DNA from: Bacteroidia bacterium
GTDB lineage: Bacteria; Bacteroidota; Bacteroidia; Chitinophagales; UBA2359
Assembly (NCBI GenBank): GCA_030427245.1
Contig: JAUHXA010000004.1
Location: forward strand, 62,001 to 126,000
Length of the DNA stretch: 64,000 bases
Direction of reading: 5' to 3'
Positions 1 to 64,000 of this stretch are shown here, piece after piece. The translations under genes were made by a program, and so were the position numbers. Positions within the stretch are counted from its first letter, which is position 1. Every line of letters begins with the position of its first letter. The notes under the pieces are model-generated. The model saw nothing but the letters and a program-made list of their open reading frames with translations. It did no database searches and was not told the DNA's origin.

Positions 1-474
1 GCTATCCCAACCAGTGTGATTCGGCACCCAATCAATGATACAATACATCCCTGCATCGTGAATCGCTTTGAGCATGTGTTTGAAGTCGTCCATTGTCCCA
101 AAATCAGGGTTGGTTCCTTTGTAATCTGTTACGGCATAAGGGCTTCCCAATTCTCCCTTGCGCTCTTTTTTACTGATTTCATGAATCGGCATAAACCACA
201 AAATATCTACACCCATCTCCTTCAAGCGAGAAAGATGTGCTTCAAAGGCTTTGAAAGTACCTTCAGGAGTATAGTGTCGGAGGTTCACCTCATAAATCGT
301 GGCGTTTTTGTGCCAATCTGGAACACGAGGTTTTTCGAAAGTAGGTTTAGGTTTGGAGTCATCAGCCGTTGCGGATGTCCCTTCAGACTTTTCGGTAGCC
401 GAATTTTGACAAGCTATCAGTAAGACGATTAACCCAATGATTAGACAGGCTATAATAATGTACGTACTCTTCAT
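1..474 (-). CDS. GH13 alpha-amylase family lipoprotein (N-terminal part, cut by window edge)
   Basis: The first 158 codons read from the ATG at 474 to the left edge with no stop. The N-terminus is a lipoprotein signal with an ILLIAC-type lipobox and Cys22, then a Ser/Thr/Lys-rich linker to about residue 52. Residues 57-98 contain the start of a GH13 TIM barrel (ATIYEVNLRHY, then LKEMGVDILWFMPI). Residues 146-153 read IIDWVPNH, which is conserved GH13 region I. The family hydrolyses or rearranges alpha-glucosidic bonds; the lipid anchor places it in the cell envelope. The catalytic Asp and Glu lie beyond the window, so activity and substrate cannot be judged. It is transcribed away from the WbqC-like gene. 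Confidence 0.85.
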   Translation of the reverse strand, partial: MKSTYIIIACLIIGLIVLLIACQNSATEKSEGTSATADDSKPKPTFEKPRVPDWHKNATIYEVNLRHYTPEGTFKAFEAHLSRLKEMGVDILWFMPIHEISKKERKGELGSPYAVTDYKGTNPDFGTMDDFKHMLKAIHDAGMYCIIDWVPNHTGWDS

Positions 475-552
475 TGATTTCTATTTTTTGTGTTTTGGTA
501 TAAAAATATATTCACAAGATAAGAGGAAAAATATTTTATGTTCCTTTTTTTC

Positions 553-560
553 TAACTTTG
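553..560 (+). promoter_or_regulatory. TAnnTTTG promoter element before the WbqC-like gene
   Basis: TAACTTTG matches the Bacteroidota -7 consensus exactly and ends four bases before the ATG at 565. No TTTG -33 box is visible at the expected distance, so this is only half a promoter by eye. If used, the transcript would be nearly leaderless. Confidence 0.35.
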
Positions 561-564
561 ATAC

Positions 565-1221
565 ATGATTACGGAAAAAAAGACCTTGCTAATAGAATCT
601 CAGTATGCGGGCAATATTCATTATTACGCACGAATGTTGCATCATGGAAAAGTACTGATGGAAAGACATGAACACTTCCAAAAAGCCTCTTTTCGAAATC
701 GCTGCTACATAGCGATGCCCGATGGAGTCATGCGTTTGAGTATTCCTATGCAAAAAGGTAGGAGCAATAGAAGGACAATCAATGAAATGAAAATCAGCTA
801 CGAATGGGATTGGCAAAAACACCATTGGAATAGTTTTATGGCCGCCTACCGTTCTTCTCCCTACTTTGAATACTACGAAGACGATTTATATGCTTTATAC
901 ACACGAAAAATGGTGTATTTATTGGACTTCAATGAGCATATCTGCCATTTTGTTTTAGAAGCCATCAATGCCAAGAGTTTGATAGATATTCAATATACCG
1001 AGGAGTTTGAAAAAAAATACGATGAATCAAAAGTCCTTGACTTTCGTTCAGCTATACTACCAAGTAAGGAACGAAGTCGCCCAGATTCTTTGTTTGAAGC
1101 GCCAGTTTACCACCAAGTTTTTGAGAAAAAAACAGGCTTTTTACCCAATTTGAGCATCTTTGATTTGTTGTTTGCAGAAGGGCCTAAAGCATTATTGGTT
1201 TTGAAAAACGCCATGTCATGA
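565..1221 (+). CDS. WbqC-like family protein
   Basis: The 218-aa product resembles the WbqC family, found in many polysaccharide-associated and Bacteroidota housekeeping contexts and without a well-established reaction. Visible family-like features are the N-terminal LLIESQYAGNIHYYARML, a central LSIPMQKG with the following KISYEWDWQKHHWNSFMAAYRSSPYFEYY, and a C-terminal NLSIFDLLFAEG. There is no signal peptide, so it is probably cytoplasmic. The stop overlaps the next start in an ATGA arrangement (1218-1221), implying translational coupling with the LutA-like protein. The pairing gives no obvious functional hint. Confidence 0.75.
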   Translation: MITEKKTLLIESQYAGNIHYYARMLHHGKVLMERHEHFQKASFRNRCYIAMPDGVMRLSIPMQKGRSNRRTINEMKISYEWDWQKHHWNSFMAAYRSSPYFEYYEDDLYALYTRKMVYLLDFNEHICHFVLEAINAKSLIDIQYTEEFEKKYDESKVLDFRSAILPSKERSRPDSLFEAPVYHQVFEKKTGFLPNLSIFDLLFAEGPKALLVLKNAMS

Positions 1222-1955
1222 GAGTTTCCATCTTTGTTCCTTGTTTTGTCGACCAGTTTTTTCCAGATACGGCTCGCAATATGGTCAAAATTTTGGAGCA
1301 AGTAGGTTGTGAGGTAGATTACAACCCCAATCAAACTTGCTGTGGACAGCCTGCCTTCAATGCAGGATTTTGGAAAGAAGCTGCCTTGGTTGCTGACAAA
1401 TTTTTGAAGGATTTTGAAGATGCGCCCATCATTGTTTGTCCTTCGGGTTCTTGTGTGGGATTCATCCGAAATCACTACGCCCAATTGTTTGAAAAAACAC
1501 ATCCGAACCATCCCCCTCTTCAAAAACAAACAGCCGCATTGACTCCAAAAATATACGAGCTAACCGAATTTTTGGTGGAGGTGATGAAGGTTGAAGATTT
1601 AAAATCCAATTTTGAAGGAACAGCTACTTATCACGATGCCTGTGGCGCACTTCGAGAATGTGGCATCAAAGACGCTCCCCGAAAATTGTTGGCAAAGGTA
1701 AAAGGGCTTCAACTCATGGAGGCTGGCAATTGCGAAACTTGCTGCGGTTTTGGGGGAACTTTTGCAGTGAAATTTGAAGCGATTTCTACTTCAATGGCAG
1801 AGCAAAAAATTGAAGGAATCTTGGCTTCTACCGAAAAGGTTAACTACATTATCTCGACTGACTTATCGTGCTTGATGCACCTTCAAGCCTATATTCAAAA
1901 ACACAAAATTCCATTGAAAACCCTACATATTGCAGATGTATTGGCTGAATTTTGA
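1218..1955 (+). CDS. (Fe-S)-binding protein, LutA/YkgE-like, with two CCG domains
   Basis: The 245-aa protein has two cysteine-rich CCG domains: CCGQPAFNAGFW near residue 42 with CPSGSC downstream, and CCGFGGTF near residue 175 preceded by a CGALRECG segment. This matches LutA/YkgE, the heterodisulfide-reductase-like subunit of the LutABC complex that oxidises L-lactate to pyruvate in the cytoplasm. LutB and LutC are not next to it here, which is common in Bacteroidota, so partner and substrate are inferred. It overlaps the WbqC-like gene by four bases and is probably co-transcribed with it. Confidence 0.85.
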   Translation: MRVSIFVPCFVDQFFPDTARNMVKILEQVGCEVDYNPNQTCCGQPAFNAGFWKEAALVADKFLKDFEDAPIIVCPSGSCVGFIRNHYAQLFEKTHPNHPPLQKQTAALTPKIYELTEFLVEVMKVEDLKSNFEGTATYHDACGALRECGIKDAPRKLLAKVKGLQLMEAGNCETCCGFGGTFAVKFEAISTSMAEQKIEGILASTEKVNYIISTDLSCLMHLQAYIQKHKIPLKTLHIADVLAEF

Positions 1956-1967
1956 TTTCGATTTCGA

Positions 1968-3653
1968 CTAATACCCCATCGCACATCCATCTTTTCTCGA
2001 CTCCGAAGCCCCGTAATACACCCCGTTTTCGGCATCAAATAAAATCGCTTGATAGCCTCCATAACCGCCTACACTGAATCCAATTTGATGACCCATTTTT
2101 GCCAATTCCCGAATCACTTCTTCTGAAAAACCATTCTCCAAAAACAATTTTCCACCCTCTTTCATCACTTCGCCAGTCGGCTGCGACGAGCCACTGTGAC
2201 GAATTCGAGGTGCATCCCCCGCCTCTTGTAGATTCATTCCAAAGTCTATCATGTTGATAACAATTTGGGCATGGCCTTGCGGCTGCATCGCCCCACCCAT
2301 CACTCCAAAACTCATATAGGGTTTGCCATCTTTGGTCACAAAAGCGGGAATAATCGTATGAAAAGGACGTTTGTTGGGTTCATAAACATTGAAGTGCCCT
2401 TCTTCCAAAGTAAACAGCTCTCCCCTATCTTGCAGCGTAAAACCCAATCCGTCAGGTACCATACCTGAACCCATGCCCCGAAAATTACTTTGAATAAAAG
2501 ACACCATATTTCCTTCTTTATCTGCAACACTGAGGTAAATTGTTTCGCCTGTTTCCAATTGTCCTGCATTGAAGGTTCGGGCTGCTCTGTTGGGGTCAAT
2601 CAACTTGCGTCTTTCATCAGCGTATTCTTTAGAAATCAATTCCTCAACAGGTATTTTATTGAAGTCCATGTCGCTGTAATATTTGGCTCGGTCTTCAAAG
2701 GCCAGTTTTTTCGCTTCAACAAATAGGTGCGTATAGTCTTGGCTTCCAAAGCCCAAGCTTTGCAAATCATAGTTTTCCAGCACATTGAGTATCTGCAAAG
2801 CCGCAATTCCCTGACCACTTGGCGGTAATTCCCACACCTCATAGCCCCGATAGTTCGTCGAAACAGGTTCTACCCAATCCGAACGATGACTTGCCAAATC
2901 TTCATAACTCAAAAAGCCCCTATTGGCTTTCATAAATTTGTCAATCGTTTTGGCGATTTCACCTTTGTAAAATACGTCTCTGCCTTTTGTAGCAATCTTC
3001 TCCAAAGTATTTGCCAAGTTCGGGTTTTTGAAAATCTGCCCTTTCTTTGGCGTTTCTCCTTCAATGGTATAAGTCTCCAGCACATTGGGATACTGCGATA
3101 TATACGGCACATTTCTCTCCCAATAGTAGGCTATCAATTCGGTTAAAGGAAAACCATTTCGTGCATAGTCAATGGCAGGCTGCAAAATCTCATTCATCGG
3201 CAATTCACCAAATTTGTCATGTAGCTCGAACCATCCATCAACACAACCTGGCACTGAAACAGGCAAAGGTCCGAGAGGCGGTATTTTTTCAATTCCTTTT
3301 TCTTTGAAGTAGTCTAAAGTCAGACTTTTAGGAGAGCGCCCACTGGCGTTGAGTCCATGCAATTTTTGGGTTTTGGCATCCCATACGATGGCAAATAAGT
3401 CTCCTCCTACTCCACAGCCCGTCGGTTCCATTAAGCCCAAACAAGCGTTTGCTGCAATGGCTGCGTCTATGGCGGTTCCTCCTTTTTTGAGAATATCAAT
3501 AGCGACTTGTGTAGCGAGTGGATGACTTGTTGCAGCCATTCCATTTTGTGCAATTACTTCGCTTCTTGTAGCAAAAGGATTGCTGGTCATTCGATTTTGT
3601 GACATGAGGGTTGTGAATTGAAGGAAAAGCAAAAAGGCGAAAAAATATTTCAT
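1968..3653 (-). CDS. ggt: Gamma-glutamyltransferase (glutathione hydrolase)
   Basis: The 561-aa protein starts with a Sec signal peptide (residues 1-19, ending LMSQ), so it acts outside the cytoplasm. It is an N-terminal nucleophile enzyme that cleaves gamma-glutamyl bonds of glutathione and related peptides. The proenzyme self-cleaves before a Thr, here probably Thr371 in GETIYLSVADKEGN, equivalent to TTHYSVVD in E. coli. GRSP near residue 105 fits the substrate-binding arginine and GVMGGAMQPQGH near residue 453 fits the glycine-rich oxyanion region. Length is typical. The usual TTHxS motif is altered to TIYLS, a variation seen in more distant GGT-like proteins, so transferase activity should not be assumed. 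Confidence 0.9.
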   Translation of the reverse strand: MKYFFAFLLFLQFTTLMSQNRMTSNPFATRSEVIAQNGMAATSHPLATQVAIDILKKGGTAIDAAIAANACLGLMEPTGCGVGGDLFAIVWDAKTQKLHGLNASGRSPKSLTLDYFKEKGIEKIPPLGPLPVSVPGCVDGWFELHDKFGELPMNEILQPAIDYARNGFPLTELIAYYWERNVPYISQYPNVLETYTIEGETPKKGQIFKNPNLANTLEKIATKGRDVFYKGEIAKTIDKFMKANRGFLSYEDLASHRSDWVEPVSTNYRGYEVWELPPSGQGIAALQILNVLENYDLQSLGFGSQDYTHLFVEAKKLAFEDRAKYYSDMDFNKIPVEELISKEYADERRKLIDPNRAARTFNAGQLETGETIYLSVADKEGNMVSFIQSNFRGMGSGMVPDGLGFTLQDRGELFTLEEGHFNVYEPNKRPFHTIIPAFVTKDGKPYMSFGVMGGAMQPQGHAQIVINMIDFGMNLQEAGDAPRIRHSGSSQPTGEVMKEGGKLFLENGFSEEVIRELAKMGHQIGFSVGGYGGYQAILFDAENGVYYGASESRKDGCAMGY

Positions 3654-3728
3654 TTTTATAATTTAAAGATGGTGTAATTACAAGATTTTGTGATAGTAAG
3701 ATAGTAAAATTTTCACAATTTTCTTTCC

Positions 3729-4496
3729 TTATTTACCTTTAAATTTAGCAATCGCTTCTCTCGTAAAATCCGACAAAACCAATTGACCACTCATTGCAGC
3801 TCTTTCTGCCAAAAGTTCGTCCCAATGTTCTGTCCCTTGCCAAAAAATCTGCTTCAATAGGCGCATAGCTTCGGGATTTGAGGCAGTCAATTTTTTCGCA
3901 AGTACTTCAATGGCAGCATCCATTTCTTCCACGCTGTCAAATACTTCGGCGTACAAACCCTTGTCTTTAGCCCATTGAGCGGGCTTCCATTCGGTGGCAT
4001 TGATAGCGAGTTGTGACATTGCGGACTCTCCTATCTTTCGAGCAACGGCGGGACCTACTACAAATGGGCCAATTCCTATCGCCAATTCACTTAGTTTGAC
4101 CGAAGCGTATTTGGTTGCCAAACAGTAATCCGTTGCCGAAGCGACTCCTACCCCTCCGCCTACCGCTTTTCCTTGCACTCGTCCGATAATCAACTTGGGG
4201 CATTTCCGACAGGCATTAATGACATTCGCAAAACCCGAAAAAAATTCTTTTCCCGCTTCAAAATCCTCTATTGCAGTGAGTTCATCAAAACTTGCTCCTG
4301 CACAAAATGTTCGGTTGCCTGCGCTTTTTAAGACGATTACTTTTGCAGCTTCTTCTTTGCCCATTGCAGTAATTGCTGATACTAAATCGGCTAATATTAT
4401 TGAAGGGAGCGAATTATGAGAAGGATGAAAAAAGGTGATGGTGGCTATACCATTTTCAATTGAAGTGGTTACTGAACCTTGTTGTATTTTGTTCAT
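3729..4496 (-). CDS. Enoyl-CoA hydratase/isomerase family protein
   Basis: The 255-aa protein is a complete crotonase-fold enzyme. The oxyanion-hole segment reads NRTFCAGASFDEL near residue 65, and the second conserved stretch is VQGKAVGGGVGVASATDYCLA followed by KLSELAIGIGPFVVGP. Crotonases act on acyl-CoA thioesters in the cytoplasm (hydration, isomerisation or related chemistry). At the position of the second hydratase glutamate the sequence has ELAIGIGP, so the exact reaction cannot be fixed. No beta-oxidation partner lies next to it; the upstream neighbour is a DUF3570 barrel separated by a repeat-containing spacer. Confidence 0.88.
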   Translation of the reverse strand: MNKIQQGSVTTSIENGIATITFFHPSHNSLPSIILADLVSAITAMGKEEAAKVIVLKSAGNRTFCAGASFDELTAIEDFEAGKEFFSGFANVINACRKCPKLIIGRVQGKAVGGGVGVASATDYCLATKYASVKLSELAIGIGPFVVGPAVARKIGESAMSQLAINATEWKPAQWAKDKGLYAEVFDSVEEMDAAIEVLAKKLTASNPEAMRLLKQIFWQGTEHWDELLAERAAMSGQLVLSDFTREAIAKFKGK

Positions 4497-4507
4497 TTAG
4501 CTAATTT

Positions 4508-4618
4508 TAAGTAGGAAGAAAGAAGTAAGACCACATTCGCTATCAGAAGCCAGATGCTTATTGGTAAAGTGAGAGAAGTAAAAATTCCTACTTATTGTTT
4601 CTCACTTCTTTCTCCTAA
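4508..4618. repeat. Intergenic inverted repeat with GAAGTAAG-type ends
   Basis: Between two minus-strand genes, the left arm (TTTTAAGTAGGAAGAAAGAAG, about 4506-4526) is an imperfect inverted copy of the right arm that reads, on the other strand, TTTTAGGAGAAAGAAGTGAG (about 4599-4618). An inner pair AAGTAGG/CCTACTT-like is also present. The left arm includes a 29-bp unit found again at 28710. It may act as a transcript 3' end for the DUF3570 gene. Confidence 0.6.
4521..4549 (+). repeat. Dispersed 29-bp intergenic repeat, copy 1
   Basis: This 29-bp stretch (AGAAGTAAGACC... CAGAAG) matches 28710-28738 with three mismatches by eye. Both copies are intergenic. Confidence 0.7.
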
Positions 4619-4622
4619 AATG

Positions 4623-5882
4623 TTACATCAAAAAATCCAAGCCCAAACTTAATAAAAAAGCAGATAATCCGTCTGAGCGACTGTAATAAGCCGCTCGAAA
4701 ATCTATACCATCAAAGATGGTTATTTTCTTGCCTTTCGCAAAGGGTGTTTTGAAACGCCCTACTCCATACAAGGGTGAATAGCGAAATCCCAAGCCTATC
4801 TTGTGGCTATTCAACGCCGACAAGTCATAGTCGGAGGTATAATAGATTTCGTCTAAAGTGTGAGCTTTGTAGGGAGCAAAATATTTGGAGGCGGTTTGGG
4901 TGTGATAGCGATAAAATGGGGAAATGGATAGAAAAGGATTGACTTGTATAGGAACTTCAAGACTTACTGTATGACCTTCAATGCCAAAGTCGTCGTGGTA
5001 GTATCGGTAATAACTTCGGAGTACAAAAAGGTCATTGAGGTAGTAGTTTAGGCGGAGTCCTAAAGGTAATTTGAAGCGGGTATTTGGTAGATTTTCTACT
5101 CGCACTTCACTCTCTTCTGAATTGAAGTAAACTCGGTGAAAGGGCGTGGACAACAATCCGCTTTGATAGACTCCTTCTGCAAAAAGAGAAGCCTGCAATT
5201 TGGGGTTGATAACTTGTGAATAGGCGAAAGACAGATTGAAAGTTTCTCGAATCTTGGTGTCCGTCCATTTTTTGAAGCGCAATTCTGCAGGATAAATCAC
5301 CCAAACCCATATATCAAAGTAGTATTTTCCCGTGAGGTCAAGGCTTCGATTGCCGTCTTTTGAAGTGATGCCCCATTTGCCCCCAATGGCAGAAGATATA
5401 TAATCAACTTCTCCCGAAAAACCTGCGGTCAATCCATAATAGGTTCTTTTTTCGGGCTGCTGCCGCAAATAAGTTGCATCCAAACGCCCTCTAAATTCAT
5501 GCTGGGATGCGGAGGAGACTTTGAAGTTGATTTGATCATTGGAGGCGGATGTGTAGGAGGTCAATCCACCGTTTAGATTGAGTGTGCTGATGCTGTCAAG
5601 AGGAATGTTGACAATGATGCCAAATTCGAGGTCGTGCAGTTCTTGACTTCCTATACCTCCCGATACAACTGAATGGTCGCCTTCTTGTTCGTAGTAGCTG
5701 AACAGTAAATTTACTTCGGTCTGCTCCAATTGTCGAAAATTGCTGGTACTGTCTGACTTTGATGAAGTGAGGTTTCCCGTAGTAGAAAACTTATCGGTTG
5801 CTCCATTTTGGGCAGTCAAAAAAGCAAATGTACTTATCCATAAAGATACAGTAAAAAAAAACTTCATGTCTTTTGGGTTCAA
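4623..5882 (-). CDS. DUF3570 domain outer-membrane beta-barrel protein
   Basis: The 419-aa product has a short N-terminal signal peptide ending AFLTAQ and then alternating aromatic/polar strands typical of an outer-membrane barrel. Segments such as VNLLFSYYEQEGDHS, FVLRSYYRYYHDDFGIEGHTVSLEVPI and FYRYHTQTASKYFAPY match my memory of the DUF3570 family. Members often sit beside a DUF4266 lipoprotein, a thioredoxin-like protein and an FAD:protein FMN transferase gene; none is present here. The function is unknown; the ATG at 5865 (MKFFFTVS) is an equally good start and leaves the signal peptide cleaner. Confidence 0.75.
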   Translation of the reverse strand: MNPKDMKFFFTVSLWISTFAFLTAQNGATDKFSTTGNLTSSKSDSTSNFRQLEQTEVNLLFSYYEQEGDHSVVSGGIGSQELHDLEFGIIVNIPLDSISTLNLNGGLTSYTSASNDQINFKVSSASQHEFRGRLDATYLRQQPEKRTYYGLTAGFSGEVDYISSAIGGKWGITSKDGNRSLDLTGKYYFDIWVWVIYPAELRFKKWTDTKIRETFNLSFAYSQVINPKLQASLFAEGVYQSGLLSTPFHRVYFNSEESEVRVENLPNTRFKLPLGLRLNYYLNDLFVLRSYYRYYHDDFGIEGHTVSLEVPIQVNPFLSISPFYRYHTQTASKYFAPYKAHTLDEIYYTSDYDLSALNSHKIGLGFRYSPLYGVGRFKTPFAKGKKITIFDGIDFRAAYYSRSDGLSAFLLSLGLDFLM

Positions 5883-6018
5883 TCTAATTTAATGGGCATC
5901 GAAATTAACATATTGCAGTGAGTTGGACAATTCTAAAGGTAGTATAAAAATGGAAATCAAATTCAAAATTATAAAAATATTGATTTTCAAAATTTTACAA
6001 AATACAAATATTTGTTGT

Positions 6019-6026
6019 TACTTTTG
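6019..6026 (+). promoter_or_regulatory. TAnnTTTG promoter element and hairpin leader of the DUF937 gene
   Basis: TACTTTTG matches the Bacteroidota -7 consensus; no clear -33 TTTG is visible. The predicted leader of about 105 bases would hold two hairpins: GTCTC/GAGAC (6038-6057) and an 11-bp perfect stem AAAACAATCTT/AAGATTGTTTT (6062-6072 with 6089-6099). Confidence 0.4.
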
Positions 6027-6139
6027 AAAAAATAATCGTCTCTATATGGATGGAGACACACAAAACAATCTTGTAACTCTTTTATCATAAGATTGTTTTC
6101 TATACTTTATTACTATTTTTAATTACAAAATCAAACAAC

Positions 6140-6757
6140 ATGAACAACAACTTTTTAGACTACTTGACAGAAAAATTTGGTGGCGAAGTCATCTCTACGA
6201 TTGCTTCTTTTTTGGGGATTGACCGAGACAAAGCATTGTTGGCTTTGAGTCAGTTGCTGCCTATTTTGACCAAAGCTTTGGCAAATAATGCTTCAAGTAC
6301 AGAAGGGGCTGCTTCCCTCTTTAATGCAGTTGAAAAAGACCATGATGGAAGTATGTTTAGTAGTTTAACCAGCTTCATTACCAACTATATGACAGGTGAG
6401 GGAAATGGCATTTTGAAACATGTATTGGGTGACCAAACTCCTGAGGTAGCCAAATTTGTAGGTGAAAATTCGGGGCTGAACATGGCTGAGATTGTCTCTT
6501 TGATGCAGATTGCAGCGCCTATGATTATGGGAATGTTGGGACAACAACAAAAGGAGCAAAATCTGAAACAAGATGATCTGTCTGATTTATTGAATACTTC
6601 TGTTAAACAAGTAGCGAAAACAGACCCTAAAAACATGGGCATGATTGGCAAATTGTTAGATGCTGATGGCGATGGTAATATCTGGGATGATGTAGCTGGA
6701 ATGGGTATGAGTTTTATGAAGAACTGGATGAATGGTCGTAGTAGTCAACTCAAATAA
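6140..6757 (+). CDS. DUF937 domain-containing protein
   Basis: The 205-aa protein resembles the DUF937 (YidB-like) family: N-terminal helices with LSQLLPILTKALANN, then a GMLGQQQ segment in the middle. There is no signal peptide or membrane segment, so it is probably cytoplasmic. Near residue 173 the sequence LDADGDGNIWDD has the D-x-D-x-D-G pattern of an EF-hand-like calcium loop, though residue 12 is not acidic. The gene stands alone with its own promoter-like site and a long hairpin downstream. The family function is unknown. Confidence 0.75.
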   Translation: MNNNFLDYLTEKFGGEVISTIASFLGIDRDKALLALSQLLPILTKALANNASSTEGAASLFNAVEKDHDGSMFSSLTSFITNYMTGEGNGILKHVLGDQTPEVAKFVGENSGLNMAEIVSLMQIAAPMIMGMLGQQQKEQNLKQDDLSDLLNTSVKQVAKTDPKNMGMIGKLLDADGDGNIWDDVAGMGMSFMKNWMNGRSSQLK

Positions 6758-6943
6758 CTTCAAATTCAAAGTTCAAACTTGGATGGGCTTTGGACAAAAG
6801 ATGTGAGATGTGAGATATTGACAATCAATTATTTACTCGCCTATTTTACTATAAAAAATTCATTATCAACTAATTAACATCTCACCTCTTGCCTCCTGTT
6901 CCCTCGCCCAAAGTCTAAGAGTTTATTAACTACAACAATAGGC
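6758..6943. other. Gene-free stretch with repeat-like sequence
   Basis: The stretch after the DUF937 gene begins with a TTCAAATTCAAAGTTCAAA-type motif also seen after ilvE and ilvD. GATGTGAGATGTGAGAT (about 6799-6815) faces ACATCTCACC at 6883-6892, a gapped inverted repeat. I see no credible ORF. Confidence 0.45.
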
Positions 6944-7013
6944 AATTCAAGCATCAAAATCAAACTCAATTACTAAATTTGTAGTTTGAAATAGATGCTT
7001 GAATTTGTTTTTT
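6944..7013 (+). terminator. Compound hairpin terminator after the DUF937 gene
   Basis: A perfect 12-bp outer stem (AATTCAAGCATC 6944-6955 with GATGCTTGAATT 6994-7005) encloses a second 7-bp stem (TCAAACT 6960-6966 with AGTTTGA 6983-6989). It is followed by TGTTTTTTTG, fitting a rho-independent terminator read on the plus strand. A TAAATTTG box (6974-6981) sits inside the loop and could instead be part of the promoter of the next gene. Confidence 0.6.
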
Positions 7014-7071
7014 TGTTATCATTGCAAAAACTTTCCCTGATAGAACCTTAAATTTCGGGCTTTACAGCTAA

Positions 7072-8001
7072 ATGATAACAAAAAAAATATCCCAACTTAA
7101 AACTTTTAGCTTACCTGGCTTCAATGGAGTTCCAATTTACAATGTATTGGAGTTTATCTTGCGAGAGGTTGGTCAAAGCTCCATTCACAATCGGGCTTCT
7201 GCTGCTGCCTTCAATATTCTTTTGGCTACTTTCCCCACTTTATTGCTGTTTTTTTCCATTATATCATACATTCCCATTCAAGGGTTCAGCAGCACACTTT
7301 TGGATTTCATTATGTACCTGCTCCCTAATAATGCACAGGAAATGGCGCAAACAACTATTGATGAAGCCATTCAAACTTCCTCTGGCTCCAGTGGTTTACT
7401 TTCCTTAGGAGTATTGCTTACCCTTTATTTCGCTTCCAATGGTATTCGTTCTCTTATGTTGGCTTTGAGTGGGCGTTCAGATACCATTTTTTACCAGCGC
7501 AATTTTACTCGACGTGTATTTGTCTCTATCTCATTAACCCTAGCTTTATTTCTGTTCGTTATCGTTTCGGTTCTAGGAATTTTGGTAGGGCAATACCTTC
7601 TCGACTTACTGATCAATTCACTTCATATAAAAAGTAGTGTTGCAGTGATTGGACTTCATTTTCTTCAAATTATTTTTGCTTTTGCTTTGATTTACAATGT
7701 AATTGGACTTATCTATTGGTTGGCTCCAGTAGTACAAAGTGTGAGGTGGAATTACTTTAATCCAGGGACGATATTGGCCACTTTTGCATCAGTGGTCTTT
7801 TTGAAACTCTTTGGCTTTTTTGTCAATACCTTTGGGAATTACGACAAGTTTTATGGCTCATTGGGTGCTTCCATTGTTTTGATGATTTGTTTTTATAGCA
7901 TTGCAATGATGTTGATTATTGGTTTTGAGTTGAATTTGGGCATTTACAGCAAGTCTAAATCCAAACAGCATTTGCCTATGAAGGTAGGAAATAGGAAGTA
8001 A
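7072..8001 (+). CDS. YihY/BrkB family inner-membrane protein
   Basis: The 309-aa protein has the features of the YihY/virulence factor BrkB family: the N-terminal HNRASAAAFNILLATFPTLLLFFSII signature, about six hydrophobic segments, and the late NTFGNYDKFYGSLGASIVLM motif. It is an inner-membrane protein; some homologues were once called RNase BN in error. Transport or flippase roles have been proposed, but the substrate is unknown. Length is normal. It converges closely with the DUF3592-like gene (10-bp gap). Confidence 0.88.
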   Translation: MITKKISQLKTFSLPGFNGVPIYNVLEFILREVGQSSIHNRASAAAFNILLATFPTLLLFFSIISYIPIQGFSSTLLDFIMYLLPNNAQEMAQTTIDEAIQTSSGSSGLLSLGVLLTLYFASNGIRSLMLALSGRSDTIFYQRNFTRRVFVSISLTLALFLFVIVSVLGILVGQYLLDLLINSLHIKSSVAVIGLHFLQIIFAFALIYNVIGLIYWLAPVVQSVRWNYFNPGTILATFASVVFLKLFGFFVNTFGNYDKFYGSLGASIVLMICFYSIAMMLIIGFELNLGIYSKSKSKQHLPMKVGNRK

Positions 8002-8011
8002 ATGTAAAAAC

Positions 8012-8962
8012 TCACTTCTCACCTATTAGCTGCAAACAAGTCGCTTGTATTTCCTGCTGTCGTTCCTCACTCATGAATTTTTGATAAGTCTCTGCATTGA
8101 AGTCTTCAAATAAGGTTTTTCTTGTTGATTGATGAAGGATATGTGCCAATCCCTCCAAATCGTACCGTTGGAATAGATAGGCTCTCAGACATTCACAATA
8201 GGGGAGGTCTTTTTGAGGTAAAACATTATCAGGGATATTCTTGAGGCAAGCTTCACGAGCATACAACTGATACTGTTCCAGTTTTTTAGGGCTTGGATGA
8301 TCGAATAAAATCTTATTAACATTGGGATTGTAGGGATCGTACAAGACCAGAAATTGGTCTCCCGTTTGAATCGGCAAACCTGTTTGTGCAAGGTAATAAT
8401 GCTGTATTTTTTTGTAGAGGTAGCTATCCCCATAATACACCTCTTCATTGACTTCAAATTCGTAGCGAATATTGCCGTTTAGTATCTTTGTTTCGCCAGT
8501 TTCTTTCTGAATGGTGTTTTTTTTATTGGCGTTGATTTCTGTAATAGTGGCAGTCGTGGTGATTCCTCCTAAGCTGAGAGAAGGGGCAGCTCGATTGGAG
8601 AACAAACTAAAATAAAGAACTGTTATCAGTAAACCAATCGAAACCAATGCAATTCCCATATTGACACTTATCAATTCTCGTTTGGCTGCTTTTTTGCGTG
8701 TTTTTCCAACTTTGCTGGTAGAATAGACGTGGGGAATAAATTGATAAACATATTTTTTGTCTTTTTTAGAAATCTTTATTTCACAAAGTTCGCCATCAAT
8801 AAAAAAATTGAATTTCTTCTTGCCTTCTTCTATGTCAAATTGATCCTCTACAAGTTGAAAACCATCCAAGGAGAGTAACAATCTGCCTTCGGAAAAATCG
8901 TGCGAGAGTTGCACCAAATGTTTTTTTAATTTGCCTCTATATATCCAACTTTCTTGGTGCAT
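8012..8962 (-). CDS. DUF3592-like membrane protein of unknown function
   Basis: The 316-aa protein has no signal peptide. A soluble N-terminal part (about residues 1-95) ends in a Lys/Arg-rich patch, followed by one membrane helix (NMGIALVSIGLLITVLYFSLF, about 100-120). The distal part contains TTTATITEINANKK... IRYEFEVNEEVYYGDSYLYKK... GDQFLVLYDPYNPNVNKI, the pattern of DUF3592 domains. The last 90 residues are rich in Cys, Glu and Gln. Function unknown. Confidence 0.6.
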   Translation of the reverse strand: MHQESWIYRGKLKKHLVQLSHDFSEGRLLLSLDGFQLVEDQFDIEEGKKKFNFFIDGELCEIKISKKDKKYVYQFIPHVYSTSKVGKTRKKAAKRELISVNMGIALVSIGLLITVLYFSLFSNRAAPSLSLGGITTTATITEINANKKNTIQKETGETKILNGNIRYEFEVNEEVYYGDSYLYKKIQHYYLAQTGLPIQTGDQFLVLYDPYNPNVNKILFDHPSPKKLEQYQLYAREACLKNIPDNVLPQKDLPYCECLRAYLFQRYDLEGLAHILHQSTRKTLFEDFNAETYQKFMSEERQQEIQATCLQLIGEK

Positions 8963-9033
8963 ACAAATGAACGTAAATTAGTGGAATTAATCTTTTTATT
9001 TTAAAACGCAATATTGACTGATTAGTATTCGTG

Positions 9034-9076
9034 AGTAGTCAAAAATAAGTATTTTCCGATATAAGTAGTCAAAAAT
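9034..9076. repeat. Direct repeat AGTAGTCAAAAAT, two copies 30 bp apart
   Basis: The same 13 bases occur at 9034-9046 and 9064-9076 in the spacer between divergent genes, with a start-to-start distance of 30 bp (about three helical turns). This is the geometry of a possible regulator-binding site for the gene at 9129 or the one at 8962. Confidence 0.5.
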
Positions 9077-9128
9077 GTAATTGATTGGGAGGCAAATTTT
9101 GTTTTTCTTTGTAAAAAACGGCAATGAT

Positions 9129-9884
9129 ATGAACTGCAAATATTTTTTACTCGGTATCGTCTTTTTTTTCGGGCTTTCTCTTTTGAGCTTAGAACAAACG
9201 TACGCTCAAGTAGAAGACATCAAAAAGGCATCAGAACAAAATAGTGGAGGAAATGGAGGAGGAGACGGAGATAGTGGCGGAGGATCGGATTCTAGCTTTT
9301 TTATTGATGTTGCGTTTGACTTCTTCACATTGGGTTATAACTATCATTTGTATCAGTTGAGTCGTGAGAAGGAGATGCCTGAAACAAGTTCCATTGAAGT
9401 GCACCCAACAATCGGTTGGGGTAGCGGCAATACGCTGGTCGTAGCACCCAGAATACGTGGAAATTGGGGGTTATTGACTGCTGATTTTCGCTACTTCAAT
9501 TTGGCAGGTGGTGGATTGTACCAGACTCTGGATGCACAGTTTTTGATGAATGTGGTTAATGAAAAGGCAGCAACTTTCCGAATGGGAACGGGATTTATGC
9601 ACGAATACTTCAACGATGGACAAACCTACAATGAACATTTCTTTGGCTTGGATATCCGATGGAACAAATCCGAATCTATCACCTCGAATACCGAATTTCG
9701 CTTCGCCAAAGATTATTCCACAGGTGCAACACCTCGCCTTGAGTTGAATCTACGAGTAAACCACAAAGTTTTTGAGAAAGGGCGTATTGCAGGATACTGG
9801 ACAGTTGGAGGCATTTATCAACGCTACTTCAATGAGGTCAATGTTTGGACAGGACAAACGGGAATGAGTTTTATGCTGAGGTAG
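9129..9884 (+). CDS. Secreted protein with Gly/Asp-rich linker and barrel-like C-terminal part
   Basis: I place the start at the ATG at 9129 because it gives a clean signal peptide (MNCKYFLLGIVFFFGLSLL... TYAQ); the longer reading from a TTG at 9081 adds 16 residues that do not look like a signal. After cleavage there is a GGNGGGDGDSGGGSDSS linker, then about 190 residues of alternating aromatic/polar strands (HPTIGWGSGNTLVVAPRIRGNWG, LDIRWNKSESITSNTEFRFAKDYS) ending in Phe-Met-Leu-Arg. This suggests a small outer-membrane barrel. I recognise no family. Confidence 0.65.
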   Translation: MNCKYFLLGIVFFFGLSLLSLEQTYAQVEDIKKASEQNSGGNGGGDGDSGGGSDSSFFIDVAFDFFTLGYNYHLYQLSREKEMPETSSIEVHPTIGWGSGNTLVVAPRIRGNWGLLTADFRYFNLAGGGLYQTLDAQFLMNVVNEKAATFRMGTGFMHEYFNDGQTYNEHFFGLDIRWNKSESITSNTEFRFAKDYSTGATPRLELNLRVNHKVFEKGRIAGYWTVGGIYQRYFNEVNVWTGQTGMSFMLR

Positions 9885-9978
9885 GATTAGGAGGTAGATT
9901 CTGTCATGTTTAGGTGTTCATTTTTTGTATTTTTGAGTGGACAAGTGTTTAGGCTCTGAATGAATTTCAAACCCAAAT

Positions 9979-9998
9979 ACAATTATCAACATAAACAC
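9979..9998 (+). repeat. G-free pre-start element, copy before the adenosyltransferase gene
   Basis: ACAATTATCAACATAAACAC ends 16 bases before the ATG at 10015. The same 20-mer occurs exactly before ilvC and with small changes before ilvD and ilvB. Confidence 0.65.
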
Positions 9999-10014
9999 CC
10001 AATCACAATTTAAT

Positions 10015-10554
10015 ATGAAAATTTACACAAAAACAGGCGACAATGGAACAACAATGTTGTTTGGAGGAGGGAGAGTACCTAAGCATCACCTTCGCATTGA
10101 AGCATACGGTACAGTAGATGAGTTAAATTCTTATGTTGGTCTGATTAGGGACCAAGACATCAGCGAACATCACCGCCAAATTTTAAAGAAAATACAAGAT
10201 ACCTTGTTTACTCTCGGCGCAAACTTGGCAACAAATCCCGAGAAAACAAAGGTAAAAACGCCCGATATTACAGAAGACGATTTGCAGCTCTTGGAGCAGG
10301 AAATGGACACAATGACCGAAGCCTTGCCGCAATTAAAGAATTTTATTTTACCTGGTGGACATACAACCGTTTCTTTTTGCCACCTTGCTCGTTGTGTCTG
10401 TCGCAGGAGTGAACGATTGTGTGTAGCATTGGCAGAACAATCTCCCGTTGCAGCCATTTTGATTCAATACCTAAATCGCTTGTCGGATTATTTATTTATG
10501 CTTGCTCGAAAGATAGGAGCAGAATTGGGAGCAGAAGAGGTGGTTTGGAAGTGA
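10015..10554 (+). CDS. ATP:cob(I)alamin adenosyltransferase (PduO type)
   Basis: The 179-aa protein has the PduO-type hallmarks: N-terminal KIYTKTGDNGTTMLFGGGRVPK (ATP-binding loop), EAYGTVDELNSYVG, then CRRSERLCVAL and a C-terminal QYLNRLSDYLFMLARK. It transfers the adenosyl group of ATP to cob(I)alamin in the cytoplasm, making coenzyme B12 for enzymes such as methylmalonyl-CoA mutase. No other B12 gene lies nearby, so it probably serves salvage. Length is normal for the family. A TATTTTTG promoter-like box lies at 9928-9935, and a G-free element just precedes the start. Confidence 0.93.
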   Translation: MKIYTKTGDNGTTMLFGGGRVPKHHLRIEAYGTVDELNSYVGLIRDQDISEHHRQILKKIQDTLFTLGANLATNPEKTKVKTPDITEDDLQLLEQEMDTMTEALPQLKNFILPGGHTTVSFCHLARCVCRRSERLCVALAEQSPVAAILIQYLNRLSDYLFMLARKIGAELGAEEVVWK

Positions 10555-10563
10555 TTCGAAGGC

Positions 10564-10615
10564 TGTAAAATGGTGTGATTGTGAAGTTGCAACACTACAA
10601 TTACACCATTTTACA
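10564..10615. terminator. Long hairpin between convergent genes (bidirectional terminator)
   Basis: TGTAAAATGGTGT (10564-10576) pairs perfectly with ACACCATTTTACA (10603-10615), and the stem continues inward as GATTGT/ACAATT with one mismatch. It lies between the convergent adenosyltransferase and queA genes, so it likely ends transcription from both sides, although long T tracts are lacking. Confidence 0.6.
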
Positions 10616-10633
10616 TTCATCTCCATTTAAAAA

Positions 10634-11692
10634 TTAGATAATCAACATCGCATCGCCATAAGTATAAAAGCGATACCCTTCCTTGATAGCCTCTTTGTAA
10701 ACCTCCATGGTTTTTTCGTATCCCAAAAAGGCGGAAACCATAATGACCAAACTGGATTTGGGCAAATGAAAATTGGTAATCATCGAATCTGCAATGTGAA
10801 ACTTGTGAGGAGGATAAATAAACAAGTTTGTCCATCCTTCTGACGTTTTCAACATACTTTCTGCTGAAACAGAAGATTCAATGGTCCTCATGCTTGTTGT
10901 CCCTACTGCACAAATACGCTTATTGAGTCTCTTTGCTTTGTTAACAACTTTAACAGCTTCTGGTCCAATTTTGAAGTATTCCGCATCCATTTTGTGTTTA
11001 GACAAATCTTCTACTTCAATATTTCTAAAAGTCCCCAAACCAATGTGCAAAGTTACTTCTGCAAAAGTGACACCTTTGATTTCTAAGCGTGTCATGACTT
11101 CTTTGCTAAAGTGCAAACCTGCCGTCGGTGCTGCTACTGCACCCTCTTCTTTGGCGTAAATGGTTTGGTAGCGTTCATCATCCAAAGCAGTAGGCTCCCT
11201 ATTGATGTACTTGGGAAGTGGTGTTTGTCCCAAACTTTTAAGGATTTTTTTGAATTCCTCATTACTACCATCAAACAAAAATCGGATGGTTCGCCCTCTT
11301 GAAGTCGTGTTGTCGACTACTTCAGCAACCAACATATCATCTTCTCCAAAATAAAGCTTGTTTCCCACTCTTATTTTTCGAGCAGGATCGACCAATACAT
11401 CCCACAAACGGACTTCCTCATTGAGTTCTCGTAGTAGAAAGACTTCAATTTTAGCTCCTGTTTTTTCTTTTCGACCAAACAAACGTGCGGGGAACACCTT
11501 TGTATTGTTCAATATAAAGGCATCATCTTCTTCAAAGTAATCAACGATGTCTTTAAATTCTTTGTGTTCTATTTTGCCAGTGTCTTTATGGACAACCATC
11601 AATCTAGAGCCATCACGGTATTCTGTCGGTTCCATTGCTACCAGCTTTTCGGGTAAATCGAAGCTGAAAGCAGATAATTTCATTTTTGCCAA
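10634..11692 (-). CDS. queA: S-adenosylmethionine:tRNA ribosyltransferase-isomerase QueA
   Basis: The 352-aa protein transfers and rearranges the ribosyl part of SAM onto 7-aminomethyl-7-deazaguanine in tRNA, giving epoxyqueuosine. Conserved stretches visible are [13 protein letters not shown] near the start, [30 protein letters not shown] near residue 185, HIGLGTF and the C-terminal [18 protein letters not shown]. Length matches the family. It is divergent from the MacB-type permease gene, and a TAACTTTG box on the minus strand (11719-11726) lies 26 bases before the start. Confidence 0.96.
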
Positions 11693-11718
11693 TTTCTCTT
11701 ACTTTTTGATTAGACCTG

Positions 11719-11726
11719 CAAAGTTA
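11719..11726 (-). promoter_or_regulatory. -7 promoter element for queA
   Basis: On the minus strand this reads TAACTTTG, an exact TAnnTTTG match. A TTTG (minus strand, 11750-11753) lies 23 bases upstream, slightly longer than the usual spacing. Confidence 0.5.
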
Positions 11727-11761
11727 AACTATTATGGATGATTGTCTAACAAAAAAATGCC

Positions 11762-11769
11762 TATATTTG
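11762..11769 (+). promoter_or_regulatory. -7 promoter element for the MacB-type permease gene
   Basis: TATATTTG matches the TAnnTTTG consensus and ends 13 bases before the ATG at 11783, predicting a very short leader. No clean -33 TTTG is present. Confidence 0.45.
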
Positions 11770-11782
11770 TTACAAAGAAATT

Positions 11783-13042
11783 ATGTTCACAGCAATCAGA
11801 ATTTTTACAGAAGGTATTCGCTTAGCTTTGCATGAATTGTGGGCAAACAAAATGCGATCTATTTTATCCACATTGGGTATTACTATTGGTATATTTTGTG
11901 TGGTTTCGGTATTGATGGTGGTTGATAGTGTGGAACGTAGTGTCAAAAGTTCGTTTGAAAAGTTGGGTGATGACATTGTGTATATCATGCGTGAACCTTG
12001 GGACGAAAATCCGACAGAAAATTGGTGGAAATACATCCGCCGCCCCTTTCCCAACTACAGTGAGTTTAAAGCCATTCAAGAACGAGTAGATGCCGCTGAA
12101 GCCTCTGCAATTCGCATCGTTATTCAAGGCAAAGACATTAAATACAAAAACAACACGCTCGAAAATGTAGCAATGGCTGCAGGTTCTCACCAATTTGGCG
12201 ATATCTTTAAAATGGACTTCAAGCGGGGTAGATATTTCTCTCCTTTAGAATCACAACTCGGCAGTAACAAGGTCATTGTAGGACATACAGTCGCCAAAGA
12301 ACTGTTTCCCAATCTCGACGACCCCACAGGAAAAGAGGTAAAAATCATGGGCAGGAAGCTCTCTATTATTGGAGTACTGCAAGAAGAGGGTAAAAGTTTG
12401 TTGGGAGACGGAATGGATGAAATTGTTATTTTGCCTTACAACTACATGCGAAAATACATTGACATCAATAGCAAAAGGGTCATTCCAGCTATCTGCGTCA
12501 AAGCGAAAGAAGGCGTACCTGTCGAGATGTTGAAGGAAGAAATCAGAGGGGTTCTACGCGCCAAAAGACGATTAAAACCTAAGGAAGAAGATAATTTTGC
12601 GATGAATCAAATGAGCATACTTTTGGGATTCATTGACAATATATTTGGATACATCAATGGTGCAGGTTGGTTGATTGGAATTTTCTCCATTTTGGTTGGT
12701 GGTTTCGGAATTGCCAACATTATGTTTGTATCTGTACAAGAGCGAACTGGAATGATAGGCATCAAAAAATCATTGGGTGCTAAAAATCATTACATCCTTT
12801 TTGAGTTTTTAGTTGAAGCAATTTGCTTATGTTTGCTAGGCGGTTTGACGGGTTTATTACTCGTCTATGGTTTGGCTGCAATGGCCAATGCGATTGCAGA
12901 TTCTATGGATTTTGTGGTGAGTTCTCAAAACATTTCAATTGCTTTTGGACTTTCTATTGGCATTGGAGTCATTTCAGGTTTGATTCCTGCTATAAAAGCA
13001 TCCTTGATGAACCCCGTTGAAGCGATTCGACAGAATTTTTAA
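11783..13042 (+). CDS. ABC transporter permease, MacB/FtsX type
   Basis: The 419-aa protein has the MacB-like layout: an N-terminal membrane helix (MRSILSTLGITIGIFCVVSVLMVV, about residues 25-50), a periplasmic domain of about 220 residues, and three C-terminal helices with the FtsX-type motif GIANIMFVSVQERTGMIGIKKSLGAK. The C-terminus is LMNPVEAIRQNF. Such permeases pair with an ATPase in exporting lipoproteins, peptides or drugs, or act mechanically. No ATPase or membrane-fusion gene is adjacent, so its partner is encoded elsewhere. Confidence 0.9.
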   Translation: MFTAIRIFTEGIRLALHELWANKMRSILSTLGITIGIFCVVSVLMVVDSVERSVKSSFEKLGDDIVYIMREPWDENPTENWWKYIRRPFPNYSEFKAIQERVDAAEASAIRIVIQGKDIKYKNNTLENVAMAAGSHQFGDIFKMDFKRGRYFSPLESQLGSNKVIVGHTVAKELFPNLDDPTGKEVKIMGRKLSIIGVLQEEGKSLLGDGMDEIVILPYNYMRKYIDINSKRVIPAICVKAKEGVPVEMLKEEIRGVLRAKRRLKPKEEDNFAMNQMSILLGFIDNIFGYINGAGWLIGIFSILVGGFGIANIMFVSVQERTGMIGIKKSLGAKNHYILFEFLVEAICLCLLGGLTGLLLVYGLAAMANAIADSMDFVVSSQNISIAFGLSIGIGVISGLIPAIKASLMNPVEAIRQNF

Positions 13043-13128
13043 TCTTAGTGATAGTGAATTAGAGACTGGTGACTGGCTTTAAAAATACACTGCTCAACTA
13101 ATCACTTATAACCAATCATCAAAAAAGA

Positions 13129-14100
13129 ATGGTCATTATTACAGGCGCAGCTGGCTTTATAGGCAGCTTTTTTGCGAGTTATCTCAACCAAAAAGGCATT
13201 AAAAACTTGATATTGGTAGATGACTTTTCGAGAGAAGACAAACTACCCAATCTAGAAGGAATAGCGCACCTCGGTTGGGTACATCGTGATGCTTTCATCA
13301 GTTGGCTATCCTCCAATCACGAACAAGTGACCGCCCTCTTTCATATAGGGGCTCGAACCGATACCACCGAATTTGACACCGCCATTTTTGATCGCCTCAA
13401 TTTACACTATACCCAAAAAGTCTGGAACCTGTGTGCTGAATATCAAATACCTTTGGTTTATGCTTCCTCCGCAGCCACTTATGGATTGGGCGAATTGGGC
13501 TACGAAGACCGCCACGATATGGTAGAGGATTTGCAGCCACTAAACGCATACGGTCGCTCCAAAAACGACTTTGACAAATGGGCATTGAAACAAGAAAAAA
13601 GCCCTCCACATTGGTACGGTTTGAAGTTTTTTAATGTCTATGGCCCCAATGAATACCACAAAGGACGCATGGCTTCGGTGATTTTTCATGCCTTTCGTCA
13701 GATTCAACAAACCGATAAGGTCAAGCTGTTTCGCTCACATCATCCCGATTTCGAAAATGGAAAACAACTTCGTGATTTCGTTTATGTGAAAGATGTATCG
13801 AAAGTCATGTATTTTTTGATGCAGCAAACTCCCGAATCGGGTTTGTACAATTTGGGAACAGGGCAGGCTCGTACATTTTTGGACTTGGCCAAGAGCACTT
13901 TTGCAGCCTTGAACAAAACGCCTCACATTGAGTTTATTGATACCCCAATTGATATTCGTGACAAATACCAGTATTTTACTCAAGCCGAAATGAACAAACT
14001 AAAGCAAGCAGGTTACACTGAGGCATTTTACTCTTTAGAAAAAGGGGTAAAGGATTATGTCCAAAGCTATTTGTTACTAAACTTTGGAGGTGAGAAATAG
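13129..14100 (+). CDS. hldD: ADP-glyceromanno-heptose 6-epimerase
   Basis: The 323-aa protein is a short-chain dehydrogenase/reductase of the HldD (RfaD) type, converting ADP-D-glycero-D-manno-heptose to the L-glycero form for lipopolysaccharide inner core. The NAD(P)-binding motif ITGAAGFIGSFFASYL is at the start; HIGARTDTTE, the SSAATYG triad Ser, and the YGRSKNDFDKWAL YxxxK catalytic pair (around residue 144) follow. GLKFFNVYGPNEYHKGRMASV is highly characteristic. Length is normal. It implies heptose-containing LPS. It converges on the M23 peptidase gene. Confidence 0.94.
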   Translation: MVIITGAAGFIGSFFASYLNQKGIKNLILVDDFSREDKLPNLEGIAHLGWVHRDAFISWLSSNHEQVTALFHIGARTDTTEFDTAIFDRLNLHYTQKVWNLCAEYQIPLVYASSAATYGLGELGYEDRHDMVEDLQPLNAYGRSKNDFDKWALKQEKSPPHWYGLKFFNVYGPNEYHKGRMASVIFHAFRQIQQTDKVKLFRSHHPDFENGKQLRDFVYVKDVSKVMYFLMQQTPESGLYNLGTGQARTFLDLAKSTFAALNKTPHIEFIDTPIDIRDKYQYFTQAEMNKLKQAGYTEAFYSLEKGVKDYVQSYLLLNFGGEK

Positions 14101-14176
14101 CATGTGGGAAGCAGGACTTCAATATTCTGATTTTGAAAATATTCAAATTTCCTTGCTCACAACCGACAATCTACCT

Positions 14177-14887
14177 CTAAAGGAAATCACGAGGATCGAC
14201 ATGTTCCTCATTTTGAAGCACTTCGTAGTGTAAATGCGGAGCTGTTGAAGCTCCAGAATTACCCGAATAAGCAATCAATTGCCCCTTTTTGACAGTCGTT
14301 CCAGCACTGACGACAAAGCGAGACAAATTAGCATAGACCGTTTTGTACTCCGTATCATGTTGCAGAATCACATGATTTCCATGCCCTTGATCACTTTCAA
14401 TAACCGCTTTCACCTTACCATCTGCCGTTGCATAAATGGGCGTTCCCATTGCAGCTTTGAAGTCTATTCCCTTATGAAAAGCTTGTTTTTTCAGAAAAGG
14501 ATGCATTCTCATTCCAAAATGACTCGTTACTTTCGTGTCTTTGCCCAAAGGGTGCATACTCGGTGCATTTTGGGCATACATATTGAAGGTCATTAAGACT
14601 ACGACAAATATAAATGTACTGGCTGTCAATGCTGTTAATCTTCGCATGATTCTTTTTTTATAAGTTAATAAATGAAGTGTTTCGTGTTGAATAGACTCTA
14701 ACCCCTTGTCTCCAAAGTCTGCAATTACCGTTTGATAAGCAACTTCAAAGTTTTCTACTTCGACATTCTGTGCCTCTAAGACACAACAAATATGGTCAAG
14801 CAGTTCTTCCTTCAATGGATGATAGGTCAAGCCTCTCTTACATAGATCTTTGGCAATCCAATCTATTTGTTTATCAGAAAGTTTCAT
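14177..14887 (-). CDS. Membrane-anchored M23 (LytM-type) peptidase with PadR-associated N-terminal domain
   Basis: The 236-aa protein has three parts. Residues 1-65 (DLCKRGLTYHPLKEELLDHICCVLE... VIADFG) resemble the helical prefix (HAAS/permease-prefix) domains common in genes next to PadR regulators. Residues 83-103 form one membrane helix, so the N-terminus is cytoplasmic. Residues 110-236 are an M23 metallopeptidase domain with both zinc motifs, HKGID (His138, Asp142) and HLHYE (His218, His220), predicting an active endopeptidase on peptidoglycan cross-links in the periplasm. The gene follows the PadR gene by seven bases and is surely co-transcribed with it. Confidence 0.85.
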   Translation of the reverse strand: MKLSDKQIDWIAKDLCKRGLTYHPLKEELLDHICCVLEAQNVEVENFEVAYQTVIADFGDKGLESIQHETLHLLTYKKRIMRRLTALTASTFIFVVVLMTFNMYAQNAPSMHPLGKDTKVTSHFGMRMHPFLKKQAFHKGIDFKAAMGTPIYATADGKVKAVIESDQGHGNHVILQHDTEYKTVYANLSRFVVSAGTTVKKGQLIAYSGNSGASTAPHLHYEVLQNEEHVDPRDFL

Positions 14888-14894
14888 GTGTACT

Positions 14895-15230
14895 TTACGT
14901 TTCTAATTTGAAATCCAACAATCGCTGCATGGTCTTTACAAAATCTGTAAACTCTTGTATTTTGGCTACTACCGCCACATTCCCTGTATCAGTCAAATGG
15001 TAATATTTCCGCACTCGTTTGCCAATGTATTCTTTTTCGGTGGTCAACAAACCTTCTGCCTCCAACTTATGCAAAGTCGGATACAATGCCCCTTCTGTTA
15101 AAATGATTTGGTCATTTGTGCGAGCCTTTACCTCCTGTGTGATTTGGTAGCCATACATGCGTCCTTGTTCGGAAAGCAGCTTCAATACAATGGTTCGAAG
15201 TGTTCCTTTGAGTAGTTCTTTTGAATACAT
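14895..15230 (-). CDS. PadR family transcriptional regulator
   Basis: The 111-aa protein is a small PadR-type winged-helix repressor: KGTLRTIVLKLLSEQGRMYGYQITQEVKARTNDQIILTEGALYPTLHKLEAEGLLTTEKE is the classic HTH-wing region, followed by RKYYHLTDTGNVAV and a dimerisation helix. It heads a two-gene unit with the M23 peptidase. A full-consensus promoter ends four bases before its ATG, predicting a leaderless transcript. It probably represses its own operon; the ligand is unknown. Confidence 0.93.
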   Translation of the reverse strand: MYSKELLKGTLRTIVLKLLSEQGRMYGYQITQEVKARTNDQIILTEGALYPTLHKLEAEGLLTTEKEYIGKRVRKYYHLTDTGNVAVVAKIQEFTDFVKTMQRLLDFKLET

Positions 15231-15234
15231 AGCT

Positions 15235-15266
15235 CAAAGATACATTAGATTCTTAGGTATTGCAAA
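15235..15266 (-). promoter_or_regulatory. Full Bacteroidota promoter for the padR-M23 operon
   Basis: Read on the minus strand, TTTG (15266-15263), a 20-base spacer and TATCTTTG (15242-15235) match the TTTG/TAnnTTTG consensus with the right spacing. The element ends four bases before the ATG at 15230, so transcription would begin at or next to the start codon. Confidence 0.7.
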
Positions 15267-15321
15267 TATTTTTTTAACTCTACCTATTATTTCGAAAACT
15301 TTTCTGTGAGGAATGAAAATT

Positions 15322-17619
15322 TTACTTCTTCCTAAAATAAATCAAAATCGTCGGCAATAGCACTAAATTTGCAAAAATGGCAATGACAATCGTCATGGAG
15401 GTAAGCAAGCCCAAATAAAAAGTACCCTTGAATTCGGAGGCAGTAAATATGACAAAACCAAAAAAGAGAATAAAAGCTGTATATAGCATACTCAACCCTG
15501 TTTCCTTTATAGATGCACTCACTGCTTGAACCACATCTCCATCGAAATAAGACAATTCTAAGCGGTATTTTGCCAAAAAGTGAATGGTGAAATCTACCGA
15601 AATCCCAAAGGCAATGCTAAAAATCAAGACTGTTGAAGGATTGAGGGATATACCCAATAATGCCATCATTGCAGCGGTAAATAGAAGCGGAATGATGTTG
15701 GGAATCAAAGCTATCATGAGCATTTTGGTAGAACGAAACAAAAAGGCGATGACCAATGAAATCAACAAAAAGGCTATCAAAACACTGTTGATCAAACCTT
15801 TGATAAGATAGTCAAAACCCGCTAAGGCTACCACACTTGTACCTGTATAGCTAACATTGTATTTTTCGGGTGATAAGATTTTTTCTACTTTGTTCTGGAG
15901 AGTGTCGAGGACAGATTGCATTTTGTGTGAACCTACATCCAACATTTGCACGCTGATACGTGCATATTGACGGGTAGAATCTGTCACGGATTCTATCAAG
16001 TTTCGCCCTTCTCCTCCTTTTGTTTTGGCTAAATAGGACAGCACAAAATTTTTGTCGAGATTGGAAGGTAAGCGATAATATTTGGGGTTGTTGTTGTAAA
16101 ATGCCTGAGTGACCAACTTAAAGCCATCTACTACCGAAAGAGGTTTAGAGAAAATGCTGTCTTCCTTGAAGATAGCCCCTACCCTTTCCATTTTTTTCAG
16201 AGTCATTGGTTTTGTTATGGCATTTTTCTTTTTAGCATCAACCACTATTTCCAAAGGCAAAATGCCTCCTAATTCTTTCTCAAAAAATTTGTAGTCCTTA
16301 TACTCTTGACTATCCTCCGAAAGCACATCCAATATGTAACTCTTTTCTTCCAACTGTAAAACCAAGCCAATAGAGGTCAAAAAAATCACAAATCCCGACC
16401 AACGGATGGTTTTTCGATGTGTATAAACCCAATTACTAAGTCTATCCAAAAATTTTCGAGCCAATTCATTCCCTTTGTTTTCGGTGTATCTCTTTTTGGA
16501 TAAGGTTATCATACTCAAAAAGGTAGGAATAATAATCATCGTCATAATAAACAACACTGCAATGCTCAGCCCCGCTACTAAGCCAAATTCTTGAAGCATT
16601 TGACTCTTGATAAAAGCGAAAACGGAGAATCCAATGGCAGTAGTCAAATTGGCATAAAAAATAACTTGCCCAATCCTACGGGTCGTACTTCTCAATGCTC
16701 TGTCTTTGTCACCATGTTCTCCCAATTCCCAGAAATAACGGTTGACCATATAGACACAATTCGGTACACTAATGACGACTATCAAAGGCGGAATTAATGC
16801 TGTCAAAATATTGATTTTCATACCAAAAAGACCTATCCAACCTAAAACCCAAACGATGCCACTTCCCATCAAAAAGAGTGAAATCAATACAATTTTGAAG
16901 GAACGAAACAACAACCAAATAATCAGAACAGCGATAAGGACAGAGAAAATCAGAAAAATTTTCATTTCACTTTGGACTACCGTAGTCGTGAAATTCCGCA
17001 TATAAGGCAAGCCCGAATAACGCAAAGTCAACTGATGTTCGGTTTCAAATTTTCTTGTTTCTGCTAAGATTTTTTGAATAAGCGCATCTCGCCCTTTATT
17101 ATTCAGAAGTTTTTGCTCTATCGTAATCCCCATCAAAAATAGTTCTTTAGACTCAGTATAAAGCAATCCTTCGTAAAAAGGTAAATCGAAAATCAGCTTT
17201 TGCAGGCTATCAACTTCTGACTGACTATGGGGTATTTCAGTTAATATGGGTTTGATTTCAAAGCGTTTGTTAAGTGTATCTTTGACTAAAATGGAAGTAT
17301 GTGCAGGAGAAATAACCGTTTCTACTCCGTCTACATCTTTTATGCGATTTCCCATTTCGTACCAACTCGTAAATACGGCTTGATTGAAAAAAGACGTGCT
17401 TTCTAATGCAACAATCATGATGTTGGCATCTTCACCAAAACGTTTTTTGAAGTCTGCATTTTCGATGTAACGAGGATCTTCCTTCGGAATAATCGGGACA
17501 AACTGATAGTCAATTTCTACATTGCGTCCCATGAAAGCCATCAATGCAGTCAAAACCAAAACCGAAAATAATAAAGGAAACTTAAATCGAAGAATGAAAT
17601 TTGCTATATATCGCCACAT
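15322..17619 (-). CDS. MMPL/RND family transporter
   Basis: The 765-aa protein has the two-fold RND/MMPL architecture: a helix at residues 12-30, a large extracytoplasmic loop, a block of five helices (about 215-360), a second short leader helix near 405, a second loop, and a final helix block (about 610-760). Length fits hydrophobe/amphiphile exporters of the MMPL type rather than 1000-aa AcrB-like pumps. Likely cargo is lipidic (hopanoid, lipid or pigment), but this is inferred from the family only. It stands alone without a membrane-fusion protein. Confidence 0.9.
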   Translation of the reverse strand: MWRYIANFILRFKFPLLFSVLVLTALMAFMGRNVEIDYQFVPIIPKEDPRYIENADFKKRFGEDANIMIVALESTSFFNQAVFTSWYEMGNRIKDVDGVETVISPAHTSILVKDTLNKRFEIKPILTEIPHSQSEVDSLQKLIFDLPFYEGLLYTESKELFLMGITIEQKLLNNKGRDALIQKILAETRKFETEHQLTLRYSGLPYMRNFTTTVVQSEMKIFLIFSVLIAVLIIWLLFRSFKIVLISLFLMGSGIVWVLGWIGLFGMKINILTALIPPLIVVISVPNCVYMVNRYFWELGEHGDKDRALRSTTRRIGQVIFYANLTTAIGFSVFAFIKSQMLQEFGLVAGLSIAVLFIMTMIIIPTFLSMITLSKKRYTENKGNELARKFLDRLSNWVYTHRKTIRWSGFVIFLTSIGLVLQLEEKSYILDVLSEDSQEYKDYKFFEKELGGILPLEIVVDAKKKNAITKPMTLKKMERVGAIFKEDSIFSKPLSVVDGFKLVTQAFYNNNPKYYRLPSNLDKNFVLSYLAKTKGGEGRNLIESVTDSTRQYARISVQMLDVGSHKMQSVLDTLQNKVEKILSPEKYNVSYTGTSVVALAGFDYLIKGLINSVLIAFLLISLVIAFLFRSTKMLMIALIPNIIPLLFTAAMMALLGISLNPSTVLIFSIAFGISVDFTIHFLAKYRLELSYFDGDVVQAVSASIKETGLSMLYTAFILFFGFVIFTASEFKGTFYLGLLTSMTIVIAIFANLVLLPTILIYFRKK

Positions 17620-17751
17620 AAATGTCTATGCCTAAAATGTCTTTTAAAGTATTGATGGTCAAAATATTGAAAACAATCTATTCGAGTTTCAATACTTTAC
17701 TCCTCAAAAAAGGTTGGCAAATATAGCTAAAAAATGCTTGTTTAAGGTCAT

Positions 17752-17782
17752 AAAAAAAGGCGAGTATTCGATACTCGCCTTT
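17752..17782 (-). terminator. Rho-independent terminator of the gene at 17810
   Basis: GGCGAGTAT (17759-17767) pairs perfectly with ATACTCGCC (17771-17779) over a three-base loop, with further A-T pairs outside. On the minus strand the stem is followed by a run of seven T, a strong intrinsic terminator. Confidence 0.88.
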
Positions 17783-17809
17783 CTTACTATAAAAGTGAAA
17801 AATTATTTT

Positions 17810-18337
17810 TTACTCAATTACCAGCTTTTTGTTCATCAAATCAAAACCTTGAATGACTTTCAAAAAGTAAGTGCCTTTTTCATCAGCAGGTACGTGTACC
17901 ATTGCTTCGTAAGTTCCCGAAAAATCATCCAAAGATTCGTTGTGAACTTCACGTCCAGCTACATCCAAAATCATTACTTTCAACGACTCTTCTTCCTCGC
18001 TATTAAAAGAAAGGTAAAAGTAACCATCTTCAAAGTCAGGAGAAAAAGTCAATTCATCTACTTCAAGGCTTTCGTTGCCTCTGAATGAACTGAACAAACT
18101 TCCTGAAAGACTTGACTTGTCTGACCAACTCAAATCTCCAATGCTAACGCTTACATTTTTTCGAGTTCGTTTGTTGAAAAAAGATTCCGTTTCGGATTCG
18201 CCAGCAAAGTAGTTATATACTTTGTCGAGCAATGAGTTGTCCTTTGAAGTTTGAGCCGTAGCATCGTTGCTATTTCCAACAAACAACAAAGTACCCATCA
18301 ATAAAAGAGCCAATAAATTAAGAGACTTCATACACAA
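17810..18337 (-). CDS. Secreted protein with type IX-like C-terminal sorting domain
   Basis: The 175-aa protein has a signal peptide (ending DATAQ, about residue 29) and a central acidic/Ser-rich stretch. Its final 80 residues look like a type IX secretion type A signal: LKVMILDVAGREVHNESL, then GTYFLKVIQGFDLMNKKLVIE at the very end. The signal makes up about half the mature protein, leaving little room for a functional domain. It is therefore either a small surface cargo or a stripped-down remnant. A strong terminator follows. Confidence 0.7.
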   Translation of the reverse strand: MCMKSLNLLALLLMGTLLFVGNSNDATAQTSKDNSLLDKVYNYFAGESETESFFNKRTRKNVSVSIGDLSWSDKSSLSGSLFSSFRGNESLEVDELTFSPDFEDGYFYLSFNSEEEESLKVMILDVAGREVHNESLDDFSGTYEAMVHVPADEKGTYFLKVIQGFDLMNKKLVIE

Positions 18338-18515
18338 ATAATTAAAGTTTTGCGAAATAATTTTCTACTACTAAAAACTAAAAAACAGTATTTTTAGTAT
18401 ATTTCAGTGCACTACTTTTGAAAAAACTATGTTTTAGACTTTCATTTTTCCAAATGTAACACCTCATTCTATACAATAATTATTCCCAAAAAGTTCCGTA
18501 TAGTTTTAGATACAA

Positions 18516-18571
18516 GAAGTGGGAATGATGAAGTGAGATATAATAAAACCTCACTTCGCCTTTCCCACTTC
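18516..18571. repeat. Two-step intergenic hairpin with GAAGTGGGAA and GAAGTGAG arms
   Basis: GAAGTGGGAA (18516-18525) pairs with TTCCCACTTC (18562-18571), and GAAGTGAG (18530-18537) with CTCACTTC (18550-18557). It lies after the minus-strand PLAT-like gene and lacks a strong T tract, so it could be a transcript-end or repeat element. The arm sequence resembles the units at 4508 and 28106. Confidence 0.7.
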
Positions 18572-18600
18572 CTTTGTTCAGGCTACTTTCAATTTGAATT

Positions 18601-19671
18601 TTACAAGCCCACTCTCACGCTTCCATCTCCATTTACTTTGATGCTCGGACAAAAAGGCGTATTGAAGTTACCCAATTGATAGTCGTCCAAATTGGCGGTG
18701 AAGATTTTGATTTTTCCCCAGTAATAACCTTTTACCGTAGGATTTTGAAGCTCCAGTGTAATTTTTCCGTTTGCACAACTGAACACCAAATCAAAGTCCA
18801 CATCTACTTCAGGGTCAAAGAAATTGTTCACATCTTTCGCCAAGTCCAAGTCAAAGTGAATTGTAGGATTAGGACCAGCTTTGTAAGAGGCTTCTACCCA
18901 ACGGCTACCGTATTTTTTGCCCCAATATACGCCCTTCAAATCGTTTTGAACATGTCGAAGGTGTCCAAACAAACTTTCTACGATATTTTCAAACATATCT
19001 CTCGGCAAAGTTCCCAAAGGAGGAAACCAGATACTACCTTGATTTTGGCTCGTATATTTCCATTGTGAATATTGACGCAATTGATGGCTCGCAATCGTGA
19101 TAGAAGAAGGATGTCCGTCGTTTCCGTCAATCCATTGACAGCTCGAATACGTTTTTTGATAGATGGGAGTCGGCACATTGTTGACCAATATTTCTACCTT
19201 TTTGATGCACCAACCATCCGTACCCTGTTTGGCGATTTTCAAAAAACGGATATCACGAATTTTAGTTACTCCTACATTTACAAGGTCATACACATCTGTT
19301 CGGTTGCGTTCTCTATCATCTCCTCCTTTGTCGAGATAAAAACGGTTTTGAGTGCTGTTACCGATTTGAACATAGGCTTTATCGTCGGTATTTGCATCAC
19401 TACGTCCATCGGTGGTGATTTTCACCTGCAATCTCCAAACAGCTACATCTTCAAAATTGGAAGGTCGAGAAGGTAAAGCATTGGAGGTTCCATTGGTAGT
19501 TTTGTACGTCACGCCCGATGTCGTAGGTGTAGACTTGACCGTAGCGGTTTTGTTGATTTTTGCAGTCTGCTTGAAATTTCTAAAATTTCGGCTTGGCTGA
19601 CTGAATAAATTGTTGGAAACAAATAATTGAAGAATGAAAATAACTGCAATAAAAATGGTTAATCGTTTCAT
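18601..19671 (-). CDS. Secreted protein with PLAT/LH2-like domain
   Basis: The 356-aa protein starts with a signal peptide (cleavage near FSQP, residue 25) and a Thr-rich segment to about residue 70. Residues 78-170 resemble a PLAT/LH2 beta-sandwich: VWRLQVKITTDGRSDANTDDKAYVQIG, LDKGGDDRERNRTDVYDL, then IRDIRFLKIAKQGTDGWCIKKVEILVNN. Such domains bind lipids or proteins. The remaining 180 residues (FPPLGTLPRDMFENIVESLFGHL, VDFDLVFSCANGKITLELQNP) match nothing I know. Terminal residues are VRVGL with no sorting domain. Confidence 0.6.
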   Translation of the reverse strand: MKRLTIFIAVIFILQLFVSNNLFSQPSRNFRNFKQTAKINKTATVKSTPTTSGVTYKTTNGTSNALPSRPSNFEDVAVWRLQVKITTDGRSDANTDDKAYVQIGNSTQNRFYLDKGGDDRERNRTDVYDLVNVGVTKIRDIRFLKIAKQGTDGWCIKKVEILVNNVPTPIYQKTYSSCQWIDGNDGHPSSITIASHQLRQYSQWKYTSQNQGSIWFPPLGTLPRDMFENIVESLFGHLRHVQNDLKGVYWGKKYGSRWVEASYKAGPNPTIHFDLDLAKDVNNFFDPEVDVDFDLVFSCANGKITLELQNPTVKGYYWGKIKIFTANLDDYQLGNFNTPFCPSIKVNGDGSVRVGL

Positions 19672-19795
19672 CTTGAAAAGGTTTTAAGGTATTGAAATTG
19701 TTCGAGCGCTGCAATTCTATACGCTTGAACTGTCACCTTCATTGGATGAAATCTTGGAAAGAGTTTGGAAAAATCGTGAAAAAAAAAAATTAAAT

Positions 19796-21220
19796 TTATT
19801 TCAGCATCTCTTCCTTCAACTCCTGCAATGCCCACTCCAAACCCACTTTGTATTCCTCAACATTTCCTATATGCTCTAATTGTTGGATGCAATGCGCTCT
19901 CATTTGATGAATAGTAGAACTGCGATACACCAACTTCCCTTTTCTAAAAATGGCTTGCAGCAAATCCCTCCCCTTCCAATTTGATGAAATCCTTACTTTT
20001 TTTTCTGAATCAAAATCCACAAATCCTTCAATGTCTTTTTCAAATAATTCATTGTAAATCACATCTGCCACCGCCTTTTTTCCTTCAAAAAACCTCCGCA
20101 CCTTCAATATTCCAGGGTTAGAAGTTTTGATAGGCGTGTTTGAGCGTTTGATGCGGTATTCCCATTCGTTGGTATCTTTGTCTCGAATTGCAGCTAATTT
20201 ATACACACCACCCAAAGCGGCTTGATCGTAAGCCGTTGCCAACTTTGTGCCGACTCCCCAAACGGTGATTTTTGCGCCTCTGTCCTTCAATTCCTTTATT
20301 TTGTATTCGTCCAAATCACTGCTTGCCACAATTGCAGCTCCTTCAAAACCAGCCTCATCCAATAGTTTTCTTGCAGTGATACTCAAAGCCGCCATATCTC
20401 CCGAATCCAAACGGATTCCTGTCATTTCATGCCCTCGCTGTCGCAATTTCAAGCCCACTTCAATGGCATTTTTCACCCCTTCAACGGTATCGTAAGTATC
20501 TACCAAAAAGATGCAATTGTTGGGCATTGCAGTAGCATAAGCTTCAAAGGCTTCTATTTCGGTATCGAAGCACATCACCCAACTGTGGGCATGTGTTCCC
20601 TTTACAGGAATATCAAACAATTTGCCTGCCAACACATTGGACGTCGCTACACAGCCCCCAATATAAGCCGCTCTCGAAGCACTGATGCCTCCATCTATTC
20701 CCTGCGCCCTCCTCAGTCCAAACTCCAATACTGCTTCCCCCCTTGCTGCTCGACAAACTCGTGCTGACTTGGTGGCAATCAAGGTTTGAAAATTCAGAAT
20801 ATTCAACAATGCGGTTTCCAGAATCTGACATTGCCACAAAGGACCTTTCACCCGCATCAAAGGTTCGTGTGGATAAACAGCCGTTCCTTCGGGAATCGCA
20901 TCTATGTCTAACTCCAGTTTTGAAGTCCTCAAAAAGTCTATAAAGCCCTTCTCAAACAAAGGCTTTTCATCATTTCCTTTCAAAGATTGCAGGTATTGAA
21001 GGTCGCTTTCTTCAAAACAAAATTCTTCAATGTAAGCGATTGCGGTTTCTAAACCACAACAAACTGCATAATTCCCATTGAAAGGCAACTTTCTAAAAAA
21101 TAGATGAAAAACGGCTTCTTGTTCCGCCATGTCGTTTTTCCAATAACCATACGCCATCGTCAATTGGTAGAGGTCGGTGAGTAGGCTCAAAGAAGTGTTG
21201 TAAATGTTGGATAATTGCAT
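19796..21220 (-). CDS. pncB: Nicotinate phosphoribosyltransferase
   Basis: The 474-aa protein converts nicotinate and PRPP to nicotinate mononucleotide in the NAD salvage (Preiss-Handler) pathway. Landmarks are the N-terminal LLTDLYQLTMAYGYWK, EFGLRRAQGIDGGISASRAAYIGG near residue 165, THAHSWVMCF (family catalytic-His region) and TGIRLDSGDMAALS near residue 267. Length matches the longer bacterial/eukaryotic-like form. No NAD genes adjoin it. Confidence 0.95.
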   Translation of the reverse strand: MQLSNIYNTSLSLLTDLYQLTMAYGYWKNDMAEQEAVFHLFFRKLPFNGNYAVCCGLETAIAYIEEFCFEESDLQYLQSLKGNDEKPLFEKGFIDFLRTSKLELDIDAIPEGTAVYPHEPLMRVKGPLWQCQILETALLNILNFQTLIATKSARVCRAARGEAVLEFGLRRAQGIDGGISASRAAYIGGCVATSNVLAGKLFDIPVKGTHAHSWVMCFDTEIEAFEAYATAMPNNCIFLVDTYDTVEGVKNAIEVGLKLRQRGHEMTGIRLDSGDMAALSITARKLLDEAGFEGAAIVASSDLDEYKIKELKDRGAKITVWGVGTKLATAYDQAALGGVYKLAAIRDKDTNEWEYRIKRSNTPIKTSNPGILKVRRFFEGKKAVADVIYNELFEKDIEGFVDFDSEKKVRISSNWKGRDLLQAIFRKGKLVYRSSTIHQMRAHCIQQLEHIGNVEEYKVGLEWALQELKEEMLK

Positions 21221-21330
21221 CGTGTTATTTTTACACTAAGTTAATTTTGGAGTATTAACGCAGTTATATTGATTTTTGTTCCCGAACTTTGCAGAAAAAT
21301 TCTATTTTCATTTTTAAAGTGAACAATAAA

Positions 21331-22044
21331 ATGCTTATCAAAGAAAAATCAGAAAAAATTTGGCAGCTATATTCAAGTGGCACACGAGAAAATAAGGAAA
21401 AGGCTGTACATTTGGCTTATAGAATGAATTCAATTCTATATCAAAGCGAAATATCCTTAGAAGATTTAAAATACTTCCTTGACTTGTCCCTTAGAATCAC
21501 AAAATCACCTAAACAGTCTTCTAAACAAATATTGGAAGAAAAGATATTAAAATCAATTATCTCCGTATCATATAACTTATGGGATAATATAGATGCAGAA
21601 TGCTATCCGCTAACAAGAACTGGTGGAACATTGACGGGAGACTTGGCTGATATCTTTGTAAAGTTTGCACAAGAAATTTATGAGGTAAAAATAGATAGAG
21701 ATTCATTTGCTGGTAGAAGGCGAGGTTTTGCCGTTGAAATTTTGGGATTTATGGCTTTGTATTTTTCAGATGTGCCTGAGTTTTGGGCTATGGTCACAAC
21801 ATCTTTACAAAATAAAAGTAAGCCTGAATTTCTAAATACTATTGAAATATTGGAAATGTATTATGAAAAGAAAGAAGAAGATATTAGTGATGACATTATT
21901 GCCCTATTAGATGCTCGAATCGACAAAACCAAAAGTCGCTCAGAAGTAGTAGGGGCATTGAATGTGCAAATAAAAGCAGGGTTTATAGATGAATTGGATG
22001 CTTTGAGTACGCTTGATGATTGGAAGGAGAGAATGTATGAATAA
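21331..22044 (+). CDS. Unrecognised AT-rich gene (237 aa)
   Basis: I choose the ATG at 21331 (MLIKEKSEKIWQLYSSG) over a TTG 14 codons upstream. The product is mostly helical, hydrophilic, without signal peptide or membrane segments, and I do not recognise it; the repeated Leu/Glu-rich helices suggest a HEAT/ARM-like or immunity-type fold, but that is a guess. Base composition looks more AT-rich than its neighbours. Its 3' end directly abuts the broken end of a WG-repeat gene on the other strand, which suggests a rearrangement brought it here. Confidence 0.6.
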   Translation: MLIKEKSEKIWQLYSSGTRENKEKAVHLAYRMNSILYQSEISLEDLKYFLDLSLRITKSPKQSSKQILEEKILKSIISVSYNLWDNIDAECYPLTRTGGTLTGDLADIFVKFAQEIYEVKIDRDSFAGRRRGFAVEILGFMALYFSDVPEFWAMVTTSLQNKSKPEFLNTIEILEMYYEKKEEDISDDIIALLDARIDKTKSRSEVVGALNVQIKAGFIDELDALSTLDDWKERMYE

Positions 22045-22049
22045 TTGTA

Positions 22050-22304
22050 AACCTTGTCAAAATCATCAATAAACCCATACAACCCATCCTTTCGAGCCGC
22101 CGCCAAACCTTCCGAAAACAACCCAACGGCATGAAAACTTGGTGGAATGATTCGTTCACCTTTTTCGTTGATAAAACCGTAGAGCCCGTTTTCTTCAATT
22201 GGGTATAGACTTGGGTTTTGCGGGCTTTCGGTTTGGGCAAATGTCCAATTGAAGGAGATAAAGAGGAGGAGATAATAAGCATTGAAGGTGAATAAGGTTT
22301 TCAT
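22050..22304 (-). pseudogene. Truncated WG-repeat secreted protein
   Basis: From the ATG at 22304 the minus strand encodes a signal peptide (MKTLFTFNAYYLLLFISFNW... FAQ), then ENGLYGFINEKGERIIPPSF, then EGLAAARKDGLYGFIDD, which are one and a half WG repeats. Intact WG proteins have many repeats; here homology stops near 22050. The frame then runs on through the antisense of the 237-aa gene, ending at 21861. The 5' end is thus a remnant or a fusion with meaningless sequence. Confidence 0.65.
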
Positions 22305-22437
22305 ATTGCAGTATTTGTTGCTGATTTTAAAACGAGATTCTAATCCCAATATTGGACTTTTCTCCAAAACTGTAGGGGATTCGCTGCATCTTTAAAGGTA
22401 TTGAAAATTGAAAAATTCGCAAAAAAGGTATAAAAAA

Positions 22438-22469
22438 TTTGCGAATAATTAAAAATATGCTTTACTTTG
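22438..22469 (+). promoter_or_regulatory. Promoter of the ilv operon
   Basis: TTTG (22438-22441), a 20-base spacer and TTACTTTG (22462-22469) match the Bacteroidota TTTG/TAnnTTTG promoter with one mismatch in the -7 box. The predicted start is near 22476, about 27 bases before the leader peptide ATG. Confidence 0.6.
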
Positions 22470-22502
22470 TCTTATCAGTTGAAAAAAACAACCCTAAAAT
22501 TG

Positions 22503-22568
22503 ATGAATTCCGTTTTTAACATACTTGTCACATCTTTTATTGTAGTCAGCTTGGTCATTAGCAAGTAG
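22503..22568 (+). CDS. ilv operon leader peptide (21 aa)
   Basis: The short ORF begins MNSVFNILVTSFIVVSLV and ends Ile-Ser-Lys before TAG at 22566-22568. Ten of 21 residues are Val, Ile or Leu, including Ile-Leu-Val and Ile-Val-Val runs and a late Leu-Val-Ile run. It lies between a promoter-like site and an intrinsic terminator, upstream of ilvE. This is the expected layout of an attenuation leader peptide: scarcity of charged branched-chain tRNAs would stall ribosomes here. It is too short to be judged by homology; support is composition, position and the paired structures downstream. Confidence 0.7.
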   Translation: MNSVFNILVTSFIVVSLVISK

Positions 22569-22572
22569 ATAC

Positions 22573-22652
22573 AGGGTAGGTGTGTGAAAACATTTTGACG
22601 AAATTAAAAAACTCATAACAGCCATCCCTAAATAACAAGGATGGCTTTTTTT
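22573..22652 (+). terminator. ilv attenuator: possible antiterminator and intrinsic terminator
   Basis: AGCCATCC (22620-22627) pairs perfectly with GGATGGCT (22639-22646) over an 11-base loop and is followed by seven T (22646-22652). Upstream, AGGGTAGGT (22573-22581), which starts five bases after the leader stop, can pair with GCCATCCCT (22621-22629) with a two-base internal mismatch. It would compete with the terminator stem. A ribosome parked at the leader stop would cover the upstream arm and favour termination; one stalled at the Val/Ile codons would leave it free. Confidence 0.72.
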
Positions 22653-22791
22653 GTATAGGTAACGGCTACTTAGACAAATTCAAATAATACTCTGTAAGCG
22701 AGCGAATTAAATTTTAGAAATGCCTGATTTAATATTTTAGTTTGCTTTATTGACATTACTATTGAACAAAGAAAACAAACAAACAAACATC

Positions 22792-23679
22792 ATGTACACC
22801 ACCGACAAAAATTATGTTTTTCATAACGGTGCTTTCTTAAAAGCAAAAAACAACGGAGCGAGTTTTTACTCCCAAGCCTTACATTACGGATATGCTGCTT
22901 TTGAAGGAATTAGGGCTTATGGCACAGAACATGGAATCGTTTTATTCAAAGCAAAAGACCATTTCAAACGTTTTTTTCGCTCTGCTGAAGCATTGGATTT
23001 ACAAATCCCTTATTCGTATGAAGAACTAATCGAAGCAAGCCGCGAACTTTTGCATCGCAACGGCTTAACCGATGCCTATGTAAGACCTTTGGTTTATGGA
23101 GGGGATCAGATGGGCTTAGTACCGAGTCAAGAAGCGCAAGTATTGATTGTTGCTTTCAAATGGAAGAAATATTATCGAGCACCACATTTGAACTTGCACA
23201 TTTCACCCTATCGCCGCCTGAAACAGCCCGCTTTTCATGGAGATGGCAAAATCAGTGGCTACTATGTCAATGCGATTTTGGCAACCAAAAAAGCAAAAGC
23301 AAAAGGTTTTGATGAAGCCTTAATGTTGGACGATGAAGGCTACATCGCACAGGGTCCGAGTTCTAATTTTTTCTTTGAAAAAAACGAGAAACTATATACA
23401 CCCGAAAAAGGAAACATCCTACCAGGAATCACCCGAAAAACGGTCATAAAATTGGCGAAAGAAGCTGACATTGAAGTAGTAGAGGGTAAATTCAAACCAG
23501 AAGATTTAGAAGGAATCAAAGGAGCTTTTTTGACGGGAACTGCGGTCGAAATCATTCCTATTAGTTCTATTGACGGCAAACCTATGACCGAAGAATATGA
23601 ACATACAATGGGTAAATCTTTGTCAAATAGTTACCGTAGATTGGTCAATCTGCAAGAGCCAGAAGTGGTTTATTTTTAA
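22792..23679 (+). CDS. ilvE: Branched-chain amino acid aminotransferase
   Basis: The 295-aa class IV PLP aminotransferase catalyses the last step of Val, Leu and Ile synthesis with glutamate as amino donor. I use the ATG at 22792; an in-frame TTG at 22750 adds 14 residues without support. Visible motifs are YGYAAFEGIRAYG near residue 40, KISGYYVNAILATKKAKAKGFDEALMLDDEGYIAQGPSSNFFF around the PLP region, ILPGITRKTVIKLA and FLTGTAVEIIPISSIDG. It is the first structural gene of the operon and lies about 140 bases after the attenuator terminator, consistent with control by it. Confidence 0.95.
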   Translation: MYTTDKNYVFHNGAFLKAKNNGASFYSQALHYGYAAFEGIRAYGTEHGIVLFKAKDHFKRFFRSAEALDLQIPYSYEELIEASRELLHRNGLTDAYVRPLVYGGDQMGLVPSQEAQVLIVAFKWKKYYRAPHLNLHISPYRRLKQPAFHGDGKISGYYVNAILATKKAKAKGFDEALMLDDEGYIAQGPSSNFFFEKNEKLYTPEKGNILPGITRKTVIKLAKEADIEVVEGKFKPEDLEGIKGAFLTGTAVEIIPISSIDGKPMTEEYEHTMGKSLSNSYRRLVNLQEPEVVYF

Positions 23680-23778
23680 GGGTGAGTCAGAAGAAACTTC
23701 AACTTCAAGATTCTAATACAAATTCAAAGTATAAGCCCAAACACAACAACCAACAACCAACAACATAAACACCTAAAC

Positions 23779-23798
23779 ACAATTATCACCCCAAACAC
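23779..23798 (+). repeat. G-free pre-start element, copy before ilvD
   Basis: ACAATTATCACCCCAAACAC differs from the 28768 copy at three positions and lies 27 bases before the ilvD ATG, inside a long G-poor leader (ACAACAACCAACAACCAACA-like). Confidence 0.6.
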
Positions 23799-23825
23799 AT
23801 AGCCACAAAATCAACAAAAAAATAA

Positions 23826-25499
23826 ATGCAACTCAATAAATACAGCAGACGCATCACCCAAGACGAAGGACAGCCCGCCGCCCAAGCCATGCTTTACGGA
23901 ATCGGCTTGACGGAAGAAGACATGAACAAAGCCCAAGTCGGAATTGTGAGCACAGGGTACGAAGGAAACACCTGCAATATGCACCTCAATGACTTAGCGA
24001 AAGAAGTCAAAAAGGGCGTGAAATCAAGTGATTTGGTAGGTTTGATTTTTCACAGTATTGGCGTGAGCGATGGAATGTCGATGGGAACAGACGGAATGCA
24101 CTATTCGCTTCCTTCGAGAGATGTCATTGCCGATTCGATAGAGACGGTTGTGAATGCACAGTGGTACGATGGATTGATTGCAGTGGTAGGTTGCGACAAA
24201 AACATGCCAGGTTCGGTGATGGCAATGGGACGCATCAATCGCCCATCCATTATGGTCTATGGCGGCACGATTCACTCTGGAAAATGGAAAACTCGAACGC
24301 TGGACATCGTTTCGGCATTTGAGGCATTAGGCGAAAAATTTGCAGATACAATAACACCCGAAGACTTCAAAGGAGTGATTCAAAATGCCTGTCCGGGTGC
24401 AGGAGCATGTGGAGGGATGTACACCGCCAATACAATGAGTTCAGCGATTGAAGCCTTGGGAATGAGCCTGCCTTACAGCTCTTCCAATCCTGCATTGAGT
24501 ATTGAAAAGCAAAAAGAATGTTTAGATGCGGGGGCTGCAATGCGATTATTGCTCGAAAAAGACATCAAGCCGAGCGACATCATGACCTTCAAAGCATTCG
24601 AAAACGCACTGACAATCGTCATGGTTTTGGGAGGTTCGACCAATGCAGTTTTGCACCTAATCGCTATGGCAAAATCCATCAATGTGCCTCTGACCATCAA
24701 GGATGTGCAACGTATCAGCGACAAAACGCCTTATTTGGCAGATTTGAAGCCCAGCGGTAAATACTTGATGGAAGATTTGCACCAGATTGGAGGCGTGCCC
24801 GCAGTGATGAAAATGTTATTGAAAGAAGGATTTTTGCATGGAGATTGTCTAACAGTGACAGGCAAAACCATTGCCGAAAACTTGGCAGATTTGCCCGATT
24901 TAACAGAAGGTCAAGATATTATTCATGCGTTGAATAATCCATTGAAGTCTTCTGGACACCTGCAAATCTTATATGGAAATTTGGCTGAAGGTGGTTCGGT
25001 GGCAAAAATTACAGGAAAGGAAGGCGAAAAATTTGAAGGAACTGCAAAGGTTTACAATCGTGAGGAGGATGCAATTGAAGGAATTCAGTCGGGTGAAGTG
25101 AAAAAAGGCAATGTGATTGTGATTCGCTTTGAAGGGCCTAAAGGTTCGCCGGGAATGCCCGAAATGTTGAAGCCAACGGCGGCAATCATGGGTGCAGGTT
25201 TGGGCAAAGATGTGGCATTGATTACGGATGGACGTTTTTCGGGTGGAACACATGGTTTTGTAGTCGGACACATTACTCCCGAAGCACACGTTGGAGGGCT
25301 GTTGGGCTTATTGAAGGATGGTGACAAAATCACGATTGATGCGGTGAACAATGTCATTGAAGCGCATCTTTCGGAAGAAGAAATTGCAGCCCGAAAAGCA
25401 GATTGGCGGCAGCCTGAACCGAATATAAAGTATGGAATTTTATACAAATATTACAAGCTCGTTTCGTCTGCATCAGAAGGATGTGTGACGGATGGATAG
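23826..25499 (+). CDS. ilvD: Dihydroxy-acid dehydratase
   Basis: The 557-aa Fe-S enzyme dehydrates 2,3-dihydroxy-isovalerate or -methylvalerate to the 2-oxo acids. Cluster-ligand cysteines are visible in [31 protein letters not shown] and [31 protein letters not shown] and [20 protein letters not shown] are further IlvD signatures. Length is normal. It is second in the operon, separated from ilvE by 146 bases of G-poor sequence with small repeats. Confidence 0.97.
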
Positions 25500-25605
25500 A
25501 AAGTTCAAATACAAATTCAAAGTGCAAATTCAAAACTGGATGATGAAAATCAAAATGCACAAATACGTAAAGACGTTTTACTAAAATGTCTCTACAAAAC
25601 CTAAC

Positions 25606-25625
25606 ACAATTATCAACATAAAACC
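25606..25625 (+). repeat. G-free pre-start element, copy before ilvB
   Basis: ACAATTATCAACATAAAACC lies 16 bases before the ilvB ATG and is nearly identical to the copies at 9979 and 28768. Confidence 0.62.
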
Positions 25626-25641
25626 CAAACACACAAAATAT

Positions 25642-27426
25642 ATGAAGCAAGTAAAAAACAATAGTAAACAAGAAACCACTGCTTCTAAAACAGCGGTAGT
25701 CGATATGAAACCTCAAAAAAAGGAAAAACGAATCGTGACAGGTGCAGAAGCCTTGATTCTATGTTTGATTGAAGAAGGAGTCGATGTTATGTTTGGCTAT
25801 CCGGGCGGAGCGATTATGCCTGTTTACGATGCCTTGTACGACTACCAAGACAAAATCAAACACGTTTTGGTACGACACGAACAAGGAGCATCTCATGCGG
25901 CGGAAGGATATGCCCGTATTAAGCACAAGCCGGGTGTCTGTTTGGTGACTTCTGGACCGGGGGCGACGAACTTGGTAACGGGTTTGGCGGATGCGATGAT
26001 GGACTCAACTCCAATGGTTTGTATCAGTGGACAAGTGCCCAAAAGCTTGTTGGGAACAGATGCGTTTCAAGAAACAGATGTGGTAGGTGTGACCATGCCT
26101 GTTACCAAATGGAGCTATCAAATCACCGATGCGTCGGAAGTTCCAGAAGTTATAGCAAAGGCATTTTATATTGCCAACACGGGTCGTCCAGGACCTGTAA
26201 TGATTGACATGACCAAAAATGCACAGTTCGGCAAATTGGAATTTGAATACAATAAAGCTCCCAAAATCAAAACCTATTGGCCTAAACCAAAAGCAAGGCT
26301 CAGTCATTTAGAGGCTGCTGCAAAACTCATTAACGAGTGCAAACGTCCTTATTTGTTGGCAGGACAAGGTGTATTGATTTCGGGCGCACAAGCAGAACTG
26401 AAGGAATTTATCGAAACCGCAGGAATCCCAACGGCTTGTACGCTTCAAGGTTTGTCTTGTTTGGATACCGACCATCCTTTGAATGTGGGAATGCCTGGGA
26501 TGCATGGAAATTATGGGCCGAATTTATTGAGTGCTGAGTGTGATGTTTTGATTGCGATAGGCATGAGATTTGACGACCGAATCACAGGAGATGTGAGCCG
26601 ATTTGCACCACAAGCAAAGGTGATTCACATCGAAATTGACCCTTCTGAAATTGACAAAAACGTAAAAACAACGGTTGCCATCAATGCAGATGCAAAAGAA
26701 GCCCTTCAAAAATTGAATTCTTTGCTCGAAAAAAGAGAACATCCAGAATGGCTGCAACGCTTTAGAGACTGCGATGCGATTGAATACGAAAAAGTCATCA
26801 AAAAAACGCTTTACCCAACTGAAGGTGGCATCAAAATGGGCGAGGTGATTCGACATATTTCCGAAAAAACAAAAGGCGAAGCCATTATTGTTCCCGATGT
26901 TGGACAGCATCAAATGGCAACTGCTCGCTACTACAAATACACCAAAACCGATGGATGGGCTACCTCTGGAGGTTTGGGTACAATGGGTTATGCGCTTCCC
27001 GCTGCTTTGGGTTGTAAATTTGCCGACAAAGATAGAGAGGTCGTTGCGATTATTGGAGACGGTTGTTTTCAAATGACCATTCAAGAACTCGGCACGATTC
27101 ACCAATCGGGTTTGCCTGTCAAAATCGTAATCCTCAACAATGGTTATTTGGGCATGGTGCGTCAATGGCAACAACTGTTTTTTGATAGACGCTACTCCTT
27201 TGTAGAGCTTCAAAATCCTGATTTCATTGCCATTACCAAAGGTTTTGGCATTGAAGCCAAACGAGTATCACAAAGAGAAGATTTATCGAATGCTCTGCAG
27301 GAAATGTTGGACAGCAAAGAATCTTTCTTATTAGAAATAGTTGTGGAGAAAGAAGAGAATGTATTTCCAATGGTGCCTTCTGGCAGCGCAGTACATGAGG
27401 TGATTTTGGAGAAACCTGTTTCGTAA
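25642..27426 (+). CDS. ilvB: Acetolactate synthase, catalytic (large) subunit
   Basis: The 594-aa TPP enzyme condenses two pyruvates, or pyruvate and 2-oxobutyrate, the first common step of Val/Leu/Ile synthesis. After a Lys/Thr-rich 30-residue N-terminal tail come TGAEALILCLIEEGVDVMFGYPGGAIMPVYD, the activating Glu in VRHEQGASHAAEGYAR, the FAD-domain IGMRFDDRITGD, and the TPP/Mg motif GDGCFQMTIQELGT... NNGYLGMVRQWQQLFF near residue 475. It is followed by its regulatory subunit gene. Confidence 0.97.
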   Translation: MKQVKNNSKQETTASKTAVVDMKPQKKEKRIVTGAEALILCLIEEGVDVMFGYPGGAIMPVYDALYDYQDKIKHVLVRHEQGASHAAEGYARIKHKPGVCLVTSGPGATNLVTGLADAMMDSTPMVCISGQVPKSLLGTDAFQETDVVGVTMPVTKWSYQITDASEVPEVIAKAFYIANTGRPGPVMIDMTKNAQFGKLEFEYNKAPKIKTYWPKPKARLSHLEAAAKLINECKRPYLLAGQGVLISGAQAELKEFIETAGIPTACTLQGLSCLDTDHPLNVGMPGMHGNYGPNLLSAECDVLIAIGMRFDDRITGDVSRFAPQAKVIHIEIDPSEIDKNVKTTVAINADAKEALQKLNSLLEKREHPEWLQRFRDCDAIEYEKVIKKTLYPTEGGIKMGEVIRHISEKTKGEAIIVPDVGQHQMATARYYKYTKTDGWATSGGLGTMGYALPAALGCKFADKDREVVAIIGDGCFQMTIQELGTIHQSGLPVKIVILNNGYLGMVRQWQQLFFDRRYSFVELQNPDFIAITKGFGIEAKRVSQREDLSNALQEMLDSKESFLLEIVVEKEENVFPMVPSGSAVHEVILEKPVS

Positions 27427-27484
27427 ATGCTAATTGAGAATTAATAATTATCAATTAAACCTGTCATCTAAATATCCAAATAAA

Positions 27485-28096
27485 ATGAAAAAAAATAATT
27501 ATACCATAACCGCCTATACAGAAAATACAGTCGGTTTATTAAGTCGCATCACTGCAATTTTTACTCGGCGACACATCAATATCAAAAGTCTCAATGTTTC
27601 GGAAACAGAGAAAAAAGGCATTTCCCGGTTTACAGTTGTCATTTGCGAAACCGAAGACATGACGAGTAAAGTAGTTAAGCAGATTCGCAAGATTGTGGAG
27701 GCAATGTATGTTGATTTTCATACCGACAATATGATTATCTCTACTCAATTGGGAATGTTCAAAATCAAAATGGTGGAAGAACAGTATGCCAACAATGTTC
27801 GATTATTGGCCCAAAAATTTGATGCATCGGAAATGGCTCGTTCTGGAAATATGATTGTATTCCAAAAAACGGGTAATCGAGAAGAATTGGAGGCATTTTT
27901 AGCAGAACTCCGTACCTTTGGAGAAGTAGAATATGCCCGTTCGGGACGTGTGGCTTTGTCTATTAGAAGTATTCCTCTCCGAAAAATCATGGCGCTTTTG
28001 CCTGCAATGCACAACTATGAGGACAACTATACAATGGACCACCATGGAGAATTAGAAGATTTGGAGGTGAGTATGAATGGGAATAGTATGCACTAG
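27485..28096 (+). CDS. ilvN: Acetolactate synthase, regulatory (small) subunit
   Basis: The start is the ATG at 27485 (MKKNNYTITAYTENTVGLLSR); an in-frame TTG 17 codons upstream is not needed. The 203-aa protein has an N-terminal ACT domain (VGLLSRITAIFTRRHINIKSLNVS), which binds valine for feedback control, and a second ACT-like half (RLLAQKFDASEMARSGNMIVFQKTG... FGEVEYARSGRVAL). It activates the large subunit and confers feedback inhibition. It is longer than the E. coli IlvN and resembles IlvH-type proteins. A related ATAATTATCAATTAAAC element precedes it. Confidence 0.92.
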   Translation: MKKNNYTITAYTENTVGLLSRITAIFTRRHINIKSLNVSETEKKGISRFTVVICETEDMTSKVVKQIRKIVEAMYVDFHTDNMIISTQLGMFKIKMVEEQYANNVRLLAQKFDASEMARSGNMIVFQKTGNREELEAFLAELRTFGEVEYARSGRVALSIRSIPLRKIMALLPAMHNYEDNYTMDHHGELEDLEVSMNGNSMH

Positions 28097-28105
28097 TTTA
28101 ATTTT

Positions 28106-28165
28106 GAAGTAAGATGTAGGAAGTAGGAAGTAGGATTTTTCATATAGGTTCTTGCTTCTTACTTC
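28106..28165. repeat. Intergenic hairpin element between ilvN and the GNAT gene
   Basis: GAAGTAAGA (28106-28114) pairs with TCTTACTTC (28157-28165); between them are tandem GTAGGAA units (GTAGGAAGTAGGAAGTAGGA). It belongs to the same sequence style as the elements at 4508 and 18516 and may weaken read-through inside the operon. Confidence 0.6.
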
Positions 28166-28184
28166 CCCCAAAATACCAATCACC

Positions 28185-28703
28185 ATGATGACCATTCGAG
28201 ACTTTCAGCTTTCAGATTCCCAAGCCGTTGCCAATATTTACAATGAACATACGATGGCTTATACCGCTACAATGGATGCGATGATCAGAACTGCCGAAGA
28301 CATTGAAGGCTGGTATCATAAGTTTGGGGAACGAGAATTATTGAAGGTAGGAGAAGTTGATGGAAAAATAGTGGGTTGGGGCATTATCAAAAAATACAGC
28401 GATAGAGTAGGTTATCGAACAACTTGCGAAACAGCGGTTTATTTCACAAATACTGCAACGGGCAAGGGCTACGGTACGCAGATGAAAAAGCTCTTGATTG
28501 AACTCTGCAAAAAATTGAAATACCATCATCTGGTGGCAAAAATTTGGACGAGCAATACTGCAAGTATTGAATACAATCGAAAGCAAGGCTACGAAATTGT
28601 AGGCGTACAGAAAGAGGTGGGATACTTGAATGGGAAGTGGGTGGATGTCACGATTATGCAGTTGGTATTGAAGGACGTGCCGCCTGTGGATGATAAATTT
28701 TAG
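28185..28703 (+). CDS. GNAT family N-acetyltransferase (phosphinothricin acetyltransferase-like)
   Basis: I start at the ATG at 28185 (MMTIRDFQLSDSQAVANIYNEH); the TTG at 28152 lies in an intergenic repeat. The 172-aa protein has the GNAT fold: AVANIYNEHTMAYTAT, VGWGIIKKYSDRVGYRTTCETAVYFTNTATGKGYGTQMKKLL (acetyl-CoA loop), and ASIEYNRKQGYEIVGVQKEVG. It is closest to the Pat/Bar-like acyltransferases that acetylate amino acids or analogues. It sits between ilvN and ilvC, flanked on both sides by short repeats, so it may have been inserted into the operon. Substrate unknown. Confidence 0.85.
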   Translation: MMTIRDFQLSDSQAVANIYNEHTMAYTATMDAMIRTAEDIEGWYHKFGERELLKVGEVDGKIVGWGIIKKYSDRVGYRTTCETAVYFTNTATGKGYGTQMKKLLIELCKKLKYHHLVAKIWTSNTASIEYNRKQGYEIVGVQKEVGYLNGKWVDVTIMQLVLKDVPPVDDKF

Positions 28704-28709
28704 GAAGTA

Positions 28710-28738
28710 GGAAGTAAGACCACTTTCGCTGTCAGAAG
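28710..28738 (+). repeat. Dispersed 29-bp intergenic repeat, copy 2
   Basis: Matches 4521-4549 with three mismatches by eye and is preceded by the same TAGGAAGTAGGAAGTA-style run. It lies between the GNAT gene and ilvC. Confidence 0.7.
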
Positions 28739-28767
28739 AGAGATTTATACAACCCAAACACATAAAT

Positions 28768-28787
28768 ACAATTATCAACATAAACAC
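28768..28787 (+). repeat. G-free pre-start element, copy before ilvC
   Basis: ACAATTATCAACATAAACAC lies 20 bases before the ilvC ATG and is identical to the copy at 9979. The flanks (ACACATAAATACAA) are also duplicated around it. Confidence 0.65.
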
Positions 28788-28807
28788 ATAAATACAATTT
28801 AAAAAAA

Positions 28808-29869
28808 ATGGCTAAAATTAACTTTGGTGGAACGGTAGAAAACGTTGTCACCCGTGAAGAATTTCCTTTAGAGAAAGCACGAGAAGTGCTAAAAGACGAA
28901 GTAATTGCAATCATTGGTTATGGTGTTCAGGGACCTGCACAGGCATTGAACCTTCGTGACAACGGCTTCAATGTGATTGTTGGACAGCGAAAAGGCTCTA
29001 CAACTTGGGACAAAGCCCTTGCCGATGGATGGGTAGAAGGTGAAACTTTGTTTGAAATTGAAGAAGCTTGCCGTCAAGGTACGGTGATTCAAAGTTTGCT
29101 GTCAGATGCAGGTCAAATTGCAGTTTGGCCTAAAATGAAGCCTTATTTGACTCCAGGCAAAGCCTTGTACTTTTCACATGGTTTTGCGATTACTTACAAA
29201 GACCAAACAGGGGTTGAAGCACCTGAAGGAGTAGATGTTATCTTAGTTGCTCCAAAAGGTTCGGGTACAAGTGTACGCCGCTTATTTGTAGCAGGTCAAG
29301 GTATCAATTCCAGCTATGCGATTCACCAAGATGCTACGGGCAATGCTTACGAAAGAGTGATTGCTTTGGGAATTGGAGTCGGTTCGGGCTACTTGTTTGA
29401 GACGACTTTCAAGAAAGAAGTAACGAGCGACTTGATGGGCGAAAGAGGTGTTTTGATGGGAGCTATTGCAGGTATCATGGAGGCACAGTACAATGTACTC
29501 CGCAAAAATGGACACTCTCCAAGTGAGGCCTTCAATGAAACTGTAGAGGAATTGACTCAAAGTTTGATTCGTTTGGTGGGTGAAAATGGCATGGATTGGA
29601 TGTATGCCAACTGTTCTACAACAGCCCAAAGAGGTGCTTTGGACTGGAAAGACAAATTCCGTGATGCGACTGCTCCTGTATTCAAAGACTTATACGATAG
29701 TGTAGCTTCTGGCAATGAAGCGAGAATCACGATTGAAGCAAACAGCAAAGCGGATTACCGTGAAAAACTACAAGTAGAACTCGATGAAATTCACGACTCT
29801 GAAATGTGGACTACTGGACGTGCGGTTCGTGCTTTACGTCCTGAACGTCAAGAAGAACCTGTGGTTTAA
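28808..29869 (+). CDS. ilvC: Ketol-acid reductoisomerase
   Basis: The 353-aa enzyme isomerises and reduces acetolactate or acetohydroxybutyrate with NAD(P)H. It has the nucleotide-binding loop IGYGVQGPAQALNLRDNGFNVIVGQRKGS, then SHGFAITYKDQ, LVAPKGSGTSVRRLF, and the metal-binding C-terminal part (GERGVLMGAIAGIMEA, CSTTAQRGALDWKDKF). It closes the operon and is followed at once by a strong terminator. Genes of the Leu branch and threonine deaminase are not in this window. Confidence 0.97.
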   Translation: MAKINFGGTVENVVTREEFPLEKAREVLKDEVIAIIGYGVQGPAQALNLRDNGFNVIVGQRKGSTTWDKALADGWVEGETLFEIEEACRQGTVIQSLLSDAGQIAVWPKMKPYLTPGKALYFSHGFAITYKDQTGVEAPEGVDVILVAPKGSGTSVRRLFVAGQGINSSYAIHQDATGNAYERVIALGIGVGSGYLFETTFKKEVTSDLMGERGVLMGAIAGIMEAQYNVLRKNGHSPSEAFNETVEELTQSLIRLVGENGMDWMYANCSTTAQRGALDWKDKFRDATAPVFKDLYDSVASGNEARITIEANSKADYREKLQVELDEIHDSEMWTTGRAVRALRPERQEEPVV

Positions 29870-29893
29870 TAATGCTATAAAATTCACTAAGCA

Positions 29894-29929
29894 CCTCTTT
29901 GATGACTTTATCAAAGAGGCTTTTTTTTT
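29894..29929 (+). terminator. Terminator of the ilv operon
   Basis: CCTCTTTGA (29894-29902) pairs perfectly with TCAAAGAGG (29911-29919), followed by C and nine T. Confidence 0.92.
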
Positions 29930-29986
29930 CTAATGTTTTGATGATAACACTTCAGCAAACGCAGATGAATTTAGAATAAAAATCTA

Positions 29987-29994
29987 TAATTTTG
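29987..29994 (+). promoter_or_regulatory. TAnnTTTG promoter element before the gene at 30073
   Basis: TAATTTTG matches the Bacteroidota -7 consensus, with no clear -33 TTTG. It would give a leader of about 70 bases. Confidence 0.35.
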
Positions 29995-30072
29995 TTTATT
30001 ATTTGCTATATTTACACTCAAAGTAGACAATTTTACATAATAGAATTTACACAAAATATTAAATTTATTTTC

Positions 30073-30387
30073 ATGCAAAAAACAAAATATGAAAAAGATA
30101 TTACTGCTTGGATTAACTTGACTTCCCAAGACAATGATAACAGAGAATTGAAATTAAGAATTGCTAAAAAAACTCAAAAAGCAAAAGAGGCAAAAGAAAT
30201 TGCGCTTGAAGTACGGAGAACCGCTAATAAAATGAAGGAAGAATCACAAAAAATGATATTTCAAGCCAAAATACACAGTGTATTAAATTTGTATTATCAA
30301 TCTAATAAAAAAAGTATCGAGATTGCTAACCTTTTATCTTTAGACCAAAAATTTGTCGAAAAAATTTTGAAAGAATATGGGCATTAA
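30073..30387 (+). CDS. Small coiled-coil protein with C-terminal HTH-like end
   Basis: The start is the ATG at 30073 (MQKTKYEKDITAWINL). The 104-aa product is strongly basic. Residues 25-65 are rich in Lys/Glu/Ala heptads (coiled coil), and the last 35 residues (VLNLYYQSNKKSIEIANLLSLDQKFVEKILKEYGH) look like a helix-turn-helix. Similar tails occur in Rpn-type PD-(D/E)XK proteins, so a leftover of such a gene is possible. It is an isolated unit between two strong terminators. Function unknown. Confidence 0.6.
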   Translation: MQKTKYEKDITAWINLTSQDNDNRELKLRIAKKTQKAKEAKEIALEVRRTANKMKEESQKMIFQAKIHSVLNLYYQSNKKSIEIANLLSLDQKFVEKILKEYGH

Positions 30388-30410
30388 TTTTAATGAATGC
30401 TATTATTTTT

Positions 30411-30453
30411 AAAAGCCTCAGTGATATTAACAAATCACTGAGGCTTTTTTTTT
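30411..30453. terminator. Strong hairpin terminator after the gene at 30073
   Basis: GCCTCAGTGAT (30415-30425) pairs perfectly with ATCACTGAGGC (30434-30444), flanked by AAAA on the left and nine T on the right, so it can work on both strands. Confidence 0.92.
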
Positions 30454-30721
30454 AATCTTCTTATCTCAAGTTTTAGGAATATCCAACAAGACAATAAAAC
30501 CTCAATAATCATAAAAATAAGTCTATGCAAGTTAATCTTGAATTTGCTGCGTTAATAGGCTGGTAGTCAATAAAATAATATTTGAAGCTTTAACAAATAT
30601 CCCTTTTTTTGATAACTTTTTTTAAACCTTGTCGTACAAGAAAAAGAGTTTTGTCATATTAATATCATATTAAGAGCTATTAGAGACCACCATTACTATT
30701 CGCCCAAATTTTTTTAAGGTT
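30454..30721. other. Upstream region of the large subtilase gene, no gene seen
   Basis: No ORF of note. The stretch is AT-rich, with CTTGTCGTACAAG (a small palindrome, about 30630-30642) and TCATATTAATATCATATTAAG repeats close to the start. I could not find a full TTTG/TAnnTTTG promoter. Confidence 0.35.
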
Positions 30722-33700
30722 ATGAAGAAACATTTAGCCCTCTTTTCTTTTGTGTACATTCTATGTATTCTAACATCCAATTTTACAGCAGCACAAAATC
30801 AGAATTTAGAAAATGAAGTGTATTTTAAAGACAAAATTTTTCTAAAAATTAAAGATGAAGCTGGATTGAGATTGCCTAAATACAATGGCAGCCAAAAAGT
30901 ATCCAATTACCCCGTACTTGGAAGTCTTCTCCAAGAATTCAAAGTTGAAGGAGTTTATCGCCCTTTCCCTCAAATCAAAAACAGTACCTTCGTCAATACC
31001 TATCAAGTAGAATTAGATTCTGATAGCGATATTGACCAATTGATTGCTACTCTCCAAGAAGACCCCAATGTAGAGTATGCTGAAAAAATTCCAATCGAAA
31101 GATTGTTTTTTGACCCAAATGACCCTGCCGAAAACGCAGGAGAACAGTGGCACTTAGGTACAATAGATGCCTTTGCTGCTTGGGATTTGAGTTTGGGAGA
31201 TGAAGAGGTAGTAGTGGCAATTGTGGATGATGCCGTAAAAATCACACATGAAGACTTAACAAACAATATTTGGATAAACAGTGGAGAAATCCCAAACAAC
31301 AACGTGGACGATGATAACAACGGATATGTAGATGATGTGAACGGATGGGATGTAGCCGATAACGACAAGAATCCAAATCCTCCTTCAAGCGCAACATCCA
31401 GTTCTTTTTCTCACGGAACACACGTTGCAAGTTTAGTAGGTGCCACTACCAATAACGGACTTGGAGTTGCGGCCATTGGAGGTGGAGTTAGCATTATGGC
31501 AGTAAAATGTACGGCCAACAATTCCTCCAATACGTCTATCATAACACACGGATGGAGTGGATTTCAGTATGCCATGAGTAATGGCGCAGACATTATCAAT
31601 ATATCATGGGGAGGAACGGGTTCTTCCTTCACCTATCAAGCTCTTATCAATGCAGCCTCCAATGCAGGCATTACAATTGTAGCAGCCGCAGGAAATTCAA
31701 GCACCTCTACTGAATTTTATCCTGCTGCTTACGACAACGTAATTGCAGTAGCGGCAACTACTTCAACTGATACCAAAGCAAGTTATTCCAACTATGGTAC
31801 TTGGGTCGACGTTGCGGCTCCTGGCAGTTCCCTGAAAGGCTGTGTAGCAACCTCCAATACAGCTTATGCCTATAAAAGTGGTACTTCTATGGCTTCTCCA
31901 GTGACTGCGGGTTTGTGTGCCTTGTTGCTTTCTTACGAACCCACCTTGACACCTTCTGGGATTTTGTCTTGCTTGACAACTACGGCTGTTGCAGTTACAG
32001 GCTCAACAAATGTAGGCGCAGGTCGCATCAATGCCAATGCAGCTATGTTGTGTGCTGCTCCTGCAAGCTGTGCAACTCCTTACAATCTAACAATCACCAA
32101 TTTAGGAAACACAAATGCAACCCTAAACTGGGCAGATACCGATGCAGAAACCTACACACTAAGAGTTAGACCGACTGCAGGAAGTTGGTCAACCTTCAAT
32201 ACTGCTAACACTTCTTATACCTACTCAGTTTCTGCTTGCGAAAGTTATGAATTTGAAGTAAGGAGCAATTGCAGCGGAGAAAACAGTTCTTATTCTAGTA
32301 CTCAATCCTTTACTGCTTTAGCAGAAGGCCCTTCAAACTATTGTACAGCAGAAGCAAATACATCGAATTTTGAATGGATTGCTGGAGTAAGCTTTGCAGG
32401 AATGAGTATCACAAGTTCTTCTAATGGAGGTTACAGCCAGGAAGCCCTCTGCTACAATTTCAATGTTGAAACAAATGATGATTACACGCTTTCTCTAACA
32501 CCAGGTTTTGCAGGAGCAGCTTATGGTGTATATTGGAGAGCATGGATAGACTTCAATGCAGATGGCGATTTCGGTGATACAGATGAATTGGTTTACGATG
32601 CAGGAAGTAGTCAAAGCAATGCTGTTTCAGCAAGTATTTCTATACCCAATAGTGCTATTTCGGGCAGCACTCGTATGCGTGTAGCTATGAAATGGACAGG
32701 CGCATCTGACACCGCCTTGCCTAGTCACTGTGGCAGTTTTGAGTTTGGAGAAGTAGAAGACTTTACCTTGGTCATTACGCAAGGTGCAGCCCCTATCGTA
32801 TGTAATCAACCTACAACAATCAATGTCTCCAATATCACTGCCAATGCTACTACCCTCAATTGGTCAAACATAAGTGGTGCCAACAGCTACAACTTAAAAT
32901 ACCGAAAACAAGGCTTAGGCTGGAACTATTTGGCATCTAATACGAGCATCAAGACTTTGAACAATCTGGAAAGTGGCAGTACTTATGAAGTACAAGTACA
33001 AACCAAATGTTCGGACAATACGACGAGTGAATATTCCAATACAAAGACCTTTACAACAGAAATGCCTATTTGTGATGCACCTTATAATTTGGTTGTCACC
33101 AATATAGGAACGTCTGCTTCAACAATTGCTTGGAGTGGAAATAGCGAAGAGAATTACCAGTTACGTTATCGGAAATCTAATAATTCTGTTTGGAGTACCC
33201 GAACTGCAAGTACAACTGCATACACTCTCACTACTTTGGATGCATGTGCCGAATACGAAGTACAAATACGAACAATATGCAGTGCATTAGAAAGCGAATA
33301 TTCAGTGAGCAAAACTTTTGAAACAATAGGTTGTGTAGAACCGGATGAAGAACAAGTAGGAGGGCCAATGCCCGAAGGCTACTGCACAGGAAGAGGCTTC
33401 AATGCAAACTATGAATGGATTGCAAAAGTAGTTTTTGGAGACATCAACAATCAGTCGGGCAAAGACAATGGTTATGGAGACTACACAAACTTAACTACAG
33501 ATCTTGAAGCAGGACAAAGCTACAATATGACTTTGGTGCCAGGGTATGCAGGTTCTGCTTATCGAGAGTATTGGAAAGTGTGGATTGACTTCAATAGAGA
33601 TGGTGATTTTGGAGATGCAGGAGAATTGGCTTTCGATGCAGGAGATTTGAAGAATACACCTGTCACCGCAGGTATCAAAATCCCAAATGATGCTTCAATA

Positions 33701-35137
33701 GGCACTTCAAGAATGCGTATCTCTATGAAATACAATGAAGAAGCGGGCTCTTGCGAGAGTTTTACCTACGGAGAAGTGGAAGATTATGCGGTCAATATCA
33801 TTGGAGGCAAAAGCGAAACAGAACCGAATCCAGAAGAAGGCGGCGGGCCTGCTCCCGATACTTACTGCGAGGCTCAATCTCAAAATTCAAATTACGAATG
33901 GATTGAAAAAGTGAGTATAGGTTCTATCAACAATATTTCTTCAAACGATGGTGGATATGGAAATTATACCCACCTTTCGACAGATGTAAATGTAGGTAAC
34001 AGCCATACGATTACTCTTCAACCGGGATATGTTGGAGCAGCCTATAATGAATCATGGCAAGTATGGATAGACTTCAATAGGGATGGTGACTTCGCCGATG
34101 TTGCAGAATTGGCGTTCAGCTCTAGTAGTCCAAGTAAAACCATCGTTACAGCAGCTATTACTATTCCTGCTGATGCTTCAATAGGTTCGACTCGTATGAG
34201 AATTACCATGAAATACAATGGCACAGCAAGCGATTGCGGCAATTACAGCTACGGTGAAGTAGAAGATTATGTATTGAATATTCGTGGCACAGGCAGCGAC
34301 AATGGCGGTGGAGGAAACTCTAATCCCGACCCTTTACCCGATGGATACTGCGATATGAGCAGCCAAAATGCCAACTATGAATGGATTGCAAAGGTAGAAT
34401 TAGGAGATATCAATAGTGCAACTGTCAGTGACAATGGTTATGGTGATTACACACACCTTTCTACCGAATTGATAGCCAATCAATCCTATACTTTGGGATT
34501 GACTCCAGGCTTCAAAGGGGCAGCATACAGTGAATCATGGAAAGTGTGGATTGACTACAACAGAGATGGCGACTTTACAGATGCAAATGAGTTGGTTTTT
34601 GAGCCCAACAGCAGCAAGACGAAGGTAGTGGGCAACATTACAATTCCCGCAGAAGTCATGGAAGGGACAACGCTGATGCGAGTTGCCATGAAATACAATG
34701 GAGGAATCCCCAACAGTTGTGGTGCCTTTACCTATGGCGAAGTAGAAGATTATTCCATCGTATTAATAAACAATCAGACTTCAGCGATTCAAGCGGCTTC
34801 AAGCGATGAATCTGAAGAAAAAGAAGAGATAGAAAAGCCTGATTGCGACATTAACTTGGCGTTTGACTATCAAGTTTCCGACGAAAAAGTAGAATTTCAA
34901 AATTACTCAATGGGTAAGTATGATACCTTCTTTTGGAGCTTCGGAGACGGTGAAGTATCGGAAGAAATAAGCCCTGTACACGAATACAAAGAATCTGGTG
35001 AATATTTTTTCAACCTTTCTATCAGCAGTACCAAAACAGGATGCGCTCAACACTACCAAGGATTTATCTATATTTTCGGAAAAGATGCAGAGCAAGGAAA
35101 CAATGGTTCTGAACCTGCAAGCGGAAATGGAGGGTAA
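30722..35137 (+). CDS. Secreted subtilisin-like (S8) protease with FnIII, four GEVED and PKD domains
   Basis: The 1471-aa protein has a signal peptide (to about residue 24), a propeptide-like segment to about 130, and an S8 domain (about 135-445). The catalytic Asp169 is in VAIVDDAV, His231 in HGTHVASL, oxyanion Asn325 in AAAGN and Ser389 in GTSMASP. FnIII-like modules follow (about 450-535, 695-780, 785-870). One GEVED domain lies at about 538-690 and three in tandem at about 887-1360, each opening YC...NYEWI and ending YGEVEDY. A PKD domain (FFWSFGDGE) lies near 1400. The end is a Gly/Asn/Ser tail, not a recognisable type IX or CHU sorting domain, which is odd for this design. It is probably an extracellular protease. 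Confidence 0.93.
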   Translation: MKKHLALFSFVYILCILTSNFTAAQNQNLENEVYFKDKIFLKIKDEAGLRLPKYNGSQKVSNYPVLGSLLQEFKVEGVYRPFPQIKNSTFVNTYQVELDSDSDIDQLIATLQEDPNVEYAEKIPIERLFFDPNDPAENAGEQWHLGTIDAFAAWDLSLGDEEVVVAIVDDAVKITHEDLTNNIWINSGEIPNNNVDDDNNGYVDDVNGWDVADNDKNPNPPSSATSSSFSHGTHVASLVGATTNNGLGVAAIGGGVSIMAVKCTANNSSNTSIITHGWSGFQYAMSNGADIINISWGGTGSSFTYQALINAASNAGITIVAAAGNSSTSTEFYPAAYDNVIAVAATTSTDTKASYSNYGTWVDVAAPGSSLKGCVATSNTAYAYKSGTSMASPVTAGLCALLLSYEPTLTPSGILSCLTTTAVAVTGSTNVGAGRINANAAMLCAAPASCATPYNLTITNLGNTNATLNWADTDAETYTLRVRPTAGSWSTFNTANTSYTYSVSACESYEFEVRSNCSGENSSYSSTQSFTALAEGPSNYCTAEANTSNFEWIAGVSFAGMSITSSSNGGYSQEALCYNFNVETNDDYTLSLTPGFAGAAYGVYWRAWIDFNADGDFGDTDELVYDAGSSQSNAVSASISIPNSAISGSTRMRVAMKWTGASDTALPSHCGSFEFGEVEDFTLVITQGAAPIVCNQPTTINVSNITANATTLNWSNISGANSYNLKYRKQGLGWNYLASNTSIKTLNNLESGSTYEVQVQTKCSDNTTSEYSNTKTFTTEMPICDAPYNLVVTNIGTSASTIAWSGNSEENYQLRYRKSNNSVWSTRTASTTAYTLTTLDACAEYEVQIRTICSALESEYSVSKTFETIGCVEPDEEQVGGPMPEGYCTGRGFNANYEWIAKVVFGDINNQSGKDNGYGDYTNLTTDLEAGQSYNMTLVPGYAGSAYREYWKVWIDFNRDGDFGDAGELAFDAGDLKNTPVTAGIKIPNDASIGTSRMRISMKYNEEAGSCESFTYGEVEDYAVNIIGGKSETEPNPEEGGGPAPDTYCEAQSQNSNYEWIEKVSIGSINNISSNDGGYGNYTHLSTDVNVGNSHTITLQPGYVGAAYNESWQVWIDFNRDGDFADVAELAFSSSSPSKTIVTAAITIPADASIGSTRMRITMKYNGTASDCGNYSYGEVEDYVLNIRGTGSDNGGGGNSNPDPLPDGYCDMSSQNANYEWIAKVELGDINSATVSDNGYGDYTHLSTELIANQSYTLGLTPGFKGAAYSESWKVWIDYNRDGDFTDANELVFEPNSSKTKVVGNITIPAEVMEGTTLMRVAMKYNGGIPNSCGAFTYGEVEDYSIVLINNQTSAIQAASSDESEEKEEIEKPDCDINLAFDYQVSDEKVEFQNYSMGKYDTFFWSFGDGEVSEEISPVHEYKESGEYFFNLSISSTKTGCAQHYQGFIYIFGKDAEQGNNGSEPASGNGG

Positions 35138-35198
35138 TAAATGGTTTGTCAGTACTTTGTCGAATGAAATCAAACTGAAAAAAATAGAAATAGAAGAG

Positions 35199-35228
35199 AA
35201 AAGAGGTTGAATTATCAACCTCTTTTTT
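35199..35228. terminator. Terminator between convergent surface-protein genes
   Basis: GAGGTTGA (35203-35210) pairs with TCAACCTC (35215-35222) over a four-base loop, with A-T extension on both sides and a T-rich tail on the plus strand. It lies between the S8 gene and the converging PKD gene. Confidence 0.85.
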
Positions 35229-35239
35229 CTTTTTATAGC

Positions 35240-35257
35240 TTATCCACAGTATCCACA
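35240..35257 (+). repeat. Tandem 9-bp units including a perfect DnaA-box sequence
   Basis: TTATCCACA (35240-35248) is the consensus DnaA box and is followed directly by GTATCCACA (35249-35257) and a decayed third unit (GTATCCCAG). It lies between convergent genes, without dnaA or a box cluster nearby. Confidence 0.4.
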
Positions 35258-35268
35258 GTATCCCAGTA

Positions 35269-38196
35269 TCACCGAATCAGCGTTAAATTCCCCTTCCACA
35301 TCAATTCCTCATCCAAAAGCGTCAAAGCTCGAACATAATAGACATACGTTCCAATACCCATCGGACGAAAATCCACTTCTCCGTTCCAGCCTTCACCCTC
35401 ATCCGTAGTCGAAAAAACCTCCTGTCCCCAACGGGTAAAAATCTTGAATTCCAACACTTCTTTCAACCCTCTTGTACCGCCAATCGCATACACATCGTTT
35501 ATCCCATCTCGATTTGGAGAAAACGCCGTAGGCATTACCACTTCAAAAATATTATCTACAATCACTTGCACCGAATCCATAGAGCGACAACCGTAATCAT
35601 CCGTGGTAATCACATAATAAGTATTGCTAACAAGTGGAGAAACCTGGGGGTTTCCAATAGAAACACTAGACAAATCACCATTAGGCAGCCATTCAAAACT
35701 CCACTCACCACTTGCATTGAGCGTAGCACTTTCACCAATCGCAATAATAATATCTTCACCCGCATCCACCTCAGGTTCGGGAATCACCGTAATCCTTACA
35801 GTATCCCGTACATCATTGAAACAACTGTTGATACCTGCCACCACATATTCTATTGATTCAGAAGGCGAAGCAATAGGAGAACTACTACTGGCATCGTCCA
35901 AAGAGAGTGCAGGTGTCCAGACGAAACTCTCTGCACCATCCGAAACAACATTCATTTGAGTAGATTCACCATAACAGAGGGTGGTATCAGGAGAAGCATT
36001 GATGACAATAGCGGGAATTACTTCAATGTTTACAACATCGCTGTTTTTGCAGCCTTTATCATCTGTAGCAGACAAAGTGTAAACAGAATTAGTAGTAGGT
36101 GAAACCGTAGGCATGAGTTCAGTACTGTTTACCGCTACATTGTTTTCCTGCCATTCAAAACTCACCACATTGCTGCCAACCAAACCCTCCAATGGTATTT
36201 CATCGCCAAAACAAATTGTAAAATCATCGGGAACACTGACAGACGGTAAAGGCAAACCAAAAGCCACCATTTTGTCAGAGTCCACACAGCCATTTGGGTC
36301 ACGCACCTCCACTGAATAATTGCGAGGCCCTTCGTAATCCATGTTTAAGTTGGGGTTTTGAAGGCTTGGATTGTCTAAAGAGGCCGCAGGGCTCCAAGAA
36401 TAACTGTAAGGAGTACCCGTTTCATCGGGTGTCACCGAAAGGCTTACATTTTCTCCAAAACAAATTTCAATATCTTCGCCTACTTCAATCAAAAATTCGG
36501 GGTAAATGGTAAAATCCAGTGTTGCCGTATCTCGGCAACCTTCAGGAGATTCAGTATAAAAATTGACCGTATAATCACCCGGAGTATTGTAAATATGAGT
36601 TCCGTTTTCTGCACTACTTTGGTTGTCTGCTCCCGAATTAGGGTCGCCAAAATCCCATTCCCATGCTACGGTATTGATACTCGTTTCGTTGGTAAAATCA
36701 ATCGGAACACCTGGGCACTTCAATGTCGTCGAAAATTCGGCAGCCTCGGGTACGACATAGACTTCCTGTTCATACGAAACTTCGCAACCCAGATTAGTGA
36801 TTGCTTCCAGTTTTACGGTGTAATTGCCCCCTTCCGCATAGTGGTGTTGAGGGTCAATAGCTGTACTCGTAGTACCATCTCCAAAATCCCAATGGAAGGT
36901 TTGAAAATTGCCATACGTAGATGTCGAAGTATTGGTAAACACCACGGGGTCGTAAAAACAAGTCGTTTCGGCTTCAAAATTGGCATCTACCAACGGATAC
37001 ATATATACAATGATGTCCGCAGTATCGCTGCAAATAAAGGAGCCTCCATCAAAAATAGCAATCAATTGTCCCACATACTTACCAGTGTCGGGGTATTGAT
37101 ACATCGGATTTTCTTCAGTCGAAACATCTGTATCGGTAGTAGGGTCTCCGAAATCCCACAAAAACTTATTGGCCTTGATACTTGTATTCACAAAATTGAC
37201 ACTAAAATCATTGCAGTTGTTGAAAATGTATTCCCCCGCTGCCGTAATTTCGTCTGCCTCCAATTGTGCAACCGAAGCTTCACATTCCACTACATTGAAT
37301 TGAAAATCACGCCTAATCGTATTTATCAATACACCATTTCGGTATTCATTCACACAAATACCTACTACATACTGTCCCGCATTAGGAGGCGTTCCGTAAA
37401 GTCGCCCAGTTTCGGGGTCTAGTGTCATAGCATCTGGCCCCAATGGATTGACCGCATCATATCCATTTCTCCAAGTAACAATATTATAGGGTGGAGGGGA
37501 CAATATTCTACAATCCACAGCATTAGGGTCGTTGGGGTCTGGAGAAGAGCCAGGAATCGGACACACATCACTTCCACCAATAAGCGGGTCGCAAAGTTCG
37601 TAAACCAATGAATCTCCGTCCAAATCTGTTGCAGATTGATCCAAGGTAAACGGAACCTGTTCACAAATCATGGTCGGTGGAAACTCATTGAAGGTAGGTG
37701 AACTATTGCAGGTAGCCAAACCAGGATCTGGAATATGGGTCATATAAGTAGAGCCTGTTTGTGAAGGGAAATTAATGTTATCCAACGTAATGTTTCGGCT
37801 ATAACGTTGGTAAACAATGTCGTATCCACCAGCTTTGGGCGGTAAATTCAATACAATTTCATAATCTCCTTTTTCTACACAAACACTATTCAAAACGGTT
37901 GCATCTTCAATACAAAGGTTGGTGGGAGGAGCTACTAAGTCTTTTGGAGGACGGAGTACATCTACAATATCATAATTGCCATTGGCATCAAATATAAAAA
38001 TATGAGCGGGATTGTCTAAATCTCCGCATTGAATGCAATTACAATCTCGATAGACTGTCAGTGAAATACGGTATTGATTGTTACCCAAACACTCATAGGT
38101 CATTTCTCCTCCTACAATATGAAAAGCGTTGACATCATGGATTCCCATAAAAAACATAAAAATACACATACAAATAGCTATAAAATTCCGTTTCAT
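35269..38196 (-). CDS. PKD-repeat surface protein with gliding-motility-associated C-terminal domain
   Basis: I place the start at 38196 (MKRNFIAICMCIFMFFMGI), giving a signal peptide ending VNAF; a longer reading adds 20 unconvincing residues. The 975-aa product begins HIVGGEMTYECLGNNQYRISLTVYRDC, the hallmark opening of many large Bacteroidota surface proteins. PKD modules follow (FLWDFGDP near 365, FHWDFGDGT near 455, WEWDFGDP near 540), then three Ig-like/SprB-like repeats with CxGE/CFGDE motifs. The final 90 residues (VVMPTAFSPNRDGINDVYAIGG... FKIFTRWGQEVF... WKGNLTLIR) are the CHU-type C-terminal domain used for type IX export and surface attachment. It probably acts as an adhesin. Confidence 0.92.
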   Translation of the reverse strand: MKRNFIAICMCIFMFFMGIHDVNAFHIVGGEMTYECLGNNQYRISLTVYRDCNCIQCGDLDNPAHIFIFDANGNYDIVDVLRPPKDLVAPPTNLCIEDATVLNSVCVEKGDYEIVLNLPPKAGGYDIVYQRYSRNITLDNINFPSQTGSTYMTHIPDPGLATCNSSPTFNEFPPTMICEQVPFTLDQSATDLDGDSLVYELCDPLIGGSDVCPIPGSSPDPNDPNAVDCRILSPPPYNIVTWRNGYDAVNPLGPDAMTLDPETGRLYGTPPNAGQYVVGICVNEYRNGVLINTIRRDFQFNVVECEASVAQLEADEITAAGEYIFNNCNDFSVNFVNTSIKANKFLWDFGDPTTDTDVSTEENPMYQYPDTGKYVGQLIAIFDGGSFICSDTADIIVYMYPLVDANFEAETTCFYDPVVFTNTSTSTYGNFQTFHWDFGDGTTSTAIDPQHHYAEGGNYTVKLEAITNLGCEVSYEQEVYVVPEAAEFSTTLKCPGVPIDFTNETSINTVAWEWDFGDPNSGADNQSSAENGTHIYNTPGDYTVNFYTESPEGCRDTATLDFTIYPEFLIEVGEDIEICFGENVSLSVTPDETGTPYSYSWSPAASLDNPSLQNPNLNMDYEGPRNYSVEVRDPNGCVDSDKMVAFGLPLPSVSVPDDFTICFGDEIPLEGLVGSNVVSFEWQENNVAVNSTELMPTVSPTTNSVYTLSATDDKGCKNSDVVNIEVIPAIVINASPDTTLCYGESTQMNVVSDGAESFVWTPALSLDDASSSSPIASPSESIEYVVAGINSCFNDVRDTVRITVIPEPEVDAGEDIIIAIGESATLNASGEWSFEWLPNGDLSSVSIGNPQVSPLVSNTYYVITTDDYGCRSMDSVQVIVDNIFEVVMPTAFSPNRDGINDVYAIGGTRGLKEVLEFKIFTRWGQEVFSTTDEGEGWNGEVDFRPMGIGTYVYYVRALTLLDEELMWKGNLTLIR

Positions 38197-38427
38197 AATG
38201 CAAAATAATTGATAATAAAAAGTCCAATTTTTCCAATATTTGTCAACCGACCTCAATATAATAAGAAACTTCTAAAAGCATAGTTCTTTAAATAGTCGTG
38301 TGTCATACTTTTCTCTCAATTGCTTAAAATACCTATTTGTTTCAAGCATTGAACTTTTGCAGATTACCCTTCTTTTCTTCAAAAAAAACTACTTTTGCAA
38401 GAACAAACTTAATAACTGCCTTAGAAT

Positions 38428-41400
38428 ATGATGAAAAAATTCCAAACCACCCTTTTTATAGCCCTGCTACTGTCCTGTGCTTTTGTCTCTGCCCAAACGA
38501 CCTTTCCCGTCAATGGTGTCTATGATCAGCGAGAAGGATTGTATGCTTTCACGAATGCCACCATCCATACGACTTACAACCGTACTATTGAAAATGCCAC
38601 CTTACTCATTAGAGATGGAAAAGTAGAAGCTGTTGGAACAACTGTGACCATCCCCAAAGATGCGGTAATAGTTGATGTCAAGGACAAACACATTTACCCT
38701 TCATTCATAGACCTATATGCGAACTATGGCGTACCAAAGGTGAAAGGTAGTTCTTGGAATTGGGGAGATCCCCCTCAATTTTTATCCACCAAAGATGGAG
38801 CTTATGCTTGGAACGAAGCCATCAAAGCAGAATTTGATGCGGTTGAACACTTCAAAGTCGATAAAAAAGATGCAGAAGAGTACATCAACTTGGGTTTTGG
38901 AGCCGTATTGACCCATCAACACGATGGAATTGTCAGAGGTTCAGGAGTTTTAGTATTACTCAACGACGAAAATGAACATGAAGTCATATTGAAAGAAAAA
39001 GCTTCAGCACACTATTCTTTCCAAAAAGGAGCTTCCTCACAAGTCTATCCAACTTCCTTGATGGGTTCGATTGCCTTACTTCGGCAAACTTATTTGGATG
39101 CTCAATGGTATGCAGGCATAGGAAACAAAGAAGAGAAAAACATTACTCTTCAGCGCTTCAATGAACTGCAAAATCTACCCCAAATATTTGAAGTAAGAGA
39201 TTGGCTTTCTGCCTTACGAGCCGACAAAATAGGGGATGAATTTGGCAAGCAGTATATTATCAAAGGAGATGGCGATGAATACCAACGAATCAATGCCTTA
39301 AAATCTGCCAACGTTCCATTTATACTCCCTCTAAACTTTCCCGATGCCTATGATGTAGAAGATCCTTTTGATGCAACGAATGTATCCTTGAAGGAAATGA
39401 AACATTGGGAATTAGCTGCATCAAATGCTTCAATACTTGCCGAAGCGAACATTGAGTTTGCCTTTACTTTGGATGATCTCAAAAACAAAAAAGACTTTTT
39501 GAAGAATATCCGTAAAGCCATCAACAGAGGATTGAGCGAAGAAGCCGCATTGAAGGCATTGACCTACACTCCTGCAAACCTGTTGGGTGTAAATACGCTG
39601 ATTGGTAGCCTTGAAAAAGGAAAAGTGGCGAATTTCTTGATTGTATCAGACAATATTTTTGAGAAAAAAGCAGTCATTCACGAAAACTGGATTGGAGGAA
39701 AACCGAACCGCCTCAAAGAGTTGACGCAGATGGATTTGAGAGGAGAATATGCCTTCAATGTTGGAACTGTGAACTATGAACTTCAAATAAATGGAGAGCC
39801 TGATGCTCCAAATATGGAAATCATTCTCAATGACTCTACCAAAATCACCATCAAACACACTATCCATGATGAAAGCGTCTCGCTAAGCTTTGACACCGAC
39901 AAAGACAGCTTGAATCAAGCAAAAATTGGAATAGGTAAAGTTCGATTAAGTGGATGGATTGACAAACAAGGAGAACAATGGGTTGGTCGTGGACAGGATG
40001 CTGATGGGCAGTGGATTGACTGGCAAATTTTGTATGCAGGTGAGCTGCCAGAAAAAGAAGAAGACAAGAAAAAAGATGGGGACACTAAAGACACCGAGAA
40101 TAAAGATGTAGTAGATGAAGAGGGAGAAGAGGAGGAACAAGAAGAAGTTGGAGAGGTTATTTATCCTTTTGAAGCCTACGGAGCAACAAGTGTTCCTAAA
40201 CAAGAATCAATCTTATTCAAAAATGCAACTGTTTGGACGAATGAAGCCGATGGGATCTTGGAACAGACAGATGTATTAATAGAAAATGGAAAAATTGCAG
40301 CGATAGGAGAAGGGTTGGCTATTTCTTCCTCAACAAAAGTAATCAATGCCGAAGGAAAACACCTCACCAGTGGCGTGATTGACGAACATTCTCATATTGC
40401 CATTAGCAAAGGCGTAAACGAAGGTGGTCAAGCAAGTAGCGCTGAAGTAAGTATTGGCGATGTTGTTAATTCGGAAGACATCAACATTTACCGTCAATTG
40501 GCGGGAGGTGTTACGACTTCGCAACTACTACATGGTTCAGCAAATCCCATTGGAGGGCAGTCAGGCATCATCAAATTGAAATGGGGGTATTTGCCAGAAG
40601 ATATGAAAATGAAAGATGCGCCGGGATTCATCAAATTTGCTCTGGGTGAAAATGTCAAACAATCGAGTTGGCCTTCAAGCTCTGCAAAACGTTTTCCACA
40701 AACTCGAATGGGAGTCGAACAAGTGTATGTAAATGCTTTCACACGAGCCAAAGAATATGGCGCACAAAGACAAAGCTTAGGCGTTTCTTCTTCTAAAGGC
40801 AAAAAACGAACAACTCCATCACTGGGCAGTAGCAGTGTTAAACCAGATTTGGAATTGGATGCCTTATTAGAAATCATTGAAGGAAAACGATTCATTACCT
40901 GCCACTCTTATGTCCAGTCTGAAATTACCATGTTGATGCGTGTAGCTGAACAATTTGGCTTCAAAGTCAATACGTTTACCCACATCTTAGAAGGCTACAA
41001 AGTAGCAGATAAGATGAAAGAACATGGCGTAAATGCGTCTTCTTTCTCTGATTGGTGGGCATACAAATACGAGGTGATTGATGCGATTCCCTACAATGGT
41101 GCCATCATGCACAAAATGGGGGTAAATGTAGGCTTCAATTCGGATGATGCAGAAATGGCGCGCCGATTGAATCAAGAGGCGGCAAAAGCAATCAAATATG
41201 GTGGATTGAGTGAAGAAGACGCATGGAAATTTGTCACGCTTAACCCTGCAAAAATGCTCCATATTGACGATAAAGTAGGAAGTATCAAAATAGGGAAAGA
41301 TGCAGATGTGGTTTTGTGGTCGGACAATCCACTTTCGATTTATGCGAAAGCCGAAAAAACTTTCATTGATGGTATTTGCTTCTTTGACCGAGAAGAAAAC

Positions 41401-41583
41401 GAACAAAGAGAAGAATATGTCCGAAGAGAACGCAATCGTTTGGTTCAGAAAATGCTGGAAGTCAAAAAGAAAGGTGGTAAAACACAAGCTGCAAAACCCA
41501 AAAAGAAACGTCTCTACCACTGCGATGATATGGGCGAAGGCGAAACAACCGACTTTTACCACGAACATCACAAAGGACATTAA
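38428..41583 (+). CDS. Secreted tandem amidohydrolase (two metal-dependent hydrolase halves)
   Basis: The 1051-aa protein has a signal peptide (ending VSAQ, about residue 22). The first half (about 40-450) is amidohydrolase-like (ENATLLIRDGKVEAVG, KHIYPSFIDLYANYG) but lacks the HxH metal motif, so it is likely inactive. A very acidic Glu/Asp/Lys linker spans about 540-580. The second half has an intact motif VIDEHSHIAIS near residue 650, later THILEGYKVADKM and a catalytic-type Asp in GFNSDDAEMARRL. It should hydrolyse a cyclic amide, peptide or related bond in the periplasm or outside. The next gene is a smaller homologue, 35 bases away. Substrate unknown. Confidence 0.9.
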   Translation: MMKKFQTTLFIALLLSCAFVSAQTTFPVNGVYDQREGLYAFTNATIHTTYNRTIENATLLIRDGKVEAVGTTVTIPKDAVIVDVKDKHIYPSFIDLYANYGVPKVKGSSWNWGDPPQFLSTKDGAYAWNEAIKAEFDAVEHFKVDKKDAEEYINLGFGAVLTHQHDGIVRGSGVLVLLNDENEHEVILKEKASAHYSFQKGASSQVYPTSLMGSIALLRQTYLDAQWYAGIGNKEEKNITLQRFNELQNLPQIFEVRDWLSALRADKIGDEFGKQYIIKGDGDEYQRINALKSANVPFILPLNFPDAYDVEDPFDATNVSLKEMKHWELAASNASILAEANIEFAFTLDDLKNKKDFLKNIRKAINRGLSEEAALKALTYTPANLLGVNTLIGSLEKGKVANFLIVSDNIFEKKAVIHENWIGGKPNRLKELTQMDLRGEYAFNVGTVNYELQINGEPDAPNMEIILNDSTKITIKHTIHDESVSLSFDTDKDSLNQAKIGIGKVRLSGWIDKQGEQWVGRGQDADGQWIDWQILYAGELPEKEEDKKKDGDTKDTENKDVVDEEGEEEEQEEVGEVIYPFEAYGATSVPKQESILFKNATVWTNEADGILEQTDVLIENGKIAAIGEGLAISSSTKVINAEGKHLTSGVIDEHSHIAISKGVNEGGQASSAEVSIGDVVNSEDINIYRQLAGGVTTSQLLHGSANPIGGQSGIIKLKWGYLPEDMKMKDAPGFIKFALGENVKQSSWPSSSAKRFPQTRMGVEQVYVNAFTRAKEYGAQRQSLGVSSSKGKKRTTPSLGSSSVKPDLELDALLEIIEGKRFITCHSYVQSEITMLMRVAEQFGFKVNTFTHILEGYKVADKMKEHGVNASSFSDWWAYKYEVIDAIPYNGAIMHKMGVNVGFNSDDAEMARRLNQEAAKAIKYGGLSEEDAWKFVTLNPAKMLHIDDKVGSIKIGKDADVVLWSDNPLSIYAKAEKTFIDGICFFDREENEQREEYVRRERNRLVQKMLEVKKKGGKTQAAKPKKKRLYHCDDMGEGETTDFYHEHHKGH

Positions 41584-41618
41584 AAAATTCATTATTCAAA
41601 ATTCATCATTGAACAAAA

Positions 41619-42941
41619 ATGACACATCTATATAAAATATTCACTTTCTTTTTATTCTTGGCAACCACAAGCATCCTTGCACAAACCAACTCTGTTCCTA
41701 CGCCTGCAAAAGCACAATCCGAAACCATCGTATTGAGAGGAGGAACAGCGCACATCGGAGACGGAAAAGTCATTGAAAACAGCATCATAGTGTTTGAAAA
41801 TGGTAAAATAACCATGGCAGCAGATGCGACTATGGTAAAAATGGACTTTACAGACAAAAAAGTAATAGACATCACTGGCAAAGAAGTCTATCCAGGCTTC
41901 GTAGCTGCAAGTACTTCAATGGGCTTGATGGAAATTGCAGCCGTTCGTGCCACCAGAGATGAGGATGAAATTGGCGGATTAAATCCAAATGTTCGTTCTA
42001 TTATTTCTTACAATACCGATTCGAGAGTGATTCCAACCGTACGCTCTAATGGCATCTTGATAGCTCAAGTTCGCCCCGAAGGTGGTCGGATTGCAGGAAC
42101 TTCTACAGTCGTTCAGTTGGATGCGTGGAACTGGGAAGATGCTGTCTATAAAATAGACGATGGTATTCACCTCTCTTGGCCTCACATTTATAGCTTTAAA
42201 GGCTGGTGGGCAAATCCAGGAGGCATCGAAAAAAATGAAAAATACAGCGAAGAAGTTACTCAAATCAAAGATTTGTTTGATCAGGCAAAGGCGTATTGTC
42301 AAAGCAATAAGCACGATGAAAAGAACCTCAAATTGAGTTCAATGTGTGGTTTGTTTGATGGTTCGCAACAATTGTTTATCCATGTTAATATGATCAAAGA
42401 AATTATTGAAGCAGTAAACTTTTCTAAAAAATATGGTGTAAAAATAATCATTGTGGGTGGGGAAGATGCTTGGATGGCAACCGATATTTTGAAAAACAAC
42501 AATATCCCTGTGGTTATCAAACGTACACAGTCTTTGCCAAGTCGCTCGGACGAAGACATTGACCTTCCCTTCAAATTGCCCAAACTGCTGCAAGATGCAG
42601 GCGTACTGTACTGCATTACCTTAGGCGATGGTTCGGATGCTTTTTGGGATCAAAGAAACTTGCCTTTCCATGCAGGACAAGCCGTTCCAAATGGATTGAC
42701 CAAAGAGCAAGCCGTTACCGCTATCACTTTTAATCCTGCCAAAATCCTTAATATTGCCGATAAAACAGGTACATTGGAGGTCGGTAAGGATGCGAATATC
42801 ATCATTTCGACGGGTGATGTATTAGACATGCGAACAAGTAACATCGAATACGCTTTTATTCAAGGTCGTGCGATTGATTTGGACAACAAACAAAAAGCTT
42901 TGTACCGAAAATATATGGAGAAATATGGGTTGAAGGAGTGA
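41619..42941 (+). CDS. Secreted amidohydrolase-like protein, probably inactive partner
   Basis: The 440-aa protein has a signal peptide (ending ILAQT, near residue 22). It shares the amidohydrolase outline, with a beta-sandwich start (IVLRGGTAHIGDGKVIENSIIVFENGKI), KEVYPGFVAASTSMGLMEI, and the closing AVTAITFNPAKILNIADKTGTLEVGKDANIIIS. The HxH site is replaced by AASTS, so metal chemistry is doubtful. Gene pairs of this type are frequent in Bacteroidota, and a regulatory or complex-forming role beside the 1051-aa protein is likely. It follows that gene by 35 bases, surely in one operon. Confidence 0.85.
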   Translation: MTHLYKIFTFFLFLATTSILAQTNSVPTPAKAQSETIVLRGGTAHIGDGKVIENSIIVFENGKITMAADATMVKMDFTDKKVIDITGKEVYPGFVAASTSMGLMEIAAVRATRDEDEIGGLNPNVRSIISYNTDSRVIPTVRSNGILIAQVRPEGGRIAGTSTVVQLDAWNWEDAVYKIDDGIHLSWPHIYSFKGWWANPGGIEKNEKYSEEVTQIKDLFDQAKAYCQSNKHDEKNLKLSSMCGLFDGSQQLFIHVNMIKEIIEAVNFSKKYGVKIIIVGGEDAWMATDILKNNNIPVVIKRTQSLPSRSDEDIDLPFKLPKLLQDAGVLYCITLGDGSDAFWDQRNLPFHAGQAVPNGLTKEQAVTAITFNPAKILNIADKTGTLEVGKDANIIISTGDVLDMRTSNIEYAFIQGRAIDLDNKQKALYRKYMEKYGLKE

Positions 42942-43063
42942 GGATAGAAAAAGATAGAATGGAACTATTAATTTAATGAGGTGTTTTAACGAAGACACAA
43001 TGCTATAAGCTGCGGTGTTTTCATTGCACTGTCTGTATTTTTTTAAAATGAGTAAATTTAATA

Positions 43064-43321
43064 ATGACAACGTTAAAAATTAATATAAAAAACCCAAGCA
43101 CGCTTCAAAAAATACTTCAAGTCTTATCACAATTTGATGATGTAGAAGTAGAAAATAAAGAAGATATATACAGTGATCATCTCTTAAAGGCAAAAGAAAG
43201 AGTAGAAAGTGGTAAAATGGTTACTTTTACTGATGAAAGTTTTAAGAAATTCAGTGAAAAAATACTTAAGGGGGAGTCTATTAACATTGAGAAAGTGATT
43301 AAAGAAGGAAAGAATGAATAG
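43064..43321 (+). CDS. Antitoxin of a Txe/YoeB-type module
   Basis: The 85-aa protein is acidic overall with an N-terminal strand-helix (MTTLKINIKNPSTLQKILQVLSQFDDVEV) and a C-terminal flexible toxin-binding part (TFTDESFKKFSEKILKGESINIEKVIKEGKNE). This resembles DUF2683-like antitoxins in Bacteroidota. Its last eight bases overlap the toxin start (43314-43321), the standard coupled layout, so it should neutralise the toxin and repress the operon. No own HTH is obvious. Confidence 0.8.
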   Translation: MTTLKINIKNPSTLQKILQVLSQFDDVEVENKEDIYSDHLLKAKERVESGKMVTFTDESFKKFSEKILKGESINIEKVIKEGKNE

Positions 43322-43583
43322 GCTGATAAGTTTTGATGATGAAGCATTAAAAGATTTTTATGAGTTTGGTCTTCAAAATCGCTCTCTTTTTAAACGTATT
43401 ATGAAGTTGATAGAGGATATTAAAAGAGACCCTTTTGAAGGAATAGGCAAACCCGAACAATTGAAATATCAGCTCAGTGGTTATTGGTCTCGTAGAATCA
43501 ATACTGAACATAGATTGGTTTATAAAGTTACAGATAACGACATCATAATAATATCATGTAAAGGGCATTATGTGAGTGAGTGA
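43314..43583 (+). CDS. Txe/YoeB family toxin (mRNA interferase)
   Basis: The 89-aa protein matches the YoeB/Txe fold of ribosome-dependent mRNA endonucleases: AFKDFYEF-like start, RIMKLIEDIKRDPFEGIGKPEQLKYQLSGYWSRRINTEHRLVYKV, then IIIISCKGHYVSE. Catalytic-type Glu, Arg-Arg and the C-terminal His-Tyr are all present, so it looks active. It is translationally coupled to its antitoxin. Confidence 0.92.
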   Translation: MNRLISFDDEALKDFYEFGLQNRSLFKRIMKLIEDIKRDPFEGIGKPEQLKYQLSGYWSRRINTEHRLVYKVTDNDIIIISCKGHYVSE

Positions 43584-43596
43584 ATACTAAAAAAGA

Positions 43597-43749
43597 ATGA
43601 GCATGGATGAACAAAAACAGGAAGGTAATATTCCCTTTGGATGTTGGGTATTGGGGAGTATTTTGATGGTAGTAGTAGGGCTTTTGATTATTGTTGTTTT
43701 GGTGAATTTTTTGGGGGCATTTGCGATGTTGTTTACCGAACAATATTAA
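43597..43749 (+). CDS. Small single-helix membrane protein (50 aa)
   Basis: Starting at the ATG at 43597, the product is MSMDEQKQEGNIPFGCW followed by one hydrophobic helix (VLGSILMVVVGLLIIVVLV) and a short tail ending FTEQY. It is 13 bases after the toxin stop and ends just before the hydrolase gene. Codons look normal, and a charged start plus a clean helix support a real membrane miniprotein. No family recognised. Confidence 0.5.
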   Translation: MSMDEQKQEGNIPFGCWVLGSILMVVVGLLIIVVLVNFLGAFAMLFTEQY

Positions 43750-43756
43750 AAACACA

Positions 43757-44686
43757 TTGACTGGTATTCCAAATTATACAGTTGTCGTAATATCATTTTG
43801 GGTATTACTCTTTATCGGAGCTTGTTCACCTGATAAGGAAACTTCTATGCCTATCAAGAAAGCGAAATCACCAATTGAAGCAAACGGCTTTATCAATCTT
43901 GCCGACCACCAAATTTACTACAAGTCGATAGGTGAAGGGCAACCCATTATTTTTCTACATGGAGGTTATTTGAATCTTCAAATGTGGGCGGAACAAATGG
44001 AGTATTTTGCTGCAAAAGGATTTCGAGCCATTGCTTACGATGATTTGGGTCATGGCAAAACAAAGGACGGAACAGTCGAAGTATTGGCCCATGAAGTTGT
44101 GTTGACTTTGATGGATAGTTTGGGAATCGAACAAGCTCATTTGGTCGGTTTATCTTGGGGCGCAATGATGGCGGTTGATTTTTGTTTGGAGCATCCCAAA
44201 AGGGTGAAAAAAATGGTTCTGACCTCTCCGGGCTTGAATGGCTGGGAATATTTTCAAGATTCTTTGGCAGCAGCAAACAATCTACTTCGCCAAAAAGCCA
44301 AAGAACAAGCTGATACAAGTGCTTTTGTCGAACTTTTCATGCGAAATTGGTCAGATGGTCCTGCCCAGAAAACAGATAGATTGTCTCCTCAAATCCGCCA
44401 ACACATCCAAAACCTCATGACCCAAACTGTCACCCAACACTGGAACAAAAACTGGTCTTCTCTCCTCCAAAATCCACCCGCTCGACAACGCCTTTCCGAA
44501 ATTCAACACCCTGTTTTGCTGATTCAAGGGGAATTAGATGCTATTGACATTCACCAAATTGTTGAAATTTACCAAGAAAGTCTGCCCCATTCCTATCGTT
44601 TGGATATTCCGAATGTGGCGCATACATTAAATTTGGAAGAGGGTAAAGTTTTTAATGGGATGGTTTTGGGGTTTTTGGAAGATTGA
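43757..44686 (+). CDS. Alpha/beta-hydrolase lipoprotein
   Basis: The protein has a lipoprotein signal (VVVISFWVLLFIGAC, Cys at the lipobox), so it is anchored in the envelope. The start is uncertain: no upstream ATG exists, and TTG codons at 43721 or 43757 are the options that keep the signal; I take 43757. The rest is a classic alpha/beta hydrolase: HGG oxyanion loop (FLHGGYLNLQMW), YDDLGHGKT, nucleophile Ser in GLSWGAM, Asp in QGELDAIDIHQ and His in NVAHTLNLE. It could be an esterase, lactonase or haloperoxidase-like enzyme; the substrate is unknown. Confidence 0.85.
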   Translation: MTGIPNYTVVVISFWVLLFIGACSPDKETSMPIKKAKSPIEANGFINLADHQIYYKSIGEGQPIIFLHGGYLNLQMWAEQMEYFAAKGFRAIAYDDLGHGKTKDGTVEVLAHEVVLTLMDSLGIEQAHLVGLSWGAMMAVDFCLEHPKRVKKMVLTSPGLNGWEYFQDSLAAANNLLRQKAKEQADTSAFVELFMRNWSDGPAQKTDRLSPQIRQHIQNLMTQTVTQHWNKNWSSLLQNPPARQRLSEIQHPVLLIQGELDAIDIHQIVEIYQESLPHSYRLDIPNVAHTLNLEEGKVFNGMVLGFLED

Positions 44687-44794
44687 CGAAAAACATTACA
44701 TTTATTGCAGCATTATAAAAAATGCAATATAAAAATCTTCTATCCACTCGAAAAATCAAAACGATTTTCTTACGAAGTCTTGTTTGAATTTGCC

Positions 44795-45196
44795 CTATCC
44801 AAATGCTCCTTCCATAACCAATCCACAAAAAATCCCAACTGACAACACAAACATCACCAAACCCACCCACCGAAATTTCATTGCACCATCTATCGTGACC
44901 TTTCCAATACTTTTGAGACCAATTGAAGGCACTAAAAGATAGAGTAGTCCTTTGAAAACTTGCAGACAACCATAAGCCGTCACGATAACTCTTGGAAAAT
45001 CCCACACATAGTGAAATGCCAAGATAAACGACCCCATTCCCAAGGCTATCAATGCATTGAAAATATTGCCCGCATTGCCTTTAGAATGTAAAAGCACAAA
45101 AAAATCCACCCATATTTTGGGCTGCAAAAAATGAGACAATCCTACTGCAGCTAAGTTAATGGCGGTAAAAAATTCGATAGATTGTGTGATGGTCAT
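44795..45196 (-). CDS. Small four-helix membrane protein of unknown function
   Basis: I use the ATG at 45196 (MTITQSIEFFTAINLAAVGLSHF). The 133-aa product has about four hydrophobic helices with few charges and no signal peptide. Family unknown; it resembles small conserved hypothetical proteins of Bacteroidota. It is divergent from the lipoprotein gene at 45244 (47-bp gap). Confidence 0.65.
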   Translation of the reverse strand: MTITQSIEFFTAINLAAVGLSHFLQPKIWVDFFVLLHSKGNAGNIFNALIALGMGSFILAFHYVWDFPRVIVTAYGCLQVFKGLLYLLVPSIGLKSIGKVTIDGAMKFRWVGLVMFVLSVGIFCGLVMEGAFG

Positions 45197-45243
45197 AGCA
45201 GAAATACTTATTTTGCAAATCACCTAAAGATAAATACTACAAC

Positions 45244-45705
45244 ATGAAAAACTTCAAAAACCTACTTTTTCTTTCGCTGTTCGTCCTCGCTCTCTCCTCC
45301 TGTGGCAAATCCAAACTTCAACATGCTCAAGAATCCCTTGCAGGCAATTGGGCAGTCACTAAAATATACCTACCCACTCCTGCAGAAGGAGAAAACCAAC
45401 AGGAATCGGGCAAATTGGGTACGTTTCAATTTGGCAAAACGGAAGTGACTTATTCCTTCAATAGCAATGGTAAAACCTATAAAGGCACTTCACCTTGGCA
45501 ACTGACCATGAAAAAAGTGCCTTCGGGCTTTATCAATGTTCCTGAATACACCCTACAACTGAACAACAATCTTCAATTCATAGCCACTTTTGGCGACCAA
45601 ACGAGTGATGCAACGGTGAAGGCAACTCAAGTGGGATTGAGGAAAAAAGAAGGTTCAACAACAGCGAAGATACCCAATGTACAATTGTGGTTGGAGAAAC
45701 AATAG
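45244..45705 (+). CDS. Small lipoprotein of unknown function
   Basis: The 153-aa protein has a lipoprotein signal (LFVLALSSC, Cys at about residue 20) and then ESLAGNWAVTKIYLP, a lipocalin-like opening common in Bacteroidota lipoproteins. The rest has short strands (TFQFGKTEVTYSFNSNGKTYKG) as in a small beta-barrel. Its stop TAG at 45703-45705 abuts the stop of corA on the other strand. Confidence 0.7.
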   Translation: MKNFKNLLFLSLFVLALSSCGKSKLQHAQESLAGNWAVTKIYLPTPAEGENQQESGKLGTFQFGKTEVTYSFNSNGKTYKGTSPWQLTMKKVPSGFINVPEYTLQLNNNLQFIATFGDQTSDATVKATQVGLRKKEGSTTAKIPNVQLWLEKQ

Positions 45706-46767
45706 CTATAACCACCTTTTTCGTTTCATAAACCAATACATTCCCAAAGCCGCTACAAACATAATTCCCCATACAAACGCATAACCATATTCCCAATGCA
45801 GTTCGGGCATATAATCGAAGTTCATGCCATAAATACCCGCCACAAAAGTCAAAGGAATAAAGACAGTTGCAACAATCGTAAGGGTTTTCATGACATGATT
45901 CATCTGATTGCTGGCATTCATCATGTAGAGGTCAATCAAACCATTTGTCATTTCTCGTAGGTCCTTGAAGGTTTCGGTGACATGTTTGATATGATCGTGT
46001 ACATCCCGAAAATATTTAAGAGAATCCTCTCCAATCAATTCATTTTCAACCTCTATGACCTTGGTGAGCATTTCGGTAAGAGGATAAATTGTTTTTCGCA
46101 ACTCAATCAGTTGTTTCTTCAACTGAAGAATGTCTTCTAAATCAGTAGGGTCCTCTTTCAACAAGTTGGTTTCAAAACTCTCCGTTTGTTCCTCTAAATA
46201 TTGCAGCACCAAATAGTAATTGTCCACAACAGCGTCTAATAACAAAAACAAGAGATAATCTATCCCTTTATTCCGCACTTTCCCTTTTCCATTCAAAATA
46301 CGTTCCCGAATAGTATCAAAAACATCACCCTTTTTTTCTTGGAAAGAAATCACCTTCTTGTCCTGCAAAATAAGACTCAAATGTTCCTGCTCTATTTTGT
46401 TTTCCTCCTTGTCTACATAGAGCATTTTGAGAATCATAAAAACACAACCTTCCTCTTCTTCAAATTTGGGTAAGTGCTTTGTATTCACGACATCCTCCAA
46501 TATTAAAGCCTCTATCTGAAATCTCTTTCCTATTGCTGCGATAAATTCTGCGTCATGCAAACCATCAATGTTGATCCATGCAAATTGGTCTGAATTCAAG
46601 GTTTCACGAGCAGCCGCAATGTCTATATCTTCTAAATAAACCGCTGATTCTGGAGCATAAGTCATCATGCTCATTTGGGTCGTCTCTTGTTTTTGGATTC
46701 CCACAAATTGAAGATGTCCAGGCACTTTACCTATTTTTTTGGACAATTGTTCAAAAAAGTTTTGCAT
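45706..46767 (-). CDS. corA: CorA-type magnesium/cobalt transporter
   Basis: The 353-aa protein is a CorA channel: a cytoplasmic alpha/beta domain, a long helical stalk (YLEEQTESFETNLLKEDPTDLEDILQLKKQLIELRKTIYPL), and two C-terminal helices with the GMN motif (YGMNFDYMPEL) that forms the pore mouth. It takes up Mg2+, Co2+ or Ni2+. Length is normal. Its stop touches the stop of the converging lipoprotein gene, so no terminator fits between them. Confidence 0.95.
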   Translation of the reverse strand: MQNFFEQLSKKIGKVPGHLQFVGIQKQETTQMSMMTYAPESAVYLEDIDIAAARETLNSDQFAWINIDGLHDAEFIAAIGKRFQIEALILEDVVNTKHLPKFEEEEGCVFMILKMLYVDKEENKIEQEHLSLILQDKKVISFQEKKGDVFDTIRERILNGKGKVRNKGIDYLLFLLLDAVVDNYYLVLQYLEEQTESFETNLLKEDPTDLEDILQLKKQLIELRKTIYPLTEMLTKVIEVENELIGEDSLKYFRDVHDHIKHVTETFKDLREMTNGLIDLYMMNASNQMNHVMKTLTIVATVFIPLTFVAGIYGMNFDYMPELHWEYGYAFVWGIMFVAALGMYWFMKRKRWL

Positions 46768-47012
46768 AGCATTAGGTTTAAAAATGGGTTAATTTGGAAT
46801 AAAGGCAATAAAAATTAAAGAATTAAACAAATTAAAAATACTATTTTTTCAAAAAAATGTATTTTTACTGAAATTTTTAATTTTTACTATTGCTGTTGCA
46901 GTCTAAGTTTAACCCATTCACCCATATTCAAGATCAGCAAAATCATTGTGCTACGAGCAGTGCTTTTGTCTAAAAAGCTGCAAACCAGTAACCTAAAAAC
47001 TCAGCATTACTT

Positions 47013-49370
47013 ATGGATAAAGCCACATTTAAATACGGCTATGCGACCTTGAGCATCAGTAAAAGCAATCGTTTTATAGCGGTCAAGAAAAGAGACAACA
47101 CACCACTCACTGCCAATATGCCTGCCAATACTAGGTCTGCTGCACCTGTCATTAAATCTACAACTACCCGATTAGGTAATTTTGAAATATTAGAGGCATC
47201 CTTTCCCAGTTTTGAAAATGTCGAAAACACCCTAGAAAATGTTCGGGCAATGGACACCGTCAATGTCGGCACACATGTATTTCACACTACCGAAGATGGA
47301 GAAGTTCCCTACATTCCATCGGGTCAAGTTTATGTAGAATTTACACCTACGACACAACCGCCTATTATTCAAGTCATTTTTGAGCATTTGCATTTGGCGA
47401 TAATAGAAAAACGCAGCTCGTATGAATACGTTGTAAATGTCACTCCCCAATCTCCCAACCCGATTAAAGTAGTAGTAGCATTGCAGGGTTTGGAAATGGT
47501 GAAAGTAGCAGAACCGGAACTGCTGACTCCTCCTGGACTCAATGCCCTTGCCTTGCCGCCTGATGAATTACTTAAAGACCAATGGCATCTTCAAAACAAA
47601 GGTAATCACGGTAATTGGGGACCCAATGCCTTCAAAGCAGGCTCGGATGCAAAAGTCGTAGAAGCGTGGAAATACATGAATAGTTTGGGTTCTAATCAAA
47701 TCACCGTTGCAGTAATTGACAGTGGCTTTGACTTGAGTCACCCCGATTTGAGAGGAGATGGAAAAAAGATAACCGCTCCTTGGGATTTTGAAACCGATAC
47801 GCCCGATCCCTCTCCACATTTAGGAGATTGGCATGGAACCCCTGTTGCAGGTGTTGCAATCGGAGCTGCAAACGGTACAGGAATTGTTGGTGCTGCCCCC
47901 AATGCAAAGTTTATTCCTATGCGCTTTTCGTGGATCAGTGATAGCCAAATCGAAAAATGGTTTGCTTATGCTGCTCAAAACGGTGCGGATGTAATTAGCA
48001 ACAGTTGGGGTTCGCAGGATGCCAATTTTGTGATGAGTACACGAATGGTCCAAGCCATCCGCAAATGTGCCATTGAAGGAAGGAATGGAAAGGGCTGTGT
48101 GATTGTCTTTGCAGCAGGAAATTCTGGAAGAAGCATCAACAAAACCAATGAGCCTGATGCAGTCACAGGTTTTGCTACTCATCCTAATATCATCACTATT
48201 GCGGCTTCTAATAGTAAAGACGAGCGTTCGAGTTATTCCAATTTTGGAAAGCGAATCTCTGTTTGTGCGCCCTCCAATGGTTCGGGAGGTGCGGGAGTGA
48301 CGACCGCAGATGTAGGAGGTACAATTGTATTGCCAAGTGGAAGTATAGGACACAAAGGCTACGATGCCGGCTACTTTACACATGGTTTTGGAGGTACATC
48401 GAGTGCCTGCCCCTTGGCTGCTGGAATTTGTGCTTTGATACTATCGGTCAAACCCAGTCTCAGAGCTACGCAGGTTAAAGAGATTTTGGAAACAACTGCC
48501 GATAAAATTGATGATCCAAGCTTATACGATTCCAATGGACATTCCAAATATTTGGGTTATGGACGCATTAACACACTTAAAGCTGTTATGAAAGCAGCAG
48601 GTGACACCATTCCTGTGATTGACCCCGACCCTATTCCCGTTGATCCAAATCCAATCGAGCCAACACCTGTCGATCCAACACCGATAAATCCACCAACCCC
48701 TACTCCAACACCCAACGAAATTCGGACTATTCCGTTGAAAGGCTTAGTGACAGGGGTATTGCGAAATAGTAATGAACGCCACATTTACAAAATCAGCTTG
48801 AATCACCGAATGGTCATCAATATGACTTCTCCAAGTGGTACAGACCGAGATTTTGATTTGTATCTACGCAAGGGAGCCGTTCCCGATCCCGTAAAACGCC
48901 TTTATGATATAAGCAGTGCATCAGATGGTTCTACCGAAAAAATTGTCCTTAATAGTCCAAGTTCGGGAGATTATTTCATCATGGCAAGAGCTTATCAAGG
49001 TAAAGGCAGCTTCAATTTAGATGCTACTTTGGAGGTTTCTGCTTCAAGTAGCGGCATTATCCAACTCCCTCTTCAAGCACAAGTTGGCGGTATTTTGCGG
49101 GATAGATTGGAACAAAACACCATCAAGGTTAGCTTAGGTGGCCGCCTCAAAATTCGAATGGAAGTCCCTGTAGGGAGTGCCCAAAACGATTTTGACCTCT
49201 ATGTGAAACGCAACAATATTCCCAACAAAAACGACTATGATGGTCGCTCTATTCAAGAGGGTTCGGTAGAGAGTATTTTACTAAACAATGTTCAGTCTGG
49301 CGATTACTATATTGTAGTTCAGTCTTTTGAAGGAAGCGGAGGGTATAATTTGACAGTGACATTGGAGTAA
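47013..49370 (+). CDS. S8 serine protease with two C-terminal PPC domains, no signal peptide
   Basis: The 785-aa protein starts MDKATFKYGYATLSISKSN with no hydrophobic signal. After an N-terminal domain of about 180 residues comes the S8 domain: Asp236 in VAVIDSGFD, His274 in WHGTPVAG, Asn370 in FAAGN, Ser463 in GTSSACP. A Pro-rich linker (about 535-568) leads to two PPC (pre-peptidase C-terminal) domains (about 570-675, 680-785), each with FDLYLRKG/FDLYVKRN and GDYFIMA/GDYYIVV. PPC domains normally belong to exported proteases, so the lack of a signal peptide is odd. No upstream ATG restores one. Confidence 0.9.
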   Translation: MDKATFKYGYATLSISKSNRFIAVKKRDNTPLTANMPANTRSAAPVIKSTTTRLGNFEILEASFPSFENVENTLENVRAMDTVNVGTHVFHTTEDGEVPYIPSGQVYVEFTPTTQPPIIQVIFEHLHLAIIEKRSSYEYVVNVTPQSPNPIKVVVALQGLEMVKVAEPELLTPPGLNALALPPDELLKDQWHLQNKGNHGNWGPNAFKAGSDAKVVEAWKYMNSLGSNQITVAVIDSGFDLSHPDLRGDGKKITAPWDFETDTPDPSPHLGDWHGTPVAGVAIGAANGTGIVGAAPNAKFIPMRFSWISDSQIEKWFAYAAQNGADVISNSWGSQDANFVMSTRMVQAIRKCAIEGRNGKGCVIVFAAGNSGRSINKTNEPDAVTGFATHPNIITIAASNSKDERSSYSNFGKRISVCAPSNGSGGAGVTTADVGGTIVLPSGSIGHKGYDAGYFTHGFGGTSSACPLAAGICALILSVKPSLRATQVKEILETTADKIDDPSLYDSNGHSKYLGYGRINTLKAVMKAAGDTIPVIDPDPIPVDPNPIEPTPVDPTPINPPTPTPTPNEIRTIPLKGLVTGVLRNSNERHIYKISLNHRMVINMTSPSGTDRDFDLYLRKGAVPDPVKRLYDISSASDGSTEKIVLNSPSSGDYFIMARAYQGKGSFNLDATLEVSASSSGIIQLPLQAQVGGILRDRLEQNTIKVSLGGRLKIRMEVPVGSAQNDFDLYVKRNNIPNKNDYDGRSIQEGSVESILLNNVQSGDYYIVVQSFEGSGGYNLTVTLE

Positions 49371-49386
49371 ATAATCACACTACCAT

Positions 49387-49496
49387 ACATTTTTAATTCA
49401 ACCACAAAAGACACAAAGAAAACAAAAGTAAAGAACTGAAATTCAACCATCTCTTTTGTGCCCTTTTGATGCTTTTGTGGTTCCAAAATCATTTTG
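49387..49496 (+). repeat. 110-bp direct repeat, left copy
   Basis: The 110-bp stretch starts ACATTTTTAATTCAACCACA and recurs at 50279-50388 with about nine mismatches by eye. Inside it AACCACAAAAG faces CTTTTGTGGTT, so it can fold into a long hairpin. The two copies flank the DUF3299-like lipoprotein gene. Confidence 0.88.
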
Positions 49497-49513
49497 AAAT
49501 GACAAAAGAAAGG

Positions 49514-50191
49514 TTATTCTGCTACCAATACTGCATCCTTTAAAATATAATTGCAGTGGTCGACATCCGTTCCATTCAATTTAAAAGTTCCTTCAAAAGT
49601 GGTAAACATATCCAATTCGTAAGCTTCTGACGGAGCAGACTTCAATTCTAATTCCATGATGGATTCAGGGCCTGCCTTGCCACAAAAAAAGCACGCACTG
49701 TAAGGATTAGCAGACAATACATAAAAATGTTCTGTTGGATCAATAGGTATGACAAATCCCTTGATAGATACTTTTTTACCATCCAGAGATTTTACAATTT
49801 TACCAAATGTAGGATACAAATACAATGCACTGTCTTGTTCAGCTATTTTTTCTTCAAACTTTACATCGGTAAGTGTCAACCAAGTAATGTCGTAAACACC
49901 TCTTGAATCTGGTTGATAGTCTTCAATGTTTTTGGGGGTTGGACTCAACATTTCATTATCTGCAATACTGTAACTCCGAACAGGTATCGTATCTTCTTCT
50001 GTGTTGGTGTGATTAGAGAAATTTGTTTCCTCTTCCGTAGTATCTATTTCCTCTATATCTTCCTCCAAAATTGTTGAATCCATTTGTTCTGTTATTGAAG
50101 GAGGTTCACTTTCTTTATTTTGTTCACTATTGCAGGCAACAAAAAAGAACAGAATACATACTAAAAGGCAGCCAATAATTTGATTTTTCAT
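49514..50191 (-). CDS. DUF3299-like lipoprotein
   Basis: The 225-aa protein has a lipobox (FFFVAC, Cys at about residue 20), a long acidic Glu/Asp/Thr-rich linker (to about 95), and a globular end: WLTLTDVKFEEK, LYPTFGKIVKSLDGKKVSIKGFVIPIDPTEHFYVLSANPYSACFFCGKAGPES. The GFVIPI and CFFCG motifs resemble DUF3299. Function unknown; the Cys pair may bind a metal or form a disulfide in the periplasm. The gene is bracketed by a direct-repeat pair. Confidence 0.72.
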   Translation of the reverse strand: MKNQIIGCLLVCILFFFVACNSEQNKESEPPSITEQMDSTILEEDIEEIDTTEEETNFSNHTNTEEDTIPVRSYSIADNEMLSPTPKNIEDYQPDSRGVYDITWLTLTDVKFEEKIAEQDSALYLYPTFGKIVKSLDGKKVSIKGFVIPIDPTEHFYVLSANPYSACFFCGKAGPESIMELELKSAPSEAYELDMFTTFEGTFKLNGTDVDHCNYILKDAVLVAE

Positions 50192-50278
50192 TTTAATCTT
50201 GATTTCTATTTCATAAACACAACTTTCGCAGATGATCAGATTGTTGCTGATATTTACACTACGAAACCATACGACTGT

Positions 50279-50388
50279 ACATTTTTAATTCAACCACAAA
50301 AGGCACAAAGAAAACAAAAGTAAAGAACTGAAGTTCAACAACTTCTTTTGTGTCCTTTTGATACTTTTGTGATTCAAAAATCATTTTG
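50279..50388 (+). repeat. 110-bp direct repeat, right copy
   Basis: Matches 49387-49496 along its length (see that entry), in the same orientation, 892 bp apart start to start. Confidence 0.88.
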
Positions 50389-50484
50389 TTCAGTAGTATG
50401 AAACACAGGTTTGACATTCAAAAAGCGAATTTAGGAAATAAACCTCAAAAATAAGTGTTCTTCAATTTATCCTCTCATCGGTGA

Positions 50485-50964
50485 TTAAATTTTCGCCACC
50501 TCATCTCCTACTCGAATTGTGCCATTTTGAAGCACCCTTGCCGTAATTCCTCCATGTCCACGAACCGCATTATAACCTCCTTCACCCAAATTTTCTTCCA
50601 TCCGAGAACAAGGATGACACAAGCCTGTTGTTTCCAACACGGCCTCCCCTATCCGAAAGTTTTGGTCTTTCAATGCTAAAAGGTTAATGCCTCTTACCAC
50701 AATGTTTCGACGCAATAAAAGCGGGTCAATCTCCTTCTTTCCCAACATTGAAGCCATTCCATCCAAGTGTTCTCCTTGAATCAATGTTACTTGTCTTTTA
50801 CCACTACTGCCATGATAATGATCCCCTACCAAACCAGATTCGGTATTTGCCTCCACACTTGCCACTTCCTCCAAATCAACTCTTCTTTCAGGGCGAATCC
50901 CAATCCAAGCAACTCGCCCAACTTGCGGCAAAGTGTCAAACAGTTCTTTTATCGTTTTCTTCAT
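50485..50964 (-). CDS. MOSC domain-containing protein
   Basis: I start at the ATG at 50964 (MKKTIKELFDTLPQVGRVAWIG); the longer reading adds 14 weak residues. The 159-aa protein is a MOSC domain: RVAWIGIRPERR, GDHYHGSSGKRQVTLIQGEHL, LLRRNIVVRGINLLAL, and the conserved Cys in GLCHPCSRMEE followed by HGGITARVLQNG. MOSC proteins carry or use molybdenum-cofactor sulfur, or detoxify N-hydroxylated bases. A stand-alone form usually acts in the cytoplasm. Length is normal. Confidence 0.9.
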   Translation of the reverse strand: MKKTIKELFDTLPQVGRVAWIGIRPERRVDLEEVASVEANTESGLVGDHYHGSSGKRQVTLIQGEHLDGMASMLGKKEIDPLLLRRNIVVRGINLLALKDQNFRIGEAVLETTGLCHPCSRMEENLGEGGYNAVRGHGGITARVLQNGTIRVGDEVAKI

Positions 50965-51238
50965 TTTATATTTCAATTTACAATCCTGCCTGCACCTTTG
51001 TTCCAAGCCATTCGAAGGTCAAAATTACTAACCAATTCAACAGTTGCCTTGAAATGGACTTGTTTACATCAGCCTCTAAGTATAAAGGTGCATCTATCTT
51101 CAAACGTATGTTTCAGTCAAAACAAAGACTCCTATCTATTTGTTTCCCAACACGAAGCTTAGGACTATTCCTTTGTTGTGAAAATAACGAAAAATAACAT
51201 TCCTCATTTTTTCTTACTTTTACGAAAAATGAACGAGG

Positions 51239-52522
51239 ATGAAACTCTCCGTATTCGTACGCTACTTACCCTTCTTTTTTTTATATGTATTGATGGTACT
51301 TCTGCTCCACGATGATGCCTTTAGTGGAGACGAAGAACGGTATTACCAATTTGCCCAAAATTTAACAAATGGCTTTTATTCCCCCAGTCCACCCGATATC
51401 AATTTATGGAATGGCCCAGGATATCCTTTTTTCTTAGTGCCGTTTGTTTATTTAGGTGCACCCTTGATACTCATCACACTCTTCAATGCAATCTTTCAAT
51501 ACCTATCCGTTGTCCTATTGTATCAATCTCTGAAAGATTATGTCTTCCATAAACTTGCTACTGCTATTACCATATTTTGGGGCTGCTATTACATCAGTTT
51601 TCAAGAATTGGGTAGTATGTTGACCGAGTCTTTCAGTCTGTTTATAGTCACCCTATTTTTGTATTTATTTACCCAAGTAAAAGCAGAAAGACCGTTAAAA
51701 TTCGTCATTGCAAGCGGAATCGTTTTGGGGTACTTGGCCTTGACCAAAATCATCTTTGGCTATGTAATTTTGGTAATGTTAGCGCTCTCCCTTCTTCAAT
51801 TCAGCTTCAAATCAAAGCTGCAATCGAAGCCTATTATTACTCGAAACTTCATAGGTATTTTTGCAATAGCCTTGTTGATGAATATCCCCTATCTGGTTTA
51901 TACATATTCATTGACAGGCAAATTATTATATTGGGGAAACTCAGGAGGCAGTTCTTTGTATTGGATGAGTACACCTTACGAAAATGAATACGGAGACTGG
52001 AACAATAGCACCTTCACTGCAAACTGTCACAACCCTAATATTCCCTGCAATGCCTATTTGCTTGCCAAGAACCACCAAAAGGATATGGATTATATACTCA
52101 GTTTACCAAAAATCGAGCAGGATGATGCTTACAAAGACATTGCCATGCAGAATATTCGCACACATCCCCAAAAATATCTGCAAAATATAACCTCCAATGT
52201 CAGCCGACTCTTTTTCGGAATCCCTATCAGTTACTACCCTCAGCAATTTTCAACCGTTTTGCGGTTTCCACCCAATATATTGCTTCTATCCGTAATGGTA
52301 TTGAGTCTTGGGCTTTGGTTATTGTATTTTAATAGTATTCCAATAGAAGTACGTTACCTTATATTTCTGAGTTTGATTTATTTAGGAGGGACAAGCCTGC
52401 TTTCTGCCTACCCAAGAATGTTGTATGTGATAGTACCGATTATCTTATTTTGGTGTGGATGTATTTTGGATAAGTGTGTAATTTCTCCTTTGAAAAGTAC
52501 GCAATCCCCAATTCTACAATAG
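51239..52522 (+). CDS. Membrane glycosyltransferase, GT39/ArnT-like
   Basis: The 427-aa integral membrane protein has about 10-11 helices. Near the start, SGDEERYYQFAQNL contains the acidic Asp-Glu typical of the first loop of GT-C dolichol/undecaprenyl-linked sugar transferases (PMT/ArnT). FWGCYYISFQELGSMLTESFSLF fits the later conserved helix. It would transfer a lipid-linked sugar to a protein or glycolipid in the periplasm. The acceptor is unknown; no glycan cluster surrounds it. Confidence 0.72.
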   Translation: MKLSVFVRYLPFFFLYVLMVLLLHDDAFSGDEERYYQFAQNLTNGFYSPSPPDINLWNGPGYPFFLVPFVYLGAPLILITLFNAIFQYLSVVLLYQSLKDYVFHKLATAITIFWGCYYISFQELGSMLTESFSLFIVTLFLYLFTQVKAERPLKFVIASGIVLGYLALTKIIFGYVILVMLALSLLQFSFKSKLQSKPIITRNFIGIFAIALLMNIPYLVYTYSLTGKLLYWGNSGGSSLYWMSTPYENEYGDWNNSTFTANCHNPNIPCNAYLLAKNHQKDMDYILSLPKIEQDDAYKDIAMQNIRTHPQKYLQNITSNVSRLFFGIPISYYPQQFSTVLRFPPNILLLSVMVLSLGLWLLYFNSIPIEVRYLIFLSLIYLGGTSLLSAYPRMLYVIVPIILFWCGCILDKCVISPLKSTQSPILQ

Positions 52523-52546
52523 CAGACAGGTATGCCTATTGTTTGT
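52516..52546. terminator. Weak hairpin between the GT39 and GH36 genes
   Basis: ACAATAG (52516-52522, including the stop codon) pairs with CTATTGT (52536-52542), followed by a short T-rich run. It may serve as terminator for these converging genes. Confidence 0.45.
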
Positions 52547-52585
52547 TGAAGTTAAATCACTACTATCGTGAAAGGGATATTAATT

Positions 52586-54733
52586 TTAGGACAAAGACTT
52601 CACCTCCAAAACTACGCTTTTGCGCTCCAAACCAATATCAGGATTAAAGCCAATTTTCATCAGATAATCTCCCGAATACACCGCCGATTCATCAATCGAA
52701 GAAATCGTATTGGGAAACAGATTCAACTCTCGGATACGGTATTTTTGGGAAGCATCTAAGCCTTTGAAGCGAACAGGTTCAATCGAATAATTGATTTCAA
52801 AACGATTGGTAATCAAGTAAGAAAACACAATAGATCGACTTTTATCCACCGATACAAACTGAAAACTCGCAAAAGGATAGTCGTAAGGATTTTGCAGCCT
52901 ATACAAGTCACCTTTCCACAAAACATCTTTGAAGGAATCGTAATTCTGCACTGCTTCCCTACAAAATTGTTGCTCTTTGTCACTCAATTCTTCCACCACA
53001 ATGTCAAAGCCCAATTTGCCCATTGAAGCCACATCTGTTCGATATTTTATGCTTGCCGATTTGTCCCAATTCGTTACGTGAGCGCACAAAACAATAGCGG
53101 GGTAAAAATGCGAATATTCCCAGTGCATGAATACTCGATCTATCGGAGCAGTATTGTCGCTCACCCAAAATTCGGTGAAATACTGCAATGCTCCATAGTC
53201 CACCCGACCACCGCCGCCTGAACAAAGCATCATCGGTACTTTAGGATATTTGGCTCGCACTCTTTGCAGCACCTTATAAAGCCCCTTCACATAGTCTACA
53301 TACAAGTGTGTTTGCGGCAAATTTTCTTTTTCCAAATAGGCAGAATAAGAATTGTAAACAATTGAATTGCAGTCCCATTTGCAGTAGGCCATTTTGGGAT
53401 TTTCAGTGAAAATCGTATCAAAAACGCCAAAAACATGGTCTTGAACTTCGGGATTCGACAAGTCCAACACCAACTGATTGCGGTAATAATATTCTCGTCG
53501 GTCTGGCTGTCGAATCACCCAATCTGGATGATTTTCGTAGAGTTCACTTTTTGGATTCACCATTTCGGGCTCTATCCAAATCCCAAATTCAATGCCTTTT
53601 TTGTTTGCCTCTTTCACCAAGTAACCCAAACCACTTGGCAACTTTTTTCGGTTTGTCTGCCAATCTCCCAAACCCATAAAATCGCTGTTGCGAGGGTATT
53701 TGTTGGCAAACCAACCGTCGTCCAATAAAAACAAGTCCACGCCCAATTTTTTCGCACCATCAAAAAGCTGAACCAATTTGTTTTCATCAAAATCAAAATA
53801 AGTCGCCTCCCAATTGTTCAACAAGGTCAAACGCTCTCCTTCTCCATCGTAAATGCGGTATTTTCTCGCCCATTGGTGCAAATTTCGGCTTGCTTCACCT
53901 TTGCCATTTTCGGAATACACAAAAATCAGATGAGGGGTTTCAAAACTTTCACCTTCCTTCAATTGGTACTCCGAGTTGTATGGATTTGCTCCAGCAATCA
54001 ATCGCAAATTGTCGTATCTATCTACTTCAAAATCAAAGCGAAAATTGCCCGACCAAGCCAAATTTGCTAGTAAAACTTTGCCCGTTTCTTCTGTTGATTT
54101 TTCATCAAATGACAGCATAAAAGTAGGCGGGGCATAGAGGTTGGCTCTTGCTCCCAATTTAGAATCCAACATTTTGATGCCTTTGGTTAATCGCTGGGTT
54201 ACGGGCTGCATTTCGGTTGCCCAAGTGCCGTGATATTGGGTTAGGTAAAAGTCATGGCTGCGGAAGTAGAGGTTGGCAGAAGCGTATTTCTTCAATAGTA
54301 TCGCTCCTTTTTCGCCATTTTGAATATTTGTCCACTGCTCAAACACATTCTCTTTTTGATAGACTTTGAAAAACAGGCGCACCGATGTTTCGTAAAGTGG
54401 GTCTACCAAATCAATTACCGTTTGCAGCACATTTTCCTGCAATTGTTGGACTTTGTGTTGAACATAGTGAAGTTCTGTTGAAGGGTTTCCGTCTGTATGT
54501 TGGATTTGCAGGGCAGGTTCTGCAATGTTCCATGTACCACTTGGCGTATAGGCCACATTAAAGACATCTTCATTGACTCCATTGTAGCGAAACTGTTTGG
54601 CAATCAAAGCATAATCGCTTGACTGTACTAATTTTTCACCAAAATAAATATGGCGCAACCGTTTGTTCCAATCGGTTTGCAGTACCATTGTATAATCTTG
54701 GCTTTCAATGAAAATTAGGGTTTGTGGGGTCAT
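52586..54733 (-). CDS. Alpha-galactosidase, GH36 family
   Basis: The start is the ATG at 54733 (MTPQTLIFIESQDYTMVLQ). The 715-aa protein removes terminal alpha-galactose from melibiose, raffinose or galactomannans. It has the N-terminal beta-sandwich, the barrel motif LFLLDDGWFANKYPRNSDFMGLGDW, FGIWIEPEMVNPKSELY, the nucleophile region YCKWDCNSIVYN (Asp) and the acid/base region FWVSDNTAPIDRVFMHWEYS (Asp). A GGGGRVDYGALQYF Cys-containing loop is present as in GH36. No signal peptide, so it acts in the cytoplasm and needs an oligosaccharide importer encoded elsewhere. Confidence 0.95.
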   Translation of the reverse strand: MTPQTLIFIESQDYTMVLQTDWNKRLRHIYFGEKLVQSSDYALIAKQFRYNGVNEDVFNVAYTPSGTWNIAEPALQIQHTDGNPSTELHYVQHKVQQLQENVLQTVIDLVDPLYETSVRLFFKVYQKENVFEQWTNIQNGEKGAILLKKYASANLYFRSHDFYLTQYHGTWATEMQPVTQRLTKGIKMLDSKLGARANLYAPPTFMLSFDEKSTEETGKVLLANLAWSGNFRFDFEVDRYDNLRLIAGANPYNSEYQLKEGESFETPHLIFVYSENGKGEASRNLHQWARKYRIYDGEGERLTLLNNWEATYFDFDENKLVQLFDGAKKLGVDLFLLDDGWFANKYPRNSDFMGLGDWQTNRKKLPSGLGYLVKEANKKGIEFGIWIEPEMVNPKSELYENHPDWVIRQPDRREYYYRNQLVLDLSNPEVQDHVFGVFDTIFTENPKMAYCKWDCNSIVYNSYSAYLEKENLPQTHLYVDYVKGLYKVLQRVRAKYPKVPMMLCSGGGGRVDYGALQYFTEFWVSDNTAPIDRVFMHWEYSHFYPAIVLCAHVTNWDKSASIKYRTDVASMGKLGFDIVVEELSDKEQQFCREAVQNYDSFKDVLWKGDLYRLQNPYDYPFASFQFVSVDKSRSIVFSYLITNRFEINYSIEPVRFKGLDASQKYRIRELNLFPNTISSIDESAVYSGDYLMKIGFNPDIGLERKSVVLEVKSLS

Positions 54734-54772
54734 TCGGTTGTCGGTTTTGGTGCACGACAAGGTAAATAAAAA

Positions 54773-54807
54773 AAAGGAATGATGTAATGTAGATACATCA
54801 TTCCTTT
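54773..54807 (-). terminator. Terminator of the DUF2911 gene
   Basis: AAAGGAATGATGTA (54773-54786) pairs perfectly with TACATCATTCCTTT (54794-54807) over a seven-base loop. On the minus strand a T run follows, a strong terminator upstream of the GH36 gene. Confidence 0.9.
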
Positions 54808-54842
54808 CGGTTTTTTGAGTCAGAATTTGAAAATTGAATTTC

Positions 54843-56150
54843 TTAGGGCTTCTGTACTTCCTTATAGTCCACGCCTAATTCCTTCAATACTTTGATGGAG
54901 TTGGCTTTCACATTCGGAGCGGGATTCATCGAAAGCGACTTTTTGAAGCTCTTGATGGCTTTCTGCTTCTCACCCAATTTGGCATATCCTTCACCCAAGC
55001 TATCCCAAACATTTGGATCTGTCGGATTTTTTTCCACATTTGCCTCAAAAACTTCTACTGCTTCTTTCACTTTGCCTTTGAAGAATAGCTGATAGCCATA
55101 GTTATTCAGCTCTGAATTCGTGCCTTTCGCAATGGCTTCCTTTTTCACCTTTTCCGCTTCTTCTTCCTTGTCCATGTTTGCCAGTAAAGTAGATTTAGTC
55201 ATCATATTGGACATATTGGGTTTCATTTCGATGGACTTGTTCAACCATGCAAGGGCCTTATCTTGATGGTTATTTTCCTTTTGTTGAATCAAGTAGTTGG
55301 CAGTTCCGTGATATTCTTGCCATCCCACATTGAAAGTCGCCAAATCTTGTTCCATTGTAGCCACTATAATGTCCATTTCTGCCTTTTCGTCTTTGGGTTC
55401 TTGCATTTTTGCAGTGAGTTGGGCTTTGGTTACAATGTTGGCTGTGTTTGGAGTCATAAAAACCGAGCGAGTAGCCCAAGCCAAACCTTGTTTGTAATTC
55501 ACCTCATTTTGTAAGGCGTATTTTGCAGCTTCGTCCCAACCTCTCCAAGTCCACCCCGAACGGTTGCGGAGTTCGTCTTTTAGGCTCGCAAAAACGTGGT
55601 CGTGAACATTGGCTTCTACTTTGAATGGGAATTTTTTCTTGCCCCAAACCAAAGCACAAACGGCACTGGTAGCGGTGATGTCTTCAAAAAGATAGGTCAA
55701 AAACTCGTAGTGTGGTGCATCTGTTGATTTGATTTTTACCCTCAGGGCATCCTCGTCAGGTGTATAAGAAAAACTTCCCCAAGCAGTAGTGCTGTTGGAA
55801 AAAATGACCTCTGATTCGCCCGCTTCGCTCGGTATAATGTGCAGACCGTAAGTTCCTGCCTTCAATTCTTTCCCTTCAATGCTTACATCAGTAGAGAAAG
55901 AAATGAGGGTATTGTCGTTGGCTCCTGCTCTCCAAACAGCATCGTAAGGAACGAGTTTCCCCCATAGTTCACGCTCTTTGACGGCAGGACGGTGATAGGT
56001 TACCATGACTTCGGTGAGTCCAATCGTTTGACCAACCGTAGCTTTTTGGCTGGCTCTCGGCAAGGTCGTTACTGCAGATTGTGCCATTATGGATTCGGCG
56101 GCAAAGCACAATAAGAATAATAGAAATGTAGTCGTAAGTAATCTTTTCAT
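54843..56150 (-). CDS. Secreted DUF2911 protein with TPR repeats
   Basis: The 435-aa protein has a signal peptide (ending SIMAQ, about residue 23). Residues 30-175 are a DUF2911 domain: SQKATVGQTIGLTEVMVTYHRPAVKERELWGKLVPYDAVWRAGANDNT, GKELKAGTYGLHIIP. The C-terminal part has TPR-like helices (ALAWLNKSIEMKPNM, AVEVFEANVEKNPTDPNVWDSLGEGYAKLGEKQKAIKSFKKSLSMNP). Function unknown; TPRs suggest protein contacts in the periplasm. A strong terminator follows it. Confidence 0.88.
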   Translation of the reverse strand: MKRLLTTTFLLFLLCFAAESIMAQSAVTTLPRASQKATVGQTIGLTEVMVTYHRPAVKERELWGKLVPYDAVWRAGANDNTLISFSTDVSIEGKELKAGTYGLHIIPSEAGESEVIFSNSTTAWGSFSYTPDEDALRVKIKSTDAPHYEFLTYLFEDITATSAVCALVWGKKKFPFKVEANVHDHVFASLKDELRNRSGWTWRGWDEAAKYALQNEVNYKQGLAWATRSVFMTPNTANIVTKAQLTAKMQEPKDEKAEMDIIVATMEQDLATFNVGWQEYHGTANYLIQQKENNHQDKALAWLNKSIEMKPNMSNMMTKSTLLANMDKEEEAEKVKKEAIAKGTNSELNNYGYQLFFKGKVKEAVEVFEANVEKNPTDPNVWDSLGEGYAKLGEKQKAIKSFKKSLSMNPAPNVKANSIKVLKELGVDYKEVQKP

Positions 56151-56265
56151 AAGCTCGATAATGTATTTGATGAACTAAAGCCTCAATATGCCGCTATTAT
56201 TTGGCTTTTGCTCCTACATTTTGGGGTAGTTGAGAGGATGGCTGAATGGTTTTATGGTCGCAGGG

Positions 56266-59200
56266 TTAAAAAATGAGTGTAATATTCCCTTGCTTCAATT
56301 CTACATTACTTCCAACAAACTGATATTGTATTATATAAACATACACTCCAATTTCTCCCATCTTATCCTTATAGCTTCCGTCCCAAGCCTCACTGCTGTC
56401 TGTACTTTCAAAAACCTGTTCGCCCCAACGGTTGTAAATCTGCAAATAGTAACTTTCCAAACGTTCACTGCTAATCGCTCTAAATTCGTCGTTTACTCCA
56501 TCTCCATTCGGTGAAAAAGCATTGGGTAAAGTAAGAGTTGGAGCAATTTCAGGTGGAATAACGGTGATATTCAGGGTCAAAGGAGGCACACAATTTGCAT
56601 TACTTTCAACGACTAATGTAGTTGTACCAACTGTATTTGCAGTGAAAATGGGATTGAAGCAATCGGTACAGCTCAAATCGGGATGTGCTGTCCATTGAAA
56701 AATACCATTACCGCCCGACATCTGCAATTGTGTCGTTTGCCCTAAGTTCAAAGTCGTATTACCTTCCACATTCAATTCACCGATTTCTTCAATTAAAACT
56801 TGCACTGAATCCATTACCACATCACCACAGTTATTTGCTGCTGTCAGGTATAAATAAAAATTACTCATCGTATCAGTGGGCTGAAATGTCGTCTGTAAAT
56901 CCAATGAATTGTCAAAACTGCCTTCAATATTGGCAGACCATTCAAGCATATTGGGTGTTCCCAACAAAATTTCTGCATCCAAAACTATCGGGTCGTTTCG
57001 ACAAATATGGATGGGTTCTCCTGCCTCTATTTGTAGTTCATCCGCAACGATATTGAAGGTAAAAGAAGTAGTCGTTGGGCAATCACCATTTGTTTGGTAC
57101 TCAATCGTATATTCCGTTTCTGTATTCAATTCGCTCAACGAAATTTCGCCTGTTGAGGCATCTACATGAATTCCATCAGGTGAACTGAACGTACCATCAA
57201 AAGTAGCCACAAAATCGGGCAAAGGATTGCTTTCGTTCAGACAAAAAACATCACTCGGATAGCTAAAACTAGAATCGTCCAATGGATTTATCACCAAACT
57301 AAAAGGAGTTCTTGCACTTCTGCAATTTTCGGGTAAAATCATGGTTTCGGCATAATAAGTACCCTCAGTAAGTGCAGTAAAAAAAAGCGAATTTTCTAAA
57401 ATAGGTTCTCCTCCTTCTGGCATGTCGTACCAATTGACAATGCCTTCAAGCGAAGGTTCAACTTCAAAAACATAGTTAACTCCCTCTTCTTCACATAAAT
57501 AAACTTCCGTTTCGGAGAATGCAACAGGAGCGTTTGGAAGGGGAATCTCTTCAAGCGTCACCTCTACTCGATTCTCACTGACACAACCTTCGGGCGAAAT
57601 GGCTTCGACCCAATAAGTTCCTGACATTGAAGGAGTAAAGTCTATTCCAGTTGCCATTGAAGTATTTGAAGTTTCACTTTCATACCAATTAAAAGTATCC
57701 ACTCCATTGTCTATTACACTTAAAGTAGGAATCGTTGTCCCCTCACAATAAGAAAGATTCTCCGTTATGGGGTCAGCAGGGGGTGGACAGAAGCAAGAAA
57801 ATGCACCACTTACTTCAATTTCATCGCAATTACCCGAATCATCCACTACAAAACTATAGGCTTCTTCATCGTTGAGGGTCAGGCTGTGCGTGTTGCCCAC
57901 TATTTCGATTCCATCCACATTATAAGGAGGATAACCACCCGAAATTGTAGCAGTCAAATCATAAGTGAGATTGTCCGCCGAACAGATGAATTCGGTATTG
58001 ACTTCCATTGGTTCTGAGAAAGTAATTGACACTTCGTCTTCGTCAAAACATACATTGGCGAAAGGGTCAATATGCGACCAAAAAAACGTGTATGTACCGC
58101 CTTCATTGACAGTGACAGTACTTTGCGGGTCGTTTTCGTCCTCAAAAATTGCAGTAGCTGTGGGCGAAGGAGTAAGTGAAACTGCCCAAAAACCTTCTTC
58201 ACTGCTTATCGCATTCAATGAAGTCGTCAAGCTGCATACTTCTGCATCTTCTCCCGCTGTGTTGTCATTGTCTTGAATGGTAATGATTTCGGAGCTAACA
58301 GCATCTTCTGTACAAGGTGCTTGAGCTGCAACGGTATACGTAACAACATATTGACCTGCTACAACCCCATCAAAACTGAAAAAACCTGTATTGTCAATCG
58401 CATTGGGCGCATCTGTGCTACTCCAACTACCGTTTGAATCCCCAATAACCAAGTTAAATAAATCAAAGCCTGCTTCGGTTAGACAAAAATTTGAAATCGG
58501 GGCGATTGTAGTAGCAGTAGCGGGTGCAATAATGTTGATAGAGGCATTTTGGATGGCATCTGGACAATCTGCAATCTCATCCATTACGGTATAGGTAATG
58601 GTGAAATCACCTGACAAACCATCTGCATTGAAGATAGTCCCCGTGAGTGTACCGAGTGGTGCAGAGGTCGACCAAGTTCCGCCAACGTCTCCTGTTATCA
58701 AGGAGTTTAAATCCAATACATTACCCGAAATTGCACACAAATCGGGAGGTGGATTAAAACTCGCATCGGCAGTGCAATCCAGCAAACACTCTACCACTTG
58801 AATATTTTGACTACTCGACACTTCGCCACAAGGCTCACCGCCATCTACTGTATAGGTCAGCGTGTAGGTGTTTATCGGTAAACCGTCAGCATTGAAGGTA
58901 TCGCCAGAAATTGGATTGAACCCATTGGCTTCGGGGCTATACGACCAAGTTCCGCCATTTTCTCCTGTTATCAAAGTAGATAAATCCAAGGTTTGAATAA
59001 AATCTTCGCCCGAATTGGTGCACAACTGAGAATTGGAGGGAGGAATAGTTGAAGCGTCAGAGGGTGCGCTGACTTCAATGTTTAATTCATCGCTTATATC
59101 ACACATCCCCAAGTTGGTGGTATAGGTCAATGTTTGGCTTCCTACATTTGGGTTAAAAGTATTGCCTAAAATACCTATTCCCGACCACTCTCCACTATCT

Positions 59201-61125
59201 GTCCCTGCTCCCAAAAAAGTGGCGAGATCAATTGCACCATCGGTACTGCAAAGCTCAACATTCTCTTGAGTGAAATTGATAATAGAAGGAGGAGTTACAG
59301 TAATATTTATAAAGTCACTTACATCACACATCCCCAAATTGGTGGTATAGGTTACTGTCTGACTTCCTACACTCGGGTCGAAAGTATTATTCGTTACGCC
59401 TACTCCTGACCAGTTTCCAGTGCCTGTATTGGGTCCCAAAAAAGTGGATAAACTGATTGGTGCGTCTGTACTACAAAGGCTAAAACTGTTTTGGGTTAAG
59501 TTAACAATGGCACTTGGTAACACCACTATTTCGAGGATTTCGGTATCTTGACAGTCGCCACTGATTGAGGTAAAGGTAAGTGTTTGAGAGCCTGCACTGA
59601 CATCAAATTGGCTATTGACGGATGTTACGCCCTGCCCTGCCCAAATACCGTCATCTGAGCTCACACTTTCGTATTGACTGAGATCAATGATTCCATCTGT
59701 AATACAAACATTGGCAATCGTGGTATTGAGAATCGCATCAGGTCCAGGGACTACCAAAACATTCAATGTGGCATCGTCGTCGCAAGGTCCCACTGGAATC
59801 GTAGAATAGGTGAGTGCTTGTGAACCTGCTGCTGGATTAAAGAAGCCATTGTTGACTCCTGTACCTGACCAATTTCCTGCGCTTGAAGACAAATCTACAT
59901 ATTGACTCAAATCCAACAACCCATTGTCTGAGCAAATGATAACAGAAGCATCATTCAAAATAGCATTGGTGCTTTCATTGACTACAATGACAAAGGTTTC
60001 CAAATCGTCACAAGTATCAAATCCTGTACCGACGGTAAGGGTCTGTACGCCAGATCCAACCATACTTGGGTCAAAAATACCAGCGGCAGAATCTACTCCA
60101 TTGCCACTCCAAACACCTATATCTGAGCTGGCAGTAAAAAAATTATTGAGATTGACGATAGGCGCATCAGAACAGATCGAAAGGCTTGCCTGACTTAGAA
60201 CAATATCTAACCCTTCTTCAACTGTGATGCTTAAAGTAGCGCTGTCATCACAATCACTTGATCCTGTTGAGTATTCAAAGAAATAATTCCCTGCTCCTGA
60301 TAACATTGGGTCAAAAATGAGTGGGACGTTCCAAGTACCTATGTCTGATGATGGTGCGACATAATCGTTTAGATTGACGGGAATTTCTGTATCACAAAGC
60401 GTCACATTATTGGCAGTCAAAACAACATCGGTAGATGGCAAGACAGTGATTGTTAAAATTTCGACATCAATTTCACATCCTCCTTCAGGCTGACAAGAGA
60501 CAGGGGAATTGGGTATCCAAGGTGTATAAGTGATAATTCCTTCGAGTTCGGCAGCACATGCACTACTGTAAAAAACACCATCACAGCCACAAACAGGATT
60601 CGGGACAATCGGGGGTGGGCAGACTGCGGGTTCATCGTTGTCACAATAGGCGATGAAGGATAGTTCAATTTCACCGCTCAACCCACTGGGATCAAAAGTA
60701 TTGATATTGATCAAGCCTGTACCTTCCCAATATCCAGGAATAGAACTAGCATCTTCATAAACAGCTAAATTCACCAAACCGCCATTTTCACATATCTCTA
60801 AAGTGTTTTGTGTCAGCACAACTTCTGGAGTTGGGGCAATGGTAACTACAAAATTCGTAGAGGGGCTGCAAGGAGGACTGTCTGTATTAAATGTAATGGT
60901 GTAGTTTCCTGCAGTCAATCCTGTTGGAGTAAACACGCCATCGGGAGTAATGTATGAGCCGCCCGACCATGTACCTTCAACGGCTCCGAAAGTAGTTCGG
61001 TTGTCCATATCAAAAGGTTCGTCACATTCAAAGAGAATGGTTTTTAAGAAACTACCATTACATTGAGCATGAGAAAAAGAACAATAAAATAGAGTAAGCA
61101 GTAGTGGTAGAAATTTGTGTTTCAT
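56266..61125 (-). CDS. Giant repeat adhesin with Kazal-like insert and gliding-motility-associated C-terminal domain
   Basis: The 1619-aa protein has a signal peptide (ending SHAQ, about residue 20). From about residue 100 to 690 it carries some seven repeats of about 72 residues with the pattern LCSTD...IDL...FLG...TGxWSGxGV...FDPSVGSQTLTYTT..CDxS. A second, longer repeat class (NADGLSGDFTITYTV, GGTWSTSAP) follows. At residues 161-217 a Cys-rich Kazal-like module is inserted. The final 95 residues (LPNAFSPNGDGVNDEFRAI... IYNRWGEQVFES... GNITLIF) are the CHU-type surface-anchoring domain. It is probably a cell-surface adhesin. Confidence 0.92.
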   Translation of the reverse strand: MKHKFLPLLLTLFYCSFSHAQCNGSFLKTILFECDEPFDMDNRTTFGAVEGTWSGGSYITPDGVFTPTGLTAGNYTITFNTDSPPCSPSTNFVVTIAPTPEVVLTQNTLEICENGGLVNLAVYEDASSIPGYWEGTGLININTFDPSGLSGEIELSFIAYCDNDEPAVCPPPIVPNPVCGCDGVFYSSACAAELEGIITYTPWIPNSPVSCQPEGGCEIDVEILTITVLPSTDVVLTANNVTLCDTEIPVNLNDYVAPSSDIGTWNVPLIFDPMLSGAGNYFFEYSTGSSDCDDSATLSITVEEGLDIVLSQASLSICSDAPIVNLNNFFTASSDIGVWSGNGVDSAAGIFDPSMVGSGVQTLTVGTGFDTCDDLETFVIVVNESTNAILNDASVIICSDNGLLDLSQYVDLSSSAGNWSGTGVNNGFFNPAAGSQALTYSTIPVGPCDDDATLNVLVVPGPDAILNTTIANVCITDGIIDLSQYESVSSDDGIWAGQGVTSVNSQFDVSAGSQTLTFTSISGDCQDTEILEIVVLPSAIVNLTQNSFSLCSTDAPISLSTFLGPNTGTGNWSGVGVTNNTFDPSVGSQTVTYTTNLGMCDVSDFINITVTPPSIINFTQENVELCSTDGAIDLATFLGAGTDSGEWSGIGILGNTFNPNVGSQTLTYTTNLGMCDISDELNIEVSAPSDASTIPPSNSQLCTNSGEDFIQTLDLSTLITGENGGTWSYSPEANGFNPISGDTFNADGLPINTYTLTYTVDGGEPCGEVSSSQNIQVVECLLDCTADASFNPPPDLCAISGNVLDLNSLITGDVGGTWSTSAPLGTLTGTIFNADGLSGDFTITYTVMDEIADCPDAIQNASINIIAPATATTIAPISNFCLTEAGFDLFNLVIGDSNGSWSSTDAPNAIDNTGFFSFDGVVAGQYVVTYTVAAQAPCTEDAVSSEIITIQDNDNTAGEDAEVCSLTTSLNAISSEEGFWAVSLTPSPTATAIFEDENDPQSTVTVNEGGTYTFFWSHIDPFANVCFDEDEVSITFSEPMEVNTEFICSADNLTYDLTATISGGYPPYNVDGIEIVGNTHSLTLNDEEAYSFVVDDSGNCDEIEVSGAFSCFCPPPADPITENLSYCEGTTIPTLSVIDNGVDTFNWYESETSNTSMATGIDFTPSMSGTYWVEAISPEGCVSENRVEVTLEEIPLPNAPVAFSETEVYLCEEEGVNYVFEVEPSLEGIVNWYDMPEGGEPILENSLFFTALTEGTYYAETMILPENCRSARTPFSLVINPLDDSSFSYPSDVFCLNESNPLPDFVATFDGTFSSPDGIHVDASTGEISLSELNTETEYTIEYQTNGDCPTTTSFTFNIVADELQIEAGEPIHICRNDPIVLDAEILLGTPNMLEWSANIEGSFDNSLDLQTTFQPTDTMSNFYLYLTAANNCGDVVMDSVQVLIEEIGELNVEGNTTLNLGQTTQLQMSGGNGIFQWTAHPDLSCTDCFNPIFTANTVGTTTLVVESNANCVPPLTLNITVIPPEIAPTLTLPNAFSPNGDGVNDEFRAISSERLESYYLQIYNRWGEQVFESTDSSEAWDGSYKDKMGEIGVYVYIIQYQFVGSNVELKQGNITLIF
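60475..60645 (-). other. Kazal-like inhibitor module inside the 1619-aa protein
   Basis: Residues 161-217 contain seven Cys and the run PVCGCDGVFYSSACAAELEG, matching the Kazal core VCGxDGxTYxNxC. It interrupts the second 72-aa repeat. Kazal domains inhibit serine proteases; this one may protect the adhesin or act on host or self proteases. Confidence 0.7.
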
Positions 61126-61197
61126 AAGAGGTTAAATTATCAAGTAATTTGGACTTTGAAGAAAAGAGGAGGGTTGCAAGAAGTGAGCTTTCAATAA

Positions 61198-63114
61198 TTA
61201 GAGAGTGATTACCAGTTTTTCTTCTTCTTCTTTGAGTTGTTCGTTGTCCATCATCCATCGAACCACTTTAACGATTTCGTCTTGTTTGTATTGTGTGGCT
61301 TTTTGGGCTACTTGAGAGACCAAGAGGTCAAAAGAAAGACTTTCTGCATGAAGCAAGGATTTCACCGTTTCGTTGATGGCTTCCAAACGTTCTTCTTCTT
61401 TTTTTTGTCTTTTGGCTTGAAGGCAAATATCACAAACTCCGCAAGGTTTGCTGTCTAATTCGCCAAAATAACGCACCAACTGTTGGCTTCTACAAGTTTC
61501 TTGGTTGGTCACATATTTAATGACCATACTCACATTCCCATGTTGAACTTCTCGCCTGAAATCCAAACGTTTGCGATTGATTTGAATTTGATCGGCAGAA
61601 GCCCTTTCTCTCATAAAGGTGAGTTGCGGTTGATTGGTTTGAGGAACGTAGTGAATGACATTGTAGTCTTTAAGGTGGTTTAGGGCATTTTGTACATACT
61701 CAACCGAAGTACGCAAGACCTGCGCCATCTGCCTTTCGTTGATGGGACGAAAATGGTCATAAAGTGTACCGCCATATAATCGCAGCAAGGCATCTAAATA
61801 GGGTTCTACTCGTTTGTTAGCGACCTTGTATTTGTAAAATTCTTCTTTGTTGAGTCGAATCATCAATCTGGAAGGCAAATAAACGGCTTCACTCAAACTG
61901 ATGTAGTTGTCTTGCTCCAAGATACGGAGGGCATTGAAGGCTTGAAGAGGTTTAATGTGAAATTTTTTGGCAAATTCTACCATGTCAAAGTCAAAGCTTT
62001 GATCCAATCCTGCACCAATTGCTATTTGAAAATGATTACCGAGTGATTGATAGGTTTTTTTGATGATGTCGAGTGAAGGATAGCGGTTTTCAAGTTGTTC
62101 GTCTAAAGAAAAGATATCGGCTTTGTGATAAAGCAAAGCGGCATAAGATTTTTTACCATCTCGTCCTGCTCGTCCTGCTTCCTGATAATACGCTTCTAAA
62201 CTTTCGGGCAAATCTATATGCACCACAACCCGCACATCGGGTTTGTCTATGCCCATTCCAAAAGCGTTGGTGCAAACAATGATTCGTCTTTGATTTTTGA
62301 TCCATTTATCCTGTTTGTCGGAACGTGCTTTGGCATCCAAACCTGCATGATAGAAGTCTGCACTGATGCCATTCTTTTGCAGAAAATAGGCAATGTCTTT
62401 GGTCTTTTTGCGGCTGCGGACGTAGACAATTCCTGTGCCCGGCACGTTTTGAAGAATTTGAAGCAGTTTCTTGGTTTTGTCTTCTTCAAAAAAAACGGAA
62501 TAGGAAAGATTGGAGCGAGTAAAACTTTTTTCGAATACATGGCCACCTCGAAATGCCAATTTTTCTTGAATGTCTTTTTGGACTTGTTTGGTAGCGGTAG
62601 CTGTTAGTGCCAATACAGGAATATCGGGCAGTAGTTCACGAATTTCTGCAATTTGCAAGTAAGGTGGACGAAAATCGTAGCCCCACTGCGAAATACAATG
62701 CGCTTCGTCAATTGCCAATAAGCTTACATTAAGTTTGGGAAGACGAGCTTTGAAGAGTTCGGTTTGAAGTCGTTCGGGCGAAAGGTAGAGGAATTTTGTA
62801 TTGCCGTAGGCGCAGTTGTCGAGGGTGCGTTCAATTTCGGTTTTGGTCATTCCTGAAAAAATGGCAGAAGCTGAAAGGTTGCGCTTTCGGAGATTATAGA
62901 CTTGGTCTTTCATCAACGCAATGAGAGGCGAAATCACCAAACATACTCCATCTTGTGCCATTGCAGGAACTTGAAAGCAGATGGACTTTCCTCCTCCTGT
63001 TGGCATCAAGGCAAGCGTATCGTGACCTTGCAAGACGGAGTTGATGATGTCCTCCTGCAAAGGGCGAAAGGCTGAATAACCCCAATGTTTTTTCAGTATT
63101 TCGTTGATTGTCAA
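61198..63114 (-). CDS. recQ: ATP-dependent DNA helicase RecQ
   Basis: The 638-aa 3'-5' helicase has Walker A MPTGGGKSICFQVPA, the DEAH box DEAHCISQWGYDFRPPYLQI, TATATKQVQKDI, motif V NAFGMGIDKPDVRVVVHIDLPESLEAYYQEAGRAGRDG, and the zinc-binding Cys cluster (CRSQQLVRYFG... CGVCDICLQ). A winged-helix part and a C-terminal helical part without an obvious HRDC core close it. It repairs and recombines DNA in the cytoplasm. Confidence 0.96.
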   Translation of the reverse strand: MTINEILKKHWGYSAFRPLQEDIINSVLQGHDTLALMPTGGGKSICFQVPAMAQDGVCLVISPLIALMKDQVYNLRKRNLSASAIFSGMTKTEIERTLDNCAYGNTKFLYLSPERLQTELFKARLPKLNVSLLAIDEAHCISQWGYDFRPPYLQIAEIRELLPDIPVLALTATATKQVQKDIQEKLAFRGGHVFEKSFTRSNLSYSVFFEEDKTKKLLQILQNVPGTGIVYVRSRKKTKDIAYFLQKNGISADFYHAGLDAKARSDKQDKWIKNQRRIIVCTNAFGMGIDKPDVRVVVHIDLPESLEAYYQEAGRAGRDGKKSYAALLYHKADIFSLDEQLENRYPSLDIIKKTYQSLGNHFQIAIGAGLDQSFDFDMVEFAKKFHIKPLQAFNALRILEQDNYISLSEAVYLPSRLMIRLNKEEFYKYKVANKRVEPYLDALLRLYGGTLYDHFRPINERQMAQVLRTSVEYVQNALNHLKDYNVIHYVPQTNQPQLTFMRERASADQIQINRKRLDFRREVQHGNVSMVIKYVTNQETCRSQQLVRYFGELDSKPCGVCDICLQAKRQKKEEERLEAINETVKSLLHAESLSFDLLVSQVAQKATQYKQDEIVKVVRWMMDNEQLKEEEEKLVITL

Positions 63115-63181
63115 TTTTCTACTTTAGAATTGAAACGGTGTAATTGAAAAATAAACTCAATAAAAATTGTTTTGCGACTTC

Positions 63182-63658
63182 TCATTCTTCAGCCATCAAT
63201 CCTTTGAAGATACTTTTGAAGGTGTTAAATATTTTTATCAAACCACTTTGTTTGTCTTTTGCACAAACTCTCATATCTTCTTTTTTGTTTTCAAAACTCC
63301 TCAATACCTCTTCCGTCATTCGCTCTTGGTCTTTGTCAAGTTCCTCCAATTGTTCGGCATTGAAGCGTTTCTGAAGGTCTTCATATACAGGCATAATGAC
63401 ACACTGACAGCGCAAAGCATCCAATTTTTCGGGATCGCAGTGTTTCGCCATCAATTCATCCATTGTATTGTTTTTAAACATTTGCTCAAGTCCTGGCTCA
63501 ATTACATCTTCAATGCTTCCGCCGAAAAAGAATATATATCCGAATAGCAAAAAGGCTGCAAACAGCACAACCTTAAAAATCGCACCTGCAATTTTGGTGA
63601 AAATCCAAATAGCAACAGCAGCAGCTATCACTAAGAGAATCATTTGTGTAGGTTCCAT
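63182..63658 (-). CDS. Small membrane protein with cytoplasm- or periplasm-facing Cys-containing tail
   Basis: The start is the ATG at 63658 (MEPTQMILLVIAAAVAIWIF). The 158-aa product has two hydrophobic stretches at residues 6-26 and 30-48, then a hydrophilic helical tail with CDPEKLDALRCQCVIMPVYEDL and many charged residues. Family unknown. A consensus promoter lies upstream. Confidence 0.65.
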   Translation of the reverse strand: MEPTQMILLVIAAAVAIWIFTKIAGAIFKVVLFAAFLLFGYIFFFGGSIEDVIEPGLEQMFKNNTMDELMAKHCDPEKLDALRCQCVIMPVYEDLQKRFNAEQLEELDKDQERMTEEVLRSFENKKEDMRVCAKDKQSGLIKIFNTFKSIFKGLMAEE

Positions 63659-63712
63659 AAGAGATAGGATTTTAATGAAAGTGTAAAATAAAAATTGAAG
63701 GGATTGCAAGTG

Positions 63713-63745
63713 CAAAGTTAAGCATTTTTAGAGCCATACTGCAAA
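63713..63745 (-). promoter_or_regulatory. Full Bacteroidota promoter for the gene at 63658
   Basis: On the minus strand TTTG (63745-63742), a 21-base spacer and TAACTTTG (63720-63713) match the TTTG/TAnnTTTG consensus. The leader would be about 50 bases. Confidence 0.65.
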
Positions 63746-63800
63746 AATCTCTTTGCCTTGTAGGTGAGTAAAATTGGAAATTGATTTTTTAAAGTATTCC

Positions 63801-64000
63801 TTATGCCTGCTTATAATAATCCTCTCTTGAAGAAGTCATGTAGTTCTTACCCAACAAACTACGTAGCAATTTGGCGGTATTCTCCAAATCTAGGAAATCG
63901 GGTAATTGTTCCATTCCATACTGTAAAAACGCCAATTTTTCCTTTTTATGTTTGCGGAAAATCTGCTCATCATCCGCAAGTGCAGGGCCGAGGTTGGTTT
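63801..64000 (-). CDS. Unknown protein, C-terminal 65 residues (cut by window edge)
   Basis: One open minus-strand frame runs from the right edge to TAA at 63801-63803 without a stop. It encodes a hydrophilic helical end including DDEQIFRKHKKEKLAF and ENTAKLLRSLLGKNY, finishing DYYKQA. I do not recognise the family; the rest lies outside. Confidence 0.55.
   Translation of the reverse strand, partial: TNLGPALADDEQIFRKHKKEKLAFLQYGMEQLPDFLDLENTAKLLRSLLGKNYMTSSREDYYKQA

Follow-up and report, generated by a model that had tools for sequence, protein, structure and literature searches.

The closest described systems are the attenuators of the E. coli ilvGMEDA, ilvBN and leu operons (Rfam Leu_leader and relatives). 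In Corynebacterium, outside the Proteobacteria, a branched-chain leader ORF precedes the ilvBNC operon (PMC11857589, PMC10272879), and in Salmonella two short ORFs within one leader control transcription into the mgtCBR operon (PMC3641672). A survey from 2010 stated that, before its own Firmicutes case, no leader-peptide system had been demonstrated beyond Proteobacteria and Actinobacteria, the atypical ermC leader excepted (PMC2965389). For Bacteroidota, strong indications of leader-peptide attenuation ahead of operons for amino-acid biosynthesis are reported in a transcriptome study of F. psychrophilum from 2021, whose main text contains neither an ilv case nor a tandem arrangement (PMC9723704). 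In addition, the Bacteroid-trp RNA motif (RF01692), named for trp, has been listed among the likely cis-regulatory RNAs of Bacteroidetes (PMC2864571). The original prediction had called such attenuators little described in the phylum. This is correct as to the amount of documentation, and needs amending in that the latter two reports, as far as the main text of the former goes, already describe them in part. In the openly accessible literature, no ilv attenuator was found to be described for Bacteroidota. Lopatovskaya (2010; PubMed 20198868) may have predicted some such attenuators earlier.

Here, we analyzed a 64,000-nucleotide stretch of a Bacteroidia genome (the window), in which a putative attenuator precedes an ilv operon. 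With the E. coli systems it shares a leader peptide rich in the amino acids of the pathway, a terminator with a putative, mutually exclusive antiterminator, and a place before the structural genes. Unlike these, it has no Rfam match and no established conserved 1:2 pause hairpin, the leaders of its group are rich in Ile and Val instead of Leu, and the promoter is of the Bacteroidota type. The cases reported as likely in F. psychrophilum belong to the same phylum and also lie before amino-acid biosynthesis operons, whereas the Corynebacterium attenuator differs in phylum, operon order and RNA. Bacteroid-trp concerns Trp instead of Val and Ile, and neither the window nor the trp loci examined matched it. 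The Salmonella arrangement is comparable only to relatives of the window, whose two to three Ile/Val leaders each have their own terminator. Sequence comparison indicates that the element in the window is genuine and conserved, and that it adds an attenuator of a known kind to a group from which few have been described.

The Leader Region of the ilv Operon

The original prediction had placed a promoter, a 21-codon ORF with 10 Val, Ile or Leu codons, an upstream arm and a terminator with seven T ahead of ilvE, and all of these parts are present where it had located them. The region and the operon comprise the following features:

22438 to 22469, forward strand: Bacteroidota-type promoter TTTG-N20-TTACTTTG, read from the sequence (TTTG 22438-22441, spacer 20 nt, TTACTTTG 22462-22469)
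22503 to 22568, forward strand: leader-peptide ORF of 21 codons, MNSVFNILVTSFIVVSLVISK then stop, with 5 Val, 3 Ile and 2 Leu
22539 to 22559, forward strand: main run of control codons, ATT GTA GTC AGC TTG GTC ATT (I V V S L V I)
22566 to 22568, forward strand: stop codon of the leader ORF
22573 to 22587, forward strand: putative antiterminator 5' arm (AGGG 22573-22576 with 22626-22629; 22579-22587 with parts of 22613-22623)
22613 to 22629, forward strand: putative antiterminator 3' arm, overlapping the 5' arm of the terminator
22620 to 22652, forward strand: intrinsic terminator, 8-bp stem AGCCATCC/GGATGGCT at 22620-22646, seven T at 22646-22652
22792 to 23679, forward strand: ilvE, branched-chain aminotransferase (TIGR01122, above cut-off)
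23826 to 25499, forward strand: ilvD, dihydroxy-acid dehydratase
25642 to 27426, forward strand: ilvB, acetolactate synthase large subunit
27482 to 28096, forward strand: ilvN, acetolactate synthase small subunit
28152 to 28703, forward strand: GNAT acetyltransferase gene between ilvN and ilvC (best match ArsN1a, below cut-off)
28808 to 29869, forward strand: ilvC, ketol-acid reductoisomerase

The promoter matches the consensus TTTG-N18-21-TAnnTTTG at 9 of 10 positions, and the transcript is expected to start near 22476. Among 69 related loci, 56.5% carry a match scoring at least 9/10 in the 110 nt before the first leader ATG, compared to 5.5% of shuffled sequences. Val, Ile and Leu make up 10 of the 21 leader codons (48%). 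The core of the upstream arm, AGGGTAGGT (22573-22581), begins five positions past the last base of the leader stop codon. As the 3' arm of the putative antiterminator shares bases with the 5' arm of the terminator, only one of the two folds can exist at a time. The terminator hairpin (-11.6 kcal/mol) sits between the leader ORF and ilvE, and past it the gene order is ilvE-D-B-N-(GNAT)-C. The window contains a single leader-terminator unit. A hairpin within the leader ORF (about 22541-22573) resembles a 1:2 pause hairpin; we do not claim it as such, as no counterpart could be seen by eye in the nearest relative.

With high confidence, we propose that the operon is controlled by ribosome-mediated transcription attenuation, and that the element very probably turns on the ilv genes when Ile, Val or Leu run short. 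The parts, their spacing, and their conservation and co-variation in relatives are read directly from DNA; from these, we infer transcription, translation, stalling and an amino-acid response in the following way. Transcription would start near 22476, with a ribosome translating the leader close behind RNA polymerase. When the supply of charged tRNA-Val or tRNA-Ile is low, translation would stall within 22539-22559 and leave the arm from 22573 free to pair with 22613-22629 while the 3' half of the terminator has yet to be transcribed. With the antiterminator formed, the polymerase would continue into the operon. With an ample supply of the amino acids, the ribosome would reach the stop codon and cover the arm to about 22578, which would block the antiterminator, allow the hairpin at 22620-22646 to form and stop transcription in the T run. 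Support for this reading is strong from comparison and weak from the window alone.

Ile/Val-Rich Leaders Precede ilv Genes in Related Genomes

Contigs of related genomes were scanned for IlvD, giving 80 named Bacteroidota loci; genomes of the same family, order and phylum were sampled as well, and the upstream DNA was fetched. After removal of duplicates, we identified 97 units of an Ile/Val-rich leader ORF followed by a terminator at 69 loci, located before ilvE or ilvD. They occur in the family of the window and in records labelled Flavobacteriaceae, Crocinitomicaceae, Chitinophaga and Saprospiraceae, and also in two genomes of another class of the phylum (L210 and L212). In the order and phylum sample, the element was found near the gene in about 14 of 40 loci; at the loci without it, ilvD may not head the operon.

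These loci are not independent, as Flavobacterium dominates the sample and the contigs L080, L081, L083 and L085 are almost identical despite their different names. The records that hold the near-identical ilv leader regions of these four carry the labels Amniculibacterium, Pedobacter, Flavobacterium and Chryseobacterium, which suggests contamination or mislabelling.

The control set consisted of 178 terminators that lie in 45 related loci but outside the ilv upstream region. An ATG-started ORF with at least 40% Val, Ile and Leu, ending at most 60 nt from the terminator, was found at 4 of the 178 controls versus 35 of 70 terminators upstream of ilv genes. One of the four positives (L093) is itself a leader before ilvA of Solitalea longa, and the one in L095, a near-copy of L093, is presumably also an ilvA leader. 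Therefore, the true background lies below 4 in 178. The Solitalea longa leader, MKNLSTIITVIIIIVVILHT, lies with its terminator within positions 5560-5700 of L093, and a near-identical leader is found in Solitalea agri (L095).

Antiterminator Arms Co-vary with Their Terminators

Each arm was paired in silico with the 5' half of its own terminator and with those of other loci, using 9 to 13 mutually dissimilar terminators per draw. The summed energy of own pairings was about -173 kcal/mol, compared to about -113 kcal/mol for swapped pairings, and in each of 30 draws none of 4000 permutations reached the observed sum (z from -4.5 to -7.1). At the level of sequence, this is co-variation of arm and terminator across relatives. 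Clear pairs of arm and terminator are GAGAATGG/CCATTCTC in L106, GGATGATTGG/CCGATCATCC in L108 and GTGAGGCACT/AGTGCCTCAC in L199, besides that of L103 described below. The original prediction looked to relatives for conserved branched-chain ORFs and covarying stems, and comparison of their upstream regions revealed both, in the form of short Ile/Val-rich ORFs with terminators upstream of ilvE or ilvD and of arms that change together with these terminators. The comparison thereby also supports its proposal that stalling at Val, Ile or Leu codons would control the operon.

Across the 97 units, the arm usually starts a few bases to either side of the leader stop codon; in some loci, such as L105, it lies inside the leader ORF. 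The first paired base of the arm is located a median of 12 nt (quartiles 11-15) past the first base of the last control codon, compared to 16 nt in the window. A ribosome covers about 12 nt past the first base of its A-site codon. Hence, a stall at the last control codon would just free the arm, and a ribosome at the stop codon would mask its start. The arm position in the window fits this predicted geometry of freeing and masking.

The Putative Antiterminator of the Window

The putative antiterminator duplex of the window contains a 2x2 mismatch and has a predicted energy of -9.2 kcal/mol (shuffle P about 0.10); in 15 of the 97 units the duplex is as weak or weaker. The nearest relative, L103 (genome G005; IlvD 84% identical to that of the window), has the leader MFAVLSIIVVVIIIVTN and, in the same place, an exact 9-bp arm (AGGGATGGC against GCCATCCTT). 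The gap between the arms is 49 nt in L103 and 51 nt in the window, compared to 17 to 37 nt in the remaining loci. The exact arm of L103 and this shared, unusually long gap are the best evidence that the arm in the window is a degenerate form of a real arm. The antiterminator had been judged weak by eye, which is true of the copy in the window and does not extend to the perfect arm of L103.

A global fold of 22476-22660 was not unusually stable (z = -0.94), and the switch was not visible in it. In constrained folding, the antiterminator formed before the terminator was complete and gained, beyond AGGG/CCCT, the pairs of 22579-22587 with parts of 22613-22623: with the arm free and the RNA extended to 22632, the outer AGGG/CCCT pairs formed with P = 0.93 (-11.1 kcal/mol), whereas with a ribosome on the stop codon, covering to 22578, these pairs were impossible (-5.1 kcal/mol). 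Once the whole terminator was made, it prevailed at equilibrium in all states modelled (P about 0.94), so the switch would have to be kinetic.

Leaders Match the Amino Acid of Their Operon

Across the 97 ilv leader units, Ile accounts for 596 codons, Val for 240 and Leu for 106. Of the three amino acids originally proposed, Ile and Val are thus borne out, and Leu is represented far less. In the family of the window, GTC accounts for 66% of Val codons in leaders versus 25% in ilvD of the same genomes (P = 3e-8), and among leader Ile codons ATT is strongly preferred over ATC relative to ilvD; the GTC/ATT bias is also present in the named loci. The preference may reflect selection for sensitive codons, and the GTC bias offers a means to test models of which codons best sense starvation.

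Leaders for other amino acids were found at other operons. In the genome of the window, hisG is preceded by the His-rich leader MNFSNTHHHIHHCALHSIEAKGG, which has a terminator of its own (L115, genome G000, contig C154). Relatives likewise have His leaders before hisG, two of which (L116 and L118) appear to carry two consecutive His units, and Trp-rich leaders (WWW or WW) with terminators before trpE (L141, L143 and L145). Inspection upstream of thrA and leuA in the genome of the window revealed no leader, so not all operons of this genome are attenuated. No leader was present directly upstream of its trpE; the gene just ahead resembles trpS on visual inspection.

Alternative Readings of the Leader Region

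An ordinary terminator next to an incidental short ORF would provide basal attenuation without amino-acid sensing, with ilvE partly transcribed from a promoter downstream of the hairpin. The space of about 140 nt between terminator and ilvE indeed contains TTTT-N21-TTAGTTTG, a promoter match of 8/10, and the antiterminator of the window on its own is marginal. Matches of 8/10 are, however, frequent by chance (35% of shuffles), Val/Ile-rich ORFs repeatedly precede terminators at ilv loci and seldom elsewhere, arms co-vary with terminators, and other operons of the family have leaders matching their own amino acid. We therefore consider this explanation improbable.

Control of the terminator by a metabolite-binding riboswitch or a T-box, with the ORF as a by-product of an A+T-rich leader, appears still less probable, to the point of being hardly credible. 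Terminator-controlled ilv leaders of such kinds exist in other phyla. Yet Rfam covariance models gave no match at gathering score in the window, in eight related ilv loci or in seven his, trp and thr loci; the leader families relevant to these scans are Leu_leader, His_leader, Thr_leader, Trp_leader and Bacteroid-trp. The leader RNAs also share no aptamer-like sequence: spacers and arms vary, and what stays constant is the run of Val/Ile codons and how far it lies from the arm. Equally remote is a leader peptide acting in trans, as is known elsewhere (PMC7298713), or an ORF that regulates translation instead of transcription, given that the peptide keeps nothing across families beyond its Ile/Val richness, matches no Pfam or NCBIfam profile, and is followed by a terminator with a T run, not by a hairpin at a ribosome site.

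Our preference for ribosome-mediated attenuation draws on the parts in the window, the units at related loci, the swapped pairings, the arm of L103, the arm spacing, the constrained folding, the control terminators, the His and Trp leaders and the GTC bias. Counted against it were the weak antiterminator of the window, the terminator prevailing at equilibrium, the limited occurrence in the order and phylum sample, and the leaderless thrA and leuA. The comparison documents a long-established mode of control in a large phylum with few descriptions of it, and the ilv leaders scanned correspond to no Rfam, Pfam or NCBIfam model.

Consecutive Leader-Terminator Units in Relatives

At 19 loci, at least two consecutive units precede the first gene, and nine of these loci have three:

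Three units: L023, L026, L030, L032, L033, L040, L047, L053 and L064
Two units: L042, L076, L080, L088-L091, L106, L108 and L174

In the family of the window, two units were detected by script in L106 and L108, and a second unit was seen by eye in L107 and L109. These serial attenuators are more surprising than the single unit of the window. We think it reasonably probable that ilv operons of Bacteroidota are under Ile/Val leader attenuators, that many lineages have two to three of these in a row, every one with a separate leader ORF, antiterminator and terminator, and that their differing codon content would let more than one amino acid gate the operon multiplicatively. In this view, the window represents the single-unit form. 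Serial attenuators provide a natural system to study how consecutive attenuators shape a response. In Flavobacteriaceae such as Aequorivita and F. psychrophilum (whose ilv locus is L053, with three units), the first leader is mixed Ile/Val (e.g., NIIPSIIIAIVIITTA) and the next two are Ile-only (e.g., NTIIIISIIIRS).
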